From Mycolicibacterium hassiacum DSM 44199 (GTDB lineage Bacteria > Actinomycetota > Actinomycetes > Mycobacteriales > Mycobacteriaceae): DNA of 64,000 bases. The translations under genes were made by a program, and so were the position numbers. The stretch spans positions 868,001-932,000 of the forward strand of contig NZ_LR026975.1 in assembly GCF_900603025.1 (NCBI RefSeq). The letters are read 5' to 3'. Positions within the stretch are counted from its first letter, which is position 1; each line of letters begins with the position of its first letter. Below are positions 1 to 64,000 of this stretch, piece after piece. The notes under the pieces were generated by a model, which was given only the letters and a program-made list of their open reading frames with translations, searched no databases and was not told the DNA's origin.

Positions 1-1
1 A

Positions 2-676
2 GTCGAGTTCGTGCTCAACCGGGGCGCGAAGATCGTCTGCGTCCGGCCCGCGCCGGTACCCGGTGTGGTCAAGCCGCGTTCGCTGGGCGACCCGGTGCAC
101 GACCCGGTGTGGGCGCGGCTGGCCGAGGCCGGTGTACCGGTGGTCTTCCACCTGTCCGACTCCGGCTACCTCGCCATCGCCGCACTGTGGGGCGGCAAGT
201 CCACCTTCGAGGGCTTCGGCAAGAAGGACCCGCTGGACCAGGTGCTGCTCGACGACCGCGCCATCCACGACACGATGGCGTCGATGATCGTGCACCAGGT
301 CTTCACCCGGCACCCCAATCTCAAGGTCGCCAGCATCGAGAACGGCTCGTACTTCGTCTACCGGTTGATCAAGCGGCTGAAGAAAGCCGCCAACACCAAC
401 CCGCGCCACTTCAAGGAAGACCCGGTCGAGCAGCTCAAGAACAACGTCTGGATCGCCCCCTACTACGAGGACGACGTGAAGCTGCTCGCCGAGACCATCG
501 GGGTGGACCGGATCCTGTTCGGGTCGGACTGGCCGCACGGCGAGGGACTCGCCGATCCGATGTCCTTCACCGCCGATATCCCGCAGTTCCCGGTGTTCAC
601 CCCCGAAGACACCCGGAAAGTCATGCGCGACAACGCGTTGAACCTGCTGGGCATCAACGTGGCGGCCGCCGCCTGA
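2..676 (+). CDS. Amidohydrolase family 2 protein, 5'-truncated by window edge
   Basis: The frame is open from the first bases, so the true start lies upstream; about 224 residues of the C-terminal part are seen. The motif LFGSDWPHGEG near the end matches the metal-binding Asp region of the amidohydrolase 2 (gamma-resorcylate decarboxylase / ACMSD-like) TIM-barrel family, and HPNLKVASIENGS is the conserved strand before it. Members hydrolyse or decarboxylate cyclic substrates in the cytosol. It is the first visible gene of a tightly packed forward operon running to 7.0 kb, and a second family member follows two genes later. The substrate cannot be read from sequence. Family assignment is firm; the reaction is inferred. 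Confidence 0.8.
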   Translation, partial: VEFVLNRGAKIVCVRPAPVPGVVKPRSLGDPVHDPVWARLAEAGVPVVFHLSDSGYLAIAALWGGKSTFEGFGKKDPLDQVLLDDRAIHDTMASMIVHQVFTRHPNLKVASIENGSYFVYRLIKRLKKAANTNPRHFKEDPVEQLKNNVWIAPYYEDDVKLLAETIGVDRILFGSDWPHGEGLADPMSFTADIPQFPVFTPEDTRKVMRDNALNLLGINVAAAA

Positions 677-679
677 GCC

Positions 680-2296
680 ATGGGGGAGTGGACCATCGGC
701 GCGGTGCTCGACGTCATCGCGCAGACCGTGCCCGATCGTGTGATGACGGTGTGCGGCGCGCGGCGCAGCACCTTCGCCGAATCCGCGGACCGCACCCGCC
801 GGCTGGCGAACTTCCTGGCCGCGCAGGGACTCGGCGCGCACCGGGAGCGTGCCGAGTTGCAGAACTGGGAATGCGGCCAGGACCGGGTGGCGCTGCTGAT
901 GCACAACGACCTGTACCCGGACATGGTCATCGGCTGCCTCAAGGCGCGCACAGTTCCGGTGAACGTCAACTACAACTACGCGCCGCGCGAGGTGGCCGAG
1001 TTGCTGGCCTATCTGCGGCCGCGGGCGGTCATCTACCACCGCTCGTTCGGGCCGCGGTTCGCCGATGTGCTGCCGCCACCCAGTGCCGAGCTGTTGATCT
1101 GCATCGACGACGACGCGGCCACCGCGCCGCTGGCCGGTGCCATCCCGTTGGAAGACGCGCTGGCCCAAGGGGATACCGATCAGCACATCACGCCGTCGCC
1201 GGACGACGTGCTCATGGTGTGCACCGGCGGCACCACCGGCCGCCCGAAGGGGGTGATGTGGCGGCAGGCCGACACCTACGTCAACTCGATGAGCGGGGCC
1301 GACCACGCGTCCGCCGACGAGATCCGCGCCAAGGTGCAGCACGGCGGCCAGCCGTGGTTCGCGGTGTCCCCGCTGATGCACGCCGCCGGGATGTGGACCG
1401 CGTTCGCCGGGCTGCTCAGCGGGCTGCCGGTCATCCTCTACGACCGCACCAGGTTCGACCCGCGCGCGGTGCTCGAAACCGCCGAGCGGGAGAAGGTGGG
1501 CCTGATGACCATGGTCGGCGACGCCTACGCCGGGCCGCTGGTCGAGGAGCTGCGCCGCCGCCGTTACGACCTGTCGTCGCTGTTCGCGATCGGCACCGGG
1601 GGCGCGGCCACCAATCCCAAACACCAACGGGCGCTGCTGGAGCTGCTGCCGCACATCACGCTGATCAACGGCTACGGGTCCTCGGAGACCGGCAACTCCG
1701 CCTTCGGTCGCAGCCGGGTCGACGACCGTAAGGAGACCTTCGAGATGCGCGAGGGGGTGCGGCTGCTGTCGGAGGACTACAGCCGGTTCCTGCAGCCCGG
1801 TGACGACGAGATCGGGTTCATCGCCCGTGCCGGGCGAATCCCGCTGGGCTACTTCGACGACGAGGCCGCCACCCGCAAGACCTTCCCGGTGGTCGACGGG
1901 CAGCGGGTGGTGATCTCCGGCGACCGCGGCGCCTACGCGCCGGACGGGACGCTGCGGCTGTTCGGCCGCGACGCGCTGGTGGTCAACACCGGCGGCGAGA
2001 AGGTGTTCGTCGAGGAGGTCGAGGAGGTGCTGCGCGCCTGCCCCGGGGTGGCCGACGCGCTGGTGGTCGGCCGGCCCAGCGAGCGGTGGGGTGAGGAGGT
2101 CGTCGCCCTGGTGGCGCTGCGGCCCGAATCCGGCACCGGCACCGACGATCTGCGCCGCGCGTGCGCCGATCAGCTGGCGCGGTTCAAGGTGCCCAAGGAG
2201 TTCGTCATCGTCGAGCAGGTGCGCCGGCTCGGCAACGGCAAGCCCGACTACCGGTGGGCCAGGGCCACCGCCACACAGGAGGCTTCCCTGGCGTGA
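680..2296 (+). CDS. AMP-dependent acyl-CoA synthetase (FadD-like)
   Basis: 538 residues. The P-loop of ANL adenylating enzymes is visible as CTGGTTGRPKGVMW (about residues 180-193), followed by the INGYGSSETG motif, the hinge region ISGDRGAYAPDG and the C-terminal lysine loop GNGKPDYRWA. These enzymes activate a carboxylic acid with ATP to an adenylate and then a CoA thioester. The layout resembles mycobacterial FadD19/FadD17-type ligases acting on steroid side chains, but the substrate here is unknown. It starts three bases after the preceding amidohydrolase stop, so it is almost certainly co-transcribed. A relative lies on the opposite strand at 20.3-21.9 kb. Confidence 0.9.
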   Translation: MGEWTIGAVLDVIAQTVPDRVMTVCGARRSTFAESADRTRRLANFLAAQGLGAHRERAELQNWECGQDRVALLMHNDLYPDMVIGCLKARTVPVNVNYNYAPREVAELLAYLRPRAVIYHRSFGPRFADVLPPPSAELLICIDDDAATAPLAGAIPLEDALAQGDTDQHITPSPDDVLMVCTGGTTGRPKGVMWRQADTYVNSMSGADHASADEIRAKVQHGGQPWFAVSPLMHAAGMWTAFAGLLSGLPVILYDRTRFDPRAVLETAEREKVGLMTMVGDAYAGPLVEELRRRRYDLSSLFAIGTGGAATNPKHQRALLELLPHITLINGYGSSETGNSAFGRSRVDDRKETFEMREGVRLLSEDYSRFLQPGDDEIGFIARAGRIPLGYFDDEAATRKTFPVVDGQRVVISGDRGAYAPDGTLRLFGRDALVVNTGGEKVFVEEVEEVLRACPGVADALVVGRPSERWGEEVVALVALRPESGTGTDDLRRACADQLARFKVPKEFVIVEQVRRLGNGKPDYRWARATATQEASLA

Positions 2297-2333
2297 GGAT
2301 CTTCGCAACGAGCCCGGAGATGAGGATTCGCCC

Positions 2334-3173
2334 ATGACCGACCACAAGGCGATCGACTGTCTGGTCAACGTGCACTTCGGCGAGACCGAACAGCAGCCGT
2401 CGTGGATGGTGAAGGTCCGCGACGACTACTTCAAGGGACCGGCGTCGATGTTCGCTCCGGTCGAGCTGTCCGAGCTCATCGACGAGATGGACGAGCAGGG
2501 CGTGCAGAAGGCGGTGCTGATGGACAGCATCGCCAAACCCTCCACCACGGCGCGCAAGTTCGTCGAGGCCCGGCCGGACCGGTTCGCGCTGGCCATGGGC
2601 GGGGTCAACCTGCTGCGTCCGATGCCGTCGCTGCGCGAACTGACCGCGGTGGTGCGGGATCTGCCGGTGGTGTACGCGGTGGTGGGGCCGAGCTTCTGGG
2701 GCGACGGCCAGTACCCGCCGAGCGACGCGGTCTATTACCCGCTCTACACCAAATGCGCCGAGCTGGGGCTGCCGCTGTGCATCAACACCGGCATCCCCGG
2801 CCCACCCATTCCCGGTGAGGTGCAGAACCCGATCCACCTCGACCGGGTGTGCGTGCGCTTCCCGGAGCTCAAACTCTGCATGATCCACGGCGCCGACCCG
2901 TGGTGGGACGTGGCGATCCGGCTGCTGCTCAAGTACGAGAACCTGCGGCTGATGACCTCGGCGTGGTCGCCGAAACGACTGCCGGAGAGCCTGTTGCACT
3001 ACATGCGGACCCGGGGCCCGAACAAGGTGATCTACGCCTCCGACTGGCCGGTGCTCAAGATGCGCCGGCTGATCCCCGAGGCGCTGGCGCTCGAGCTGCC
3101 GCCGGAGGTGCTGCAGAACTACCTGTACAACAACGCCAACGACTTCTTCTTCGGGCCCCGAGAGGAGCAGTGA
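2334..3173 (+). CDS. Amidohydrolase family 2 protein
   Basis: 279 residues from ATG at 2334, which has a purine-rich GGAGATGAGG upstream. Longer upstream frames overlap the synthetase and were rejected. The barrel motifs HGADPWW and IYASDWPVLK are visible, the latter carrying the conserved metal-site Asp. The N-terminal Asp-x-His-x-His motif of the family appears only as DCLVNVHF, so metal ligation may be reduced or altered. It sits between the acyl-CoA synthetase and two acyl-CoA dehydrogenases, suggesting a hydrolytic or decarboxylating step on a CoA-bound ring or branched intermediate. The second family member in one operon suggests paired or heteromeric function, which is inference. Confidence 0.82.
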   Translation: MTDHKAIDCLVNVHFGETEQQPSWMVKVRDDYFKGPASMFAPVELSELIDEMDEQGVQKAVLMDSIAKPSTTARKFVEARPDRFALAMGGVNLLRPMPSLRELTAVVRDLPVVYAVVGPSFWGDGQYPPSDAVYYPLYTKCAELGLPLCINTGIPGPPIPGEVQNPIHLDRVCVRFPELKLCMIHGADPWWDVAIRLLLKYENLRLMTSAWSPKRLPESLLHYMRTRGPNKVIYASDWPVLKMRRLIPEALALELPPEVLQNYLYNNANDFFFGPREEQ

Positions 3174-3175
3174 CC

Positions 3176-4225
3176 ATGGACCGCTACGAACTTCGACGGC
3201 TCGACTACAGCCTGACCGAGGACCACGAGGCGCTGCAGGCGGCCTACAAGGACTTCTTCAAGACCCACTGTCCGATCGAAACCGTCCGTGCGGCAGAGGA
3301 AACCGGGTTCGACAAGAACCTGTGGGAGCGGCTGTGTGCGATGGGGGCCAGCAGCATGGCGCTACCGGAGACCAGCGGCGGCGACGGGGCGACCCTGGTC
3401 GATTTGACCCTGGTGGCCGAGGAGATCGGCCGGGCACTGGCGCCGGTGCCGTGGATCGACCACGTGGTGGGCGCCCGGCTGGCGGCGCGGCTGGGTGCGG
3501 TGGAACCCGATGTTGTCAGCGGCAAGCATCTGGTCGCGATCGACCCGCAACACGATGCGGTGTCGGGCCGGCGGCTGATCCCGGCCGGTTCGGTCGCCGA
3601 TCAGCTCATCGTGCGCGACGGCGACGAGGTGCTGCGGCTGACCTACGCCACCCGGCCCGCGAAGGTCGACAACATCGGCAAACTGCCGATGGCGTGGGTG
3701 GATCCGGCGAGCGCCGACTCGCGCACCGTGCTCGGCAGCGGACCCGAGGCGCTGGCCGCCTACCAGCGCGCACTCGACGAGTGGCGGCTGCTCACCGCCG
3801 CGGCGCTGGTCGGCCTGGTCGAGGAGACCATGACGATCGCCGCCGAGTTCGCCAGGAACCGCTACACGCTGGGCGTGCCGATCTCGACGCTGCAGGCGAT
3901 CTCGCACCCGCTGGCCAACATGGCGATCACCGTGCAGGGCGGGCGCAACCTGGCCCGCCGAGCCGCGTGGTTCCTCGACAACGAGCCCGATGAGCGGCCC
4001 GAGCTGGCGCCGTCGGCGTTCGTGTTCATGGCCGAGGAGGCGTCGAAGGCCGCGACCATGGCGGTGCACATCCAGGGTGGTCTGGGGGTGTCCGCGGAGG
4101 CCGCGGCCTCGGCGTATCTGGTGCGCGCCCGGGGCTGGGCGCTGGCCGGCGGTGACCCGGCCGCCACCGCCAAACATGTCGCGCACATCGTCGCCGAGCG
4201 CGAAAGCGCGCTGGCGAACCAGTAG
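3176..4225 (+). CDS. Acyl-CoA dehydrogenase, short subunit type
   Basis: 349 residues; ATG at 3176 is two bases after the previous stop and downstream of GAGGAGCAG. The N-terminal helical domain (LTEDHEALQAAYKDFF), a middle region with little beta-domain motif conservation, and a C-terminal helical domain (MAVHIQGGLGVSAEAAAS) fit the ACAD fold. Mycobacteria often encode paired ACADs that form alpha2beta2 heterotetramers sharing FAD sites (ChsE type), in which one subunit is short and lacks some catalytic residues. Direct adjacency to the 397-residue ACAD downstream supports such a pair. Role: alpha,beta-desaturation of an acyl-CoA. Pairing is inferred from context, not demonstrated. Confidence 0.85.
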   Translation: MDRYELRRLDYSLTEDHEALQAAYKDFFKTHCPIETVRAAEETGFDKNLWERLCAMGASSMALPETSGGDGATLVDLTLVAEEIGRALAPVPWIDHVVGARLAARLGAVEPDVVSGKHLVAIDPQHDAVSGRRLIPAGSVADQLIVRDGDEVLRLTYATRPAKVDNIGKLPMAWVDPASADSRTVLGSGPEALAAYQRALDEWRLLTAAALVGLVEETMTIAAEFARNRYTLGVPISTLQAISHPLANMAITVQGGRNLARRAAWFLDNEPDERPELAPSAFVFMAEEASKAATMAVHIQGGLGVSAEAAASAYLVRARGWALAGGDPAATAKHVAHIVAERESALANQ

Positions 4226-4241
4226 AGCGGGGAAAGAAGCG

Positions 4242-5435
4242 ATGGATTTCTCACGGATCGAGCTGTCCGACGAGGACCGGGCCTTTCAGGAGGAGGCGCG
4301 GGCCTTCCTGCGCGAGATCGTCACCGAAGAGGTGCTGCGCCGCGACCGCGAGACCGGCGACAACTTCGACGAGGGCGTGCATCTGGCGCTGGGCGCGGCG
4401 GGCTACCTGGAGAAGGAGTGGAAACCCGAATCCGAGGGCGGGTTCAACCGGCTGCGCCGGCGGATCTGGGAGCTGGAGAAGCGGCGCGCGAAGGTGCCGT
4501 GGGTGACGTTCGGCACCACCGCGCTGGTCCGCCGCACCGTCGAGAAGTTCGGGTCCGAGGAACTCAAGGCCGAGGTGATGCCCAAGGTGTACAGCGGCCA
4601 CGTCCGGTTCTGTCTCGGTTACACCGAACCCGAGGGCGGGTCGGACATCGCCACCTGCAAGACCCGGGCGGTGCGCGACGGCGACGAGTGGGTGATCAAC
4701 GGGTCGAAGACGTTCACCACCGGCGCGCACAACTGCCAGTACGTCTTCCTGATCACCAACACCGACCCGGACGCGCCGAAACACAAGAGCCTGACCATGT
4801 TCCTGGTGCCGCTCGACACCCCGGGCATCGAGATCCAGGGCATCCGCACCGTCGACGGCGACCGCACCAACATCGTGTACTACACCGATGTGCGCGTCGC
4901 CGACAAGTACCGGCTCGGCGGGGTCAACGAGGGCTGGAAGGTGCTGCGCGAACCGCTCGACGCCGAACACGGGGCGGTGGAGATCGAGAAGGACGGCCTG
5001 CAGGACGTCGCGATCATGACCCACCAGGCCATGACCATGGCCACCGCGGTGGACCGGGCGGCCGCGCTGGTGGCACGGCCGGATGCCAACGGCCGCAGGC
5101 GCATCGACGACGGGGCGGTGGCCTACCGGCTCGGCCGCGCCGTCGCCCGGATGGAGGCGGCGTTCTCGACGCCGAGCATCTTCGGGCGGGTCGCGCTGGC
5201 GCAGACCATGCGCGACATCGCACCGGATGTGATGGATCTGCACGGCACCGCCGCGTCGTTGCCGCTGGGCGCCGACGGCGCGGCCGACGACGGGGCGGCC
5301 GAGTACGTCTACCGGTTCGCGCCGCTGGTCGGCATCTACGGCGGCACGCTCGAGGTGTTCCGCAACATGATCGCCCAGTACGTGCTGGGGCTGGGCAAAC
5401 CCGCGTACGCACCGCCGGCCAAGAAGGCGTCCTGA
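4242..5435 (+). CDS. Acyl-CoA dehydrogenase, full-length partner
   Basis: 397 residues from ATG at 4242 preceded by GGGGAAAGAAG. The FAD/substrate-binding signature GYTEPEGGSDIATC (about residues 126-139), INGSKTFTTGAHNCQY, and the C-terminal GIYGGTLEVFRNMIAQ are typical of acyl-CoA dehydrogenases. It probably desaturates the CoA thioester made by the upstream synthetase. An unusual Ala/Asp/Gly-rich insert (ADGAADDGA) lies near residue 350. It follows the short ACAD by 16 bases and precedes an NAD-dependent epimerase-like gene by 3 bases, so a single operon is likely. Confidence 0.9.
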   Translation: MDFSRIELSDEDRAFQEEARAFLREIVTEEVLRRDRETGDNFDEGVHLALGAAGYLEKEWKPESEGGFNRLRRRIWELEKRRAKVPWVTFGTTALVRRTVEKFGSEELKAEVMPKVYSGHVRFCLGYTEPEGGSDIATCKTRAVRDGDEWVINGSKTFTTGAHNCQYVFLITNTDPDAPKHKSLTMFLVPLDTPGIEIQGIRTVDGDRTNIVYYTDVRVADKYRLGGVNEGWKVLREPLDAEHGAVEIEKDGLQDVAIMTHQAMTMATAVDRAAALVARPDANGRRRIDDGAVAYRLGRAVARMEAAFSTPSIFGRVALAQTMRDIAPDVMDLHGTAASLPLGADGAADDGAAEYVYRFAPLVGIYGGTLEVFRNMIAQYVLGLGKPAYAPPAKKAS

Positions 5436-5438
5436 CGG

Positions 5439-6497
5439 GTGACCGGATCGGAGACGACCGCGCCGAACCGCCCCCGTCGCGCACTGGTGCTCGGGGCCAG
5501 CGGGTTCGTCGGTTCGCATGTGGTGCGCAAGCTGGCCGAGCGCAGCCCCGATCCCGCGCGCGACGTGCGGGTGTATCTGCGCCGGACCAGCAAGACGATC
5601 GCGATCGACGACCTCGACGTCGAACGCTGCTACGGCGACCTCTACGACGGGGAGGCGCTGCGGGCCGCGATGGCCGACCGCGACGTCGTCTACTACTGCG
5701 TCGTCGACACCCGGTTCTATCTGCGCGACCCGTCGCCGCTGTTCGAGACCAACGTGGCGGGTCTGCAGCGGGTGCTCGACATCGCGGCCGACGCCGACCT
5801 GCACCGGTTCGTGTTCTGCAGCACCATCGGCACCATCGCGCTCGGCGACGGGCGCACCGTGGTGAACGAGGACATGCCGTTCGACTGGGGCGACCGGGGC
5901 GGGCCGTACATCGAATCCCGCCGGCAGGCCGAGGAACTGGTGCTGCGCTACGTCCGCGAGCGCGGGCTGCCCGCGGTGGTGATGTGCGTGTCCAACCCCT
6001 ACGGACCGCGGGACTGGCAGCCGATGCAGGGCATGCTGATCCAGAACGCCGCCTACGGCCGGATCCCGGTCTACGTCAAGGGGGTGTCGACCGAGGTGGT
6101 GGGTGTCGAGGATGTCGCGGACGCGTTCCTGCTCGCCGGGGAGCACGGAGGCATCGGCGAGCGCTACATCATCTCCGAGACCTACATGTCGATGCGGGAG
6201 ATGTTCGAGATCGCCGCGTCGGCGGTGGGCGCGCGTGCGCCCCGGTTCGGGGTTCCGCTCGCCGCGTTGTACGCCGGCGCCTGGACGGTCGACAAACTCG
6301 GCCGACTGCTCGGACCGGTGCTGCGCCGACCGGTGCCGATGAACACCACCGGGGTGCGGCTGTTGCACATCATGCCGCCGGCCGACCACAGCAAAGCGGT
6401 CCGGGAACTCGGCTGGCAACCGCGGCCGGCCGCCGAGTCGATTGCCGCCGCGGCACGTTTCTACGTGGAGAACCGGGGACGGATCACACCGCGATGA
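5439..6497 (+). CDS. NAD(P)-dependent epimerase / 3-beta-HSD-like dehydrogenase (extended SDR)
   Basis: 352 residues, GTG start three bases after the ACAD stop. The N-terminal Rossmann motif LVLGASGFVGSHVV, YYCVVDTRFY, the catalytic-type tyrosine region GGPYIESRRQAEELVL and SNPYGPRDWQ identify an extended short-chain dehydrogenase related to 3-beta-hydroxysteroid dehydrogenase/isomerases and dihydroflavonol reductases. It probably oxidises or reduces a secondary alcohol/ketone in the pathway; cofactor NAD(P)H from the Gly motif. The last four bases overlap the next start (ATGA), implying translational coupling to the SnoaL-like gene. The steroid link is suggestive only. Confidence 0.85.
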   Translation: MTGSETTAPNRPRRALVLGASGFVGSHVVRKLAERSPDPARDVRVYLRRTSKTIAIDDLDVERCYGDLYDGEALRAAMADRDVVYYCVVDTRFYLRDPSPLFETNVAGLQRVLDIAADADLHRFVFCSTIGTIALGDGRTVVNEDMPFDWGDRGGPYIESRRQAEELVLRYVRERGLPAVVMCVSNPYGPRDWQPMQGMLIQNAAYGRIPVYVKGVSTEVVGVEDVADAFLLAGEHGGIGERYIISETYMSMREMFEIAASAVGARAPRFGVPLAALYAGAWTVDKLGRLLGPVLRRPVPMNTTGVRLLHIMPPADHSKAVRELGWQPRPAAESIAAAARFYVENRGRITPR

Positions 6498-7000
6498 CAT
6501 CGGAGCGCGTGCCGGACGGGGTCGAGGCGCTGGCCGAGATCGAGGCGATCAAACAGCTCAAGGCACGCTACTGCCGACTGCTCGACACCAAGGACTGGAC
6601 CGGGTGGCGGGCGCTGTTCACCGACGATTTCCGCAGCGACACCTCGCCTTCGGGCGGCAAGGTGATCGTCGGCGCAGACGAGTTCGTCGCCTTCACCCGC
6701 CGGAGCCTGCGCGATCAGCCCACGGTGCACCAGGTGCACTCCCCGGAGATCGAGTTGACCTCGGCGACGACGGCGCGGGGGGTGTGGGCGCTCGAGGATG
6801 TGGTGCGCTTCGGTCCGGGGCTGAACCTGCGCGGGTACGGGCATTACCACGAGACCTACGTCAAGGTCGACGGCCGGTGGCTGATCGCCGGTTCCACACT
6901 CACCCGGCTTCGGGTGGAGTTCTTCAACGGCTTTGTCGCGGTGTATGTTTCCAAACCGCTGCAGCGGGCGATCGGCCGGTTGGCAGCCCGGCTGGGGTGA
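6494..7000 (+). CDS. SnoaL-like / NTF2-fold protein
   Basis: 168 residues. Start ATG at 6494 overlaps the preceding stop. The motif IEAIKQLKARYCRLLDTKDWTG followed by LFTDDF is the hallmark N-terminus of SnoaL-like NTF2-fold proteins, which act as cyclases, ketosteroid-isomerase-like dehydratases or small hydrolases. The C-terminal stretch (YVSKPLQRAIGRLAARLG) is a short extension. It is the last gene of the forward operon; the next gene is convergent with only a few bases between. In a catabolic operon of CoA intermediates, a hydratase or isomerase role is plausible, but no catalytic residues can be assigned. Confidence 0.8.
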   Translation: MTSERVPDGVEALAEIEAIKQLKARYCRLLDTKDWTGWRALFTDDFRSDTSPSGGKVIVGADEFVAFTRRSLRDQPTVHQVHSPEIELTSATTARGVWALEDVVRFGPGLNLRGYGHYHETYVKVDGRWLIAGSTLTRLRVEFFNGFVAVYVSKPLQRAIGRLAARLG

Positions 7001-7004
7001 CCGG

Positions 7005-7829
7005 TCAGGACCGGATGAACTCCAGCAGGTCGGCGTTGATGACGTCGGCGTGCGTGGTCAGCATGCCGTGCGGGTAACCCGGGTAGGTCTTGAGCGTGCC
7101 GTTGGGCAGTAGCTCGGCCGAGCGCGGGCCGGAGTTGGCGTACGGCACGATCTGATCGTCGTCGCCGTGCATCACCAGCACCGGAATGGTGATTATCTTC
7201 AGGTCCTCGGTGAAGTCGGTCTGCGAGAATGCCACGATCCCGTCGTACTGCGCCTTGGCGTCGCCCATCATGCCCTGGCGCCACCAGTTGGCGATGATCG
7301 CCTCCGACGGTTGCACCCCCGGCCGGTTGAATCCGTAGAACGGGCCGGACGGCAAGGCGCGGTAGAACTCGCTGCGGTTGGCGGCGAGCTGCGCCTGCAG
7401 ATCGTCGAACACCTCCTTGGGCAGTCCACCCGGATTGGAGTCGGTACGGACCATCAGCGGCGGCACCGCGCTGACCAGAACCGCCTTGGCAGCGCGGCTT
7501 TCGCCGTGCCGGGCCAGGTAGCGGACCACCTCGCCGCCACCGGTGGAGTGCCCGACGTGCACCGCGTCGCGCAGGTCGAGGTGCTCGACCACGGCGGCCA
7601 GGTCGTCGGCGTAGTGGTCCATGTCGTGCCCGTCGGGCACCTTCTCGGAACGGCCGTGCCCGCGCCGGTCGTGGGCGATCACCCGGTAGCCGTGCTGCAG
7701 GAAGAACAGCATCTGGGCGTCCCAGTCATCGGCGGTCAGTGGCCAACCGTGACTGAAGACGATGGGTTGGCCCGATCCCCAGTCCCGGTAGTAGATCTCG
7801 ACGCCGTCCTTGCTGGTGACAGTGGGCAT
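7005..7829 (-). CDS. Alpha/beta hydrolase, non-heme chloroperoxidase type
   Basis: 274 residues with a strong ribosome site (GGAAGGAG) before ATG at 7829. The oxyanion region [12 protein letters not shown], the nucleophile elbow [12 protein letters not shown] (Ser about residue 95), [12 protein letters not shown] with the acid, and a late His in PHGMLTTH give a complete Ser-Asp-His triad. The overall pattern matches cofactor-free haloperoxidase/arylesterase-type hydrolases such as Streptomyces bromoperoxidase A. In practice these hydrolyse esters or lactones. It is transcribed on its own against the forward operon. No operator palindrome of the island type is seen upstream. Confidence 0.9.
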
Positions 7830-7964
7830 GCCGGCTCCTTCCTATCGCGTATCCGCCCACGGATCCACCGCGGCCGGCGCGCATCGGGATGCCGGCATTT
7901 TCCCGCCGGAAACAGTTCTCCGCAGCGCTTCGGCAGGGTTTCCCCTCAGTGGCCAGGTTGTGGG

Positions 7965-9110
7965 TCAGCGGCTCAGGATGGTCGCGGCCGCGGTGCCGGG
8001 TGCCCCGTAGAGCTGAGCGAACCCGACCTTGGGTTCGCCCGGCACCTGCCGATCGCCGGCTTCACCACGCAGTTGGCGCACCAGTTCGTGGATCTGGCGC
8101 AGACCGGATGCACCGATGGGCTCGCCGTTGGCGATCAGCCCGCCGTCGGTGTTGATCGGTAGCGCCCCGCCGATCTCGGTGGCGCCGTCGGCGATCAGCT
8201 TCTCCTGCTCTCCGTGGGCGCAGAACCCGCACTCGGCCATGTGGATGACCTCCGCGCCCGCGTCGGTGTCCTGCAGCTGGATCACGTCGACGTCCTCGGG
8301 TCCGATCCCGGCCTTCTCGAAGGCGGCCCGGGCGGCGTAGACGGTGGGCGCGACGTCCTCCTCGACCGGGGCGAAGGTGGTGTTGACCTCGTAGGCGCCG
8401 TAGCGGCGGGTGCGCACCTCGACCGCGCGCAGGTACACCGGCTTGCTGGTGTAGCGCTCGGCGAGGTCGGCCCGACACATCACGACCGCGGCCGCACCCT
8501 CGTCGGGGGCGCAGAACATGTACTGCGTCAGCGGATAATTCAGCATCGGCGAGCCGAGGATCTCGTCCTCGCTCAGCGGCTTACGGCGAAACGCGTTCGG
8601 GTTGAGCGAACCGTTGCGGTAGTTCTTGGCCGCCACCTTGGCCAGCGTCTGCTGTGAGATGCCGTGGTCGTGCAGGTATTTGTTGGCCTTCATGCCGAAG
8701 AACTTGGTGGTCAGGTACTGACCGTTCTCGGCGTACCAACTCGGCATGCCGACCAGGGCCGGGTCCTCGGTGAACGCGCCGCGCGGATGCTTGTCCATGC
8801 CGACGGCGATTCCGATGTCGTAGTCGCCCAGCCGGATCGCGTCCGCGCACGCCTTGGCGGCGCTCGCGGCGGTGGCGCAGGCGTTGAACACGTTGGTGAA
8901 CGGGATGCCGGTCAGGCCGACCATGCCGACGATGGCGTCCGGGTTGGCCACCGTCCAGCTGCCGCCGGTGGCGAACTGGATGTCACGCCAGTCGACGCCG
9001 GCGTCGGCGAGGGCGGCGAAGATGGCGTCCACCCCCATCTGCATCGCGGTCTTGCCCTCGAAACGGCCGAACGGATGCAGGCCCACGCCGATGATCGCGA
9101 CGTCGTTCAT
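7965..9110 (-). CDS. Thiolase-like / lipid-transfer-type acyltransferase
   Basis: 381 residues. VFNACATAASAAKACADAIRLG (about residues 79-100) includes the nucleophilic Cys region of thiolases, and NTDGGLIANGEPIGASG corresponds to the later active-site loop. Closest in style are mycobacterial SCP-x/Ltp-type thiolase-fold proteins, which cleave beta-ketoacyl-CoA or, as aldolases, beta-hydroxyacyl-CoA of steroid side chains. The DUF35/OB-fold partner often encoded next to such proteins is not seen here. A palindromic operator-like site lies 50 bases upstream of the start, the same motif found at other transcription units of the island. Confidence 0.85.
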   Translation of the reverse strand: MNDVAIIGVGLHPFGRFEGKTAMQMGVDAIFAALADAGVDWRDIQFATGGSWTVANPDAIVGMVGLTGIPFTNVFNACATAASAAKACADAIRLGDYDIGIAVGMDKHPRGAFTEDPALVGMPSWYAENGQYLTTKFFGMKANKYLHDHGISQQTLAKVAAKNYRNGSLNPNAFRRKPLSEDEILGSPMLNYPLTQYMFCAPDEGAAAVVMCRADLAERYTSKPVYLRAVEVRTRRYGAYEVNTTFAPVEEDVAPTVYAARAAFEKAGIGPEDVDVIQLQDTDAGAEVIHMAECGFCAHGEQEKLIADGATEIGGALPINTDGGLIANGEPIGASGLRQIHELVRQLRGEAGDRQVPGEPKVGFAQLYGAPGTAAATILSR

Positions 9111-9159
9111 CTGTTGAAGTCCCCTCTATGCCGGTGGGAGCGCAGCGGCTGGTCGATGC

Positions 9160-9178
9160 AACGGTAAATCTTACGGTA
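9160..9178. promoter_or_regulatory. Palindromic operator-like site 1 (TACNGTAA-N3-TTACNGTA family)
   Basis: Reads AACGGTAAATCTTACGGTA; the two 8-base arms pair with one outer mismatch. It lies 50 bases upstream of the thiolase-like start (reverse strand). The same spacing and arms recur at 16257, 17757, 23707 and 29763, so this is judged a real regulator site of TetR-type size. Confidence 0.65.
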
Positions 9179-9214
9179 GCTTCGGCGGGAGGGGGGGTGG
9201 GGTCTGGTGGGGGT

Positions 9215-9725
9215 GCTAGCTGTGGTGTTTGGGGAGGTCGGTCAGTCGGGTGTCGGTGGTTGGCCTCCGAGTGCGGCGTGGGGTGGGTGGTGAATGTAGA
9301 AGTGCAGCCAGGCGGGCAGGGTGTTGCGTTGCTAGTTGAGGTGTAGCGGCGGGCGTAGGGCCAACCGTCGGCGAATGTGCGGTGGAACCGGTCGATTTGC
9401 CGTTGGTTTGGGGCCCCGGTAGTGGCGGCCACGCTCGCCGGTGCGCCGGGCGGTGTCGCGGGCGTTGCGTCTGCCTTGCTGGCGGTGCGGGGCGAGACCA
9501 TGGACATCTCGGCTGCGGCGGCATACGTCCAGCCCGACTCCACCACCGACTGCGCAAGCCGTAAACGCCAACGCGGCGTCAACGCCGCGTTGGCGTGAGA
9601 CCTGAAGGCCTCCTGGTTGCTGAAGCGATTGTTCGACAGCTTCCACTTCGAAACCGCAGGCCTCAGCCTGTCACACCAACTCGCCAACACCGCCAGGAAC
9701 AACCTTCCTGGACATCACAGCTAGC
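9215..9725 (-). mobile_element. Internally deleted IS481-family element with target duplication
   Basis: Element body 9221-9719 (499 bp) is bounded by imperfect inverted ends beginning TGTGGTGTTTGGGGAGGT on the left and, read from the other side, TGTGATGTCCAGGAAGGT. It is flanked on both sides by GCTAGC (9215-9220 and 9720-9725), a 6-bp target duplication. A full-length IS481-family element would be about 1.1 kb; the complete relative in this window occupies 54972-56045. This copy lacks the middle of its transposase gene and is a non-autonomous, MITE-like derivative. It sits just upstream of the relic cas3 fragment. Confidence 0.75.
9216..9606 (-). pseudogene. IS481-type transposase remnant (internal deletion, frameshift)
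   Basis: Reverse-strand translation gives SHANAALTPRWRLRLAQSVV, matching the start of the intact transposase at 55938 (HANASLTPRGRLRLAQAVV). After about 45 residues of HTH region it jumps to QRQIDRFHRTFADGWPYARR, equivalent to the late catalytic-Glu segment GKVERFNRTLTTEWAYAQ of the intact copy. The next part, WLHFYIHHPPHAALGG, is in another frame. Roughly 180-200 residues, including the first two catalytic Asp residues, are missing. The final stop TAG is formed by the flanking CTAG target. Confidence 0.8.
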
Positions 9726-9840
9726 CCGAACGCTCGTGTCGGTACGTCGTGGTGGTGGCAACGTCCAAAAATTGTCGGATGTCTGTGCCATGATCCACTC
9801 AGCAGGTTGTACCGGTTCTTACCACGGGGGGCTGGGCAGG

Positions 9841-10022
9841 GTGGGACTCAGTACCGCCGCGATATCGGTCTGGGCGAAGTCACCGAACGCCGACGGGAAG
9901 TGGCTGCCGTTATGGCGGCACATGGACGACGCGGCGTCGGTCGCCGCCGACTTGTTCGAGACCTGGCTTCCGGATACCGTCGTGCGGTTGCTGGCGGCGC
10001 CGTTCGCGGGGGACAGGGGTGC
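9841..10022 (+). pseudogene. cas3: Truncated N-terminus of type I-E Cas3 (HD domain start)
   Basis: From GTG at 9841 the frame reads LSTAAISVWAKS, then WLPLWRHMDDAASVAADLF and ETWLPDTVVRLLAA. The pattern serine-start, WAKS, and WLPLWRHMxDxAxVA is the N-terminus of actinobacterial type I-E Cas3, where the His-Asp dipeptide region begins the HD nuclease. Only about 60 residues remain of a protein that is normally about 900. The frame is cut at 10022/10023 by the left end of an IS3-family element, and the CRISPR array starts exactly at the other end of that element. Recognition is from motif memory; a profile search against Cas3 would settle it. Confidence 0.7.
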
Positions 10023-10047
10023 GGGTCTGCTGCACGAACAGGTGACA
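10023..10047 (+). repeat. IS3 left terminal inverted repeat
   Basis: 25 bases, an exact reverse complement of 11266-11290. Confidence 0.9.
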
Positions 10048-10054
10048 GTTTCGG

Positions 10055-10915
10055 TCACGCGGCCTGACTGGCCGGTGTGGTCATGATGGCTTCGAACTCG
10101 ATGGGGGTCAACCGGTCGAGGCCGGCCTGGCGCCGGCGGCGATGGTAGGTCCGTTCGATCCAGATGACGATCGCGATCCGCAGCTCTTCTCGGGTGCGCC
10201 AACGGCGGCGGTCCAAGACGTTCTTCTGCAGCAGGCTGAAGAAGCTCTCCATGGCTGCGTTGTCGCCGGCCGCGCCGACGCGCCCCATGGAGCCGACCAT
10301 GTCGTGATGGTGCAGCGCGTGTACGAATCTCCTTGACCTGAACTGAGATCCACGATCCGAATGCAGAATGCACCCGGCGACATCTCCGCGTCGGGCTACC
10401 GCGCTGTGCAGTGCACGGGTGGCCAGTCGGGACTTCATCCGGGAGTCGATGCTGTAGCCGACGATGCGGTTGGAGAACACGTCTTTGATGGCGCAGAGGT
10501 AGAGCTTGCCCTCGCCGGTGCGGTGTTCGGTAATATCGGCCAGCCACAGCTGATTCGGCGCCTCAGCGGTGAAGTCACGTTCGACGAGATCGTCGTGGAC
10601 TGGTGGGCCGGGCTTGCCGTTCTTGCCGCGTTTGCGCTTGCCGAACACGCTCCACAGGCGATTGTGCGAGCAGATGCGCCACGCGGTGCGCTCGGCCATC
10701 GGTTCGCCGGCGTCGCGGGCCTCTTCGGCCAGGTAGCGGTACCCGAACTCGGGGTCCTCGTGGTGAGCGTCGAACAGGGCGTTGGCGCGGTAGGCCTCAA
10801 CGAGGTCGGCGTCGGTGACTGGGGCGGCCAGCCAGCGGTAATACGGTTGGCGGGCGAGCTTGAGTACCCGGCACGTCACCGCGACGGGGATCCCGTCGGC
10901 GGCGAGCTCTTTCAC
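10055..10915 (-). CDS. IS3-family transposase OrfB (integrase core)
   Basis: 286 residues, GTG start whose GTGA overlaps the orfA stop. The DDE catalytic triad is visible: Asp in QLWLADITEH, Asp in LHSDRGSQF and Glu in AAMESFFSLLQ, with the N-terminal HTH_21-type region around HHEDPEFGYRYL. A GGGAAAAGG stretch shortly upstream in orfA could be a slippage site for the OrfAB fusion that IS3 elements usually need, but the overlap also allows simple coupling. Sequence is intact throughout. Confidence 0.93.
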   Translation of the reverse strand: MKELAADGIPVAVTCRVLKLARQPYYRWLAAPVTDADLVEAYRANALFDAHHEDPEFGYRYLAEEARDAGEPMAERTAWRICSHNRLWSVFGKRKRGKNGKPGPPVHDDLVERDFTAEAPNQLWLADITEHRTGEGKLYLCAIKDVFSNRIVGYSIDSRMKSRLATRALHSAVARRGDVAGCILHSDRGSQFRSRRFVHALHHHDMVGSMGRVGAAGDNAAMESFFSLLQKNVLDRRRWRTREELRIAIVIWIERTYHRRRRQAGLDRLTPIEFEAIMTTPASQAA

Positions 10916-11220
10916 GAGCGGGTAGAGCCTTTTCCCGGCAGGTTGGCCTGTGACAGATACGCCGCGGCCCGGCGCAGCACCTCGTTCTCCAGCTCGAGCA
11001 GCTTGATCCGACGCCGGGCCTCACGCAGCTCACCGGACTCGCTGGTGGTTCTACCGGGCTTGGTGCCCTCGTCGATGTCGGCCTGGCGAAGCCATTTGTG
11101 CAGCGTCATCGGGTGCACACCGAAATCGGTGGCGATCTGCTCGATCGTCACACCGTCTTCGCGGTTGCGGGCCACGCGCACGACGTCGTCGCGGAACTCA
11201 CGGGGATAGGGCCTTGCCAT
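10912..11220 (-). CDS. IS3-family transposase OrfA (HTH protein)
   Basis: 102 residues from ATG at 11220; longer upstream frames run out of the element into the CRISPR array and were rejected. The N-terminus PYPREFRDDVVRVARNRE and IEQIATDFGVHPMTLHKWLR form the HTH_Tnp_1-type DNA-binding domain, followed by a leucine-zipper-like helix (IKLLELENEVLRRAAAYL). It binds the inverted repeats and supports transposition with OrfB, which overlaps its stop codon. Confidence 0.93.
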   Translation of the reverse strand: MARPYPREFRDDVVRVARNREDGVTIEQIATDFGVHPMTLHKWLRQADIDEGTKPGRTTSESGELREARRRIKLLELENEVLRRAAAYLSQANLPGKGSTRS

Positions 11221-11265
11221 GGGGACATCCTTCCAGCCTGCCCACGCTGGACAAGCCAACTCAGA

Positions 11266-11290
11266 TGTCACCTGTTCGTGCAGCAGACCC
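11266..11290 (-). repeat. IS3 right terminal inverted repeat
   Basis: Exact inverted copy of the left end. Its outermost base abuts the first base of CRISPR repeat 1 with nothing between. Confidence 0.9.
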
Positions 11291-11440
11291 GTGCTCCCCG
11301 CGCAGGCGGGGGTGATCCGTTCAATGGCGGCGGCAGTGCGCAGGCGTATGTGTGCTCCCCGCGCAGGCGGGGGTGATCCCGTGCTGTGCCAAGTCGTGAA
11401 ACCCGGGCCGTGGTGCTCCCCGCGCAGGCGGGGGTGATCC
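11291..11440 (+). CRISPR. Short type I-E CRISPR array, 3 repeats and 2 spacers
   Basis: Three identical 28-bp repeats at 11291-11318, 11352-11379 and 11413-11440, starting GTGCTCCCCGCG and ending GGGGGTGATCC, with the inner palindrome CCCCGC-GCAG-GCGGGG. The two spacers (11319-11351 and 11380-11412) are 33 bp each. Repeat length, sequence and spacer size are those of type I-E. Orientation puts the leader on the left, but that side is occupied by the IS3 element, so no leader remains. No cas1, cas2 or Cascade genes are present in the window, so the array is presumably inert. Confidence 0.93.
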
Positions 11441-11610
11441 ATCCCTGGTTTCAGCGCTCAACGGGCTCTCCCGCTGGCGAAAATGGTCACCCGCAGCTTG
11501 CGTTCCTCCCGTCCAGTTGGCCTGCCGCGCCTTGTGCTCCGTGCCGACGCGCTGCACGATATAGTCGCCCTTATCGAAAACGCAACGGGATGTGTTTCAG
11601 GAAGTGGCCG

Positions 11611-12834
11611 ATGACTGTCGCGGGATCAGATCAGGATGCCGGGGTGGAGTTCGATCCGTTCTCCGCCGAGTTCTACGACGATCCGCACGCCATCTATCCC
11701 CGACTGCGCCGGGCGGCTCCGGTCTACTACAGCCGCAGACACGACTTCTACGCGCTGAGCCGGCACGCCGATGTCGCTGCGGCGTACAAGGACTGGGAGA
11801 CCTTCTCGTCGGCCTACGGTGAGGACCTGGGCATGGTGCGCCGGGGTGAGAATCCGCCGGCGAAGATGATCATCTCCATCGATCCGCCCGAGCACCGGGT
11901 GATGCGCAGCCTGGTCAACAGGGTCTTCACCCCGCGGGCGCTCAGCGGACTGGAGGGCATGATCACCGCCACCATCGACCGGTTCCTCGGCGCGGTCGAC
12001 GCGGACGGGTTCGACGTCGTCCAGGACTTCTCGGTCTACTTCCCGGTCGAGGTCATCACCCAGATGCTCGGTGTTCCCGAGGAACACCGCCAACAGATCC
12101 GGCTGTGGATCGACGAGTCGCTGCACCGCGAGCCCGGCCAGATCGACATCTCCGAGAAGGGCCAACAGGCGCTGGCCAACATCTTCATGCTCTACTACGA
12201 CCTCATCAAACAACGGCGGGCCGACCCGCGCGACGACATGATCAGCGCCCTGATCGCCGCGGAGGTCGAACGTGAGGACGGGCAGCGCACCCGGCTGAAG
12301 GGCTCCGAGATCGCCGCGTTCGCCACGCTGCTCGGCGGCGCGGGCGCGGAAACCGTCACCAAGCTGATCGGCAGCGCCGTCGTCGTTTTCGCTCGCCACC
12401 CCGATCAGTGGCGCGCCATCCGCGACGACCGGGACAAGGTCCCCGCCGCCATCGAGGAGGTGCTGCGTTTCGATTCGCCGGTGCAGTACAACGTGCGCCG
12501 GTGCATGCGGGACGTGACGTTGCACGGTGTCACCATTCCCGAAGGGTCGCCGGTGTTCCTGCTCGGCGCGTCGGCCAATCGCGATCCCGACGCCTGGACC
12601 GACCCGGACACCTTCGACATCGACCGTGACCGCACCGAGGCGCAGAACCTGGGCTTCGGGTACGGCATCCACAGCTGCCTCGGCGCGGCGCTGGCCCGGC
12701 TGGAGAGCCGCATCGCGCTGAACCGACTGCTGGATCTGATGCCGGAATACGAAGTGCAGTGGGACGGCTGCAGGAAGGTGAGCATGCAGAACGTGTCGGG
12801 CTGGTCGCACGTGCCGGTGCGCATCCAACGATGA
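11611..12834 (+). CDS. Cytochrome P450
   Basis: 407 residues from ATG at 11611, chosen over 11590 because CAGGAAG lies 7-10 bases upstream. The I-helix region GGAGAETVTKLIG has Glu-Thr in place of the usual Asp/Glu-Thr-Thr. ExxR is EEVLR, and the heme loop is LGFGYGIHSCLGAALARLE. Soluble bacterial class I P450 needing ferredoxin and reductase, none of which is adjacent. The stop overlaps the start of the downstream molybdopterin oxidoreductase (ATGA), an unusual coupling. The gene follows the CRISPR array by 170 bases, in which no feature was found. Confidence 0.93.
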   Translation: MTVAGSDQDAGVEFDPFSAEFYDDPHAIYPRLRRAAPVYYSRRHDFYALSRHADVAAAYKDWETFSSAYGEDLGMVRRGENPPAKMIISIDPPEHRVMRSLVNRVFTPRALSGLEGMITATIDRFLGAVDADGFDVVQDFSVYFPVEVITQMLGVPEEHRQQIRLWIDESLHREPGQIDISEKGQQALANIFMLYYDLIKQRRADPRDDMISALIAAEVEREDGQRTRLKGSEIAAFATLLGGAGAETVTKLIGSAVVVFARHPDQWRAIRDDRDKVPAAIEEVLRFDSPVQYNVRRCMRDVTLHGVTIPEGSPVFLLGASANRDPDAWTDPDTFDIDRDRTEAQNLGFGYGIHSCLGAALARLESRIALNRLLDLMPEYEVQWDGCRKVSMQNVSGWSHVPVRIQR

Positions 12835-15002
12835 CCGTCGAGCACCGGCCGACCTTCTGCCGCATCTGCGAGCCGCTGTGCGGCATGGTCGCCACCGTCG
12901 ACGACGGTCGGCTGGTCGCGCTGCGACCGGATCGCGAGCACCCGCTGTCGTCGGGGTTCGCCTGCCCGAAGGGCATCGCGTTCGCCGAGGTGGTCAACGA
13001 CCCGGATCGCATCACCCATCCGATGCGACGCCGTGCCGACGGCTGCTTCGAGCCCATCAGTTGGGACCAGGCACTCACCGAGATCGCAGCCCGCGTCGAC
13101 GACATCCATCGCCGCCATGGCTCGGCTGCATTCGGTTGGTACATGGGCAATCCCGCCGCGTTCAGCTACGCGCACCTGTTCGCGGCGCTGACGTTCATCA
13201 AAGGCATCGGGCGGCACTCCCACTACTTCACATCGTCGTCGCAGGACACCAGCAACCGGCTGCTGGCCAGCCAACTGCTCTACGGTTCGCCGCTGTCGGT
13301 GCCGATACCGGATCTGACGCGCACCGACCTGCTCGTGCTGATGGGGGCGAACCCGTTCGTGTCACACGGCAGCTTCCTGACCGCGCCGCGGATCAGGGAC
13401 CGGTTGACCGACATCGTCAAGCGCGGCGGGCGCGTGGTGGTCGTCGACCCCCGCCGCACCGAAACCGCCGCCGCCTTCGAATGGCTGGGCATCACCGCCG
13501 ACACCGACGCCTACTTCCTGCTGTCACTGCTGCAGGTGATGTTCGCCGAGAACCTGGTCGACCGGCACCTGGTGGAAGCCCAGTCAACCGGACTGGATTG
13601 GCTGCGCGAACAGGCGGAGGACTTCGCGCCGGAGGTTACGGCCGGCATCACCGGCATAGCCCCGCAGACCGTGCGCACGTTGGCGCGCGAACTGGTGCGC
13701 ACCCCGCGTTCGGCGGTGTACGGGCGACTCGGCACCTGCGTCGGGCGGCACGGGACCCTGACCGCCTATCTCATCGACGCGGTGAACCTGCTGGCGGGCA
13801 GCCTCGACCGGCCCGGCGGCAGCGTGTTCAGCACGCTCGGCATACCGGGGCAACGGTTCTCGGCGATGGTGATGGGCGCGTCGCTGCGCCGCTCGTTCCG
13901 GCGCAAACGCACGCGAATCGGCGGGTTTCCCAGCGTGATCGGCGCCGAGCCGGCGGCGCTGCTGGCCAAGGAGATCACCACCCCGGGGCCGCGACGGATC
14001 AGGGCGCTGTTCGTCAGCGCCGGCAATCCGGTGCTGTCGGTGCCCAACGGCGCCGAACTGCGCGCCGCACTCGGGGAGTTGGAGTTGATGGTCGGTCTCG
14101 ACCTCTACCTCACCGAGACCACCGCGCACTGCGACTACGTGCTGCCGGTCACCACGATGTACGAACGCGACGATTTCGCGGTGACCTTCCAGACCTTCCA
14201 GGCCACCCCGTTCCGGCAGGCCACCGACGCGGTCATCGCGCCGGTCGGCCAGGCGCGCACCGAATGGGACATCGTCGATGCGCTGCTGGCACGGATATGG
14301 GTGCGCACCCCGGTGTTCGCCGGCCTGGCCGTGCTGCGGAAAGTTCTGGGGGACAGGCTGCACCCACGCGCTGTCGTGGACGCGATGATCCGAATGGCCG
14401 ACGGGGGCGACCGGTTCGGGCTGCGCCGCGGCGGGCTGACGTTCCGGCGGTTGATCGAACGGTACCCGCACGGGGTGGTGGTGGCCCCGCACATCCGCAC
14501 CGGCGTGCTCGACGAGATCGTGGTGTACCGGGGCGGGAAGGTGCGGCTGCGTCACGACGAGATCGCCGGCGAGATCGCCAGGCTGCGCGCCCGCAGCACG
14601 CCACCGGGTTTCCCGCTGCGGCTCATCGGCATGCGCGAACCCCGGTCGGAGAACTCGTGGCTGCACAACAGCCCGCTGCTGATGCGCGGCAACCCGGTGC
14701 AGCGCGCCCTCATGCACACCGACGACGCGGCCGCGCGCGGTATCGCCGACGGTGACGTGATTCAGGTGCGTTCACCGTACGGGCAGATCGTTCTGCCGGT
14801 GCGGCTGACCGACGACATCGTGACCGGAACCGTCGCGATTCCGCACGGCTGGGGCCACGACGGTACCGGCGGGTGGCGGCTGGCCAACCAGGCCGGCGGG
14901 GTCAACGTCAACCTGCTGATGTCCAGCGACCCCGCCGACGTGGAGCCGCTCGCGGGCATGTCCTGGCTGACCGGCATCCCGGTCGAGGTGTCGCGCGCCT
15001 GA
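12831..15002 (+). CDS. Molybdopterin-dependent oxidoreductase (formate dehydrogenase/DMSO reductase superfamily)
   Basis: 723 residues. The N-terminal CRICEPLCGM followed later by FACPKG gives the four Cys of a [4Fe-4S] cluster. LLVLMGANPFVSHG and VVVVDPRRTETA are the bis-MGD binding regions, and the C-terminal domain MHTDDAAARGIADGDVIQV is the molydopterin dinucleotide-binding fold. No twin-arginine signal is seen, so it is cytoplasmic. It probably performs a hydroxylation/dehydrogenation or oxygen-atom transfer on a pathway intermediate. Translationally coupled to the upstream P450; no electron-transfer subunit is encoded nearby. Substrate unknown. Confidence 0.9.
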   Translation: MTVEHRPTFCRICEPLCGMVATVDDGRLVALRPDREHPLSSGFACPKGIAFAEVVNDPDRITHPMRRRADGCFEPISWDQALTEIAARVDDIHRRHGSAAFGWYMGNPAAFSYAHLFAALTFIKGIGRHSHYFTSSSQDTSNRLLASQLLYGSPLSVPIPDLTRTDLLVLMGANPFVSHGSFLTAPRIRDRLTDIVKRGGRVVVVDPRRTETAAAFEWLGITADTDAYFLLSLLQVMFAENLVDRHLVEAQSTGLDWLREQAEDFAPEVTAGITGIAPQTVRTLARELVRTPRSAVYGRLGTCVGRHGTLTAYLIDAVNLLAGSLDRPGGSVFSTLGIPGQRFSAMVMGASLRRSFRRKRTRIGGFPSVIGAEPAALLAKEITTPGPRRIRALFVSAGNPVLSVPNGAELRAALGELELMVGLDLYLTETTAHCDYVLPVTTMYERDDFAVTFQTFQATPFRQATDAVIAPVGQARTEWDIVDALLARIWVRTPVFAGLAVLRKVLGDRLHPRAVVDAMIRMADGGDRFGLRRGGLTFRRLIERYPHGVVVAPHIRTGVLDEIVVYRGGKVRLRHDEIAGEIARLRARSTPPGFPLRLIGMREPRSENSWLHNSPLLMRGNPVQRALMHTDDAAARGIADGDVIQVRSPYGQIVLPVRLTDDIVTGTVAIPHGWGHDGTGGWRLANQAGGVNVNLLMSSDPADVEPLAGMSWLTGIPVEVSRA

Positions 15003-15003
15003 C

Positions 15004-16230
15004 TCAGGCGATCGCGCCGCAGTTCTTGAGTTCCTCGATGCGGTCCCAGTCGAAACCCAGTTCCATCAGCACGATCTCGGTGTGCTCGGACGCCTGCGGA
15101 GCCCGGGTGGTCTGCACCGGTTCGTGGTTGAACTGCACCGGCCCGCGCACCATCCGGAACGGGCGCCCGCCATCGGCGCCCTCCACCTCGACGATCATGT
15201 CGTTGGCGAGCGCCTGCTCGTCGTCGGCCAGGTCCACCAGGCTCTGCACCGGAGCCCATTGGCCCTTCATTGTCTTCAGCCGTTCACGCCAGTAGTCGAA
15301 CGGCTTGCTGCCGATCGACCTGGCGATGAGTTCGGCTGCCTCCGCGGCGTTCTCCATCAGCGGCTGCACATCGCAGAACCGCGGATCGTCGGCCAGCTCG
15401 GGCAGATCGAGGTGCTCGAAGGCGTCGCGGATGTAGCCGGTCGGGCTGACGATGCACAGGTTGATGGTGCCGCCGTCGGAGGTCCGGTAGTTGCCCATGA
15501 ACGGGTTCACGGTGGGGGCCATGGCGTCGGGCATGTGCGCACGCATGGTCTCGCCGGTCTCCATGCCCTGGGTGACGCTGGCGCTGGCCGCCCACCAGGC
15601 GGTGCTGAGCAACGACACGTCGAGTTCGAGCGCCTCGCCGGTGCGGTCCCGGTGGAACAGCGCCGCCGAGATCCCACCCGCGATGAACATGCCGCCGATC
15701 GAATCGCCGAACGCCGGGATGCCCTGGCTCAGAATCCCGCCGAGCTGCTCCGGGCTCAGGGCGTGGCCGATTCCGCTGCGGGTCCAGAACGCGGTGCCGT
15801 CGAACCCGCCGACATCGCGCTGCGGCCCCTTGTCGCCGTACGCACTGCCGCGGGCGTAGATGATGTCCGGATTCACCGCGCGGATGTGCTCGATATCGAA
15901 CTTGTGCTTCTGGCGTTGGGAGGGAAGGTAATTGGTCAGGAACACATCGGCGGTCCGGGCGATCTCGTAGAGCACCTCCCGGCCCTCGGGTTTGGTGATG
16001 TCGATCCCGACGCTGCGTTTGCCCCGGTTGGGGTGCTCGATCAGCGGATGCCGGTTGGGGTCGAGTTGGAAACCGCCCATGTAGATGAACCCGCGCTGGG
16101 TGTCGCCACGCACCGGGTGCTCTACCTTGATGACGTCGGCGCCCCAGTCGGCGAGGATCGCCCCGGCGGCCGGAACGAACGTGAACTGTGCCACCTCCAG
16201 GACGCGCACGCCCTGCATCACCTTGACCAT
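15004..16230 (-). CDS. CaiB/BaiF-type (family III) CoA-transferase
   Basis: 408 residues; ATG at 16230 follows GAGAGG and is preferred to the 5' extended frame. The N-terminal LEVAQFTFVPAAGAILADWG, then GADVIKVEHP and GKRSVGIDITKPEGREV, are standard family III motifs (formyl-CoA transferase, L-carnitine CoA-transferase, alpha-methylacyl-CoA racemase relatives). It would move CoA between acids, or racemise a 2-methylacyl-CoA. A palindromic operator-like site lies 27 bases upstream of the start. Convergent with the Mo enzyme, with no gap. Confidence 0.9.
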   Translation of the reverse strand: MVKVMQGVRVLEVAQFTFVPAAGAILADWGADVIKVEHPVRGDTQRGFIYMGGFQLDPNRHPLIEHPNRGKRSVGIDITKPEGREVLYEIARTADVFLTNYLPSQRQKHKFDIEHIRAVNPDIIYARGSAYGDKGPQRDVGGFDGTAFWTRSGIGHALSPEQLGGILSQGIPAFGDSIGGMFIAGGISAALFHRDRTGEALELDVSLLSTAWWAASASVTQGMETGETMRAHMPDAMAPTVNPFMGNYRTSDGGTINLCIVSPTGYIRDAFEHLDLPELADDPRFCDVQPLMENAAEAAELIARSIGSKPFDYWRERLKTMKGQWAPVQSLVDLADDEQALANDMIVEVEGADGGRPFRMVRGPVQFNHEPVQTTRAPQASEHTEIVLMELGFDWDRIEELKNCGAIA

Positions 16231-16256
16231 GTCGACCCTCTCAGCGCTGCGGCTAT

Positions 16257-16275
16257 TACGGTAACTCTTACAGTT
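16257..16275. promoter_or_regulatory. Palindromic operator-like site 2
   Basis: TACGGTAACTCTTACAGTT, an 8-3-8 inverted repeat of the island motif, 27 bases upstream of the CoA-transferase start and therefore over its promoter or 5' UTR. Confidence 0.65.
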
Positions 16276-16370
16276 GGTCCTCCAGCATAGCCGTGCCAGG
16301 CGTCCGTACGTGGGGTCGAAGGGCGGGGCACTCGTGGCGCGCCCCAGTGGCACTCGGCGCGCCCCATTGG

Positions 16371-16433
16371 CAACGGAATAGCATTCCCGGTCGTGATTTC
16401 GGCCTCGTAGCGACCAGGAATGCTATTCCGTTG
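16371..16433. repeat. 63-bp palindromic repeat, family A copy 1
   Basis: Begins CAACGGAATAGCATTCC and ends GGAATGCTATTCCGTTG. The arms pair over about 24 bases with a short centre. A second copy in the same orientation lies at 20199-20261 with only a few differences. It occupies the 289-bp gap between the CoA-transferase start and the next P450 stop. The rest of the gap holds GCGACAG/GCCGACAG-type short direct repeats and no gene. Behaves like a REP-type extragenic palindrome. Confidence 0.85.
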
Positions 16434-16519
16434 ACGACGGCGGGCGACAGCCGGCGACAGTTGTTGCCGACAGCGGGCGACGGCCGCCGACAGCGCGCTA
16501 CACCCGTGGGCAGCGATCG

Positions 16520-17719
16520 TCACCGTGGTTCGAACGTCACCGGCAGCGCGGTGGGGGAGCGGAACGGCTGGCCGTGGATGTGCGGGTCTTCGTCGGTGAT
16601 CAGCCGGATGTCGGTCAACCGGTCCAGCAGACACTCCAGCGCGACCCGGGTCTCCATCCGCGCCAGGTGCAACCCCATGCAGGTGTGCTCACCGGCGGCG
16701 AACGATATGTGCGGGGTGCGCTCGCGGTGTATGTCGAACTCGTCGGGCCGCTCCCACCGGGCGGGATCGCGGTTGGCCGCACCGATGCACACGTCGATCA
16801 CCGCGCCGGCCGGAATGGGCACGCCGGCCAACTCGGTGTCCTTGGCGGCATACCGCTGAACGGTGGTCAGCGGTGTCTCGAACCGCAGCCCCTCCTCGAT
16901 CGCCGGGGCGATCAAGCTCCGGTCGGCCTGCACCGCGGCGAACTGCTCGGGGTGGGTCAGCAGCAGGAACAGCAGATTGCCCGACGACCGGTAGGTGGTC
17001 TCCAGGCCGGCCGGCAACAGCAGTCGCAGAAACGAGTAGATCGCCTCGTCGGTCAGCTTCTCACCATCGATCTCGGCGTCGACCAGATCACCGATGATGT
17101 CGTCGGTGGGTTGGGATCGGCGCAGTTCGATCTGCTGCAGGAAATAGTCCTTCAGCGCGGCCGACGCCTCGAATGCGCGCTGGTAGTCGACCGCGTAGCT
17201 GATCAGTTCCACCGCGCGTTTGCGGAACCACGGCAGGTCCTCCTCCGGCAGTCCCAGCAGTCGGGTTATCACCCGGGTGGGGAACTCGAAGGTGAACTCC
17301 CGGACGAGGTCGGCCCGGCCGCGGTCGACGAACTCGTCGATCAGCGCATTGACCACCGGTCGAACGATCTCGGGTTCCCAGCGCAGCAGCGATTTCGACT
17401 TGAACGCCGCCGACACCAGATGCCGGTGCTGCCAGTGTTTCCTGCCCTCCATCGCCAGGATGGTGGGCCCGAGAAACAACCCGATGGTGCTGTCGTAGAT
17501 CTGCGAGTTGAACGTGTCGCTGTCCCGGAACACCCGGTTGACCGCGTCGAAAGACACTGCCGCGTAGAGGTGTTCGGGTATGAGCTGTTCGGGTGTCTTG
17601 GACAGGTCCAGGACGCTGCCCCGGAACACACCCCCGGATTCGCGGCGTTTGCGGGCGAAGAACGGGTAGGGGTCGCGGAGCAGTTCGTCGAGATCGAAGT
17701 CCTGTACGGGGCTGGCCAC
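16520..17719 (-). CDS. Cytochrome P450
   Basis: 399 residues from GTG at 17719, which has GGGGGAAC seven bases upstream; the longer frame from 17755 was rejected for lack of a ribosome site. I-helix LPAGLETTYRS, ExxR-type EEGLR and heme loop ISFAAGEHTCMGLHLARME are clear. Class I soluble bacterial P450. The operator-like palindrome at 17757 lies 38 bases upstream, between this gene and the SDR gene, suggesting its own regulated promoter. Likely hydroxylates an aliphatic or ring carbon of the island's substrate; substrate class unknown. Confidence 0.93.
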   Translation of the reverse strand: MASPVQDFDLDELLRDPYPFFARKRRESGGVFRGSVLDLSKTPEQLIPEHLYAAVSFDAVNRVFRDSDTFNSQIYDSTIGLFLGPTILAMEGRKHWQHRHLVSAAFKSKSLLRWEPEIVRPVVNALIDEFVDRGRADLVREFTFEFPTRVITRLLGLPEEDLPWFRKRAVELISYAVDYQRAFEASAALKDYFLQQIELRRSQPTDDIIGDLVDAEIDGEKLTDEAIYSFLRLLLPAGLETTYRSSGNLLFLLLTHPEQFAAVQADRSLIAPAIEEGLRFETPLTTVQRYAAKDTELAGVPIPAGAVIDVCIGAANRDPARWERPDEFDIHRERTPHISFAAGEHTCMGLHLARMETRVALECLLDRLTDIRLITDEDPHIHGQPFRSPTALPVTFEPR

Positions 17720-17756
17720 GGATGTTCCCCCATCGTCGACCGGTCGCGCCGGCACA

Positions 17757-17775
17757 TACCGTAATGGTTACAGTA
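17757..17775. promoter_or_regulatory. Palindromic operator-like site 3 (best match)
   Basis: TACCGTAATGGTTACAGTA fits TACNGTAA-N3-TTACNGTA at every fixed position. It lies immediately 3' of the SDR stop and 38 bases upstream of the P450 start, both on the reverse strand. Confidence 0.75.
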
Positions 17776-17777
17776 TT

Positions 17778-18566
17778 CTAGACCAATTCGATCGGCGGCT
17801 GTGAGACCAGAGCGGTGATGAAACCGCCGTCCACCTGGACGTCCTGTCCGGTGATCCAGCCGGCCTCGGGCGAGCCGAGAAAGGCGATCACCGGCACGAT
17901 GTCGTCGACCGTCGCGTGGCGCCCGACGGTGGCCTTGACCCCGTCGAGCATCTCCTTGCCCATGGTCCGCTCGAAGTCGGGCAGGATCGGCGTCTGGACC
18001 GGACCGGGGCTGACCGTGTTGACCCGGACCCGGTACTTGGTCCACGCGGGGCCCGCCAGGCGTTTGGTGTAGAGGATGGTGGCCTGCTTGGAGGTGGTGT
18101 AGACGGGATAGGTCGGGTCCTGGCGTTCCTGCCACGCCGCGACCGCGTCACCATCGGTGAGTTCGAGCAGTTCGTTGAGTACGTCGATGCGCTGCTCCCA
18201 GCCCAGGCCCGCCGTCGAGGCGACCGTCACCACCGCTCCGCCCTCGCGCAGGCGCGGCAGCATGCCCTCGACCATCAACCGCATGCCGAGGTAGTTCACC
18301 TTGAGCACGTCGGCGGCCGGTGCGGTGCCCGGGATCCCGGCCACGTGCGCCAGCATGTCCCAGCCGTCGCCGATCTGCTCGAGCGTCGCCCGGATCGAGG
18401 CGGCGTCGCGCAGATCGCACCGCAGATACTGCGATGCCGGAGTCCGGTGTTCGCGGATGTCGACGGCGAGCACGTGATCACCGCGGCCGTGGAAGTGCTC
18501 GGCCACCGCGGCGCCGATGCCCGAGGCGGCACCGACGACGACGATCCTGCGCGGTTCGGAAGCCAT
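17778..18566 (-). CDS. Short-chain dehydrogenase/reductase
   Basis: 262 residues. The NAD(P)-binding VVVGAASGIGAAVAEHF, an NAG-equivalent AHVAGIPG, catalytic Ser in TVASTAGLG, and YTTSKQA with the catalytic Tyr-Lys are present; the family ending GWITGQDVQVDGGF is intact. An insertion of about 20 residues (roughly 130-150) between Ser and Tyr is typical of 3-alpha-hydroxysteroid dehydrogenase-like SDRs. Ribosome site GGAAGGA upstream. It probably oxidises an alcohol made by a P450. It shares an intergenic region with the divergent aldehyde dehydrogenase. Confidence 0.92.
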   Translation of the reverse strand: MASEPRRIVVVGAASGIGAAVAEHFHGRGDHVLAVDIREHRTPASQYLRCDLRDAASIRATLEQIGDGWDMLAHVAGIPGTAPAADVLKVNYLGMRLMVEGMLPRLREGGAVVTVASTAGLGWEQRIDVLNELLELTDGDAVAAWQERQDPTYPVYTTSKQATILYTKRLAGPAWTKYRVRVNTVSPGPVQTPILPDFERTMGKEMLDGVKATVGRHATVDDIVPVIAFLGSPEAGWITGQDVQVDGGFITALVSQPPIELV

Positions 18567-18619
18567 CTGGAGTCGATCCTTCCCCTGTTCGGCCGGTGAC
18601 GGCCTATCATCGAATGGCC

Positions 18620-18638
18620 GACAGTAAGCACGACGGTA
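18620..18638. promoter_or_regulatory. Palindromic operator-like site 4 (weaker)
   Basis: GACAGTAAGCACGACGGTA matches 11 of 14 fixed positions of the island motif. It lies in the divergent region between the SDR (start 18566) and the aldehyde dehydrogenase (start 18701), where one regulator could act on both. Confidence 0.4.
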
Positions 18639-18700
18639 AACAATTCCGGCCAGCCGGACAACGGCTTCGGCCGACGAAGACGTCTTCGAGAGTGGTGACC

Positions 18701-20209
18701 ATGGACGCGCGCGCGATCTCCGCGACCGTTGACGTCGGCGCTGGCATGCGGGAGATCCTGGATCGCCAACGGGCGGCGTTTCTGGCCGAGGGGCCGCCTC
18801 CGGTGGCGGTGCGCCGCGACCGCATCGACCGGTTGTCGGCGCTGGTGCTCGACAACGCCGGCGCGATCGTCGACGCGGTGGCCGCCGACTTCGGCACCCG
18901 GCCGCGCACCGCGACGCTGTTCACCGAGATCCTCGGCATGATCTCGGTCATCGAACACACCAGATCGCATGTGCGGCAATGGATGCGCACCACCCCGCTG
19001 CTGCGGGCGGCGCGGCTGGTCGGGTTCCGCGCCGAGGTCGAGCCGACCCCGCTGGGGGTGGTCGGCATTATCGGCCCCTGGAACTTCCCGGTGAACCTGG
19101 TGGTGCTGCCCGCCACGGCGGCGTTCGCCGCCGGCAACCGGGTGATGATCAAGATGTCCGAGATCACCGCGCACACCGCCGAATTGATGGCGTCGCTCGC
19201 ATCCCGGTATTTCGACGACACCGAGCTGGCCGTCGTCACCGGTGGTGTCGACGTCGGTGCCGCGTTCGCGTCGCTGCCGTTCGACCACCTGTTCTTCACC
19301 GGATCACCGGAGGTGGGTGCGCGGGTGGCGCAGGCCGCGGCCGCCAACCTGGTGCCGGTGACGCTCGAACTCGGCGGCAAGAACCCCGTCGTGGTGTCCC
19401 GCGACGCCGACCTGACGCGGTCGGCGACGCGCATCGCGCAGGGCCGGATGATCAACGGCGGTCAGGTGTGCGTGTGCCCGGACTACGTGCTGGTGACCGA
19501 GGAACGCCAGGACGAGTTCGTCGGCATCGTCCGCGCCACCTGGCGCACGATGTTTCCGACGATCGTCACCAACGACGACTACTGCTCGTCGGTCAACCGG
19601 GCGAACTTCGAGCGGGTCGTCGGGCTGATCGAGGACGCCCGCGCGGCGGGTGCGACCGTCGAATCCGTTGCGCCACCGGGGGAGTCGCTGCCCGATCCGG
19701 TGTCGCGCAAGATCGCGCCGACGATCGTGCGCGATGTCGACGACGCGATGCGCATCGCCAACGAGGAGATCTTCGGCCCGGTGCTGGTGGTGCGCCCGTA
19801 CCGGACGCTGCGCGAGGCGATCGCGCGGATCAACGACCGGCCCGCACCGCTGGTGGCGTACTGGTTCGGCCCCGACAACGACGAGTTCCGCGAGTTCGTG
19901 CGTAGCACCCGCAGCGGGGGTGTGGCGCGCAACGACTTCGCCGCGCAGATGATCCCGTCGGCCGCGCCGTTCGGCGGCGTGGGCCGCAGCGGGATGGGCG
20001 CCTACCACGGCAAGGCCGGTTTCGACGCGTTCAGCCACTACCGCAGCGTGGTCGGCACCGACCTGCCGTTCACCATCACCGGCCGCGCGGCGCCGCCGTT
20101 CACCGCGCCGATCAAGGCGACGACCGCGCTCGGCCTACGGATGGCCCACCGCCGCACCCGCCGCCGATTGCGCCGCTCGCGCCGCCGCCCTCCGTCTGCA
20201 ACGGAATAG
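18701..20209 (+). CDS. Aldehyde dehydrogenase family protein (coniferyl-aldehyde-dehydrogenase-like)
   Basis: 502 residues from ATG at 18701. IIGPWNFPVNLV (NAD binding), the Glu in VTLELGGKNPVVV and the Cys region MINGGQVCVCPDYVLV identify an ALDH. The short N-terminus with a C-terminal segment after FDAFSHYRS fits the coniferyl aldehyde/fatty aldehyde dehydrogenase branch. A very basic tail (RRTRRRLRRSRRRPP) follows. The stop codon TAG lies within the family A palindrome that begins at 20199, so the last codons come from the repeat. Role: aldehyde to carboxylate before CoA activation. Confidence 0.9.
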   Translation: MDARAISATVDVGAGMREILDRQRAAFLAEGPPPVAVRRDRIDRLSALVLDNAGAIVDAVAADFGTRPRTATLFTEILGMISVIEHTRSHVRQWMRTTPLLRAARLVGFRAEVEPTPLGVVGIIGPWNFPVNLVVLPATAAFAAGNRVMIKMSEITAHTAELMASLASRYFDDTELAVVTGGVDVGAAFASLPFDHLFFTGSPEVGARVAQAAAANLVPVTLELGGKNPVVVSRDADLTRSATRIAQGRMINGGQVCVCPDYVLVTEERQDEFVGIVRATWRTMFPTIVTNDDYCSSVNRANFERVVGLIEDARAAGATVESVAPPGESLPDPVSRKIAPTIVRDVDDAMRIANEEIFGPVLVVRPYRTLREAIARINDRPAPLVAYWFGPDNDEFREFVRSTRSGGVARNDFAAQMIPSAAPFGGVGRSGMGAYHGKAGFDAFSHYRSVVGTDLPFTITGRAAPPFTAPIKATTALGLRMAHRRTRRRLRRSRRRPPSATE

Positions 20210-20261
20210 CATTCCTGGTCGTGAAATCGGCGCCGCAACGACCAGGAATGCTATTCCGGCG
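20199..20261. repeat. 63-bp palindromic repeat, family A copy 2
   Basis: Begins CAACGGAATAGCATTCCTGG and ends GACCAGGAATGCTATTCCGGCG. Near-identical to 16371-16433. It contains the stop codon of the aldehyde dehydrogenase and lies between convergent genes, so it could act as a bidirectional stem-loop. Confidence 0.85.
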
Positions 20262-20281
20262 ATAACTGGGGGCAGCTGCAG

Positions 20282-21937
20282 CTACTGGCCGGCGATGGCC
20301 TGTTCGCGGGCCCAGCGGTAGTCGGCCTTGCCGGCCGGGCTGCGCACGATGCTCGGCCGGAACACGATCGCCTTCGGCAGCTTATACCGCGCGATCGACT
20401 GGGCGGCGTGCTCGATCAGCTCCGCGGGGGTCGCGGTCTTGCCCTCGACCAGCGCGACGACCGCGACCACCTCCTGGCCCCACCGCTCGCTGGGCCGACC
20501 GGCCACCACGACGTCGGCCACCGCCGGATGCGACAGCAGCGCGGTCTCGACCTCCTCGACGAAGATCTTCTCGCCGCCGGAGTTGATGGTCACCGAATCG
20601 CGGCCGAGCAGCTCGATCGAACCGTCGGCCAGATGGCGGGCCCGGTCGCCCGGGATCGAGTACCGCACCCCGTCGATGACCGGGAACGTCTTGGCGGTCT
20701 TCTCCGCATCGCCCTTGTAGCCCAGTGGCACGTAGCCGCGCTGGGCCAGCCAGCCGATCCCCTCGTGGCCGGGCTGCAGGATCGCGGTGAGGTCCTCGGA
20801 CGCGACGAAGGTGTCCGGCCCGGCGTTGAACTTGCCGGTCGACACCGCGCCCGGCGCCGACAGGTGGTTCATCTGGATGCCGGTCTCCGACGAGCCGACC
20901 CCGTCCATGACGATCAGGCCGGGTTTGACGTCGATCAGCCGCTGCTTGGCGGTCGGAGTGAGCAGCGCGCCGCCGTTGGCCACCACACCCAGCGACGATA
21001 CATCGGCGTTGCTGCGCTCGATGGCGTCGGCGATCGGGCGCGCCATCGCGTCGCCGACCACCTGCAGCACGAACACCTTCTCCCGCTCGATGGTCGCCAC
21101 CACGTCGTCGGGGTCGAGGCGTTCCGGTGCCGCGGAGAACACGATGGTCTGCCCGGTGGTCATCGCGGTGAACGCCGCCCACTGCGCGGCGCCGTGCATC
21201 AGCGGCGGCAGGGTGAAGATCTTGGTCCCCGGGCTCTCGGCCACCCGCTTGGCGATGTCGTCGTAGTCGCTGATCAGCTCGCCGGTGGCCATGTTGCGGC
21301 CGCCGAACGAGGTCATGAAGATGTCGTGCTGGCGCCACAGCACGCCCTTGGGCATGCCGGTGGTGCCGCCGGTGTAGAGCACGTACAGGTCATCCGGCGA
21401 CGGCTGCACCGGCGGCGGATCGGCCGGCCCGGACCCGACGATCGACTCGTAGTCGACCGCCCCCGGCAGCAGATCGTTGCCCGAGTTGTCGGCGATCTGG
21501 ATCAGCACCCGCAGGTTCGGCAGGTCCGGTAGCACCTCGGCGACCCGCGGCGCGAACGCCGCGTGATACACCAGCGCCGACGCGCCGGCGTCATTGAGCA
21601 GGTACTCCAGCTCCTTCTTGACGTAGCGGTAGTTGACGTTGAACGGCGCCACCCGGGCACGCCACGAGCCGAGCATGGCCTCGATGTACTCCGGCCCGTT
21701 GTAGGCGTAGACGCCCAGCAGGTCCTGGCCGACCTCGTGGCCGGCCAGCTCGGAGCGTTCGGTGTGGCAGCCCAGTCCGCGGGAGTGCAGGTAGGCCGCC
21801 AGCCGGTTGGCCCGCTCGACGACCTGCGCGTAGGTGTAGCGCCGGTCGCCCTGAACGATGAACTCGCGGTCGCCGATCGCAGCGACGACGGTGTCGGCGG
21901 CCGCCGGGACGGTGAACTGGGTGGTCGAAACGGTCAT
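20282..21937 (-). CDS. Acyl-CoA synthetase, FadD19-like
   Basis: 551 residues from ATG at 21937. LYTGGTTGMPKGVLWRQ is the AMP-binding loop, DGVGSSETG the second, and SPAGKADYRWA the C-terminal Lys loop. Length and many segments (RYVKKELEYLLNDAGASALVYH, INSGGEKIFVEEVE) resemble FadD19, the mycobacterial ligase for C24-branched and 3-oxo-cholestenoate-type side chains. The resemblance is by eye. Third gene of a reverse operon Rieske oxygenase - thioesterase - synthetase with 8-16 bp gaps. Convergent with the aldehyde dehydrogenase. Confidence 0.88.
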   Translation of the reverse strand: MTVSTTQFTVPAAADTVVAAIGDREFIVQGDRRYTYAQVVERANRLAAYLHSRGLGCHTERSELAGHEVGQDLLGVYAYNGPEYIEAMLGSWRARVAPFNVNYRYVKKELEYLLNDAGASALVYHAAFAPRVAEVLPDLPNLRVLIQIADNSGNDLLPGAVDYESIVGSGPADPPPVQPSPDDLYVLYTGGTTGMPKGVLWRQHDIFMTSFGGRNMATGELISDYDDIAKRVAESPGTKIFTLPPLMHGAAQWAAFTAMTTGQTIVFSAAPERLDPDDVVATIEREKVFVLQVVGDAMARPIADAIERSNADVSSLGVVANGGALLTPTAKQRLIDVKPGLIVMDGVGSSETGIQMNHLSAPGAVSTGKFNAGPDTFVASEDLTAILQPGHEGIGWLAQRGYVPLGYKGDAEKTAKTFPVIDGVRYSIPGDRARHLADGSIELLGRDSVTINSGGEKIFVEEVETALLSHPAVADVVVAGRPSERWGQEVVAVVALVEGKTATPAELIEHAAQSIARYKLPKAIVFRPSIVRSPAGKADYRWAREQAIAGQ

Positions 21938-21945
21938 CACGCCTC

Positions 21946-22563
21946 TCACGGCTGGTGGGGGAGCAACTTGATCATCAAGCCGTTGGCCTCGGATAGTACG
22001 TGGCCGTCCGCGTCGGTCATCGCGGCCCTCACGAACAGCTTGCGTCCCTCGATGCGCTCCACCCACGCGCGCGCCTGAAGCGGCACGTCGATGGGGGTGA
22101 TCCGGCGGTAGTCGACGTGCAGATAGGCGGTGCGGCTGTCGGGCCGCCCGGCCGCGGTCACCACCATGCCGAAGTGCCAGTCGTAGAACAGCGGGATCAC
22201 CCCGCCGTGCACGGCGTCGTTGCCGCCGACGTGTACCCGGCTGAACTGCCCGCGCATGGTCACCCCGTCCGGGCCGGACTCGCTCACCTGCCACGGCGGC
22301 AGCATCGGGTGGCCGTTGCCGGGCAGGTTGCGGGCGCGGCCGGCCGGGGCGACCCCCGCCGGAGCCGGGTCCCGCTCCAGCCGGGCGCAGACCTGTTCGA
22401 GCAGCGCCGCGCTGTCGGCCCACACCGCCGGGTCCGGGTCGCTGGCCACCGTGAGGTCCTGCAACCGGCGCAGCGCGGCCGCGAACCGGGCCAGTTCGGG
22501 GCCGGCCTCGGTCGGCTGGATCCGGGCGAAGTCGCGGATGTCGTCGCTGACGTCCTCGGTCAT
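21946..22563 (-). CDS. Hotdog-fold thioesterase (PaaI-like)
   Basis: 205 residues. The core VHGGVIPLFYDWHFGMVV, then LHVDYRRITPIDVPLQARAWVERIEGRKLFV, match acyl-CoA thioesterases of the PaaI/4HBT family, with an extra N-terminal helical region of about 80 residues. It releases free acid from CoA intermediates or rescues CoA. It starts 16 bases after the Rieske oxygenase stop and ends 8 bases before the synthetase start, so it belongs to that operon. Substrate not inferable. Confidence 0.85.
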   Translation of the reverse strand: MTEDVSDDIRDFARIQPTEAGPELARFAAALRRLQDLTVASDPDPAVWADSAALLEQVCARLERDPAPAGVAPAGRARNLPGNGHPMLPPWQVSESGPDGVTMRGQFSRVHVGGNDAVHGGVIPLFYDWHFGMVVTAAGRPDSRTAYLHVDYRRITPIDVPLQARAWVERIEGRKLFVRAAMTDADGHVLSEANGLMIKLLPHQP

Positions 22564-22579
22564 GAGCGCCGTCGGCCGG

Positions 22580-23596
22580 TCACGCGGGGGCCGCGGCCTC
22601 GGCGGCGACGGGAACCTCGTAGAACTGCTTGGCCCACCTGCGCAGCGCCATGTACGGCTTGGCGTCGGTCTTGGACAGCGCCGGGTTCTCGACGTACTCC
22701 TGATAGCGCCAGATGTTCAGGTCGTCCCACACGGTGCGCAGGTACTGACGCTCGACGCGTTCGCGGACCTCCGGCGGCGGCACGTCGGAGGTGTCGCCGG
22801 GCAACCGCGGCCACCAGATCGAATAGAACATGTCCGACAGCCCGTCCTCGACCGGGGTGCAGGCGAAGATCAACCGGTGGTTCGAGGCCCCCTCGAACGC
22901 GCTGATCGCGAAACCGAGCCCGGACAGGTGGCTGTGGATCTTGAGTGCCATCCTGTTCGGGTCGTCGCTGGAGGTGTCCGGCCAGCCGGTCAGAAAACGC
23001 CACTCCTCGTCGGCGATCTCCCAGTGCAGGCACACCGGGGTGACCGTGGCGTGGTGCACGTAGTAGAAGTGCGCGCTGTCCGGACCGTTCTCGGCGACGA
23101 TCTGCGGATGCACCGGCTCGCGTTCGGCTTTGCGCGAGAACTCCGGATACGGGCGGTAATACGCCGCGGGATCGGTGGGGAACTGCGGGAACTTGTGGAA
23201 CAGGTCGGGCAGCTCCCATTTCGGCGGCTTGCCCTCGGGCTGATGCCAGACGAACACGCAGCCGTACTGTTCGCGCACCGGGTAGACCCGCAGCCGCAGC
23301 GCCTTGTTCGGCCGGTCGGGCTGGTAGGGGATGTAGCGGTTGGTTCCGTCGGGACCCCAGCGCCAACCGTGGAAGGGGCATTCGACGCAGGCGCCCACCA
23401 CCTTGCCGCCGTGGCCGATGTGCGCGCCGAGGTGGCGGCAGTGCCCGGACAGCACGTGCAGCTCGCCGTTCTCGTCGCGGTAAGCCACCAGGTCGTCGCC
23501 GAAGTAGCGCAGCGGTTTGACGTCGCCGGGCTGGAACTCCGCCGACCAGCCGATCATGAACCAGCCGGTGACCTTCCAGGTGAACGGAACCTTCAC
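22580..23596 (-). CDS. Rieske [2Fe-2S] oxygenase alpha subunit, KshA-like
   Basis: 338 residues from GTG at 23596; GGAGGA lies 6-11 bases upstream, so the longer TTG frame, which translates the ribosome site, was rejected. The Rieske motif is CRHLGAHIGHGG ... CPFHGWRW (about residues 46-71). The mononuclear iron site is NGPDSAHFYYVHH. The C-terminus (IWRYQEYVENPAL, YMALRRWAKQFY) follows 3-ketosteroid 9-alpha-hydroxylase oxygenase KshA. It needs a reductase (KshB type), not encoded here. First gene of a reverse operon. An operator-like site lies about 40 bases upstream. Confidence 0.9.
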   Translation of the reverse strand: MKVPFTWKVTGWFMIGWSAEFQPGDVKPLRYFGDDLVAYRDENGELHVLSGHCRHLGAHIGHGGKVVGACVECPFHGWRWGPDGTNRYIPYQPDRPNKALRLRVYPVREQYGCVFVWHQPEGKPPKWELPDLFHKFPQFPTDPAAYYRPYPEFSRKAEREPVHPQIVAENGPDSAHFYYVHHATVTPVCLHWEIADEEWRFLTGWPDTSSDDPNRMALKIHSHLSGLGFAISAFEGASNHRLIFACTPVEDGLSDMFYSIWWPRLPGDTSDVPPPEVRERVERQYLRTVWDDLNIWRYQEYVENPALSKTDAKPYMALRRWAKQFYEVPVAAEAAAPA

Positions 23597-23635
23597 GTCT
23601 TCCTCCAAGCGAGCCGGTCAGGCGATAGAGAAAAT

Positions 23636-23654
23636 TACAGTAGCTATTTCGGGA
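23636..23654. promoter_or_regulatory. Palindromic operator-like site 5 (weaker)
   Basis: TACAGTAGCTATTTCGGGA matches the island motif at 11 of 14 fixed positions. It is 40 bases upstream of the Rieske oxygenase start, and a stronger site at 23707 serves the divergent gene. Confidence 0.4.
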
Positions 23655-23706
23655 ATGCCGCCGGATCGGGTGCGTTCGACGAAATCGCCACCGCTCTCGG
23701 AGACAA

Positions 23707-23725
23707 TACTGTAATAGTTTCAGTA
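23707..23725. promoter_or_regulatory. Palindromic operator-like site 6
   Basis: TACTGTAATAGTTTCAGTA, one mismatch to TACNGTAA-N3-TTACNGTA, 22 bases upstream of the flavin monooxygenase start. Confidence 0.7.
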
Positions 23726-23747
23726 TGCCTTCGCCGACTCGAGGTGC

Positions 23748-25379
23748 ATGTCCGTGAGCACATCCCCTGCCGTGCGGTTGGAGACGCTGGTCATCGGCGC
23801 CGGGTTCTCCGGTCTGTACGCGTTGCACCGGCTTCGCGAACTCGGTGTGCGCACCCTGGTGGTCGAGGCGGCCGAGGAGCTCGGCGGCACCTGGCTGTTC
23901 AACCGCTATCCCGGCGCGCGCTGCGACATCGAGAGCATCGAGTACTCCTACAGCTTCTCCGAGGAGATCCAGCAGGAGTGGGTGTGGACCGAGACCATGC
24001 CCGCCCAGCAGGAGATCCTGGCCTACCTGAACTTCGTCGCCGATCGCCTCGATCTGCGCCGCGACATCCGGTTCAACACCCGCGTGGTGGCGATGCGGTT
24101 CGACGAAACGGCGGCCGAATGGGTGGTGACGACCGACGTCGGGCAGACCTACATCGCGCGGTTCGTGGTCGCCGCGACCGGCATCCTGTCGGTGCCGCTG
24201 AACCCCGACATCCCCGGCATGGACTCGTTCGCCGGGATGTCACTGTTCACCGCCGCCTGGCCGCGCGAGGACGTCGAGTTGGCCGACCGGCGGATCGGGG
24301 TGATCGGCACCGGGTCGACCGGGGTGCAGCTCATCCCGGTGGTGGCCGAGCAGGCCGGACACCTGACGGTGTTTCAACGCTCACCGGCCTACACGCTGCC
24401 GTGGCCGGTGCGTAGGTTCGAGCCCGGCGAACTCGACGAGCTCAAGAGCCGCTACCACGAGATCCGCGCCGCCCAACGGGCTCATCCGGTGGGAGCGGCG
24501 CGGCTCAGCGCGTTCTCGGTCATGCTCGAGATGCTCGCCAAACCGCCGATCAAGTCCGCGACCCGGGAAGAACGGCTGCGCGCCATCGAGGAGCACGGCG
24601 TGCTGGGCGCGCTGAACTGGGGCGACGTCTTCTTCGACATCGAGGCCAACCGGATGGCCACCGAACTCTACGGCGAGGCGGTCGCCCGCATCGTCAAGGA
24701 CCCGGACACCGCCGCCGCGCTCACACCCAGTCACCCGTTCGGCTGCAAGCGTCCGATCATCGACCAGGGCTACTACGAGACCTTCAACCGCGACAACGTC
24801 ACCCTGGTCGACCTGCGCCGCGACCCGATCGTGGGAATCGAACCGGCCGGCATCCGCACCGAACGCCGGCTGCACGAACTCGATGTGATCATCTACGCCA
24901 CCGGGTTCGACGCGATGACCGGTGCGCTGACCCGCATCGACATCCGCGGCCGCGACGGGATGTCGCTGGCCGATTTCTGGAACACCGAGGGTCCGTACAC
25001 CTATCTGGGGCTCGCGGTCGCCGGGTTCCCCAACCTGTTCATGATCCAGGCACCGGGAAGTCCCTCGGCGGCAACGAATTTCGTGGCAGCACTGGAGCAG
25101 CACGTGGAGTGGATCGGCGACTGCATCGCCTACCTGCGCGCCCACGGCCACCGCACCATCGAGGCGCTGCCCGAGGCGCAGCGCGAGTGGATCGAACACA
25201 CCACCTCGCTGGTGGAACCGACCGTGCTGGTGCACCCGTCGTGCAACTCCTGGTACAACGGGGGCAACGTTCCGGGCAAGAAGCGGATGTACATGGGCTA
25301 CACCGCCGGCATCCCCGAGTACCGGCGGCGCTGCGACGAGATCGCCGCGGCCGGCTACACCGGGTTCAAGCTGGGATGA
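23748..25379 (+). CDS. Flavin-dependent monooxygenase, Baeyer-Villiger type with altered fingerprint
   Basis: 543 residues. FAD site VIGAGFSGLYALHRLRELG near residue 15, NADPH site IGVIGTGSTGVQLIP near 185, and the closing ATGFDAMTGAL. The Baeyer-Villiger fingerprint FxGxxxHxxxW(P/D) reads FAGMSLFTAAWP, with Phe instead of His. The family converts ketones to esters or lactones using O2 and NADPH. The substitution could change or abolish that chemistry. Translationally coupled (ATGA) to an alpha/beta hydrolase, which fits a lactone-forming then lactone-opening pair. The operator palindrome upstream ties it to the island regulon. Confidence 0.88.
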   Translation: MSVSTSPAVRLETLVIGAGFSGLYALHRLRELGVRTLVVEAAEELGGTWLFNRYPGARCDIESIEYSYSFSEEIQQEWVWTETMPAQQEILAYLNFVADRLDLRRDIRFNTRVVAMRFDETAAEWVVTTDVGQTYIARFVVAATGILSVPLNPDIPGMDSFAGMSLFTAAWPREDVELADRRIGVIGTGSTGVQLIPVVAEQAGHLTVFQRSPAYTLPWPVRRFEPGELDELKSRYHEIRAAQRAHPVGAARLSAFSVMLEMLAKPPIKSATREERLRAIEEHGVLGALNWGDVFFDIEANRMATELYGEAVARIVKDPDTAAALTPSHPFGCKRPIIDQGYYETFNRDNVTLVDLRRDPIVGIEPAGIRTERRLHELDVIIYATGFDAMTGALTRIDIRGRDGMSLADFWNTEGPYTYLGLAVAGFPNLFMIQAPGSPSAATNFVAALEQHVEWIGDCIAYLRAHGHRTIEALPEAQREWIEHTTSLVEPTVLVHPSCNSWYNGGNVPGKKRMYMGYTAGIPEYRRRCDEIAAAGYTGFKLG

Positions 25380-26473
25380 GGCTTGTCGATCGGGTGTGGC
25401 GGATCGCCTCCGACGCGGCCGGGATCCTGCCGCGGGCCTACACCGCCGTCGCCGACGGCGCTTTGCCGTTGTCGCCGGCCCGCGCCCGCAGCGTCGGTGA
25501 GGTCGTGCTCGACGAACTCGCGTTGACCGCGATGACGCTCACCGCGCCGCCGCCCCGGTGCGACCGGTCCGAACCGGAGTGCGCGGCCGTCGCCGCCGAA
25601 CTGTCGAAACTCGGTGTGGCCGAGGCCCATACCGAACCGAAACCGTTGCAGATCCAGGACCTGAGGCCACGCAGACTCGGGTCGCTGCGCTACCAGGAGC
25701 TGGTGTACGAGCACGATCCCGGCCTGCCGGACGCGCTGGCCGAGTTCGGCGGCCCGGCCACGGCCGTGGTACGGCTGTGCCGGACCGGCGAACAGCAGCG
25801 CCCCTGGCTGGTGTGGGTGCACGGCGCCGGGCAGGGCCAGCCGATCGATCTGCTGTTCTCCCGCGCCCGGCGACTGCGCGACGAACTCGGCTACAACGTC
25901 GCGCTTCCGGTGCAGCCCGGGCACGGGCCGCGCCGCACCGCCTGGCCGGCGTATCCGAACATGGATCCGCTCAACAACATCGCCGGTCAGATGCGGGTGG
26001 TCTCGGAGGTCCGCGCCGTGGTGCGCTGGCTGCGGCCGCAGGCCGGCGCGGTCGTGGTGGCCGGGGTGTCGATGGGCAGCCCGGTGGCGGCGCTGGTCGC
26101 CCACCTCGAACCGGTCGACGGGGTGGCGGTGTACACGCCGATCCTCGGGCTGAACACCATGATCGCCCGGCACCTGGGTCGCTGGGGCCCCTCGGTGCGC
26201 GAGACGGCCGCGCTGCTGGCCTCCGAGACGGTCGCCGCCGCCGCGTCGGTGGTCGACCACACCGTGGTGGAACCCACTGCGCCACAACCGAACCGGCTCG
26301 TCGTCGGCGCCTGGCACGACCGGATGGCGAGGCGCGACCCGGCGCAGCTGCTGCACCGGCGCTGGGGCGGCGAGTTGTACTGGCACCGCGGCAGCCACGT
26401 CGGGCACCTGTTCGCGCCCGGCGTACAGCGGGCGTCCGAGCGACTCCTGCGGAGGGTGATCGATGGGCAGTGA
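25376..26473 (+). CDS. Alpha/beta hydrolase
   Basis: 365 residues starting in the ATGA overlap with the monooxygenase. LVWVHGAGQGQPIDL is the oxyanion-hole strand and VVVAGVSMGSPVAALVAHL the nucleophile elbow (Gly-x-Ser-x-Gly, Ser about residue 238); a late HRGSHVGH supplies the probable His. The N-terminal 150 residues are an uncharacterised cap-like region. Likely opens the ester or lactone produced by the coupled monooxygenase; this is inferred from position. It overlaps the next reading frame (26463) by 11 bases. Confidence 0.85.
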   Translation: MRLVDRVWRIASDAAGILPRAYTAVADGALPLSPARARSVGEVVLDELALTAMTLTAPPPRCDRSEPECAAVAAELSKLGVAEAHTEPKPLQIQDLRPRRLGSLRYQELVYEHDPGLPDALAEFGGPATAVVRLCRTGEQQRPWLVWVHGAGQGQPIDLLFSRARRLRDELGYNVALPVQPGHGPRRTAWPAYPNMDPLNNIAGQMRVVSEVRAVVRWLRPQAGAVVVAGVSMGSPVAALVAHLEPVDGVAVYTPILGLNTMIARHLGRWGPSVRETAALLASETVAAAASVVDHTVVEPTAPQPNRLVVGAWHDRMARRDPAQLLHRRWGGELYWHRGSHVGHLFAPGVQRASERLLRRVIDGQ

Positions 26474-26720
26474 GGTGCCGTCGAACATCGACGCCGTCAC
26501 CGCGGAATGGCTGAGCGACGGTCTCGGTGCGCGGGTGCGCGGCCTGCGGTCCGAACGGATCGCGCAGGACAGCGGGCGCGAGCTGACGTTCTACCGTGAC
26601 GTCGCCGGCCGTGCGCCGCTGCCCACCCCGTCGGCGTACACGGCCCGGATCGCCGGCGCCGATTTCGTGCTGGTGCTGGAGGATCTGGCCGGGATCGACG
26701 CGCTGGAGGTGTTCGCATGA
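26463..26720 (+). pseudogene. Internally deleted phosphotransferase (APH/kinase-like) gene
   Basis: 85 codons. The start (NIDAVTAEWLSDGLGARVRG) resembles the N-terminus of mycobacterial aminoglycoside-phosphotransferase/ecdysteroid-kinase-like proteins, and the second half (ELTFYRDVAGRAPLPTP, DFVLVLEDLAG) resembles their segment about 60-100 residues further on. The nucleotide-binding loop between them is missing, as is everything after the LEDLA strand including the HGD catalytic loop. The frame is still open, and its stop overlaps the next start (ATGA), so the deletion kept translational coupling. It is unlikely to be an active kinase. Confidence 0.65.
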
Positions 26721-27091
26721 CCAGGTCGGCCCGCGAGGTCGTCGAGCTGTACAACCTGGTGGCCTGGAACCAGAAGGACTTCGCGCTGGCCGAGGAGCTG
26801 CTGGGGGAGACGGTGATCCGTCACGAGGTGGGGCGCGCGGACACGCTCACCCGCGCGCAGGCGGTGCAGCGGCTCGTCGACATGTGGGCGATCGCCGAGC
26901 GACTGCGGTTCGATCTCAAGCTCGTCATCGCCGGCGACGACGGCGAACACGTCGCGATCGTGTACGAATCGCCGATCAGGCTGAAGGACGGCACCGACAC
27001 GTCGGTGGCCGGCATGGAGATCTTCCGGGTGGTCGACGGCAGAATCGTCGAGGTGTGGAACTGCGGCTACGGACAAGGAGTCTGGGTGTGA
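26717..27091 (+). CDS. SnoaL-like / NTF2-fold protein
   Basis: 124 residues. AREVVELYNLVAWNQKDFALAEELLG and later AGMEIFRVVDGRIVEVWNCGYGQGV follow the SnoaL-like polyketide-cyclase/ester-cyclase fold. Starts in an ATGA overlap with the truncated kinase frame and ends in a GTGA overlap with the LLM oxidoreductase, so expression is tightly coupled. Probably a dehydratase, isomerase or hydrolase of a ring intermediate; no catalytic residues can be assigned with confidence. Confidence 0.85.
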   Translation: MTRSAREVVELYNLVAWNQKDFALAEELLGETVIRHEVGRADTLTRAQAVQRLVDMWAIAERLRFDLKLVIAGDDGEHVAIVYESPIRLKDGTDTSVAGMEIFRVVDGRIVEVWNCGYGQGVWV

Positions 27092-28152
27092 CCGGAGACG
27101 GCGAGGATAACGGCGAGGTGTTCGACGAGCTGGGCTACTACCTGCTGGCCGGTGCCGGCGGGGAAGGACCCGCGACGCTGATGGACGAGGCCCGCCGCGG
27201 CGAGCAACTCGGTTTCGGCACCGCGTTCATCTCCGAACGCTGGAACGTCAAGGAGGCCTCCTCGCTGACCGGTGCCGCGCTCGCGGTCACCAGCCGTATG
27301 CGGATCGCCACCGCGGCAACCAATCACAACACCCGCCACCCGCTGATCACCGGGTCCTGGGCCACCACCATGCACCGGTTGTCGGGCGGCCGGTTCACCC
27401 TCGGCCTCGGGCGCGGGGTGGCGGCGATGTACGCCGCGTTCGGCATCCCCGCGGTGACCACCGCCGAGCTCGAGGACTTCGCCCGGGTGATGCGGCGGCT
27501 GTGGCGCGGGGAGATGATCTTCAACCACGACGGCCCCATCGGCAAGTACCCGCTGCTGTACCTCGATGCCGACTTCGACGAGGACATCCGGCTCGCCATC
27601 GTCGCGTTCGGCCCGAAGACGCTGGCACTGGGCGGGCGGTTGTTCGACGACGTCATCCTGCACACCTACTTCACCCCCGAGACGCTGCGGCGCGCGGTCA
27701 GGACCGTCAAGGACGCGGCGGAGCAGGCCGGCCGCGACCCGGACAGCGTGCGGGTGTGGTCGTGTTTCGCCACCGTCGGCGACCACCTGCCGGAGGAGGT
27801 GCGGCTGAAGAAGACCGTCGCGCGGCTGGCCACCTACCTGCAGGGCTACGGCGACCTGCTGGTCAGGACCAACGGCTGGGATCCCGCGGTGCTGCAACGG
27901 TTCCGCGACGACAAGGTGGTGCAGTCGATTCCGGGCGGCATCGACCACAAGGCCACCCCGGAGCAGATCGAGCACATCGCCACGCTGATTCCCGACGAGT
28001 GGCTGGAGCCGGCCGCGACCGGGTCACCGCAGCAGTGCGTCGCGCGGATCCGCAAGGAGTTCGACTACGGTGCCGACGCGGTCATCCTGCACGGCTGCAC
28101 CCCGGACGAGCTCGAGCCGATCGTCGCCGAATACCGCCGAAACCACGGTTGA
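27088..28152 (+). CDS. LLM-class F420-dependent oxidoreductase
   Basis: 354 residues from GTG at 27088, with AAGGAG about seven bases upstream inside the preceding gene. GFGTAFISERWNVKEASSL and LGLGRGVAAMYAAFG are luciferase-like monooxygenase fold motifs; such proteins in mycobacteria usually use F420 or FMN. It would reduce or oxidise a pathway intermediate. It is the last gene of the forward operon that begins with the flavin monooxygenase. The final codons and stop TGA lie inside the family B palindrome (28135-28196). Confidence 0.88.
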   Translation: MTGDGEDNGEVFDELGYYLLAGAGGEGPATLMDEARRGEQLGFGTAFISERWNVKEASSLTGAALAVTSRMRIATAATNHNTRHPLITGSWATTMHRLSGGRFTLGLGRGVAAMYAAFGIPAVTTAELEDFARVMRRLWRGEMIFNHDGPIGKYPLLYLDADFDEDIRLAIVAFGPKTLALGGRLFDDVILHTYFTPETLRRAVRTVKDAAEQAGRDPDSVRVWSCFATVGDHLPEEVRLKKTVARLATYLQGYGDLLVRTNGWDPAVLQRFRDDKVVQSIPGGIDHKATPEQIEHIATLIPDEWLEPAATGSPQQCVARIRKEFDYGADAVILHGCTPDELEPIVAEYRRNHG

Positions 28153-28196
28153 TGACGGATTTTCGCGATTTCTCGTCAGCAAGCGTGGTTTCGGCG
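28135..28196. repeat. 62-bp palindromic repeat, family B copy 1
   Basis: Begins CGCCGAAACCACGGTTGATG and ends CAAGCGTGGTTTCGGCG, with centre TTTTCGCGATTT. A near copy in inverted orientation lies at 53781-53842. It contains the stop codon of the LLM oxidoreductase and separates it from the convergent carboxyltransferase gene. Confidence 0.85.
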
Positions 28197-28213
28197 AGCC
28201 CCGGGTGGGCGTC

Positions 28214-29710
28214 CTACGGGGTGATCACCGTGCGGGCGACGGGTTCGGGCGCGGCCTGGCGGCTGTAGAGCGCCCGCTGCAGCGCCCACAGCAGCACGTT
28301 GCGGGTCTCCTCGGGATGGATGAGCTCGTCGAACCCGAGGTGGCCGGCGGACCGGAACGACGCATCGACCTCCATCTGGCGCAGCTTGGCCTCCAGGTCC
28401 TCATCGGCGTGCGAGGCCTTGCTCAGCGCCGAGGCGCTCATCGCGCCCATCGTCGCGCCCGGGTAGGCGAACGTCGCGCTCTGGTTGTCGAATCCCAACA
28501 GCGACATGACCATCGAGCCGAACCCGTAGGCCTTGCGCAGCGTCACATGCAGTTTGATCGTGGTCGCCGCGGTCTGCGCGGCGAACATCCGCGCGCCGCT
28601 GCGCAGCACGCCGGCGCGCTCCGAGCGGCTGCCGGGCAGCATGCCGGGATTGTCGGCGAGGAACACGATCGGCAGATGGAACGAGTCGGCCACCATGACG
28701 AAGTGGGCCGCCTTGTCCGCGGCGTCGGCGTCGATCGAACCCGCCAGCGACAACGGCTGATTGGCCACCACTGCTACCGGGTGACCACCCAGATGCGCCA
28801 GCGCGCAGATGATCGCCGGCCCGAACCGCGGCTGGATCTCGAACCAGCCGCGGTCGTCGAACACCACGTCGAGCACCGCTCGCATGTCGTAGACCCGCCG
28901 ATTGGTGCGCGGCACGATGTCGAGCAGCTCGGGGGTCGGACGCGGCTGGGCCGCGTCGTCCTCGGGCAGCGACTCGGGGTAGGACCACGCGCTCGACGGG
29001 AAGTAGGACAGGTAGCGGCGGATGTCGTCGAGCACCGCCTCGTCGGTCTCGGCGTAGTTGTGGATCACGCCGCTGGTCAGCGCGACGTCCGGCCCGCCGA
29101 GCTCCTCCTTGGTGACGTCCTCGCCGGTGGACTCCTTCACCACCGGTGGCCCGGCGGTGAAGATCGCGCCCTGGGCGCTCATGATCGTCCAGTCGCACAC
29201 CGGCGCCACCAGGGCGCCGTGGCCGGCCGACGGACCCAGCAGACCGGCCACCATCGGCACCTTGCCCGAGCACTGCGTCTGGGAGAGCAGGTCGGTCGGG
29301 GTGCGGCCGTAGTGTTCGCCGCTGGGCCGGAACCCCGCACCCTCGAGCAGCATGATCAACGGCACCCGGTCGCGAAGCGCCAACTCGGCCAACCGGTATC
29401 GCTTGGCATTGCCGCCCGGCCCGATGCTGCCGGCCAGGGTGGTGAAGTCCTCGGCGCCGACCATCACCGGTCGGCCGTCGATCAGCCCGGACCCGGCGAC
29501 GATGCCGTCGGCGGCGATGTCACCGCCGACCAGGGTGCCGAACTCGCGGAACGTGCCCTTGTCGAGCAGGTGGTCGATGCGCGCCCGGGCGTCGAGCTTG
29601 CCCTTGTCACGGTGTTTGGCCAGCCGCTCCGGCCCGCCCATGCCGTACGCGTGCCGACGACGGCGGTCCAACTCGTCGAGCGTTTCCTGCCAGTCCCCGG
29701 ACGTGGTCAT
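28214..29710 (-). CDS. Acyl-CoA carboxylase carboxyltransferase (beta) subunit
   Basis: 498 residues from ATG at 29710 with CAGGAG upstream. Two crotonase-like halves are visible: GPGGNAKRYRLAELALRDRV and LLEGAGFRP in the first, and VFLADNPGMLPGSRSERAGVL and YGFGSMVMSLLGFDN in the second, the layout of AccD/PccB/MccB. It transfers CO2 from biotin to an acyl-CoA. No biotin carboxylase or biotin carrier gene is in the window, so the alpha subunit must come from elsewhere or the reaction may be reversed or altered. An operator palindrome lies in its divergent promoter region. Confidence 0.9.
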   Translation of the reverse strand: MTTSGDWQETLDELDRRRRHAYGMGGPERLAKHRDKGKLDARARIDHLLDKGTFREFGTLVGGDIAADGIVAGSGLIDGRPVMVGAEDFTTLAGSIGPGGNAKRYRLAELALRDRVPLIMLLEGAGFRPSGEHYGRTPTDLLSQTQCSGKVPMVAGLLGPSAGHGALVAPVCDWTIMSAQGAIFTAGPPVVKESTGEDVTKEELGGPDVALTSGVIHNYAETDEAVLDDIRRYLSYFPSSAWSYPESLPEDDAAQPRPTPELLDIVPRTNRRVYDMRAVLDVVFDDRGWFEIQPRFGPAIICALAHLGGHPVAVVANQPLSLAGSIDADAADKAAHFVMVADSFHLPIVFLADNPGMLPGSRSERAGVLRSGARMFAAQTAATTIKLHVTLRKAYGFGSMVMSLLGFDNQSATFAYPGATMGAMSASALSKASHADEDLEAKLRQMEVDASFRSAGHLGFDELIHPEETRNVLLWALQRALYSRQAAPEPVARTVITP

Positions 29711-29762
29711 GCACAACTCCTGTCGCTCGCCCGATGGTCGCATCCGATTGCCGCGTTGACCA

Positions 29763-29781
29763 TACTGAATTGCTTACTGTA
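29763..29781. promoter_or_regulatory. Palindromic operator-like site 7
   Basis: TACTGAATTGCTTACTGTA, two left-arm mismatches to the island motif, placed between the divergent carboxyltransferase (start 29710) and LLM oxidoreductase (start 29794); it could control both. Confidence 0.6.
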
Positions 29782-29793
29782 GCGTCTACGACC

Positions 29794-30843
29794 ATGGCGG
29801 GCGATGCTGGCCTGAAGGTCGACAGTGCGGTGTCAAGCCAACTCGCTCACGTCGCGCCCGCAGCGCGCACCTTCGAACAGCGCGGGTTCGACGGCTGCTG
29901 GACCGCCGAAGTGGCCCACGATCCGTTCCTGCCGCTGGTACTGGCCGCCGAGCACACCTCGACCATCGAACTCGGCACCAGCATCGCGGTGGCCTTCGCG
30001 CGAAATCCCATGACCGTCGCCAATATCGGCTGGGATCTTCAGGACTATTCCCGGGGGCGGCTCAACCTCGGGCTGGGCTCGCAGGTGCAGGCCCACATCG
30101 AGAAACGGTTCAGCATGCCGTGGGGCAGGCCGATCGCGCGGATGCGCGAATTCGTCCTGGCGCTGCGGGCGATCTGGGACTGTTGGCACAACGGCACCCG
30201 GCTGCGGTTCGAGGGCGACTTCTACACCCACAAGCTGATGACGCCGATGTTCGTGCCGGAGCCGCATGAGTACGGCATGCCGAGGATCTTCCTCGCCGCG
30301 GTGGGTGAGGCCATGACCGAACTGTGCGGCGAGGTGGCCGACGGCATACTTGCCCACGCGTTCACCACCAAACGGTACCTGCAGGAGGTGACGATCCCGG
30401 CGCTGCTGCGCGGCATGGCGCGCGCCGGCCGTTCCCGCAGCGACTTCCAGGTGTCGGCGCCGCTGTTCGTCGTCACCGGCCACACCGAGGAAGAACTCGC
30501 CGACCGTGCCGAGGCGACCCGCAAGCAGATCGCCTTCTACGGCTCGACACCCGCCTACCGCAAGGTGCTCGAGCTGCACGGGTGGGGTGATCTGCACACC
30601 GAGCTGCACCGGTTGAGCCTCGCCGGCGATTGGGACGCGATGGGACGGCTCATCGACGACGAGATGCTGCACGCGTTCGCGGTGGTGGCACCCGTCGAGG
30701 AGCTGGCCGCGCGGATCCGGGACCGCTGCGACGGGGTGATCGACCGGGTGCTCGTGGGCTTCCCCGCATCGTTCGACGAGGACACCATCGCGTCCGTCGT
30801 CGCCGACCTGCGCCGGCCGTTCACACCACCGAGGAGCAGCTGA
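29794..30843 (+). CDS. LLM-class F420-dependent oxidoreductase
   Basis: 349 residues from ATG at 29794; the 60-base longer frame crosses the operator and was rejected. FEQRGFDGCWTAEVAHDPFLPL, IAVAFARNPMTVANIGWDLQ and GRLNLGLGSQVQAHIEKRF are typical of the F420-dependent TIGR03617-like group of luciferase-fold proteins. It probably carries out an F420-linked reduction or oxidation. The stop overlaps the following P450 start (TGATG). It forms a two-gene operon under the operator-like site. Confidence 0.88.
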   Translation: MAGDAGLKVDSAVSSQLAHVAPAARTFEQRGFDGCWTAEVAHDPFLPLVLAAEHTSTIELGTSIAVAFARNPMTVANIGWDLQDYSRGRLNLGLGSQVQAHIEKRFSMPWGRPIARMREFVLALRAIWDCWHNGTRLRFEGDFYTHKLMTPMFVPEPHEYGMPRIFLAAVGEAMTELCGEVADGILAHAFTTKRYLQEVTIPALLRGMARAGRSRSDFQVSAPLFVVTGHTEEELADRAEATRKQIAFYGSTPAYRKVLELHGWGDLHTELHRLSLAGDWDAMGRLIDDEMLHAFAVVAPVEELAARIRDRCDGVIDRVLVGFPASFDEDTIASVVADLRRPFTPPRSS

Positions 30844-32078
30844 TGACCGCCCGCATCATGGACGAGGCAGCCAAGGTGTTCGCCACCCCGACGGCCTACA
30901 CCGACGAGCGCAAACTGCATGAGGCACTGACCCATCTGCGCGCCAACGCGCCGGTGTCCTGGGTCGACGTGCCCGGCTACCGCCCGTTCTGGGCCATCAC
31001 CAAACACGCCGACGTGATGGACATCGAACGGGACAACACGCTGTTCACCAACTGGCCGCGACCGGTGCTGACCACCGCCGAGGGCGACGAGCAGCAGCAG
31101 GCCCTCGGGGTCCGCACCCTGATCCACATGGACGACCCGCAGCACCGCGACGTCCGCAAGATCGGTGCCGACTGGTTCCGGCCGAAAGCGATGCGCGACT
31201 TACAGATCCGGGTCGACGAGCTGGCCCGGATCCATGTCGACAAGATGGCCGAGCTCGGCCCGGAATGCGATTTCGCCCAACAGGTGGCGGTGAATTTCCC
31301 GCTGTACGTGATCATGTCGCTGCTCGGCATCCCCGAGGCGGATTTCGGTTTGATGCTCAAGCTCACCCAGGAGCTGTTCGGCAGCGACGACGAGGAGTTC
31401 AAGCGCGGCACCAGCACCGAGGAGCAGTCGGCGTCGCTGCTGGAGATGTTCGAGTACTTCACCGCGCTGACCGCCTCGCGCCGGGAGAACCCCACCGACG
31501 ACCTGGCCTCGGCGATCGCCAACGCCAAGATCAACGGGGAGCCGTTGTCGGACATCGACACCATGTCCTACGACCTGATCGTCGCGGCTGCCGGTCACGA
31601 CACCACCAGCGCGACCATCTCCGGCGGGATGCTGGCGCTGATCGAGCACCCCGACCAGCATGAGCGGTTGCGCGCCGACCTCGGGCTGATGCCGCTGGCC
31701 ACCGAGGAGATGATCCGGTGGGTCACCCCGGTGAAGGCGTTCATGCGCACCGCCCAGCGGGACACCACGGTGCGGGGCGTGCCGATCGCCGCGGGGGAGT
31801 CGGTGCTGCTGTCCTACGTGTCGGCCAACCGCGACGAGGAGGTCTTCGACGACCCGTTTCGGTTAGACGTCTCGCGAGATCCGAACAAGCACATCGCGTT
31901 CGGATACGGGGTGCACTTCTGCCTGGGCGCGGCGCTGGCCCGGATGGAGATCAACAGTTTCTTCACCGAACTGCTGCCGCGGCTGCGTTCCGTCGAGCTC
32001 GCCGGTGATCCGGAGTTCGTCGCGACGACCTTCGTCGGCGGGCCCAAGCACCTGCCGATCCGCTATCGGCTGACCTAG
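30843..32078 (+). CDS. Cytochrome P450
   Basis: 411 residues, start overlapping the LLM stop. I-helix VAAAGHDTTSATISG, ExxR in TEEMIRW and heme loop HIAFGYGVHFCLGAALARME are complete. The N-terminus (ARIMDEAAKVFATPTAYTDE) suggests a CYP family found near lipid-degradation genes, but no subfamily is assigned. Redox partners are absent from the window. Last gene of the catabolic island on this strand. Confidence 0.93.
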   Translation: MTARIMDEAAKVFATPTAYTDERKLHEALTHLRANAPVSWVDVPGYRPFWAITKHADVMDIERDNTLFTNWPRPVLTTAEGDEQQQALGVRTLIHMDDPQHRDVRKIGADWFRPKAMRDLQIRVDELARIHVDKMAELGPECDFAQQVAVNFPLYVIMSLLGIPEADFGLMLKLTQELFGSDDEEFKRGTSTEEQSASLLEMFEYFTALTASRRENPTDDLASAIANAKINGEPLSDIDTMSYDLIVAAAGHDTTSATISGGMLALIEHPDQHERLRADLGLMPLATEEMIRWVTPVKAFMRTAQRDTTVRGVPIAAGESVLLSYVSANRDEEVFDDPFRLDVSRDPNKHIAFGYGVHFCLGAALARMEINSFFTELLPRLRSVELAGDPEFVATTFVGGPKHLPIRYRLT

Positions 32079-32220
32079 CCCGATCAGCAGCAGCGGGACT
32101 GCGGGTTGGACTCCGCCGCCGCGTGCCGCATCCGCCAGTACTCGCGTTCGGACAGGATCGGCTCGCCGGGGTGGGTGCGCCGGCGGTGCTCGACGTAGCG
32201 CCGGTAGTGGTTGTCGCCCA

Positions 32221-34518
<2,298 letters not shown>

Positions 34519-34555
34519 GCCGGAGATTTTTTCATCGCCGCCGTGACCGGGTGCG

Positions 34556-34576
34556 AAAACGGGTCCATTAGACCCG
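34556..34576 (-). terminator. Rho-independent terminator after ligB
   Basis: On the reverse strand CGGGTC-TAATG-GACCCG followed by TTTT, 18 bases beyond the ligB stop. Confidence 0.6.
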
Positions 34577-34593
34577 GCGTGGTCGAGCGGCGA

Positions 34594-36159
34594 TCAAGCC
34601 CCGCGCTCGTAGATCGCGCGCACGGTGTCGATGGTGTCGGCCTCGGCCGGGGTCTTGTCGTGGCGGTAGCGCAGCACCCGGGCGAACCGCAGCGCGAGAC
34701 CACCGGGATACCGGGACGAGCGCTGCACCCCGTCGAAGGCGATCTCGACGACCTGCTCGGGCCGAACCCGCACCACGTAACCGTCGGTCGGCCCGTCGGC
34801 CAGGTCCAGGAACCGCGCCGTCTGCCACTCGAGCATCGCGTCGGTCATCCCCTTGAACGTCTTGCCCAACATGACGAAGCCGCCGGCCGGGTCGCGGGCG
34901 CCCAGATGAATGTTCGACAGCTTGCCGGTGCGCCGACCCGATCCCCACTCCACCGCCAACACCACCAGATCGAGGGTGTGCACCGGCTTGACCTTCAGCC
35001 AGCCCGCGCCGCGGCGGCCCGCCTCGTACGGGGCGCTCGGCGACTTGGCCATCACGCCTTCGTGGCCGGCGGCTAGGGTCCGGTCGAGGAATCGCGCGGC
35101 GGCGTCGTGGCTGTCGGTGACCAGCCGGTCCACCCGGTGCGCGGACGGCACCAGTGCATCGAGCGCCTCGACGCGCCGGCTCGTCGGCAGGTCCAGCAGG
35201 TCGGTGCCGTCGACGTGCAGCAGATCGAAGACGAACACCGACAGCGGCTGCGCGGCGCGGGCGGCCGCGACGTCGAACCGGCCGCCGCCGCGACCACCGC
35301 CGCGCCCGAAGCGCGACGCGGTCACCTGGAACCGGTGGGGGCGCCCGTCCGGCCGCAGCGCGATGGCCTCGGCGTCGGCGATCAGCTCGTCGACCGGGAG
35401 GGCGAGCGCCGCCTCCACCACCTCCGGCAGCCGGTGGGTGACATCGTCGAGGCTGCGGGTGAACACCGCCACCTCGCGACCGGAACGATGGATCTGGACG
35501 CGGGCTCCGTCCAGCTTGGCCTCGAACACGGCTGTGCCGCCGAGGCGTTCGAGCGCGTCGCCGACATCGGCGGCGGTCTGGGCCAGCATCGGGCCGACCG
35601 GGACGCCCACGGTGAGCGTGAAAGCGGCCAGCGCGGCCGCACCACCGGTCAGGGCCGCGGCGGCGACCGTGGGCAACGCGCCCCCGAGCATGGCCGCCCG
35701 GCGCACCGTCGCCGCCGGGACGTCGGCGGCCACGGCGACGGCGTCGGCCATCACGCCGATCAACGCGCCCTGGCGCAGCTCCCCGGCGAGCAGTCGGCGC
35801 AGAAACGTCTGCTCGATCGCGGTGGCGCGGCCGAACAGGTCGGCGAGCAACGCGGCCCGCCGGGCCTGCGATCCCTGCCCGGTGACCGCACGGATCTCGC
35901 TGAACCGGTCGTCGACCTCGAGCACCGACAGGCCCGGCTCCTCGGCGGGCTCGGGCAGCGATCGCAACGAGGCCCAGCCGACCCCGATCTGGCGTTGCAG
36001 CAGCTCTCCGGACAGCCAGGCCACCACCACCGAGATCAGCCGCGGGTCGTCGTGGTCACCGGCCCGGCGCAACAGGTCGGCGAGCCGGGCGACCTTCCTC
36101 GAGCGCGCCGAGGCCGCCCCGACCTCAGCCGAGGCGGTGGCGACGTCGAGCAACCGCAC
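34594..36159 (-). CDS. ligB: ATP-dependent DNA ligase LigB
   Basis: 521 residues from GTG at 36159, whose product begins [20 protein letters not shown], matching the M. tuberculosis LigB N-terminus; the longer frame is a shadow of the neighbouring gene. The active-site lysine motif [14 protein letters not shown] (about residue 210), [37 protein letters not shown] and [14 protein letters not shown] are motifs I to V of the nucleotidyltransferase. It seals nicks using [12 protein letters not shown] insert near residue 290 is a Gly/Arg-rich expansion. Confidence 0.95.
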
Positions 36160-36208
36160 GCCTCCAGCCTGGCACGGCGGACCGACATCGACCGGCCCCC
36201 GGGGACGC

Positions 36209-37750
36209 TCAGCGCACGGTGAACGCCACCGAATGCCAGCCGGTGGCACCGTCCGGGACCGGGCCGGCCTGCGCTTCGGTCTGCACAACGCCGTCGTTGT
36301 CGACCGCGCGCACGGTGACGGTGTGCCGACCCGGGCGAGTCGCCTGCCAGCGCAGGCTCCACAGTCGCCAGGTGTCGCCGGAATACGACGCGCCGAGTGC
36401 GGCCGGCAGCCACTCACCCGGTTGTCCGTCGGGCCCGGTGATGCGCACCTGCGCCTCCCGCACGCCCCGGGGCTGGGCCCAGGCGACACCGCCGAGGACC
36501 ACCGGGCCTCGCTCGACCTGCTGACCGTCGCGCGGCACGTCGATGCGCGACTGGGTCTTGATCGGCCCGCGCTCGGACCAGCCGTGCCGCGTCCAGAAGG
36601 CCCGGGCCCGGTCGAAACGGGTGACCTCCAGGTCGACGACCCACTTCGTCGCCGAGACATAGCCGTACAACCCGGGCACCACCAGGCGCGCCGGATAGCC
36701 GTGTTCGGTGGGCAGCGGCTGACCGTTCATGCCGACCGCCAGCAGCGCGTCGCGGTCGTCGACGAGCGCCTCCAGCGGGGTGCCGACGGTGAATCCGTCC
36801 ACCGATGTCGACAGCACCATGTCGGCCTCCGGACGCACGCCGCAGGGCGCCAACAGGTCCCTCACCCGGTAGCCGAGCCAGGTCGCGGTGCCGATCAGGT
36901 CCCCGCCGACCGGGTTGGACACGCAGGTCAGGGTGATCACCTTCTCGACCGTGGTGAACGCGTCCAGATCGTCGAAGCGGTACGTGATCTCGCGGTCGAC
37001 CAGACCATGGATGCGCAGCCGCCAGTCGTCGCGGCTGAGCTGCGGCACCGCCAGCGCGGTGTCGATCCGGTAGAACTCGCCGTTGCCGGTGATGAACGAC
37101 GGCAGCGCAACACCTTTCGGCTGCACCTCCGGGGGAACCGGTGGCGCCGCGACGTCGACCGGCGGCAGCGCGACCGCCGCCCGCTCACCGGCCACCGACG
37201 CGCGCCGACGGGCGATGACCGTGCCCAGCGCCCCGCTGAGCGCCCCGGCGCCGAGGAAGCCGAGCGTGACCAACGACAACCGCCGCCCGCGGTCCGGCCC
37301 GTCGTCGCGTGCGGCCGGTGCGTCGACGACGCGGCCGGAGACGAGCAGCCGCAGCACCGCGATTCCGCAGCCGGCCCCGACGACGGTGGGAACCACGTCG
37401 GCCGCGGTGGCGCCGGTGCGCGACAGCACCGCCGCACAGCCGATCACCGCACCCCCCGCGATCGCGGTGCTGCCGATCGGGAACCGCCGGGTCTCCCAAC
37501 CGGTCGTCGCCGCCGCGATCACGACGACCACCGCGACCACCAGCACCGACAGCACCAGCTTGTCGGCCGTGCCGAAGGTCTGGATCGCCCATTCCCGGAC
37601 CGGGGCGGGCGTGCGGTCGATGACCGCTGCCCCCACCGCGGCGTGGGCATCGGCCGTGGGACCGAGGAACGCGGCCAGCAGCCGGGCGACGCCCAGCGCG
37701 ACGGTCGCCGCGGCGATGCCCGCCAGCGCCTTGGCGCCCCGCGTGATCAT
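36209..37750 (-). CDS. Membrane-anchored molybdopterin oxidoreductase, sulfite oxidase family
   Basis: 513 residues. Four to five hydrophobic helices cover the first 190 residues ([37 protein letters not shown], and so on). Then comes the sulfite-oxidase fold with the Mo-ligating Cys in [16 protein letters not shown] and the loop [22 protein letters not shown], followed by a Mo-co dimerisation domain. The catalytic domain is probably extracytoplasmic. It resembles YedY-like/eukaryotic-type Mo enzymes; substrate unknown. Lies upstream of ligB in the same direction. Confidence 0.9.
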
Positions 37751-37848
37751 GCCGCCAAGCTACCGAGGATCCGACCCGGACGCCCCGCAGCGCGAGCGCA
37801 TCGGCTAGGTTGCTTTACGGTTTGGGCGACTTTTGGAAAGGAAGCCAT

Positions 37849-38616
37849 ATGGAGATCGAGGGCAAGAAGGCAATCATCGTCGGTGGTGCGTCCGGCTTCG
37901 GCAAGGCGACCGCAGAGCTGTTGAGCAAGCGCGGCGCGTCGGTTGCGATTCTCGACCGTCCCCAGTCAAAGGGCCAGGAGGTCGCCGACTCGATCGGGGG
38001 TTCCTTCTTCGCGGTGGACGTCACCGACTTCGAGGGCACCGAGAAGGTGCTGCAGCAGGCGGTCGACGCGCTCGGTGCCCTGCACATCATCGTGACCACC
38101 GCGGGCGGCGGTATCGCGGAGCGCACCATCAAGAAGGACGGGCCGCACAGCCTCGACTCGTTCCGCCAGGTCGTGGATCTCAACCTCATCGCCACCTTCA
38201 ACATCAGCCGGCTCGCGGCGTGGCAGATGAGCAAGCAGGATCTCGTCGACGATGAGCAGGAGGAGCGCGGCGTCATCATCAACACCGCCTCCATCGCGGC
38301 CTTCGAGGGGCAGATCGGGCAGGTCGCCTACACCGCGGCCAAGGCCGCGATCGCCGGGATGTGCCTGACCATGGCCCGCGATCTCGGCAGCCTCGGCATC
38401 CGTGCCCTCGCGATCGCGCCGAGCCTGTTCGCCACCGGTCTGACCCAGGGCATTCCCGACGAGTTCGCCAAGGCGCTGACCAAGGACGCGGCGTTCCCGA
38501 AGCGGCTGGGCAAGCCCGAGGAGTACGCCAAGCTGGTCGCCGCGATCGTGGAGAACCCGATGCTCAACGGCCAGTGCCTGCGGCTGGACGCCGGGCAGCG
38601 GTTCGCCCCCAAGTGA
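37849..38616 (+). CDS. Short-chain dehydrogenase, 3-hydroxyacyl-CoA dehydrogenase type II-like
   Basis: 255 residues; ATG at 37849 follows AAAGGAAG. GGASGFGKATAELLSKRGASV, TTAGGGIAERT, INTASIAAFEGQIGQVAYTAAKAA with the Ser-Tyr-Lys triad, and PKRLGKPEEYAKLV match the HSD17B10/type II HADH branch. It oxidises 3-hydroxyacyl-CoA or hydroxysteroids with NAD. It stands alone, with a strong terminator hairpin 27 bases after its stop. Codon use and ribosome site suggest good expression. Confidence 0.93.
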   Translation: MEIEGKKAIIVGGASGFGKATAELLSKRGASVAILDRPQSKGQEVADSIGGSFFAVDVTDFEGTEKVLQQAVDALGALHIIVTTAGGGIAERTIKKDGPHSLDSFRQVVDLNLIATFNISRLAAWQMSKQDLVDDEQEERGVIINTASIAAFEGQIGQVAYTAAKAAIAGMCLTMARDLGSLGIRALAIAPSLFATGLTQGIPDEFAKALTKDAAFPKRLGKPEEYAKLVAAIVENPMLNGQCLRLDAGQRFAPK

Positions 38617-38642
38617 TCGGCGGCCGCGACTGATCCTCCGAC

Positions 38643-38678
38643 GGTGCGCTACCGGTCTTCTTCGGCCGGTAGCGCACC
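38643..38678. terminator. Strong hairpin terminator
   Basis: GGTGCGCTACCGG and CCGGTAGCGCACC form a perfect 13-bp stem with a 10-base loop just after the SDR gene. No T-run follows, so termination may be intrinsic without U-tract, as proposed for mycobacteria. Confidence 0.65.
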
Positions 38679-38702
38679 GCATTCCCGGCTAGGGTTGAAC
38701 CC

Positions 38703-40439
38703 GTGTCGACCGTCGCCGACCAACTCGTCCGGGTGCTGCACCTCAGCGGGGTGCGTCGGGTGTACGGGCTGCCGGGCGACAGTCTCAACGGGTTCACCGA
38801 TGCGATTCGCCGGTCCGGGGTGCTCAGCTGGGAGCATGTGCGCCACGAGGAGACCGCGGGGTTCGCGGCGGCGGCCGATGCGGCGCTGACCGGGCAACTG
38901 GCGGTGTGCGCCGGCAGTTGCGGGCCGGGCAATCTGCATCTGATCAACGGGCTGTTCGATGCGCAGCAGTCCGGGGTACCGGTGTTGGCGATCGCCGCGC
39001 ACATCCCGCGCGCCGAGATCGGCTCCGGGTACTTCCAGGAAACCCACCCGCAGGAGCTGTTCCGCGAGTGCAGCGTGTACTGCGAGTTGGTCAGCACCGC
39101 GCAGATGGCGCCGCGCATCATCGCGATGGCCATGCGCGCCGCGCTCGAGGAACGCGGGGTGGCGGTGGTGGTCATCCCGGGGGAGATCTTCTCCGAGCGC
39201 GCCGCGTCCAGCGGCTGGAGCACCCGCCCGATCACCGCGTCCCGGTCGATCGTCCGCCCCGACGAGGCGTCGCTGCGGGCCGCGGCGGAGATCCTCAACG
39301 CCGCCGAGGCGGTCACGATCCTGGGCGGGGCCGGGGTGGCCGGTGCCCACGACGCGCTGATCCGGCTCGCCGGCACGCTGCAGGCGCCGGTGGTCCATGC
39401 GCTGCGGGGCAAGGAGTTCATCGAGTACGACAACCCGTTCGATGTCGGCATGACCGGTCTGCTCGGCTTCGCGTCGGGCTACAAGGCGATCAAGGAAGCC
39501 GACACGCTGCTGATGCTGGGCACCGATTTCCCGTATCAGCAGTTCTATCCCGACGACGCCAAGATCATCCAGGTCGACATCCGCGGCCGCCACATCGGCC
39601 GGCGCACCCCGGTCGACGTCGGGCTGGTCGGCACCGTGGCCGACACCCTGGCGGCCCTGGAGCCGCTGCTGGCGCCCAAGACCGACCGCACCCACCTGGA
39701 CCGGGCGCTGCGCCACTACCGCACCACCCGCAGGCGTCTCGACGAACTCGCCGTCAACGACCGCGACCGCACCCCTATCCGGCCGGAATACGTTGCCGCG
39801 CTGGTGGATCGGCTCGCCGCCGACGATGCGGTGTTCACCTGCGACGTCGGCTCGCCGGTGATCTGGGCGGCCCGCTATCTGACCATGAACGGCCGCCGGC
39901 GGCTGATCGGCTCGTTCAACCACGGCACCATGGCCAACGCGCTGCCGCACGCCATCGGCGCCCAGACCGCGCAACCGGACCGCCAGGTCGTCGCCCTGGC
40001 CGGTGACGGCGGACTGACCATGCTGTTCGGCGAGCTGGCCACCCTGATCCAGAACCGGTTGCCGGTCAAGATCGTGGTGTTCAACAACGCGTCGTTGAAC
40101 TTCGTCGAACTGGAGATGAAGGCCGCCGGCATCGTCAACTTCGGCACCGATCTGACCAACCCGGATTTCGCCGCGGTCGCCAACGCCATGGGCATCCTCG
40201 GCCGCCGTGTCGAACACCCCGCCGACCTGCAGCCCGCCCTGGCCGAGGCGCTCGGCCACGACGGCCCCGCCCTGCTCGACGTGCACACCGCCCGTCAGGA
40301 ACTGAGCATCCCCCCGACCATCACCGCCGAACAAGCCAAGGGCTTCTCGCTCTACGCCATCCGCACCATCCTCGCCGGCCGCGGCGACGAACTGCTGGAC
40401 CTCATCAGTACCAACGTCGCCCGCCGCATCCTGGACTGA
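38703..40439 (+). CDS. Thiamine diphosphate enzyme, pyruvate dehydrogenase (quinone)/oxidase-like
   Basis: 578 residues from GTG. The N-terminal VYGLPGDSLNGFTDAIRR and EHVRHEETAGFAAAADA contain the catalytic Glu, and ALAGDGGLTMLFGELATL ... NNASLNFVELEMK is the ThDP-binding GDG...NN motif. The closest type is PoxB, which decarboxylates pyruvate to acetate and passes electrons to quinone; relatives include sulfoacetaldehyde acetyltransferase and acetolactate synthase, so the substrate is likely but not certain. FAD-binding mid-domain and a C-terminal membrane-contact tail are plausible by length. Confidence 0.85.
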   Translation: MSTVADQLVRVLHLSGVRRVYGLPGDSLNGFTDAIRRSGVLSWEHVRHEETAGFAAAADAALTGQLAVCAGSCGPGNLHLINGLFDAQQSGVPVLAIAAHIPRAEIGSGYFQETHPQELFRECSVYCELVSTAQMAPRIIAMAMRAALEERGVAVVVIPGEIFSERAASSGWSTRPITASRSIVRPDEASLRAAAEILNAAEAVTILGGAGVAGAHDALIRLAGTLQAPVVHALRGKEFIEYDNPFDVGMTGLLGFASGYKAIKEADTLLMLGTDFPYQQFYPDDAKIIQVDIRGRHIGRRTPVDVGLVGTVADTLAALEPLLAPKTDRTHLDRALRHYRTTRRRLDELAVNDRDRTPIRPEYVAALVDRLAADDAVFTCDVGSPVIWAARYLTMNGRRRLIGSFNHGTMANALPHAIGAQTAQPDRQVVALAGDGGLTMLFGELATLIQNRLPVKIVVFNNASLNFVELEMKAAGIVNFGTDLTNPDFAAVANAMGILGRRVEHPADLQPALAEALGHDGPALLDVHTARQELSIPPTITAEQAKGFSLYAIRTILAGRGDELLDLISTNVARRILD

Positions 40440-40804
40440 ACCGCGAAGGCTATCCGCGAAACGAACGCGACAGCCGATGTCCCCACACGCGAGTGACCGG
40501 GCGGGTGGCCGCGACACCGTCGGCGGCGGCGGTCAACGCCTTCTGCTGTTCGACCTACTGTTCGACCGAGGACGTCGTCGCCCGGGACGCGCAGCTGTTG
40601 CTGGCCGCTCTGCGGCAGCGGTTCGGCGACTTCGTGATCCCGGTGGTAGCTGGCGCACGAGTGGGCACGCCGTGCAGGCCCGGTCGCATTTCACCGCGCG
40701 TACCGTCACTGAGAAGCTGCCGGCCGACCGCTGCGCCGGCGCGTGGGACCGACATGCCCGGTATCCGGGTTCAGCCGAAGCGGCCGGGCTGACACGATGA
40801 CAGC
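40440..40804. other. 365-bp gap without a recognisable gene
   Basis: An open frame runs 40493-40792 on the forward strand (DAQLLLAALRQRFGDFVIPVV in its middle), and others overlap on both strands, but none has a ribosome site or family motif. It may be an old gene remnant. No repeat or clear promoter is visible. Confidence 0.4.
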
Positions 40805-41872
40805 ATGCCCGACGATGTGCAGCAGCTGCCGACACTGAGCGACGACGACCAGGCCGCCCTCACCGACTGGGTGCGCCGCCAGGGGCTGGGGGAGACGGTC
40901 GGTGACGTGGAACCGCTGACCGGCGGCACCCAGAACATCGTGGTGCGGCTGCGTATCGACGACCGCACCGTGGTGCTGCGCCGGCCGCCGCTGCATCCGC
41001 GGCCGACCAGCAACAAGACGATGCTGCGCGAGATCGCCGCGCTGCGCACACTGGCGGGCACCCCGGTGCCGCACCCCGAATTCATCGCCGGCTGCGAGGA
41101 TCTCAGCGTTCTGGGCGTGGTGTTCTACCTCATGGAGGAGGTCGACGGGTTCAACCCCGGCGACCGCATGGAGGACGCCTACGTGCGCAACCCCGACTGG
41201 CGGCACCGGGTCGGGCTGTCCTACGCGGCCGGCCTGGCCCGGCTGGGACAGGTCGCCTGGGAGCACACGCCGCTGGCCGAACTCAAACGCCCGGGCTCGT
41301 TCCTGCAGCGGCAGGTTCCGCAGTTCCTGCGGCTGCTGGACAGCTACCGCCACGACCGCTACGACCCGGCGACACTGGCGGTCGGCGAACTGGCCGACTG
41401 GCTGACGGCGAACCTGCCGCCGGACGGCCCGCTCGGCGTCATCCACGGTGATCCGCATCTGAGCAATGTGCTGCTGCGCCGCGACCGGCCCGAGCTGGCG
41501 GCGTTCGTCGACTGGGAGATGTGCACGATCGGCGATCCGCTGCTGGACCTGGGCTGGATGCTGATCTGCTGGCCGCTGGAGACCGACACCATCGGCGCGG
41601 GTGCGCAACTGGCCGCGCTGGGCGGGCTGGCCGGCCGAGCCGAACTCCTGGAGGCCTACCTGAGCGCGGGTGGCCGCGAAACCGACCACCTGGACTGGTA
41701 TCTCGCGTTGGCGTGTTTCAAGCTCGGCATCGTCATCGAGGGCACCTGGTCGCGTTATCTGGCGGGTCAGGCCGGCCGGGAGGCGGGGGAGCGGCTGCAC
41801 ACCTCGGCGCAGCACCTGATCGACATCGGTACACGGATCACCAAGGGCGACAACCCGTTCGGGCTGGCGTGA
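40805..41872 (+). CDS. APH-family phosphotransferase (ACAD10-type kinase domain)
   Basis: 355 residues. TGGTQNIVVRLRIDDRTVVLRR is the nucleotide-binding loop, LGVIHGDPHLSNVLLRR the catalytic HGDxxxxN loop, and AFVDWEMCTIGDPLLDLGW the Mg-binding strand. In mycobacteria such proteins often sit with acyl-CoA dehydrogenases and are thought to phosphorylate hydroxyacyl-CoA (as in human ACAD10/11). No ACAD is adjacent here. It shows what the truncated frame at 26463 has lost. Convergent with the TauE-like gene with no spacer. Confidence 0.9.
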   Translation: MPDDVQQLPTLSDDDQAALTDWVRRQGLGETVGDVEPLTGGTQNIVVRLRIDDRTVVLRRPPLHPRPTSNKTMLREIAALRTLAGTPVPHPEFIAGCEDLSVLGVVFYLMEEVDGFNPGDRMEDAYVRNPDWRHRVGLSYAAGLARLGQVAWEHTPLAELKRPGSFLQRQVPQFLRLLDSYRHDRYDPATLAVGELADWLTANLPPDGPLGVIHGDPHLSNVLLRRDRPELAAFVDWEMCTIGDPLLDLGWMLICWPLETDTIGAGAQLAALGGLAGRAELLEAYLSAGGRETDHLDWYLALACFKLGIVIEGTWSRYLAGQAGREAGERLHTSAQHLIDIGTRITKGDNPFGLA

Positions 41873-42637
41873 TCAGAACGCATCGATGGCGAGCCTGACC
41901 GCGAGCGCCAGGCCGGCGATCCCGATCGCCACCCGCATCGGCCCGGGCGGCGCGTGACGCACCACGACCGGCCCCAACCGGGAGCCCACCAGGCAACCGA
42001 GACCGAGCGGAACCACCGCCGCCCACGCGACCGGCGCGACCACCACGAACACCGCCGCAGCCACCACGTTCGCGGTGCCCAACAGCAGGTTCTTGGCGGC
42101 GTTGGCATGCGTCAGCGGGGCGCTGTCGTCGGTCCGCAGCAGCAACGCCAGCAGCAGCACGCCCGCCGCCGCGCCGAAGTATCCGCCGTAGACCGCGATC
42201 ACCAACACCCCGGCCGCCTCGGCGAGAGCGGTGGCCGGATGCCGTCGCCGCGGATGCGGCTTGTCCTCACCGCGCGGCAGCAGGATGGCCAGGGCGGCGA
42301 AGCCGAGCAGGAACGGCACGGATTTCTCGAACCCCTCGGCCGGCGTCGACAACAGCAGCACCGCGCCCAGGATCCCGCCCAGCGCCGCGGCGGGTGCCAA
42401 CCGGGCCAGGGACCGGGTCTGATCGGCGAGTTCGGGGCGGGAGCCGGCCACCGAGCCGATCGCGTTGAACACCAGCGACACGGTGTTGGTCATGTTCGCG
42501 GTCACCGGCGGCAGACCCACGAGCAGCAGCGCGGGGTAGGTGGCGACCGAGGCGAGTCCGGCGATGCTGCCGGTGAGGCCGCCCACCACGCCGGCCGCGG
42601 CGAGGAAGGCCGCCTCCCACCCAGTCATCCGGGACAT
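41873..42637 (-). CDS. TauE/SafE-family sulfite/anion exporter-like permease
   Basis: 254 residues from ATG at 42637 (product begins Met-Ser-Arg-Met-Thr-Gly-Trp). The longer frame reads into the 23-bp tandem repeats and was rejected. About seven or eight hydrophobic helices, with GGLTGSIAGLASVATYPALL and GGYFGAAAGVLLLALL as the two inverted family motifs. Inner-membrane permease, proposed to move sulfur oxyanions or small organic anions. Its promoter region is taken up by the tandem array, so copy number could affect expression. Confidence 0.88.
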   Translation of the reverse strand: MSRMTGWEAAFLAAAGVVGGLTGSIAGLASVATYPALLLVGLPPVTANMTNTVSLVFNAIGSVAGSRPELADQTRSLARLAPAAALGGILGAVLLLSTPAEGFEKSVPFLLGFAALAILLPRGEDKPHPRRRHPATALAEAAGVLVIAVYGGYFGAAAGVLLLALLLRTDDSAPLTHANAAKNLLLGTANVVAAAVFVVVAPVAWAAVVPLGLGCLVGSRLGPVVVRHAPPGPMRVAIGIAGLALAVRLAIDAF

Positions 42638-42652
42638 TGTTGATGTCCCGCG

Positions 42653-42800
42653 CCGGAGGCGCAAAACGAGTCCAGCCGGAGGCGCAAAACGAGTCCAGCC
42701 GGAGGCGCAAAACGAGTCCAGCCGGAGGCGCAAAACGAGTCCAGCCGGAGGCGCAAAACGAGTCCAGCCGGAGGCGCAAAACGAGTCCAGCCGGAGGCGC
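42653..42800. repeat. VNTR-like array, 23-bp unit, 6.4 copies
   Basis: Unit CCGGAGGCGCAAAACGAGTC-CAG repeated six times without change, plus a 10-base partial copy. It sits between the TauE-like start and the promoter of the LeuA-domain gene. Because 23 is not a multiple of three, it reads open in rotating frames and creates spurious long ORFs. Confidence 0.97.
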
Positions 42801-42863
42801 CGCCGAGTGGCGTGACCTGGGGCGCACCGGCCGATCGATGACGAAACGTTGCCGAAAAGTTGT

Positions 42864-42892
42864 TTGCGCGGTGTCGGTGCGAGGTCTACTAT
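42864..42892 (+). promoter_or_regulatory. Promoter of the LeuA-domain operon
   Basis: -35 TTGCGC at 42864-42869, 17-bp spacer, -10 TACTAT at 42887-42892. The expected transcription start is 42899-42900, exactly at the GTG of the leader peptide. Confidence 0.6.
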
Positions 42893-42899
42893 CGCGAAC

Positions 42900-42941
42900 G
42901 TGCCGAGGCGACTCGTAGTAGCAATCCACAGCGGGGTCTGA
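42900..42941 (+). CDS. Leaderless leader peptide rich in branched-chain codons
   Basis: GTG at 42900 opens a 13-codon frame MPRRLVVAIHSGV ending in TGA. It has five branched-chain codons (Leu, Val, Val, Ile, Val), four of them clustered. The -10 box ends 8 bases before the start, so the transcript would begin at the GTG, a common arrangement in mycobacteria. The Val-Val-Ala-Ile codons lie in the left arm of the hairpin at 42916-42974, so a ribosome stalled for lack of charged tRNA would open that stem. Typical geometry of ribosome-mediated attenuation. Expression is not proven. Confidence 0.6.
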   Translation: MPRRLVVAIHSGV

Positions 42942-42974
42942 TCCAGACCGACCCCCCGCTGTGGGTCGCTGCTA
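42916..42974 (+). promoter_or_regulatory. Long hairpin, probable attenuator of the LeuA-domain gene
   Basis: TAGTAGCAATCCACAGCGGG pairs with CCCGCTGTGGGTCGCTGCTA (about 20 bp allowing three G-U-type mismatches). A smaller stem GGTCTG-ATC-CAGACC lies in its loop, and GACCC...GGGTC offers an alternative fold. No T-run follows, so the switch could act on translation or Rho rather than intrinsic termination. Confidence 0.6.
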
Positions 42975-43020
42975 TTCGCTCATTTGTCGGTCGCCAACCC
43001 TCGATCCAGAGATCCGGCAC

Positions 43021-43524
43021 ATGACAATCACTCATCCACATTCGTTGGCATCCGGTACGGAACTCCCTAGCGGTATTGGCGTCGAGATGGACGTTCCCCT
43101 GCCCCGAGGTCTGCGTGAAGAGGCTCACGCGCCGACGTTTCAGGCCTTCCTGGCCCAGTACCCGCCGAGCCCCGGTCCGCTGCAGCTGAACCGGTGGATC
43201 TGCGTCGATGAGGGCCGTCCCGCCACCCGGTGGGGCCCCCAGGCCCGCAACTACCAGGCCACCCTGGCGTTCGGCGACCGGGTCAGCACGTCGTCGGCGA
43301 CCGCCTGCGGGCCGGTGGCAGCGCTCACCGAGATGCTCTACCAGCGCGGGATCGCGGTGGAGTTGACCGCGTTCCACCAGCTTCCGGCCGGCGAGCACAC
43401 CGCGACGTTTCTCCGCGGCTCCGACGGCGGGCGGTCGGAGTGGGGCCTGGGCCTGGCCGACGACCCGACCAGCTCGGCGCTGCACGCGGTCATCGCGTGT
43501 GCGAACCGGTTGCTGTCGTCGTAA
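43021..43524 (+). CDS. Orphan LeuA allosteric (regulatory) domain protein
   Basis: 167 residues from ATG at 43021. LQLNRWICVDEG, then ACGPVAALTEMLYQRGIAVE and GLGLADDPTSSALHAVIACA match the C-terminal leucine-binding dimerisation domain of 2-isopropylmalate synthase (compare [20 protein letters not shown] in M. tuberculosis LeuA). The catalytic TIM barrel is absent. It might bind leucine, or hetero-associate with LeuA. The branched-chain leader peptide upstream supports a role linked to amino-acid supply. Function is otherwise unknown. Confidence 0.75.
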   Translation: MTITHPHSLASGTELPSGIGVEMDVPLPRGLREEAHAPTFQAFLAQYPPSPGPLQLNRWICVDEGRPATRWGPQARNYQATLAFGDRVSTSSATACGPVAALTEMLYQRGIAVELTAFHQLPAGEHTATFLRGSDGGRSEWGLGLADDPTSSALHAVIACANRLLSS

Positions 43525-43557
43525 CGATCCGGCAACAGAATGCAGGACGAAAAGTAA

Positions 43558-43604
43558 AGCGCCGAAACAGAATTCCGGCCGAAGCCGGGTTCTGTTTCGG
43601 CGCT
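43558..43604. terminator. Bidirectional hairpin between convergent genes
   Basis: AGCGCCGAAACAGAATTCCG and the matching CGGGTTCTGTTTCGGCGCT form a stem of about 20 bp with loop CCGAAG, between the LeuA-domain gene and cyp136. Single copy in this window. Confidence 0.7.
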
Positions 43605-43617
43605 GTCCGGTCGTCGC

Positions 43618-45102
43618 TCAGCGCAGCGGGCGCAGCACGATCGGCATCCCGTCGATCGGCACCGGCATCCCGGCGTAGTCGTAGCGCGGCTTGTAACCCG
43701 GCCGCACCAGCTCCAGCCGGTACTGCCGCAGCAACCGGTGCATCACGGTCTTGATCTCGAGCTGGCCGAACACCATGCCGATGCACTTGTGCGCACCGCC
43801 GCCGAACGGGGCGAACGCGTAGCGGTGCCGCTTGTGCTCGGCGCGCGGCTCGGCGAACCGCTCGGGATCGAACTTCTCCGGATCGGTCCACAGCTCCGGC
43901 AGCCGGTGGTTCATGCCCGGCCAGGTCACCACGTTGGTGCCGGCCGGCAGGTAGTAGCCCAGCAGATCGGTGTCGCGGACCGTCTGGCGGACGTTGAACG
44001 GCAGCGGCGTGACCAGCCGCAGCGACTCGTTGATCACCAGGTCGTAGGTCTCGAGTTTCTCCAGCGCCTCGATGTCCAGCGGGCCGTCGCCGATCCGCTC
44101 CGACTCCTCGCGGCAGCGTTCCTGCCACTCCGGGTAGGCGGCGAGGTAGTAGCCCATGGTGGTCAGCGTCGACGTCGACGTGTCGTGCGCGGCCATCATG
44201 AGGAAGATCATGTGGTTGACGATGTCCACGTCGCTGAACCGGTTGCCGTCCTCGTCCTCGGTGTGGCACAGCACCGTGAGCATGTCGGTGCCGGTCGCGT
44301 TGCGGCGCTCCTGGACCCGCTTCTCGAAGTAGTCCTCGAGCACCTTGCGCGCCTTCAGGCCCCGCCACCACTTGAACGGCGGCACGCTGGTGCGGATGAT
44401 CGCGCCGCCCGCGCGGGTGGTGATGGCGAACGCCTCGTTGATCTTGGTGACCAGCTCCTTGTCGGTGCCCGGCTCATGGCCCATGAACACCACCGAGGCG
44501 ATGTCGAGGGTGAGCTCCTTGAGGGCGGGGTGCAGCAGGAAGCGCGGGTCGTTGGCCGGCCAGTCCTCGGCCACCACCTTCGAGGCCACCTTGTCGATGT
44601 GCTCGACGTAGCCGGACAGCCGAGTGCGGGTGAACGCCTCCTGCATGATCCGGCGGTGGAACATGTGCTCCTCGAAGTCCAGCATCATCAGCCCGCGGTT
44701 GAAGAACGGGCCGATGACCGGATGCCAGCCCTTCTGGGAGTAGTCCTTGCGCTTGTTGGAGAACACCTCCTGGGTGGCGTCGGGGCCGAGCGCGGAGACC
44801 GACGACAGCGCCGGGGAGTAGGCGTAGTGCACCGGGCCGTACTTGCGGTACACCTGCAGCACATAGTCGGGGCCGCCGCGGAACGCCTCGATCATGTGCC
44901 CGATGATCGGCAGCCCGGCGTCGCCCAGGACCGGTTTGAGCCCGCTGCCCGGGGGCGGCTCGGCCAGGACGAACTGCTTCCAGTCGCGCTCGTTGAGCCG
45001 CTTCTCCACCAGGCCCAGCCCCGGGATCGTGTTCAGGGTGGGGGTCAGCCGCCGCTTCGCCTGGTCGAGCAGGTAATCCTTGGTGCTGATGGTGGTCGGC
45101 AT
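43618..45102 (-). CDS. cyp136: Cytochrome P450 CYP136
   Basis: 494 residues, close to the 492 of M. tuberculosis CYP136. ATG at 45102 follows GAGGAG. I-helix MMAAHDTSTSTLTTMGYYL, ExxR in INESLRLV, and heme loop FAPFGGGAHKCIGMVFGQLE, the last resembling the sterol-demethylase/CYP51-like group. Divergent from a TetR gene and followed in order by SDR and dinB, the same order as Rv3059-Rv3056. Its promoter region holds a perfect 18-bp palindrome. Confidence 0.9.
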   Translation of the reverse strand: MPTTISTKDYLLDQAKRRLTPTLNTIPGLGLVEKRLNERDWKQFVLAEPPPGSGLKPVLGDAGLPIIGHMIEAFRGGPDYVLQVYRKYGPVHYAYSPALSSVSALGPDATQEVFSNKRKDYSQKGWHPVIGPFFNRGLMMLDFEEHMFHRRIMQEAFTRTRLSGYVEHIDKVASKVVAEDWPANDPRFLLHPALKELTLDIASVVFMGHEPGTDKELVTKINEAFAITTRAGGAIIRTSVPPFKWWRGLKARKVLEDYFEKRVQERRNATGTDMLTVLCHTEDEDGNRFSDVDIVNHMIFLMMAAHDTSTSTLTTMGYYLAAYPEWQERCREESERIGDGPLDIEALEKLETYDLVINESLRLVTPLPFNVRQTVRDTDLLGYYLPAGTNVVTWPGMNHRLPELWTDPEKFDPERFAEPRAEHKRHRYAFAPFGGGAHKCIGMVFGQLEIKTVMHRLLRQYRLELVRPGYKPRYDYAGMPVPIDGMPIVLRPLR

Positions 45103-45161
45103 CTGGGCTCCTCAGAACTGACTGTGGCCGTTGTCACTCGCATGCCCATCCTGTATGGCAG

Positions 45162-45179
45162 ACTTGACGGACGTCAAGT
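45162..45179. promoter_or_regulatory. Perfect palindrome, probable TetR operator
   Basis: ACTTGACGGACGTCAAGT: 8-base perfect arms around GA, between the divergent cyp136 and TetR genes, 37 bases before the TetR start. Confidence 0.65.
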
Positions 45180-45216
45180 TTGGTTGCAGCGTGGCGTAAT
45201 GCGAAGGTCTACAGCC

Positions 45217-45858
45217 ATGACCGCCGAGTCAGCCCCAACGGGCGCCCGCCGCAGCCGAGGAGACCGTCAGCGCGACGCGATCATCAACGCGGTCCGCGAG
45301 TTGGTCCGGGAACAGTCCTTTGCCGACCTGTCGGTCAGCGCGATCAGCGAACGGGCCGGGGTGGCCCGGTCCGGCTTCTACTTCTACTTCGACTCCAAGT
45401 ACGCGGTGCTGGCCACGATCCTGGCCAGCGCCAGCGAGGAGCTCGACAAGCTCACCCACAACTTTGCGCCGCGGGAACCCGGCGAGACACCCGAGGAGTT
45501 CGCCCGCCGGATGGTCGGCAGCGCCGCGGCCGTGATGGCGGTCCAGGACCCGATCATGGCCGCCTGCGTGGCGGCGCGGAATACCGATCCGCAGATCCGT
45601 GATCTGCTCGACGACTTCGCCGACGGGATCATCAACAAGATCATCAGCATCGTCGAACAGGACGCCGATGCCTGCCCGATCAGCGATGACCTGCCCGCCC
45701 TGGTGCGGACCCTGTCCGCGACGACCCTGATGACGCTCAGCCGCGACAGCGCGTTCATCGGCCGGGGCGAGGATCCGGCGCGCGCCATCCGGGTGGTCGA
45801 GCAGCTGTGGCTCAACGCCCTGTGGGGTGGGCGGGCACGCTCGACCGAATCGGCCTGA
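45217..45858 (+). CDS. TetR-family regulator (Rv3058c-like)
   Basis: 213 residues from ATG at 45217 with GAAGG upstream; an in-frame ATG at 45199 is possible. The HTH is SFADLSVSAISERAGVARSG followed by FYFYFDSKYAVLATI, the classic TetR recognition helix and spacer. Helical ligand-binding domain follows. Probably represses itself and the divergent cyp136 through the 45162 palindrome. Upstream of the SDR in the same direction, 29 bases apart, so the SDR may belong to the same unit. Confidence 0.92.
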   Translation: MTAESAPTGARRSRGDRQRDAIINAVRELVREQSFADLSVSAISERAGVARSGFYFYFDSKYAVLATILASASEELDKLTHNFAPREPGETPEEFARRMVGSAAAVMAVQDPIMAACVAARNTDPQIRDLLDDFADGIINKIISIVEQDADACPISDDLPALVRTLSATTLMTLSRDSAFIGRGEDPARAIRVVEQLWLNALWGGRARSTESA

Positions 45859-45887
45859 TCCGGCTCGGCGCCGGTATTCTCACCGCC

Positions 45888-46748
45888 ATGGCGCGATGGA
45901 GCGGTTTCGCCGGCAAGCACTGTCTGCTGACCGGGGCCGCCTCCGGCATCGGCCGGGCGACCGCCCTGCGGCTGGCCGACGAGGGCGCGGTGCTGTATCT
46001 GACCGATCGCGACGCCGAGGGACTGGAACAGACCGTCGCCGACATCCGGGCCCGCGGCGGTCGGGTCGCCGAGTACCGGGCGCTCGATGTCGCCGACTAC
46101 GACGCGGTGCAGGCCTTCGCCGCCGACATCCACCAGCGGCACCGGCCGATGGACGTGGTGATGAACATCGCCGGGATATCCGCCTGGGGCACCGTGACGA
46201 CACTGACCCATCAGCACTGGAAGTCGATGATCGACGTCAACCTGATGGGCCCGATCCACGTCATCGAGGCGTTCCTGCCGCCGATGGTGGAGGCCGGGCG
46301 GGGCGGGCACCTGGTCAACGTGTCCTCGGCGGCCGGGTTGGTGGCACTGCCCTGGCACGCGGCCTACAGCGCCAGCAAGTTCGGTCTGCGCGGCATGTCG
46401 GAGGTGCTGCGGTTCGACCTGGCGCACCACCGCATCGGGGTGTCGGTCGTGGTGCCCGGCGCGGTGCGCACCCCGCTGGTGCAGACCGTGCAGATCGCCG
46501 GGGTGGACCGTGAGCATCCGCAGGTGCGCAAGTGGACCGAGCGGTTCAGCGGTCACGCCGTCTCGCCCGAGCGGGTGGCCGACCGGATCGTCAAAGGGGT
46601 GCGGCGCAACCGGTTCCTGATCTACACCTCGGCCGACATCCGGGCGCTGTACCTGTTCAAGCGGCTGGCCTGGTGGCCATACAGCGTGGCGATGCGCCAG
46701 GCCAACGCGCTGTTCACCCGGGCGCTGCGTCCGGCGCTGCGCGACTAG
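45888..46748 (+). CDS. Short-chain dehydrogenase (Rv3057c-like)
   Basis: 286 residues from ATG at 45888. CLLTGAASGIGRATALRLAD, NIAGISAWGTV, VNVSSAAGLVALPWHAAYSASK give a full classical SDR active site. A C-terminal extension (ALYLFKRLAWWPYSVAMRQ) is amphipathic and may contact membrane. Length agrees with Rv3057c. Its last four bases overlap the convergent AAA ATPase gene. Confidence 0.92.
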   Translation: MARWSGFAGKHCLLTGAASGIGRATALRLADEGAVLYLTDRDAEGLEQTVADIRARGGRVAEYRALDVADYDAVQAFAADIHQRHRPMDVVMNIAGISAWGTVTTLTHQHWKSMIDVNLMGPIHVIEAFLPPMVEAGRGGHLVNVSSAAGLVALPWHAAYSASKFGLRGMSEVLRFDLAHHRIGVSVVVPGAVRTPLVQTVQIAGVDREHPQVRKWTERFSGHAVSPERVADRIVKGVRRNRFLIYTSADIRALYLFKRLAWWPYSVAMRQANALFTRALRPALRD

Positions 46749-47932
46749 CGTCTGCCCCAGTCCCACGCCGGGGTGCTGAGCAGGCCCTGCCCGGCGATCC
46801 GGGTCTCGCCGAGGTCCTTGTACAGCCGGAGCTGCACCCCATCTCCGGCCGCTGTGTCGTCGCCGATCGGGGTGGCGCCCAGACACTCGATCAGCGCGGG
46901 GGAGTGGGTCACGACGACCACCTGCGTGGCGGCCGCGGCGGCGCGGATCAGCGACGCGAGGGGACGCACCAGATCGGGGTGCAGCGAGGTCTCCGGTTCG
47001 TTCAGCACCATCAGCGACGGCGGTTGCGGGCTGAGCAACGCCGCCGCCCACAGCAGGAAGCGCAGTGTGCCGTCGGACAACTCGGCAGCCCGGAGCGGAC
47101 GCAGCATGCCGGGCTGGTGCAGCCGGAGGTCGAACAGTCCATCGTGCACGGCCACCGATACCTTCGCGCCGTCGAAGGCGTCGGCCACCGCGCGGGGCAG
47201 GTCGTCGAACCCGGCTTCGATGATGGTCTGGATCGCGGCGGCCAGGTCGGCACCGTCGTCGGACAGCACCGGCGTCCGAGTGCCGACCTGCGGCCGGCGG
47301 CACGGGGCCGCGGCGTCGACGCGGAAGCCGTCGTAGAAGCGCCAGTTCCGTAACCGGTCGCGCACCGCCGCGAGTTCCGGGTGCGCGCCCGGGTGGGCGA
47401 ACTCGGCGAGCACGCTGCGGTAGGGCGGCAGCGACGCGGACAGTCTGTCGAAGCCGCGCCCGGATTCCGCGGCGGTCTCCACGTAGTCGCGGGTGCGCCG
47501 GACCAGGGTGGTGCTGCTGCGCATCACCGGGCCCACGAACACCACCTCGCGTTTGACCTCCGGGTCGCGGGCGAACAGGGAGGCCGGGCCCGCCGTCTGG
47601 GGCAACCCCAGGTCCACGAGATAACCGAAATCGTCCGAGGCGAAACCCATCTCGAGCGACACCGGGCGGGTGCGGGTGGTGCCCTCGACCCGTCCGCTGC
47701 GGCGCGCGCCCGCGGGCTGTTCGGGGCCGGCCCACAGTACCGATTCCAGTCCGCCCTCGCGGGCCAGCGAGCCGATCACCTCGCCGCGTCCGCAGTCGGC
47801 CAGCAGTCGCAGTGCCCGGTACCCCGACGACTTGCCCGAGCCGTTGGCCCCGGTCACCACGGTCAGCCCGGCCAGCGGCAGCACGATGTCGCGCAGTGAG
47901 CGGTAACCGCGGATGGCGATCGTGTGCAGCAT
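46745..47932 (-). CDS. AAA-type ATPase, RecF/SMC-like (single gene)
   Basis: 395 residues. IAIRGYRSLRDIVLPLAGLTVVTGANGSGKSS holds the N-terminal strand and Walker A, and SLMVLNEPETSLHPDLVRPL the signature-D-loop Walker B; LSDGTLRFLLWAAALL is the ABC-type signature. These are features of the AAA_21 group related to RecF and OLD nucleases, but no TOPRIM domain follows. Some members act in phage defence or as toxin regulators, others in repair. It is absent from the M. tuberculosis order as remembered. It precedes dinB with 2 bases between on the same strand. Confidence 0.85.
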   Translation of the reverse strand: MLHTIAIRGYRSLRDIVLPLAGLTVVTGANGSGKSSGYRALRLLADCGRGEVIGSLAREGGLESVLWAGPEQPAGARRSGRVEGTTRTRPVSLEMGFASDDFGYLVDLGLPQTAGPASLFARDPEVKREVVFVGPVMRSSTTLVRRTRDYVETAAESGRGFDRLSASLPPYRSVLAEFAHPGAHPELAAVRDRLRNWRFYDGFRVDAAAPCRRPQVGTRTPVLSDDGADLAAAIQTIIEAGFDDLPRAVADAFDGAKVSVAVHDGLFDLRLHQPGMLRPLRAAELSDGTLRFLLWAAALLSPQPPSLMVLNEPETSLHPDLVRPLASLIRAAAAATQVVVVTHSPALIECLGATPIGDDTAAGDGVQLRLYKDLGETRIAGQGLLSTPAWDWGRR

Positions 47933-47934
47933 TC

Positions 47935-48996
47935 TCAGTACCCGCCCTGCGGTGGTGTCAGTTCCAGGCGCACGCCCAGCAGTCGCACCGGCCGGTCGAT
48001 GTCGAACCGGCTGAGCAGTTCGAGCGCGGTCGCGGTGATGACCCCGGCGTCGACGGTCGGTTCGGGCAGTTTACGGATCTTCGTGCGGGTGTAGAAGGTG
48101 TCGGTGCGCACGGTCACCGCCACCCGGGCGGCGACGCGCTGCTGCGCGACGACGTCGGCCAGCGTGCGATGTGCGAGATCGGCGACCGCGGAGGCCATTT
48201 CGCGTTGATCGGTCAGGTCGTGAGGAAACGTCACGACATGGCTGCGGGACCGGGGAATCCACGGCTCGGCCCTGATCTCGGAGTCGCCGCCGCCCTTGGC
48301 CAACAGCAGCAACCACAGGCCGGTGCTGGGGCCGAACGCCGCCGTCAGCACCTGCGCATCGGTGGCCGCCAGATCGGCGACGGTGTCGATGCCCAGCGCC
48401 GCAAGCTTTTTCGCGGTCTTAGGGCCGACACCCCACAGCGCGTCGACGGGCCGGTCGCCCATCACCGCCATCCAGTTGGCGCCGGTGAGCACGAACACCC
48501 CGTCGGGCTTGCCGAAGCCGGTGGCCACCTTCGCGCGCTGTTTGTTGTCGCTGATGCCGATCGAGCAGGACAGCCCGGTGCCCGCCGCGACCGTGTGGCG
48601 GATCTGTTCGGCCAGCTCGACCGGATCCGCGTCGGCGTCGAGCTCGGCGCCGACGTAGGCCTCGTCCCAGCCCCACACCTCGACCGGATGACCGAAGTCG
48701 CGCAGCAGTGCCATCACTTCCGCGGAGGCGGCATCGTAGGCGGCGGTGTCGAGGGGCAGGAAGACCGCTTCCGGGCACTTGCGCGCCGCGGTACGCAGCG
48801 GCATGCCGGCGCGTACCCCGAACCTGCGCGCCGGATACGACGCGCAGGTGACCACCTTGCGGGGCTCGGTCGGGTCGCCGTTGCCGCCGACGATGACGGG
48901 CAGCCCGGCCAGCTCGGGGCGGCGCCGCACCTCGACGGCGGCCTGGAACTGGTCGAGGTCGACGTGCAGCACCCAGCGTCGACGGTCGTCGCTCAT
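47935..48996 (-). CDS. dinB: DNA polymerase IV (Y-family), DinB2/DinP-like
   Basis: 353 residues from ATG at 48996; an upstream extension overlaps the TetR gene and is rejected. WVLHVDLDQFQAAVEVRRRPEL has the first catalytic Asp, GWDEAYVGAELD the Asp-Glu pair (usually SxDE), and GVGPKTAKKLAALGI is the HhH motif. The serine of the SxDE motif is replaced (WGWDEAY). Lesion-bypass polymerase; the ortholog by position of Rv3056. No beta-clamp motif is obvious at the C-terminus (LELTPPQGGY). Confidence 0.92.
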   Translation of the reverse strand: MSDDRRRWVLHVDLDQFQAAVEVRRRPELAGLPVIVGGNGDPTEPRKVVTCASYPARRFGVRAGMPLRTAARKCPEAVFLPLDTAAYDAASAEVMALLRDFGHPVEVWGWDEAYVGAELDADADPVELAEQIRHTVAAGTGLSCSIGISDNKQRAKVATGFGKPDGVFVLTGANWMAVMGDRPVDALWGVGPKTAKKLAALGIDTVADLAATDAQVLTAAFGPSTGLWLLLLAKGGGDSEIRAEPWIPRSRSHVVTFPHDLTDQREMASAVADLAHRTLADVVAQQRVAARVAVTVRTDTFYTRTKIRKLPEPTVDAGVITATALELLSRFDIDRPVRLLGVRLELTPPQGGY

Positions 48997-49003
48997 CGTC
49001 CGA

Positions 49004-49612
49004 TCAGGTCCCGCACAGTTTGCGCGCCACGCTCTCCCAGGCGTCGCCGAGCGACTGCACGGTGTGGCCGTTCTCGGTGAGCTGGTGGTGCACGTAGTGC
49101 ACGTCGAGCAGCGCCAGCAGCGCGCTGGCCTGAGCGTCGACGTCGCCGGTGGTGCCGGCCTCGGCGAGCAGCACCGAGACGTGGCGGTGCTGCACCCGGG
49201 CCGGGGCGTTGAACCTGGCGTACGGGTCGCGGTTGACATCGGCCATCAGGGCGCGATGGGCGACCACGAAGTCCAGTCGTCGGCGCCCGTAGGCCAATAA
49301 CCGCTCCAGCGCCGGTGCCCCCGGGCCGAGCGGCGGCGGGCCGAACATAATCTCCTGCTGGAACGCCTTCTCGTCCTCGTCGAGCAGTTCCATCATCAGC
49401 CCGGCCCGGTTGCCGAAGCGGCGGAACAGGGTGCCCTTGCCCACCCCCGCGGCCGCGACGATGTCATCGGTGGTGACGGCTTCGGCACCGCGCTCGGCGA
49501 TGAGGCGACGCGCGGCGTCGAGCAGGAGGTTGCGGTTGCGTGCGGCGTCGCCCCGCTCATGCGGCGCCTGACCGGAAACCGGCAGGTAGCGCGGCTGTGG
49601 GCGAGCGGCCAT
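49004..49612 (-). CDS. TetR-family regulator (Rv3055-like)
   Basis: 202 residues. The HTH reads GAEAVTTDDIVAAAGVGKGTLFRRFGNRAGL. Divergent from the FMN reductase gene, with a 20-bp near-perfect palindrome between them. It ends 7 bases before the dinB start, so both may be transcribed together, as in M. tuberculosis. Ligand unknown; a flavin- or quinone-related signal is a guess from the neighbour. Confidence 0.9.
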   Translation of the reverse strand: MAARPQPRYLPVSGQAPHERGDAARNRNLLLDAARRLIAERGAEAVTTDDIVAAAGVGKGTLFRRFGNRAGLMMELLDEDEKAFQQEIMFGPPPLGPGAPALERLLAYGRRRLDFVVAHRALMADVNRDPYARFNAPARVQHRHVSVLLAEAGTTGDVDAQASALLALLDVHYVHHQLTENGHTVQSLGDAWESVARKLCGT

Positions 49613-49638
49613 GGGCCGAGTTTAGATCAGCCGGAATA

Positions 49639-49658
49639 AATCGGACCGCAGTCCGGTT
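49639..49658. promoter_or_regulatory. Palindrome in divergent TetR/FMN-reductase promoter
   Basis: AATCGGACCGCAGTCCGGTT: 8-base arms with one mismatch around CGCA, 27 bases from the TetR start and 49 from the reductase start. Confidence 0.55.
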
Positions 49659-49707
49659 AAGCGATGGCAGGATCATCCCGATGCCCGACGACGGAAAGGA
49701 CCTGAAC

Positions 49708-50259
49708 ATGTCGGATACCACCGTGCTGGTGCTGCTGGGCAGCCTGCGCGCCGCCTCCATCAATCGACAGCTGGCCGAGCTCGCCATCGAGTCGGCGCCC
49801 GAGGGCGTCGAGCTGAAGCTGTTCGACCGGTTGGGTGAGGTGCCGTTCTACAACGAGGACATCGACGTCGACACGCCGGACCAGCCGCTGGCCGAGCCGG
49901 TCGCCGCGCTGCGCCGGGCCGCCGCCGAGGCCGATGCCGCGCTGGTGGTGACACCCGAATACAACGGGAGCGTCCCCGGTGTGCTCAAGAACGCGATCGA
50001 CTGGCTGTCGCGGCCCTACGGAGACGGGGCGCTGAAGGGCAAGCCGGCGGCGGTCATCGGGACCTCACTGGGCCGCTACGGCGGGGTGTGGGCGCACGAC
50101 GAGACCCGCAAGACGCTCGGTATCGCCGGGGTGCGGGTGCTCGAGGACCTGAAACTGTCGGTGCAGTCGACAGTGTTCGACGACCGGCATCCGCGCGAGA
50201 ACGCCGACGTCGCCGCGAGTGTGCGCGACATCGTCGGCAAGCTCGCCGCGGAAGCTTGA
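49708..50259 (+). CDS. NADPH-dependent FMN reductase (Rv3054c-like)
   Basis: 183 residues from ATG at 49708 with AAAGGA seven bases upstream. LLGSLRAASINRQLAEL is the FMN-phosphate loop, TPEYNGSVPGVLKNAIDWLSR the flavin/dimer loop of the NADPH_dep_FMN_red flavodoxin-like family. It reduces quinones, azo dyes or flavin. Regulated probably by the divergent TetR. The last two codons and stop (GAA GCT TGA) form the start of the first 26-bp tandem repeat. Confidence 0.92.
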   Translation: MSDTTVLVLLGSLRAASINRQLAELAIESAPEGVELKLFDRLGEVPFYNEDIDVDTPDQPLAEPVAALRRAAAEADAALVVTPEYNGSVPGVLKNAIDWLSRPYGDGALKGKPAAVIGTSLGRYGGVWAHDETRKTLGIAGVRVLEDLKLSVQSTVFDDRHPRENADVAASVRDIVGKLAAEA

Positions 50260-50354
50260 CGGGCGGCTCGGCCGCCGAAGCTTGACGGGCGGCTCGGCCG
50301 CCGAAGCTTGACGGGCGGCTCGGCCGCCGAAGCTTGACGGGCGGCTCGGCCGCC
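50251..50354. repeat. VNTR-like array, 26-bp unit, 4 perfect copies
   Basis: Unit GAAGCTTGACGGGCGGCTCG-GCCGCC repeated four times, the first copy containing the stop codon of the FMN reductase. Each unit holds a GGCGGC-TCG-GCCGCC hairpin and a HindIII site. Followed at once by a terminator. Confidence 0.97.
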
Positions 50355-50361
50355 GGGGCAG

Positions 50362-50391
50362 AACCGCCGCCGCATGCCGGCGGCGGTTTTT
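50362..50391 (+). terminator. Rho-independent terminator after FMN reductase
   Basis: AACCGCCGCCG and CGGCGGCGGTT, loop CATGC, followed by TTT within TTTTT. Strong stem with T-run, 103 bases beyond the stop codon. Confidence 0.8.
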
Positions 50392-50810
50392 GCTGTCGGG
50401 GTGGTGGGGCGGGTCCGCGGCTGGGCGGGTGCCCAGGGTCGGGGGAGTTGTCGGTGCCCTCTGATAGAGAGGACCCGAGGGCCGGCGCGACACGCCGAAG
50501 TGTGAAATGCGACACGCCGAGGACACGCCGTCGGAGAAGCTTACGACCTGGGAATTTCAGAAATGTGATTCAGAACATCTGGTGTCCCTTCGCTTTGTCG
50601 GCCACAAGGTGTAGTGTTTCGAGCACCGACAGACCACCGGATTCCGGGGGTCGGCCGGAGCCTCGAGGTCCGGCGTTGTCGGAGGACAACACCATCGGGT
50701 TGACAGGCCCGGTGACCCGGAGTTCACCGGGATCGCCGGCCCAGCCGAGTCTCAACGAAGCGCAGTTTTTCGGAGCAGTTGCCAGTCCAGTCCACAGAGG
50801 AGCCGTGCCG
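50392..50810. other. 420-bp leader region upstream of nrdH, no gene
   Basis: No convincing coding frame. It contains three GACACGCCGA-type direct repeats near 50490-50530, a probable NrdR box at 50602, and a long GC-rich stretch down to the nrdH ribosome site, including GGTCGGCCGG/CCGGCG hairpins. A long regulated 5' UTR is possible, but I see no known riboswitch. Confidence 0.45.
50602..50617. promoter_or_regulatory. Possible NrdR box
   Basis: Read on the reverse strand, ACACTACACCTTGTGG resembles the NrdR consensus acaCwAtATaTwGtgt. A partner box would be expected about 31 bp away; GAACATCTGGTGTC at 50573 is only a weak candidate. Confidence 0.35.
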
Positions 50811-51053
50811 ATGACCGTCACCGTGTACACCAAGCCCGCGTGCGTGCAGTGCAACGCCACCTTCAAGGCGTTGGACAAGCACGGCATCTCCTACGAGAAG
50901 GTCGACATCACCGTCGACAGCGAGGCGCGCGACTACGTCATGGCGCTCGGCTACCTGCAGGCTCCCGTCGTGGTGGTCAACCAGGACGAGCACTGGTCGG
51001 GGTTCCGCCCGGACCGGATCAAGGCGCTCGCCGCGATCTCGGCCACGGCGTAG
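50811..51053 (+). CDS. nrdH: Glutaredoxin-like protein NrdH
   Basis: 80 residues; ATG at 50811 with AGAGGAG upstream. VYTKPACVQCNATFKALDK carries the redox CxxC (CVQC), and GYLQAPVVVVNQDEHWSGFRP is the NrdH-specific thioredoxin-reductase contact loop. It reduces the class Ib ribonucleotide reductase. First gene of nrdH-nrdI-nrdE. Confidence 0.97.
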   Translation: MTVTVYTKPACVQCNATFKALDKHGISYEKVDITVDSEARDYVMALGYLQAPVVVVNQDEHWSGFRPDRIKALAAISATA

Positions 51054-51086
51054 GGGTACCCCCACTCGACCAGGAAGGAGGGGGAC

Positions 51087-51530
51087 GTGACCAACCTCGT
51101 CTACTTCTCCAGCGTGTCGGAGAACACCCACCGATTCGTCGAGAAGCTCGGCCTACCGGCCACCCGCATCCCGCTGCACGGCAGGATCGAGGTCGATGAG
51201 CCGTATGTGCTCATCGTGCCGACCTACGGCGGCGGGCGGGCAACGCCCGATATCAACGTCGGAGGCTACGTCCCCAAACAGGTCATCGCCTTCCTGAACA
51301 ACGAGCAGAACCGGTCGTTGCTGCGCGGGGTGATCGCCGCGGGCAACAGCAACTTCGGCAAGGAGTTCGGCTATGCGGGGGAAGTGATCTCCCGCAAGTG
51401 CAACGTGCCGTACCTGTATCGCTTCGAACTGATGGGAACACCGGAGGACGTCGAAACCGTCCGCGCCGGGCTAGCCGACTTCTGGAGGGAGCAGACGTGC
51501 CACCAACCGTCACAGCTGCAGAACCTGTAA
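51087..51530 (+). CDS. nrdI: Flavodoxin-like protein NrdI
   Basis: 147 residues from GTG after [32 protein letters not shown] (FMN loop), [23 protein letters not shown] and [20 protein letters not shown] are NrdI hallmarks. It supplies oxidant to assemble the Mn(III)2 tyrosyl cofactor of NrdF. Its end overlaps the nrdE start by 34 bases. Confidence 0.97.
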
Positions 51531-53707
51531 CCGACGCCGGCGCGTCGGCCGCCGAGACGACCCAGGGCGCGGGCACGTCGCACGCGCGGCCGGGTGGCGA
51601 GACGGATTACCACGCGCTCAACGCGATGCTGAATCTGTACGACGAGAACGGGCGGATTCAGTTCGACAAGGATCGCGAGGCGGCGCGGCAGTTCTTCCTG
51701 CAGCACGTCAACCAGAACACGGTCTTCTTCCACAACTACGACGAGAAGCTCGACTACCTCGTCGAGAACGGGTACTACGAGGAGGAAGTCCTCAACCAGT
51801 ACTCGCGTGACTTCATCAAGAGCCTGCTCGACCGGGCGTACGCCAAGAAGTTCCGGTTCCCGACGTTCCTGGGTGCGTTCAAGTACTACACCTCGTACAC
51901 GCTCAAGACCTTCGACGGCAAGCGCTACCTCGAGCGGTTCGAGGACCGGGTCGTGATGGTGGCGCTCACCCTCGCTCAGGGCGACACCGACCTCGCCGAG
52001 AAGCTGGTCGACGAGATCATCGACGGCCGGTTCCAGCCGGCCACCCCGACGTTCCTCAACGCCGGCAAGAAGCAGCGCGGCGAGCCGGTGAGCTGCTTTC
52101 TGCTGCGAATCGAGGACAACATGGAGTCGATCGGCCGGGCGATCAACTCGGCGCTGCAGCTCTCGAAGCGCGGCGGCGGGGTGGCGCTGCTGCTGAGCAA
52201 CGTCCGCGAGTTCGGCGCGCCGATCAAGAACATCGAGAACCAGAGCTCGGGCGTCATCCCGATCATGAAGCTGCTCGAGGACGCGTTCTCCTACGCCAAC
52301 CAGCTCGGGGCCCGGCAGGGTGCGGGTGCGGTGTACCTGCACGCCCACCACCCGGACATCTACCGGTTCCTCGACACCAAACGCGAGAACGCCGACGAGA
52401 AGATCCGGATCAAGACGCTGAGCCTGGGCGTGGTGATCCCGGACATCACCTTCGAGCTGGCCAAGCGCAACGAGGACATGTACCTGTTCTCGCCGTACGA
52501 CGTCGAGCGCGTCTACGGCAAGCCGTTCGCCGACATCTCGGTGACCGAGAAGTACTACGAGATGGTCGACGACCCGCGGATCCGCAAGAGCAAGATCAAC
52601 GCGCGGGAGTTCTTCCAGACCATCGCCGAGATCCAGTTCGAGTCCGGCTACCCGTACATCATGTTCGAGGACACGGTGAACCGGGCCAACCCGATCGAGG
52701 GCAAGGTCACCCACTCGAACCTGTGCTCGGAGATCCTGCAGGTCTCGACCCCGTCGGAGTTCAACGACGACCTGTCCTACAAGGTTGTCGGCAAGGACAT
52801 CTCGTGCAATCTCGGGTCGCTGAACATCGCCAAGGCGATGGACTCGCCGGACTTCGGCCAGACCGTCGAGGTGGCGATCCGGGCGCTGACGTCGGTCAGC
52901 GACCAGACCCGGATCGACTCGGTGCCGTCGATCGTGCGCGGTAACGACGAGTCGCACTCGATCGGCCTCGGGCAGATGAACCTGCACGGCTACCTCGGCC
53001 GGGAGCGGATCCACTACGGGTCCGAGGAGGCGATCGACTTCACGAACATGTACTTCTACACGGTGTGCTACCACGCCATCCGGGCGTCGAACAAGATCGC
53101 CATCGAGCGTGGTAAGGCGTTCGTGGGCTTCGAGAAGTCGAAGTACGCCACCGGTGAGTTCTTCGACAAGTACATCAACCAGGTGTGGGAGCCCAAGACC
53201 CACAAGGTGCGGGAGCTGTTCGCCAAGGCCAACATTCACATCCCCACCCAGGACGACTGGCGCAAGCTCAAGGAGAGCGTGCAGAAGCACGGCATCTACA
53301 ACGCCTACCTGCAGGCGGTGCCGCCGACCGGGTCGATCTCCTACATCAACAACTCGACGAGCTCGATCCACCCGATCGCATCGAAGATCGAGATCCGCAA
53401 GGAAGGCAAGATCGGCCGGGTCTACTACCCGGCGCCCTACATGACCAACGACAACCTCGAGTACTTCGAGGACGCCTACGAGATCGGTTACGAGAAGATC
53501 ATCGACACCTACGCGGCGGCCACCCAGCACGTCGACCAGGGGTTGAGCCTGACCTTGTTCTTCAAGGACACCGCGACCACCCGCGACCTGAACAAGGCGC
53601 AGATCTACGCGTGGCGCAAGGGCATCAAGACCCTCTACTACATCCGGCTGCGCCAGATGGCGCTGGAGGGAACCGAAGTCGAGGGTTGCGTGTCCTGCAT
53701 GCTGTAG
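51497..53707 (+). CDS. nrdE: Ribonucleoside-diphosphate reductase alpha subunit, class Ib
   Basis: 736 residues from GTG at 51497 (GGAGGGAGCAG upstream; product begins Met-Pro-Pro-Thr-Val as in M. tuberculosis NrdE), overlapping nrd[11 protein letters not shown] has the central radical Cys, [16 protein letters not shown] the first redox Cys, and GCVSCML the C-terminal CxxC. It reduces NDPs to dNDPs with NrdF, which is not within the window; in M. tuberculosis nrdF2 lies beyond the monooxygenase. The N-terminal 35 residues are Ala/Gly-rich and slightly longer than in M. tuberculosis. Confidence 0.97.
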
Positions 53708-53724
53708 GGCATCGCTCGTGAGTG

Positions 53725-53754
53725 GCGCCGCCGACGGGATTCCGTCGGTGGCGC
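53725..53754 (+). terminator. Terminator after nrdE
   Basis: GCGCCGCCGACGG and CCGTCGGTGGCGC form a 13-bp stem (one G-T pair) with loop GATT, followed by TTCTCATTT. Confidence 0.7.
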
Positions 53755-53780
53755 TTCTCATTTGGCCGCGTTCGCAGGGG

Positions 53781-53842
53781 CGCCCAAACTACGCTTGTTG
53801 ACGAAAAATCGCGAAAATCCATCAGCAAGCGTAGTTTCGGCG
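53781..53842. repeat. 62-bp palindromic repeat, family B copy 2 (inverted)
   Basis: Begins CGCCCAAACTACGCTTGTTG and ends AAGCGTAGTTTCGGCG. Its reverse complement matches 28135-28196 at most positions, including the core GGATTTTCGCGATTT. Lies between the nrdE terminator and the convergent DUF5997-like gene, ending 8 bases from its stop. Confidence 0.85.
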
Positions 53843-53850
53843 GTGCAGGG

Positions 53851-54231
53851 TCAGCGGTCGACGTTCGCCCGCTGCGCCTTGCGTTCGCGCCGCTCACGCA
53901 GCATCTGCCGGTAGCTCTCGCGCTCGGCCGCCAGCCACTCCGGGTTGTCGGCGATGATCCGGTTGATCTCGGCAGTGGTGAGCGCGGTGCCGACCCCGTG
54001 GCGGGCCAGCGCGGCGATCGAGACCCCCAGCTTGGCGGCCACCAGATTCTTCGGGTGCGGGCCGTTCTTGCGCAGGTCCTTCAACCACTGCGGCGGGTCG
54101 GCCTGCAGCGCGGCCAGCTCCTCGCGGGTGATCGGATTGGCCTGGAACTCCGGCGGTGTCGCGGGCAGATACACGTCCAGCTTCTTCGCCGCGGTCGCGG
54201 GTTTCATGGACTGTGTGTTCGCCCTGCTCAT
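53851..54231 (-). CDS. DUF5997-like protein
   Basis: 126 residues from ATG at 54231; ATG at 54207 is an alternative. KPATAAKKLDVYLPATPPEFQ and the central PPQWLKDLRKNGPHPKNLVAAKLGVSIAALARHGV, which looks like a degenerate HTH, match actinobacterial DUF5997 proteins. A highly charged tail (RQMLRERRERKAQR) suggests nucleic-acid contact. Divergent from an HTH-less LysR effector domain 28 bases away, a pairing I recall as common for this family. Function unknown. Confidence 0.75.
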   Translation of the reverse strand: MSRANTQSMKPATAAKKLDVYLPATPPEFQANPITREELAALQADPPQWLKDLRKNGPHPKNLVAAKLGVSIAALARHGVGTALTTAEINRIIADNPEWLAAERESYRQMLRERRERKAQRANVDR

Positions 54232-54259
54232 GCCACCAGCGTATCGGTAGCCTAAGGCG

Positions 54260-54970
54260 GTGACCCCGCAGTCCCTCACGCTCGGCTACATGCCAGGTGG
54301 GCCGCCGGCCAAGTGGGCGCGGATCTGGGCGCAGCGCCACCCCGACGTGCCTCTGCACCTGCATCCCGTTGCGGCGGCCGACGCCGCGGATGCGGTGCGT
54401 GGCGGCGTCGTCGACCTGTCCCTGCTGCGCCTGCCCGCCGACACCACCGGGCTTGCGGTCATCCCGCTCTACGAGGAGACGACGGTTGTCGTGGTACCCA
54501 AAGACCACGTCGTCACCGCCGCGGACGAGGTCACCGCCGCCGACCTCGACGACGAACCCACGCTGATCCCGCTCGACGACGTCGTCGGCTGGCCCGACGC
54601 GCCGGGCGTCGCGGTCGAGTACCGGCCCGAAACCACCGGAGCCGCAATCGAACTCGTCGCCACCGGCATGGGGGTGCTGATCGTCCCGCAGTCGCTGGCG
54701 CGGCTGCACCACCGCCGCGACCTGACCCACCGGCCGATCGTCGACGCACCGACCTGCGCGGTCGGGCTGGCGTTCCCGGAGGGGCAGCCGTCGGTGCTGG
54801 TCGAGGAGTTCATCGGGATCGTGCGCGGGCGCCGGCCCGGCTCCTCCCGCGGGACCCCGCCGCCACCGAAACGCACCGCCCGGGAGAAGACACTGGCCAA
54901 GCAGGCCGCCCGCGCCGCGGCCGGGAAGATCCCGCGCCGGCCGGCGAAGCCCAAGCGGGGGAGGCGCTAG
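54260..54970 (+). CDS. LysR-type effector-binding domain without HTH
   Basis: 236 residues from GTG. LTLGYMPGGPPAKWARIWAQRHPDVPLHLHP and DLSLLRLPADTTGLAVIPLYEE correspond to the two-lobed LysR substrate-binding domain starting at its first strand; no N-terminal winged helix is present. The C-terminus is strongly basic (KRTAREKTLAKQ, RRPAKPKRGRR), which could restore DNA or RNA contact. It may work with the divergent DUF5997-like protein, which has an HTH-like segment. Its TAG stop is the CTAG core of the IS481 target site. Confidence 0.8.
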   Translation: MTPQSLTLGYMPGGPPAKWARIWAQRHPDVPLHLHPVAAADAADAVRGGVVDLSLLRLPADTTGLAVIPLYEETTVVVVPKDHVVTAADEVTAADLDDEPTLIPLDDVVGWPDAPGVAVEYRPETTGAAIELVATGMGVLIVPQSLARLHHRRDLTHRPIVDAPTCAVGLAFPEGQPSVLVEEFIGIVRGRRPGSSRGTPPPPKRTAREKTLAKQAARAAAGKIPRRPAKPKRGRR

Positions 54971-55938
54971 GTGTTCTTCACGGGTAGGTTGTGAACGCGT
55001 AGGCGGTCGATAGGTGTCATTCCGCCGATGCCGGTGTGGGGTCGGTGGTGATTGTAGTGATGCAGCCAGTGCTGGTAGGTTCCGGCGCGTTCGGCCTCAG
55101 AGCGGTAGGTCTGCGCATAGGCCCATTCAGTGGTCAGGGTGCGGTTGAATCGCTCGACTTTGCCGTTGGTCTGCGGCCGGTAGGGCCGGGTCCTCTTGTG
55201 GGCGATGTCGGGGCCGAGCGCTTCAGCGAAATTCTTTGACCGGTAACAGGATCCATTGTCGGTCAACACCCGCTTGACGGTAATGCCATGGTCGGCGAAG
55301 AACGCGCTGGCGCGTTTCCAGAACCCCGCGGCGGTTTCTTTGCGTTCGTCGGCGAGGTCCTCGGAATACGCCAGCCGGGAGTGGTCATCAACGGCGTGGT
55401 GCAAGAACGTGTATCCCATGCCGCAGCGGTTGCGCCGGCCGGCTTGGCGACCCAGCTTGCGATGGCCGCCCCCGTCGGGGATGCGGCCCAGTTTCTTGAC
55501 GTCGACATGGACCAAGTCGCCGGGAGCCGGGTGCTCATAGCGGCGGGGTTTGGGCCGGCGTACCGGCAACCCGGTGTTCTGGTCCAGGTGCCGCAGCAAT
55601 GGCATGCGGTAGCGGCGTAACACCGCTTCTACCGTTGACCGCGCCAACCGCAAATGGGCGGCGATACGATGTGGGCCCCACCGCCGGGTGAAGCGCAGGT
55701 TGACGATGCGCCGCTCACGTCGTTTCGGCAACCGCAACGGACTGCGATGCGGCCGGCTGGGCCGGTCTACCATCGCTGCTTCGCCACCGTCGCGATAACG
55801 GTCGGCCCATTTCTTGGCTGTGGCCACCGAACATTGGAACCGCTCAGCAGCGCGCCGCAAACTCCAGCCCTGATCAACAACAGCCTGCGCAAGCCGCAAC
55901 CGCCCACGAGGAGTCAACGAAGCATTAGCGTGGACCAT
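54967..55938 (-). CDS. IS481-family transposase
   Basis: 323 residues. N-terminal HTH (AVVDQGWSLRRAAERFQCSVATAKKWADR), then the DDE core: Asp in LVHVDVKKLGRIPD, Asp in VKRVLTDNGSCYRS and Glu in NGKVERFNRTLTTEW. Intact and presumably functional. Its own stop codon TAG is not in the element but is supplied by the CTAG of the target duplication at 54966-54971. Confidence 0.95.
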   Translation of the reverse strand: MVHANASLTPRGRLRLAQAVVDQGWSLRRAAERFQCSVATAKKWADRYRDGGEAAMVDRPSRPHRSPLRLPKRRERRIVNLRFTRRWGPHRIAAHLRLARSTVEAVLRRYRMPLLRHLDQNTGLPVRRPKPRRYEHPAPGDLVHVDVKKLGRIPDGGGHRKLGRQAGRRNRCGMGYTFLHHAVDDHSRLAYSEDLADERKETAAGFWKRASAFFADHGITVKRVLTDNGSCYRSKNFAEALGPDIAHKRTRPYRPQTNGKVERFNRTLTTEWAYAQTYRSEAERAGTYQHWLHHYNHHRPHTGIGGMTPIDRLRVHNLPVKNT

Positions 55939-56045
55939 GAGGACCTCTCGGTAATCGGATGTGCGTGTTTGGTAACCACACCGATACCGGAGGTCCTCAC
56001 CTACTTCCGCTCACCACGCCGTTCACAACCTGTCTGGGAGTTACA
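54972..56045 (-). mobile_element. Complete IS481-family element
   Basis: 1074 bp, ends TGTTCTTCACGGGTAGGTTG on the left and, inverted, TGTAACTCCCAGACAGGTTG on the right, both continuing TGAACG. Flanked by 6-bp direct repeats GCTAGG at 54966-54971 and 56046-56051. It inserted precisely at the stop codon of the LysR-domain gene without damaging it. Related to the deleted element at 9221-9719. Confidence 0.92.
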
Positions 56046-56051
56046 GCTAGG

Positions 56052-56282
56052 CGTCGACTCCGGCCCGCCGCTGGTTACCGCAGCAGCGCATGGCGTTCGC
56101 CGGGTTCGCCGGCACGCGTTGGGTCTGATGGTCGAGGGGCGTCGGCACCGTGGTCGTGCCGCTGGCCTGGACCACGCTGGCCGACGGGACGCTGTCGGAC
56201 GAGGCGGCCGTCGCCTTCACAAGGAACCTGCCGGCGGCCGGGCCCTCCCCGCAGCACCGCAAGGGTGTGACGCACCCAACTT
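56052..56282. other. 231-bp gap, possible short gene remnant
   Basis: A forward frame from GTG at 56150 (VVVPLAWTTLADGTLSDEAA) continues past the iron box to a TAA at 56290, 46 codons. The composition looks coding, but no family is recognised; probably a leftover of a gene displaced by the IS. Confidence 0.3.
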
Positions 56283-56301
56283 CTAGGTAAGCCTTGCCTA
56301 A
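56283..56301. promoter_or_regulatory. IdeR/DtxR-type iron box
   Basis: CTAGGTAAGCCTTGCCTAA matches 15 of 19 positions of TTAGGTTAGCCTAACCTAA, with AGGTAAG/CTTGCCT arms. It overlaps the -35 region of the promoter at 56294, so iron-loaded IdeR would block it. Confidence 0.6.
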
Positions 56302-56322
56302 CCTCATCGGCATCGCTACATT
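56294..56322 (+). promoter_or_regulatory. Promoter of the secreted-protein/ABC operon
   Basis: -35 TTGCCT at 56294-56299, 17-bp spacer, -10 TACATT at 56317-56322; 32 bases upstream of the start codon. Confidence 0.55.
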
Positions 56323-56354
56323 TAGCGGAAACTTTTCCTCTAAAAAGGGAGTGC

Positions 56355-56843
56355 ATGTCGATGCCCAGGCATTTCGCCGTGATCGCGACGTTGCTGATCG
56401 CGGTGGTCACGGCGATGGGGGCGGCGCCAACGGCGTCCGCCCAGCCCGCGCCCACCGAGTCCGTCGAGGACTTCGCGATCACCTCCGAGGTGCCGACCGT
56501 GGAGGAGCTCGACGCGCAGATCCGGCTGCTGGTCGCCACCCAGGCGCCCGACTGGGTCAAGGCGGCCCAGCTGGAGGGCGGTGACCGAGCGGTGATCGTG
56601 CCGAAGATGATCTACCGGCTCGGCTTCTTCCGGGCGCCGCGCGGCTACAGCCAGGTCACCGGTCCGGAAACCCACGACGGTGACCGCCACACCGCGATCA
56701 TCAACGCCCACCGGCAGGGCGCGCCGACGATCCAGGTCGAGGCCGAGTGGCGGCGCATCGACGGCCGGTGGAAGCTGGCCAGCAAATCGTTGTGCAACGG
56801 CATCAAGACAATCGGCCTGCCGATCCCGTGTAACTTCGAATGA
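56355..56843 (+). CDS. Secreted Mtb12-like (low-molecular-weight antigen family) protein
   Basis: 162 residues, ATG at 56355 after AAAGGGAG. A clear signal peptide: basic start (MSMPRHF), hydrophobic core IATLLIAVVTAMGAA and ASA cleavage site near residue 29. The mature part PTVEELDAQIRLLVAT, LEGGDRA and IDGRWKLASKSLCNGI resembles the C-terminal domain of mycobacterial Mtb12/CFP2-type antigens, with a Cys near the end. First gene of an operon with an ABC exporter; its stop overlaps the ATPase start. Iron regulation is suggested by the upstream IdeR-type box. Confidence 0.6.
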   Translation: MSMPRHFAVIATLLIAVVTAMGAAPTASAQPAPTESVEDFAITSEVPTVEELDAQIRLLVATQAPDWVKAAQLEGGDRAVIVPKMIYRLGFFRAPRGYSQVTGPETHDGDRHTAIINAHRQGAPTIQVEAEWRRIDGRWKLASKSLCNGIKTIGLPIPCNFE

Positions 56844-57532
56844 TCGAAACGGTCGGGCTGACAAGACACTTCGGTGGCCGACGGGCGGTCTCCGACGTCA
56901 CCGCGACGTTCCCGGCGGGCACGGTCACCGCGCTACTCGGTCTCAACGGAGCCGGCAAGACCACGTTGCTGCGGCTGATCGCGGGCCTGGACCGCCCGGA
57001 TAGCGGCACGGTGCTCGTCAACGGCCGACCTGCGGGGAGTGACCCGAGGCTGCTCGGTTTCCACCTCGGCCCCGACGCGATGAACCCCCGCCACACCGTG
57101 ACCCGGCACCTGCGCTGGCTGGCGGCATTGTCCGGCGTCGACGCCGCCCGCGTGGACACCGTGCTCGCCGACACCGGACTGGCCGAGCGCCGCCGTGACC
57201 GGATCGACCGGCTGTCGCTGGGCATGCGCCAGCGGGTCGCCATCGCCGGCGCCCTGCTCGCCGACCCGCAGGCCCTGTTGTTCGACGAACCGCTCAACGG
57301 GCTCGACGTCCCGGGCATCGTGTGGTTCCGATCGCTGCTGCGGCGGCTGGCCGAGCAGGGCCGCACCGTCGTGGTGGCCACCCACCTGCTCGGCGAGGTG
57401 GCGCTGACCGCGGACCGGATCGTCCTGCTCGCCGACGGGCGCGTCACCGAATCCGGTGACCTGGATACGCTGACCCCCGTCGGTGCCGACCCCCGCGACT
57501 GGCTGGAATCAACGCTGTTGGAGTGCGCATGA
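56840..57532 (+). CDS. ABC transporter ATP-binding protein
   Basis: 230 residues, start overlapping the secreted-protein stop. Walker A LLGLNGAGKTTLLRL, signature LSLGMRQRVAIAGALLADP, Walker B ALLFDEPLNGLD, H-loop VVATHLLGEV. Type typical of ABC-2 exporters. Coupled to the downstream permease by ATGA. Confidence 0.95.
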   Translation: MIETVGLTRHFGGRRAVSDVTATFPAGTVTALLGLNGAGKTTLLRLIAGLDRPDSGTVLVNGRPAGSDPRLLGFHLGPDAMNPRHTVTRHLRWLAALSGVDAARVDTVLADTGLAERRRDRIDRLSLGMRQRVAIAGALLADPQALLFDEPLNGLDVPGIVWFRSLLRRLAEQGRTVVVATHLLGEVALTADRIVLLADGRVTESGDLDTLTPVGADPRDWLESTLLECA

Positions 57533-58308
57533 CCGCCGCCGCGGTGGTGCGCAGCCTGCGCGCCGAACGCATCCGCACCGGTGGGCTCAGCCGGCTGTGG
57601 GCGGTGACCGTCCCGGCCGCGATCGCGATCCCGGCCGCCATCACCGTCGGGATCGCCCTGGTCGCCGAGGCGTTCGCCCGCATCCCCGGGCAGATCTCGG
57701 TGTTGCAGGTGTCGACCTCGAACGCCGCGTACTGGGTCATCACCATCACCACCACGCTGGTGGCGGTCGCGGCCGCGGACGGGCAGGCATCCGAAAATCG
57801 TTACAGCACAGCTGAACACGTCAGGCTCGCGCTCCAGTCTCGATTGTCGGTGCTGTTCGGTCGGTGGCTGTTCTACGCGGGGCTCGGCGCCGTCGTCGCC
57901 GCGGTCACCCTGGTTGTGGTGCTGTGGACGCTGCCGGTGCTCGCGCCCACCGTCTACGGTTCGGTGTCGTGGGCCGATCCGGTCGGCCTTCGGCTGCTGT
58001 GGACGGTTCCGTTGCTGGCCGTCTTCGCCGCCGGCGCCGGTGTCGGTGTGGGGTCACTCATGCGTTCACCGCTGGCCGCGGTCAGCGCGATCCTGTTGTG
58101 GGCGTTCGTCGCTGAGACCGCCGCCGGATACCTGCCCAGCGGGGTGACCCTCCAACGTTTCATGCCGCTGCTCAACGCGGTGTACGCCACCGGGCAGGAC
58201 ACCGTGCTCACCCCGCCGTGGGGCCCGAATTCGGCACTGCTCTACACCTGCGCAGTGTTCACGTCGATCTTCGCGATCGCCGCCATGGAAAGGACGATCA
58301 GACAATGA
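57529..58308 (+). CDS. ABC-2-type transporter permease
   Basis: 259 residues from ATG at 57529 in the ATGA overlap. Six hydrophobic segments (AVTVPAAIAIPAAITVGIAL, YWVITITTTLVAVAAA, LGAVVAAVTLVVVLWTL, LLWTVPLLAVFAAGAGVGVG, LAAVSAILLWAFVAE, YTCAVFTSIFAIAAM). Forms an exporter with the ATPase. Cargo unknown; the neighbours (methyltransferase, iron-box promoter) suggest a small secreted metabolite or lipid. Confidence 0.88.
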   Translation: MTAAAVVRSLRAERIRTGGLSRLWAVTVPAAIAIPAAITVGIALVAEAFARIPGQISVLQVSTSNAAYWVITITTTLVAVAAADGQASENRYSTAEHVRLALQSRLSVLFGRWLFYAGLGAVVAAVTLVVVLWTLPVLAPTVYGSVSWADPVGLRLLWTVPLLAVFAAGAGVGVGSLMRSPLAAVSAILLWAFVAETAAGYLPSGVTLQRFMPLLNAVYATGQDTVLTPPWGPNSALLYTCAVFTSIFAIAAMERTIRQ

Positions 58309-59108
58309 GCGCCAACCCACCACTTCCGCTGGCCAACCGGTCCGATGCCGATCTGCCCGGCCACTGGCTGTTGGCGCGACTCGGCAAGCGGGTGTTGCGC
58401 CCGGGCGGTCTGGAGCTGACCCGGCGACTGCTGGCGGCCGCCGGGGTGACCGGGGCAGACGTCGTCGAACTCGGGCCGGGTCTGGGGCGCACCGCCACCG
58501 ACATCGTCGCCGCCCGACCGAAGTCCTATGTGGGTGTCGACGACACCGCCGCGGCCACCGAAGCGGTGCGCAGGATCGTCGAACCGGTCGACGGGAAGGT
58601 GGTCGTCGCCAACGCCGCCGACACCGGGCTGCCCGACGCGAGTGCGGACGTGGTGATCGGTGAAGCGATGCTGACCATGCAGGGGGACCGCGACAAGCGG
58701 GCGATCGTCGCCGAGGCGTTCCGGGTGCTGCGGCCCGGCGGACGCTACGCCATCCACGAACTCGGTCTGCAGCCCGACTCGCTGTCGCAGGAGACCAAGG
58801 ACCAGATCCGCAAGGACATGGCCCGCGCCATCAAGGTCAACGCGCGGCCGCTGACCGCGTCCGAGTGGGTCACCTTGCTCACCGATGTCGGATTCGAGGT
58901 CGTCAAGGTCGACTACGCCAAGATGGCGCTGCTCAACCCGGGACGGGTGCTGGCCGACGAGGGGTTGTCCGGCGCGCTGCGCATCGTCGGCAACCTGATC
59001 CGCCGCCCGGCCGCTCGTAAGCGGGTCATCAATATGCGCAGGACGTTCCAGCGGTATCGTCACTCGCTGACCGCCATTGCTGTGGTCGGTGTCGTTCCAC
59101 AGAAGTGA
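58305..59108 (+). CDS. Class I SAM-dependent methyltransferase
   Basis: 267 residues, ATG at 58305 overlapping the permease stop. The SAM-binding loop is DVVELGPGLGRTATDIVA, followed by YVGVDDTAAATEAVRRI and FRVLRPGGRYAIHELGL. The C-terminal region (AARKRVINMRRTFQRYRHS) is basic. Fourth gene of the operon; it may modify the compound exported by the ABC pair. Substrate unknown. Confidence 0.9.
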   Translation: MSANPPLPLANRSDADLPGHWLLARLGKRVLRPGGLELTRRLLAAAGVTGADVVELGPGLGRTATDIVAARPKSYVGVDDTAAATEAVRRIVEPVDGKVVVANAADTGLPDASADVVIGEAMLTMQGDRDKRAIVAEAFRVLRPGGRYAIHELGLQPDSLSQETKDQIRKDMARAIKVNARPLTASEWVTLLTDVGFEVVKVDYAKMALLNPGRVLADEGLSGALRIVGNLIRRPAARKRVINMRRTFQRYRHSLTAIAVVGVVPQK

Positions 59109-59126
59109 CGAACACAAGGGGTGTCC

Positions 59127-59801
59127 GTGTCAGCGCCGCGCCACGACTTCGATGCACCGCCCTCGGATCGGGCGGCCGGCCAGCAGCGGCAGAAGGTGCT
59201 CGAAGTGGTTCGGCGGGCAACCGCGCCGGTCGACGCGCAGCAGGTAGCCCAGGCCCTGCGGATCCACATCACCACGGCGCGGTTTCACCTGTCCACGCTG
59301 GAGAGCCAGGGAGCGATCCGGCGGCGGCGCGCGTCGGGCGGGGGCCGGGGGCGTCCCCGGCTGACCTACGAGCCGACACCCAGGCTCGACTACGCCGACA
59401 TCGTGTCGCTGTTCGCGGCGCACCTGGGCGGGACTGCCGAGGAGCGCGAGCAGCGGGCCGCGCGCATCGGCGCCGATCTGGCCCACCGGGTCCGGGTGGC
59501 GCGGCGCCACGCCGAGACCACGGTCGCGGATCTGGTTGTCGAGACGCTGGGCGAACTGGGCTTTCAAGTGCGCAATGTGCTGACTTCGTTCGGCGAGGTC
59601 ACCGTGCAGATCTGCACCTGCCCGCTGGCCGAGGTCGCTCGAACGGCACCGGAGGTGGTGCGGGGCATCCAACAGGGCCTCATCCAGGAGGTGATCGACC
59701 TCGACGCCGACGCGCTCGGCGGACGGTACCGGGTCGCGGTGACACCGGATCCGCGGGCCGGCTCCTGCGAGGTGGGCCTGACCCTGCGTCCCGGCGGCTG
59801 A
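59127..59801 (+). CDS. Winged-helix regulator, possible metal or Fe-S sensor
   Basis: 224 residues from GTG at 59127, which has AAGGGG six bases upstream; GTG at 59121 is possible. The wHTH is QKVLEVVRRATAPVDAQQVAQALRIHITTARFHLSTLE with a basic wing (RRRRASGGGRGRPRLTYE). The C-terminal domain has Cys in VQICTCPLAEVA and GSCEVGL, resembling SufR-like regulators that hold an Fe-S cluster or metal. 18 bases after the methyltransferase and before a cupin. Ligand inferred only. Confidence 0.82.
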   Translation: MSAPRHDFDAPPSDRAAGQQRQKVLEVVRRATAPVDAQQVAQALRIHITTARFHLSTLESQGAIRRRRASGGGRGRPRLTYEPTPRLDYADIVSLFAAHLGGTAEEREQRAARIGADLAHRVRVARRHAETTVADLVVETLGELGFQVRNVLTSFGEVTVQICTCPLAEVARTAPEVVRGIQQGLIQEVIDLDADALGGRYRVAVTPDPRAGSCEVGLTLRPGG

Positions 59802-59883
59802 ACCTCGTCGACCCCACCTGCCCGCCCAGCCGTGCCGATCTCCGGCCCTGCGGATATCAACCCACCCACCAATGGAGGCTGTA

Positions 59884-60213
59884 GTGCAACCAACCTCGCT
59901 CACCGACCTGAGCGACCAGCAGATCACCGAGGCGCGCACGGCGAGCAGTGGGCGCACCGTAACCACGCTGCATGGTGGTTCGGACCACACGCTCAAGCAG
60001 GTGGTGCTCACCCTGGCCGCCGGCCGTGAACTGTCCGATCACGAGAATCCCGGCGAAGCAACGCTTCTCGTGATCCGCGGACGGGTCCGACTGGGAACCG
60101 CGAGCGCGTCCGTGGAGGTCGCCGAGGGGGAGTACCTCGTGATCCCGCCGGAGCGGCACCACCTCGTCGCGCTCACCGACGCGACGGTCCTGCTCAGCGT
60201 CGTCGCCCGCTAG
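59884..60213 (+). CDS. Small cupin-domain protein
   Basis: 109 residues from GTG at 59884, chosen because ATGGAGG supplies a ribosome site five bases upstream; ATG at 59872 would translate it. SDHENPGEATLLVIRGRVRL and LVIPPERHHLVALTDATVLL are the two cupin motifs, with reduced His content (one His in the first, two in the second). Could bind a metal or small ligand, or be non-catalytic. Likely co-regulated with the wHTH gene 82 bases upstream. Confidence 0.88.
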   Translation: MQPTSLTDLSDQQITEARTASSGRTVTTLHGGSDHTLKQVVLTLAAGRELSDHENPGEATLLVIRGRVRLGTASASVEVAEGEYLVIPPERHHLVALTDATVLLSVVAR

Positions 60214-60235
60214 ACCATCCGTCCGGCACCGCGGG

Positions 60236-60652
60236 TCAGATGGTCAGCGTGCCGTCGTCGTTGATCGTCCACTGCGGATTGTGGGCGACCTCCCAGACGT
60301 GGCCGTCGGGGTCGGCGAAGTATCCGGAATAGCCGCCCCAGAAAACCCGCTCGGCCGGTTTGAGGATCGTCGCGCCTGCCGACCGGGCCTGCGCGAGCAC
60401 CGCGTCCACCTCGGCCTCGGTGCGCTGGTTGATCGCGATCGTGATGCCGCTGAACCGCCCGTCGATCGGACGGCGGGCGTCCTCGGCCAGATCGGCACGG
60501 CCGAACAGCGCCAGCCCGATCCCGGCCAGCTGATAGAAGACCACGCCGTCGGCTGTGTGGGCGGGTGACCAGCCCAGTCCCTGTTCATAGAAGCGGCGGG
60601 CCCGGTCCAGGTCGTCCACGCCCAGCGTGATCAGGCTGACACGTTGCTCCAC
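60236..60652 (-). CDS. VOC-family (glyoxalase/dioxygenase-like) protein
   Basis: 138 residues from GTG at 60652. VSLITLGVDDLDRARRFYEQGLGW and GYSGYFADPDGHVWEVAHNP are the two halves of a glyoxalase/bleomycin-resistance fold. Metal residues are incomplete by eye (Glu in WEVAHNP retained). Often detoxification or unknown. Convergent with the cupin gene. Confidence 0.9.
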   Translation of the reverse strand: MEQRVSLITLGVDDLDRARRFYEQGLGWSPAHTADGVVFYQLAGIGLALFGRADLAEDARRPIDGRFSGITIAINQRTEAEVDAVLAQARSAGATILKPAERVFWGGYSGYFADPDGHVWEVAHNPQWTINDDGTLTI

Positions 60653-60697
60653 GCCGCCACGCTACGCGGCGGGAACGACATCTCCGGGCCGGCGAGC

Positions 60698-61882
60698 CTA
60701 CTTCTTGACGACGTGCTGCGGGCCCTGTGCCTTCTTGTACAGCGCCTTGAGCAGCCGGTCGCGGAATGCGGCGTTGTCGATCAGCTTGACGCCGAGGTTG
60801 GCCACCGTCGGGTTACCGATCAGCTTGTGCATGATGCGGCCGCGGCGGTACTCCTTGCCCCAGGCCGCCTCCATGCGCTGCGCGTAGTTGGTGAAGTCGT
60901 CTGGCCCGCCATTGGTCAGCGCGGCGATCGCGCATTCGCCTGCGGCCAAACCGGATTCGAGCGCCTTGGAGATCCCGGCACCCGACGCCGGCTTGCCGGC
61001 GCCCAGCGCGTCGCCGGCGAACAGCACACCCGGGCGCCACGGCGGCCAGGCGGTGAAGCCCATCGGCAGCCGCCAGGCCCGCACGCTGCGGTTCTTCTTG
61101 AGCTCCTCGATCGGCGGCAGCTCCCACTCCGGCGGCAGGCTGCGCAGGAACTCGCCCAAGAACTGGGTCGCGTTGATCGCCTGCCAGTTCTTGTAGCTGT
61201 TGACGTAGCCCAGCCCGATGTTGAACCGGCCGCCGCCCATCGGGAACACCCACGCGTAGCCGGGCAGTTGGTCGCCGTTGAACACCAGCTTCAGATAGAT
61301 GTCGAGGCTGTCGGAATCGGGCCGGTTCGCATACATCTCGGAGCGGATCGCGATGGCCGAGTAGCCCTTGTACTCCGAGTCGATGTTCAGCGCCCGCTTG
61401 ATCGGGGAGTAGGCGCCGTCGGCGGCGATGACGGCGTCGCCGTACACTTTCTCGCCGTTCTTCAGGGTCACCCCGACCACGCGGCCGTTCTCCACGATCG
61501 GGCCCGTCACCTCGGCGGACTGGCGCACCTCCGCGCCGGCCGACTCGGCGTTCTTGAGCAGCAACGTATCGAGCTCGGTGCGGCTGACGGTGTGGCCGTG
61601 GTCGGGCATCCCGGGCCGGCGCGGGAACGACAACTCCCACTCGCTCGGGCTGAACACCGTGACCCGATTCACCCGGTGGAACTTGGCGACCTCGTCGGCC
61701 AGACCCATCTTCTGCAGGTAGCTGACCGCACGCGCGGTCAATCCGTCCCCGCAGGGCTTGTCGCGCGGGAACTCGGCCTTGTCCAGGACCACTACCTTCG
61801 CGCCGGTCTGGGCTGCCTGCCACGCGGCGGCCGAGCCCGCCGGCCCGCCACCCGCGATGACCAGGTCATATCGCTGCGTCAT
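60698..61882 (-). CDS. Geranylgeranyl reductase family FAD-dependent oxidoreductase
   Basis: 394 residues from ATG at 61882. FAD-binding VIAGGGPAGSAAAWQAAQTG, the family signature FPRDKPCGDGLTARAVSYL, VIAADGAYSPIKRAL and LFAGDALGAGKPASGAGISKAL. Relatives reduce isoprenoid chains, for example menaquinone beta-isoprene or geranylgeranyl groups. A C-terminal basic region (RDRLLKALYKKAQG) may contact membrane. Divergent from the TetR gene, which may control it. Confidence 0.9.
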   Translation of the reverse strand: MTQRYDLVIAGGGPAGSAAAWQAAQTGAKVVVLDKAEFPRDKPCGDGLTARAVSYLQKMGLADEVAKFHRVNRVTVFSPSEWELSFPRRPGMPDHGHTVSRTELDTLLLKNAESAGAEVRQSAEVTGPIVENGRVVGVTLKNGEKVYGDAVIAADGAYSPIKRALNIDSEYKGYSAIAIRSEMYANRPDSDSLDIYLKLVFNGDQLPGYAWVFPMGGGRFNIGLGYVNSYKNWQAINATQFLGEFLRSLPPEWELPPIEELKKNRSVRAWRLPMGFTAWPPWRPGVLFAGDALGAGKPASGAGISKALESGLAAGECAIAALTNGGPDDFTNYAQRMEAAWGKEYRRGRIMHKLIGNPTVANLGVKLIDNAAFRDRLLKALYKKAQGPQHVVKK

Positions 61883-62003
61883 GGATCTCGTCTCGATCGG
61901 TGAACTGTCGGCTGCGATAGTACCCAAGCGACGCCGATCGGGCCTGTCGGCGCGGTGTCGCGGTCCGGCGAGGTCAGCGGTGCCGGAGCGGTACAGTGAT
62001 CGG

Positions 62004-62744
62004 GTGCGACGAGGGTCGAAGCCGCGGTCGGGCGGCGAGCCGCGGGCCAAGGTCGACGCCCGCAGCGAACGCTGGCGCGAGCACCGCAAGAAGGTGCGCG
62101 CGGAGATCGTCGACGCCGCGTTCCGGGCCATCGACCGGCTCGGCCCGAACGTCAGTGTGCGTGAGATCGCCGAGGAGGCCGGTACGGCCAAGCCGAAGAT
62201 CTACCGGCACTTCACCGACAAGTCCGACATGTTCGCCGAGATCGGCCAGCGCATGCGGGACATGTTGTGGGCGGCCATCATTCCGTCCATCGACGTCGAA
62301 CGCGACTCCACCCGGGACATCGTGGCGCGCGGCGTGGCCCACTACGTCGACCTGGTCGACCGTCATCCCAACGTGGTGCGGTTCCTGCTGCAGGGACGGT
62401 TCGCCGACCAGTCCGCCGCCGCGATGACGACGGTCAACAAGGGGCGCGACATCACGCTGGCCATCGCCGACATGATCCGCGTCGAACTCGAGGACATGGC
62501 GCTCGATCCGGCCGCCTTCGAGCTCGCCGCGTTCGCGATCTTCGGCACCGCGGCCTCGGCGACGGACTGGTGGCTGGGGCCCGACGAGGAGACTCCCCGC
62601 CGGATGCCCGCAGATCGATTCATCTCACACCTGACCACGATCATGATGGGCGCCATCAACGGCACCGCGGAACTGCTCGGCGTCGAGGTCGACCCCGATC
62701 AGCCCGTACACACCGCGGTGCGGCGCCAGCGCCCCGTCGCCTGA
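62004..62744 (+). CDS. TetR-family regulator (Rv3050c-like)
   Basis: 246 residues, the same length as Rv3050c by memory. GTG at 62004 lies 6 bases after a TACAGT -10 box (61992-61997), so the mRNA is probably leaderless. The HTH is NVSVREIAEEAGTAKPKIYRHFTDKSDMF. A 40-residue basic N-terminal arm (RRGSKPRSGGEPRAK) precedes it. Adjacent to the monooxygenase as in M. tuberculosis and thus its likely regulator. Confidence 0.92.
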   Translation: MRRGSKPRSGGEPRAKVDARSERWREHRKKVRAEIVDAAFRAIDRLGPNVSVREIAEEAGTAKPKIYRHFTDKSDMFAEIGQRMRDMLWAAIIPSIDVERDSTRDIVARGVAHYVDLVDRHPNVVRFLLQGRFADQSAAAMTTVNKGRDITLAIADMIRVELEDMALDPAAFELAAFAIFGTAASATDWWLGPDEETPRRMPADRFISHLTTIMMGAINGTAELLGVEVDPDQPVHTAVRRQRPVA

Positions 62745-62780
62745 CTTCCCGACGTCCGCCGCACAGGGACCTCGCGGTAG

Positions 62781-62792
62781 GGACCAAGGTCC
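62781..62792. promoter_or_regulatory. Perfect 12-bp palindrome before the monooxygenase promoter
   Basis: GGACCAAGGTCC, directly upstream of a TTGACA -35 box at 62794-62799; candidate binding site for the adjacent TetR. Confidence 0.4.
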
Positions 62793-62793
62793 G

Positions 62794-62822
62794 TTGACAC
62801 CGTCGCGTCGGGTCCGGACGAT
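62794..62822 (+). promoter_or_regulatory. Candidate promoter of the monooxygenase gene
   Basis: TTGACA, 17-bp spacer, GACGAT as a weak -10. Confidence 0.4.
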
Positions 62823-62863
62823 GGGAGTACCCGGTACCGCCGGTCCCAGGAAAGGATGTCGTG

Positions 62864-64000
62864 ATGACCGTTGCCGCGCAGACGAGCGAGACCCAGCCGG
62901 ACCCGGATCAGTCGCACACCGGCCCCGTGCACACCCGCGCGTTGATCATCGGCACGGGCTTCTCCGGGTTGGGGATGGGGATCGCGCTGCAACGACGTGG
63001 TGTCGAGTTCCTGATCCTGGAGAAGGCCGACGACATCGGCGGCACCTGGCGTGACAACACCTATCCCGGGTGCGCCTGCGACATCCCGTCGCACATGTAC
63101 TCGTTCTCGTTCGAACCGAAGGCCGACTGGACCCACATGTGGTCCTATCAGCCCGAGATCTTCGAGTACATGCAGGGCGTGACCAACAAGTACGGCCTGC
63201 GCCGCTACATCCGGTTCGGCTCCCACGTCGACCGCGCGTACTGGGACGACACCGAGATGCGCTGGCACGTCTTCACCACCGACGGCCGCGAGTTCGTCGC
63301 GCAGTTCCTCATCTCCGGCATCGGCGGGTTGCACATCCCGCTGATCCCCGACTTCGAGGGCATCGACGAGTATCAGGGCCGGCTGTTCCACTCCGCGCAG
63401 TGGGACCACAGCGTCGATCTGACCGGCAAGCGGGTGGCGGTGATCGGCACCGGCGCCAGCGCCATCCAGATCGTGCCGGCGATCATCGAAGACGTTGCCG
63501 CGCTGCATCTTTACCAGCGCACGCCGGCGTGGGTGATGCCCCGGCCGAACAACCCGATCCCGCCGTGGCTGCGCACGGTGTTCAGTTACGTGCCGGGCAC
63601 CCGGTGGGCGATGCGGGCGGCCATCTACTGGGCCCATGAAGTCGTCGGCTTCGCCATGACCAAGCAGCCCCGCCTGCTCAAGATCGGCGAGCTGCTGGGC
63701 AAATGGAACATCCGCCGCTGGGTCAAGGATCCCGAGTTGCGTCGCAAGCTGACCCCGAGCTACCGGGCCGGCTGCAAGCGCATCCTCAACTCCAACACCT
63801 ACTACCGCGCGGTGGCCGACCCGAAGACCGAGGTGATCACCGACGGCATCGCCCGCTTCACCCGCACCGGCATCGTCGCCGGCGACGGCACCGAACGGGA
63901 CGTCGACGTGGTGGTGTGCGCCACCGGTTTCCACGTCACCGACGCCTTCAGCTACCTCGACATCAAGGGCCGGGCCGGAGAGGACCTGGTCGACCGCTGG
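62864..64000 (+). CDS. Baeyer-Villiger-type flavin monooxygenase (Rv3049c-like), 3'-truncated by window edge
   Basis: 379 codons visible of an expected 500 or so. ATG at 62864 follows AGGAAAGGATG. FAD site IIGTGFSGLGMGIALQRRG, second Rossmann motif VAVIGTGASAIQIVP, and the fingerprint reads YQGRLFHSAQWD, with the His retained, unlike the island enzyme at 23748. The frame is open to the last base. Likely relatives oxidise ketones, and in mycobacteria the EthA-like group activates thioamides; no specific substrate is assigned. Confidence 0.93.
   Translation, partial: MTVAAQTSETQPDPDQSHTGPVHTRALIIGTGFSGLGMGIALQRRGVEFLILEKADDIGGTWRDNTYPGCACDIPSHMYSFSFEPKADWTHMWSYQPEIFEYMQGVTNKYGLRRYIRFGSHVDRAYWDDTEMRWHVFTTDGREFVAQFLISGIGGLHIPLIPDFEGIDEYQGRLFHSAQWDHSVDLTGKRVAVIGTGASAIQIVPAIIEDVAALHLYQRTPAWVMPRPNNPIPPWLRTVFSYVPGTRWAMRAAIYWAHEVVGFAMTKQPRLLKIGELLGKWNIRRWVKDPELRRKLTPSYRAGCKRILNSNTYYRAVADPKTEVITDGIARFTRTGIVAGDGTERDVDVVVCATGFHVTDAFSYLDIKGRAGEDLVDRW

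Follow-up and report, generated by a model that had tools for sequence, protein, structure and literature searches.

The window analysed here is the whole stretch of 64,000 nucleotides from contig NZ_LR026975.1 of Mycolicibacterium hassiacum DSM 44199 (family Mycobacteriaceae, order Mycobacteriales), and the locus of interest occupies its positions 42887 to 43524. A -10 hexamer, a very short reading frame and a hairpin precede a gene, here called the orphan, whose product matches only the C-terminal part of 2-isopropylmalate synthase (LeuA). The initial annotation of this DNA had described the same succession of leader, hairpin and LeuA-domain gene, and as an observation it is confirmed. The features, in window coordinates, are as follows.

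42887..42892, + strand: -10 hexamer TACTAT, 7 nt 5' of the leader GTG; a leaderless transcript is predicted
42900..42941, + strand: leader reading frame MPRRLVVAIHSGV and stop, 13 codons, start GTG at 42900; relatives read MPRRLVVATRSGV and stop or MKRVLVVHRRSGV and stop
42912..42920, + strand: proposed sensor codons CTC GTA GTA (Leu Val Val), from Val-Val conservation and the GTA excess in leaders
42926..42936, + strand: hairpin H1, 5' arm (CCACAGCGGGG), which overlaps the last part of the leader frame
42946..42952, + strand: loop segment B, GACCGAC, partner of segment C (helix H2)
42954..42964, + strand: 3' arm of H1 (CCCCGCTGTGG), with conserved pairing to the 5' arm
42986..42992, + strand: segment C, GTCGGTC, with B (H2) or the pre-start region (H3) as alternative partners
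43010..43020, + strand: pre-start region D (AGATCCGGCAC), partner of C (H3)
42900-42905, + strand: leader 5' end GTGCCG, able to pair with CGGCAC of D as a possible base stem
43021..43524, + strand: stand-alone protein of LeuA linker subdomain II and regulatory domain, 167 aa, from profile and fold matches

Between a TauE/SafE-like gene and the leader promoter, the window also carries a perfect 23-bp tandem repeat of 6.5 copies (42652-42800).

Leader peptide and its start

Leaders were sought at 77 loci. After exclusion of two duplicates (L020, of L007, and L040, from the genome of L038), 73 of the 75 remaining loci showed a short leader that ends at the hairpin; L059 and L060 gave none by the search pattern and stand outside the 73, and the starts of L051 and L054 were shifted by hand 9 nt upstream to an in-frame ATG. 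Because this choice of leaders favoured frame and box, the main evidence is a scan that took every ATG or GTG in the 75 nt before the hairpin, ignoring frame and stop. At 70 of the 73 loci a TAnnnT box is followed, 6-10 nt on, by a start codon, against 83 of 4,380 control stretches of the same loci, and 66 of these 70 starts are in frame with the hairpin and open, with four in the second frame and none in the third. The three misses (L062, L063 and L074, all of genus g23) are without a clear leaderless start. Earlier counts agree (69/73 leader lengths a multiple of three, 70/73 box-spaced starts) but are partly forced, the leaders having been picked with a preference for an upstream -10 box and for stopping close to the hairpin. 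The leader looks translated, and the -10 spacing suggests that it is transcribed leaderless; the spacing that a transcription start on the leader GTG, as initially proposed, would predict is seen here, with TACTAT 7 nt before it, and a spacing of 6-10 nt recurs at 70 of 73 loci.

The pair Val-Val is present in 66 of the 73 orphan leaders and absent from seven, and the three leaders with Leu-Leu-Leu each have Val-Val as well. Of the 225 Val codons in leaders, 127 are GTA, compared with 1 of 165 in six window genes, and the peptide ends in RSGV in 64/73. The Val-Val-Ala-Ile codons, which the initial annotation had placed within the hairpin and read as branched-chain sensors, are indeed located on its 5' side, and Val-Val is conserved. 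Ile was rejected as a conserved sensor residue: Ile after Ala is unique to this genome among the leaders compared, while a single Ile at any position (including after Ala) occurs in 20 of 73 leaders, mostly directly 5' of Leu-Val-Val. Conservation of leader and hairpin across mycobacteria, on which the initial annotation had staked its reading, is found there and in relatives too.

RNA pairings and the leuA element

Folding of the leader RNA gives -62.4 kcal/mol versus -39.9 for shuffles (z -5.7). Pairing was scored in an alignment (A1) of 69 leaders, with L062, L063, L068 and L074 left out. H1 is paired in 98.9% of cells (slid control at most 60.5%), H2, which joins B to C, in 94.1% (at most 52.4%), and H3, which joins C to the pre-start region, in 76.0% (at most 50.6%). 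Cells changed on both sides number 16 in H2 and 31 in H3, each reached by 0 of 500 shuffles; the number of pairs with two-sided changes and the number of pair types are not unusual in either helix (236 and 257 of 500 shuffles as high for H2, 482 and 466 for H3). B and C covary between the paralogous sets described below, in an automatic search in which a few rows gave other duplexes. For the base stem, H2 and H3, own duplexes are stronger than partner-swapped ones, a comparison that leaves shared descent in; that of the leader 5' end with the pre-start region scores -11.20 versus -9.82 (sd 0.26) when swapped and is weak in L041. In the LEU element of leuA, the base stem joins the run of sensor codons to the Shine-Dalgarno region of the gene; in the window, the putative stem engages the start codon side of the leader. 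RNAalifold recovered H1 alone, and Rfam held no family match to the window at the gathering threshold or to L093/L010 at E <= 1. The leaders of L038, L039, L048 and L065 end at TAG or TAA shortly before the hairpin, off the common register, with the RNA pairings retained.

A covariance model (R1) built from the 69 orphan leaders matches two sites only in this genome at E <= 0.01: the orphan site (E 4.0e-21) and a second at 4187063-4187182 (E 1.6e-9), directly 5' of full-length leuA. The leuA leader there begins with GTG, reads MQRVLLLGSRDGV and stop, and has a TACAGT box 8 nt 5' of it. The model matches 268 of 301 family genomes. Among 34 further sites in 17 genomes, 17 lie before leuA, nine before a second leuA-like gene (leuA2, with leaders such as MTRVLLLSRRGGA and stop), three before orphan-type genes and five in unrelated sequence; these last are the weak hits L130, L134, L135, L136 and L138. 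Order-wide, the model finds a site in 30 of 81 genomes. Of the 21 that lie outside the family, 18 carry the site ~1.3-1.5 kb 5' of a LeuA regulatory-domain match on the same contig; the domain match of G323 is on another contig, and G305 and G312 have none. All 24 hand-picked leuA-type sites have Leu-Leu-Leu in the leader and none has Val-Val; L109, L123 and L137, outside this set, also have Leu-Leu-Leu.

The genome of L059 has a match at E 9.6e-29, ~0.3 kb 5' of the matched part. At L060 (genus g3, small genomes) an ATG leader MQTNILKRVAKATNPGGGRQD starts 7 nt after a TAnnnT box, and GGACTAAC and GTTGGTCC are also present; the model has no match in g3 genomes among those listed, and by eye this leader is likely a diverged copy. 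In L153, L154, L155, L156 and L158, from other genera and two mycobacterial genomes, the second leuA-like gene has its own LEU element with Leu codons and the same -10 spacing.

The LEU element before leuA in Actinobacteria was described, in the accessible text of PMC1262725, as a leader with Leu codons, a pseudoknot and a base stem. The orphan element shares with it the leader peptide, a hairpin whose loop is able to pair with a downstream segment (a potential for pairing, not simultaneous formation) and a possible base stem to the start region, and one covariance model detects both. In contrast to the LEU element, it precedes not leuA but a gene for the C-terminal LeuA part only, and its sensor is mainly Val-Val, not a run of Leu. 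Judged by homology to the leuA element of the same genome, with leuA and leuA2 sites also found in other genera, the orphan leader is a paralogue of the leuA LEU element rather than a one-off. The LEU-element prediction is thereby extended to a set of paralogous, apparently leaderless switches before leuA, leuA2 and the LeuA-fragment gene, and their differing sensor codons offer a natural test of the importance of leader codons. PMC1262725 uses none of the terms leaderless, transcription start, homocitrate or paralog, and among the largely open-access papers searched, judged from listings, the openings of abstracts and selected passages, none describes the gene-leader pair. Other reports describe ribosome-protected uORFs before leuA and ilvB in M. 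abscessus (PMC4974804) and, for C. glutamicum, a leuA leader containing four Leu codons (PMC4046766).

Candidate modes of control

We consider it probable, with clear reservations, that the locus is a two-part module, consisting of a valine-reading leaderless attenuator of the LEU type and a LeuA-fragment gene that is made on valine shortage. Ribosomes would begin directly on the 5' GTG or ATG. With charged Val-tRNA in short supply, we infer that they stall at the Val codons, often the rare GTA, and cover the 5' arm of H1, whereupon B would pair with C; while C is held by B, H3 over the pre-start region would be blocked and the protein made. With ample valine, the ribosome would reach the UGA in the hairpin loop and mask B, leaving C to shut the start region. 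The protein would then be a signal of valine shortage. Given that H2 and H3 compete for one segment and that H3 covers the pre-start region, control of translation initiation is the best fit, and the proposed on/off direction follows from this geometry and the usual logic of ribosome-mediated attenuation. Leaderless peptide-coding leaders also occur in the Cys-responsive short-ORF attenuators of mycobacteria, which are described as translation attenuation (available text of PMC13236596, citing them, and of PMC4633059) but have Cys codons and cysteine-related genes.

Minimum free energy folding with the 5' end blocked (the 'stalled' case) gave no H2 in either of the two sequences tried; C was paired with the start region (H3) in both, opposite to the switch model, which counts against its simple form. 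The method cannot form pseudoknots. H1 and H2 may coexist as one, so the switch could operate differently.

The folding result sits more easily with the kind of RNA-structure or protein-binding switch that was put forward for the LEU element in 2005 (a pseudoknot together with a base stem), in which the peptide is minor or modulating and valine is not the signal. The hairpin and the B/C pairing are the best-conserved parts of the element and are kept at the four loci where the leader stops early; moreover, Streptomyces leuA leader mutations are reported, in the accessible text of PMC1262725, to be inconsistent with classical attenuation, and the paper argues against that mechanism for leuA. 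However, the box-spaced start codons (at 6-10 nt in 70 of 73 loci, with 66 of these in register with the stop in the hairpin) and the sensor residues that differ consistently between leuA-type and orphan leaders, together with their rare codons, make this explanation rather unlikely.

Transcription attenuation, in which the hairpin would be a terminator or a Rho-dependent site as in the M. tuberculosis ilvB1 attenuator, appears improbable. The ilvB1 leader (PMC13236596, available portion) has an LVVI uORF, a GUA regulatory codon, hairpins and a Rho-independent terminator, and it resembles the orphan in its uORF rich in branched-chain residues, its GUA codon and its hairpins. Yet a consensus scan found no terminator-like site in 42800-43100, no T-rich tract is visible by eye 3' of the hairpin in the 69-row alignment, and the conserved pairings extend to the start region. 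Unlike ilvB1, the orphan thus lacks an intrinsic terminator with a U-tract, and classical transcription attenuation is not indicated. The interpretation in the initial annotation was partly supported: the leader with its box spacing, the hairpin, the stand-alone domain and their conservation stood, and the corrections concern the paralogy of the leader, Ile as a sensor, the mode of attenuation and the binding of leucine.

The LeuA-type protein and its possible role

The sole Pfam match of the protein is LeuA_dimer (PF08502), at 18.7 bits and below the curated cut-off of 24.9; the same family is matched by 44 of the 49 members of alignment A2 at E <= 0.1. A single-sequence PDB search gave no match at E <= 10, and a profile search recovered the LeuA regulatory domain where it had failed. 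Structure prediction with structure and profile comparison points to the same homology: LeuA and citramalate synthase alone stand clearly above the rest of the VIA-align list, and the relatives by fold are the regulatory domains of LeuA (PDB 1sr9/3fig) and of citramalate synthase (3f6g/3f6h). What the protein retains of LeuA is the C-terminal part, made up of linker subdomain II and the regulatory domain with its two beta-beta-beta-alpha units; it has no catalytic barrel. Among the six leucine-contact positions given in the accessible text of PMC2704214, most orphans have Phe in place of Tyr, one Ala position coincides with an alignment gap, and a second Ala is substituted, most often by Thr. 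The initial description as the leucine-binding domain of LeuA alone holds for a stand-alone LeuA-type domain, with pocket residues that differ from those of LeuA.

The protein was found in 229 of 301 family genomes and 26 of 31 genera (E <= 1e-10), an undercount, as Val-type leaders (LVVAGRNGA, LVVAHSRSGV) also precede a related-looking frame at L107 and L110, whose genomes gave no match there. It is absent from one genome of the same genus, G085. Across the order, the profile finds matches (E <= 1e-6) in at least 140 of 150 genomes; among the matches listed, those outside the family lie nearly all in long leuA-sized frames, and G373 has a matching frame of 166 aa. A frame of 143-212 aa is open in all 73 translated loci, including L058 of G063, although one TAG lies within the match in each of three genomes (G020, G046 and G063). 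The 49 sequences of A2 share eight invariant residues, and their identity to the window protein is 32-63%. A tree of 93 regulatory domains, built on few columns, with long-branch warnings and the truncated leuA2 row L157 left out, places the 73 orphans to one side of a single branch (99/98), and leuA2 sequences do not form a single clade; for all these reasons the parent leuA copy of the orphan is left unassigned. It is very improbable that the protein is what is left of a leuA duplicate in decay, retained by chance with its promoter region, given that the missing barrel, the Pfam score under the cut-off, the divergent relatives and the internal TAGs, which would suit such decay, are met by the spread over the family, the frame open at every locus, the invariant residues and the common branch.

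Most plausibly, the protein acts in trans as a partner of LeuA or senses a ligand by itself, and we hypothesize that it controls leucine synthesis. LeuA stands at the branch point where 2-ketoisovalerate departs valine synthesis (PMC2704214). It is possible, though on balance unlikely, that at low Val-tRNA the Val-reading element allows the free regulatory domain to be made, and that this pairs with LeuA and lowers its use of 2-ketoisovalerate, leaving the shared precursor for valine (and pantothenate). Both foldings with a blocked 5' end, which favoured H3, weigh against this reading as well as against that of the valine-reading module. No conserved neighbour helps here: no family occurs in more than 9 of 44 contexts (frames of at least 120 aa within 8 kb, >100 bits), so genome context is silent on function. 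For a widespread gene that databases often label 'homocitrate synthase', the leader and the domain point to a part in the control of branched-chain amino acids and away from a catalytic one. Should the protein indeed act on LeuA, a piece of the enzyme would have become its regulator, tuned to a competing product of the branch point, and this fragment, with its duplicated, re-coded copy of the enzyme's RNA switch, would be a dedicated, family-wide trans-inhibitor of the parent enzyme.

Two genomes stand out in their LeuA-type sequences. G008 has LeuA-domain matches in four frames, one of 619 aa and three shorter ones (170, 175 and 263 aa), and the LeuA of G085 (L152) has several 19-residue repeats resembling those of M. 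tuberculosis LeuA.
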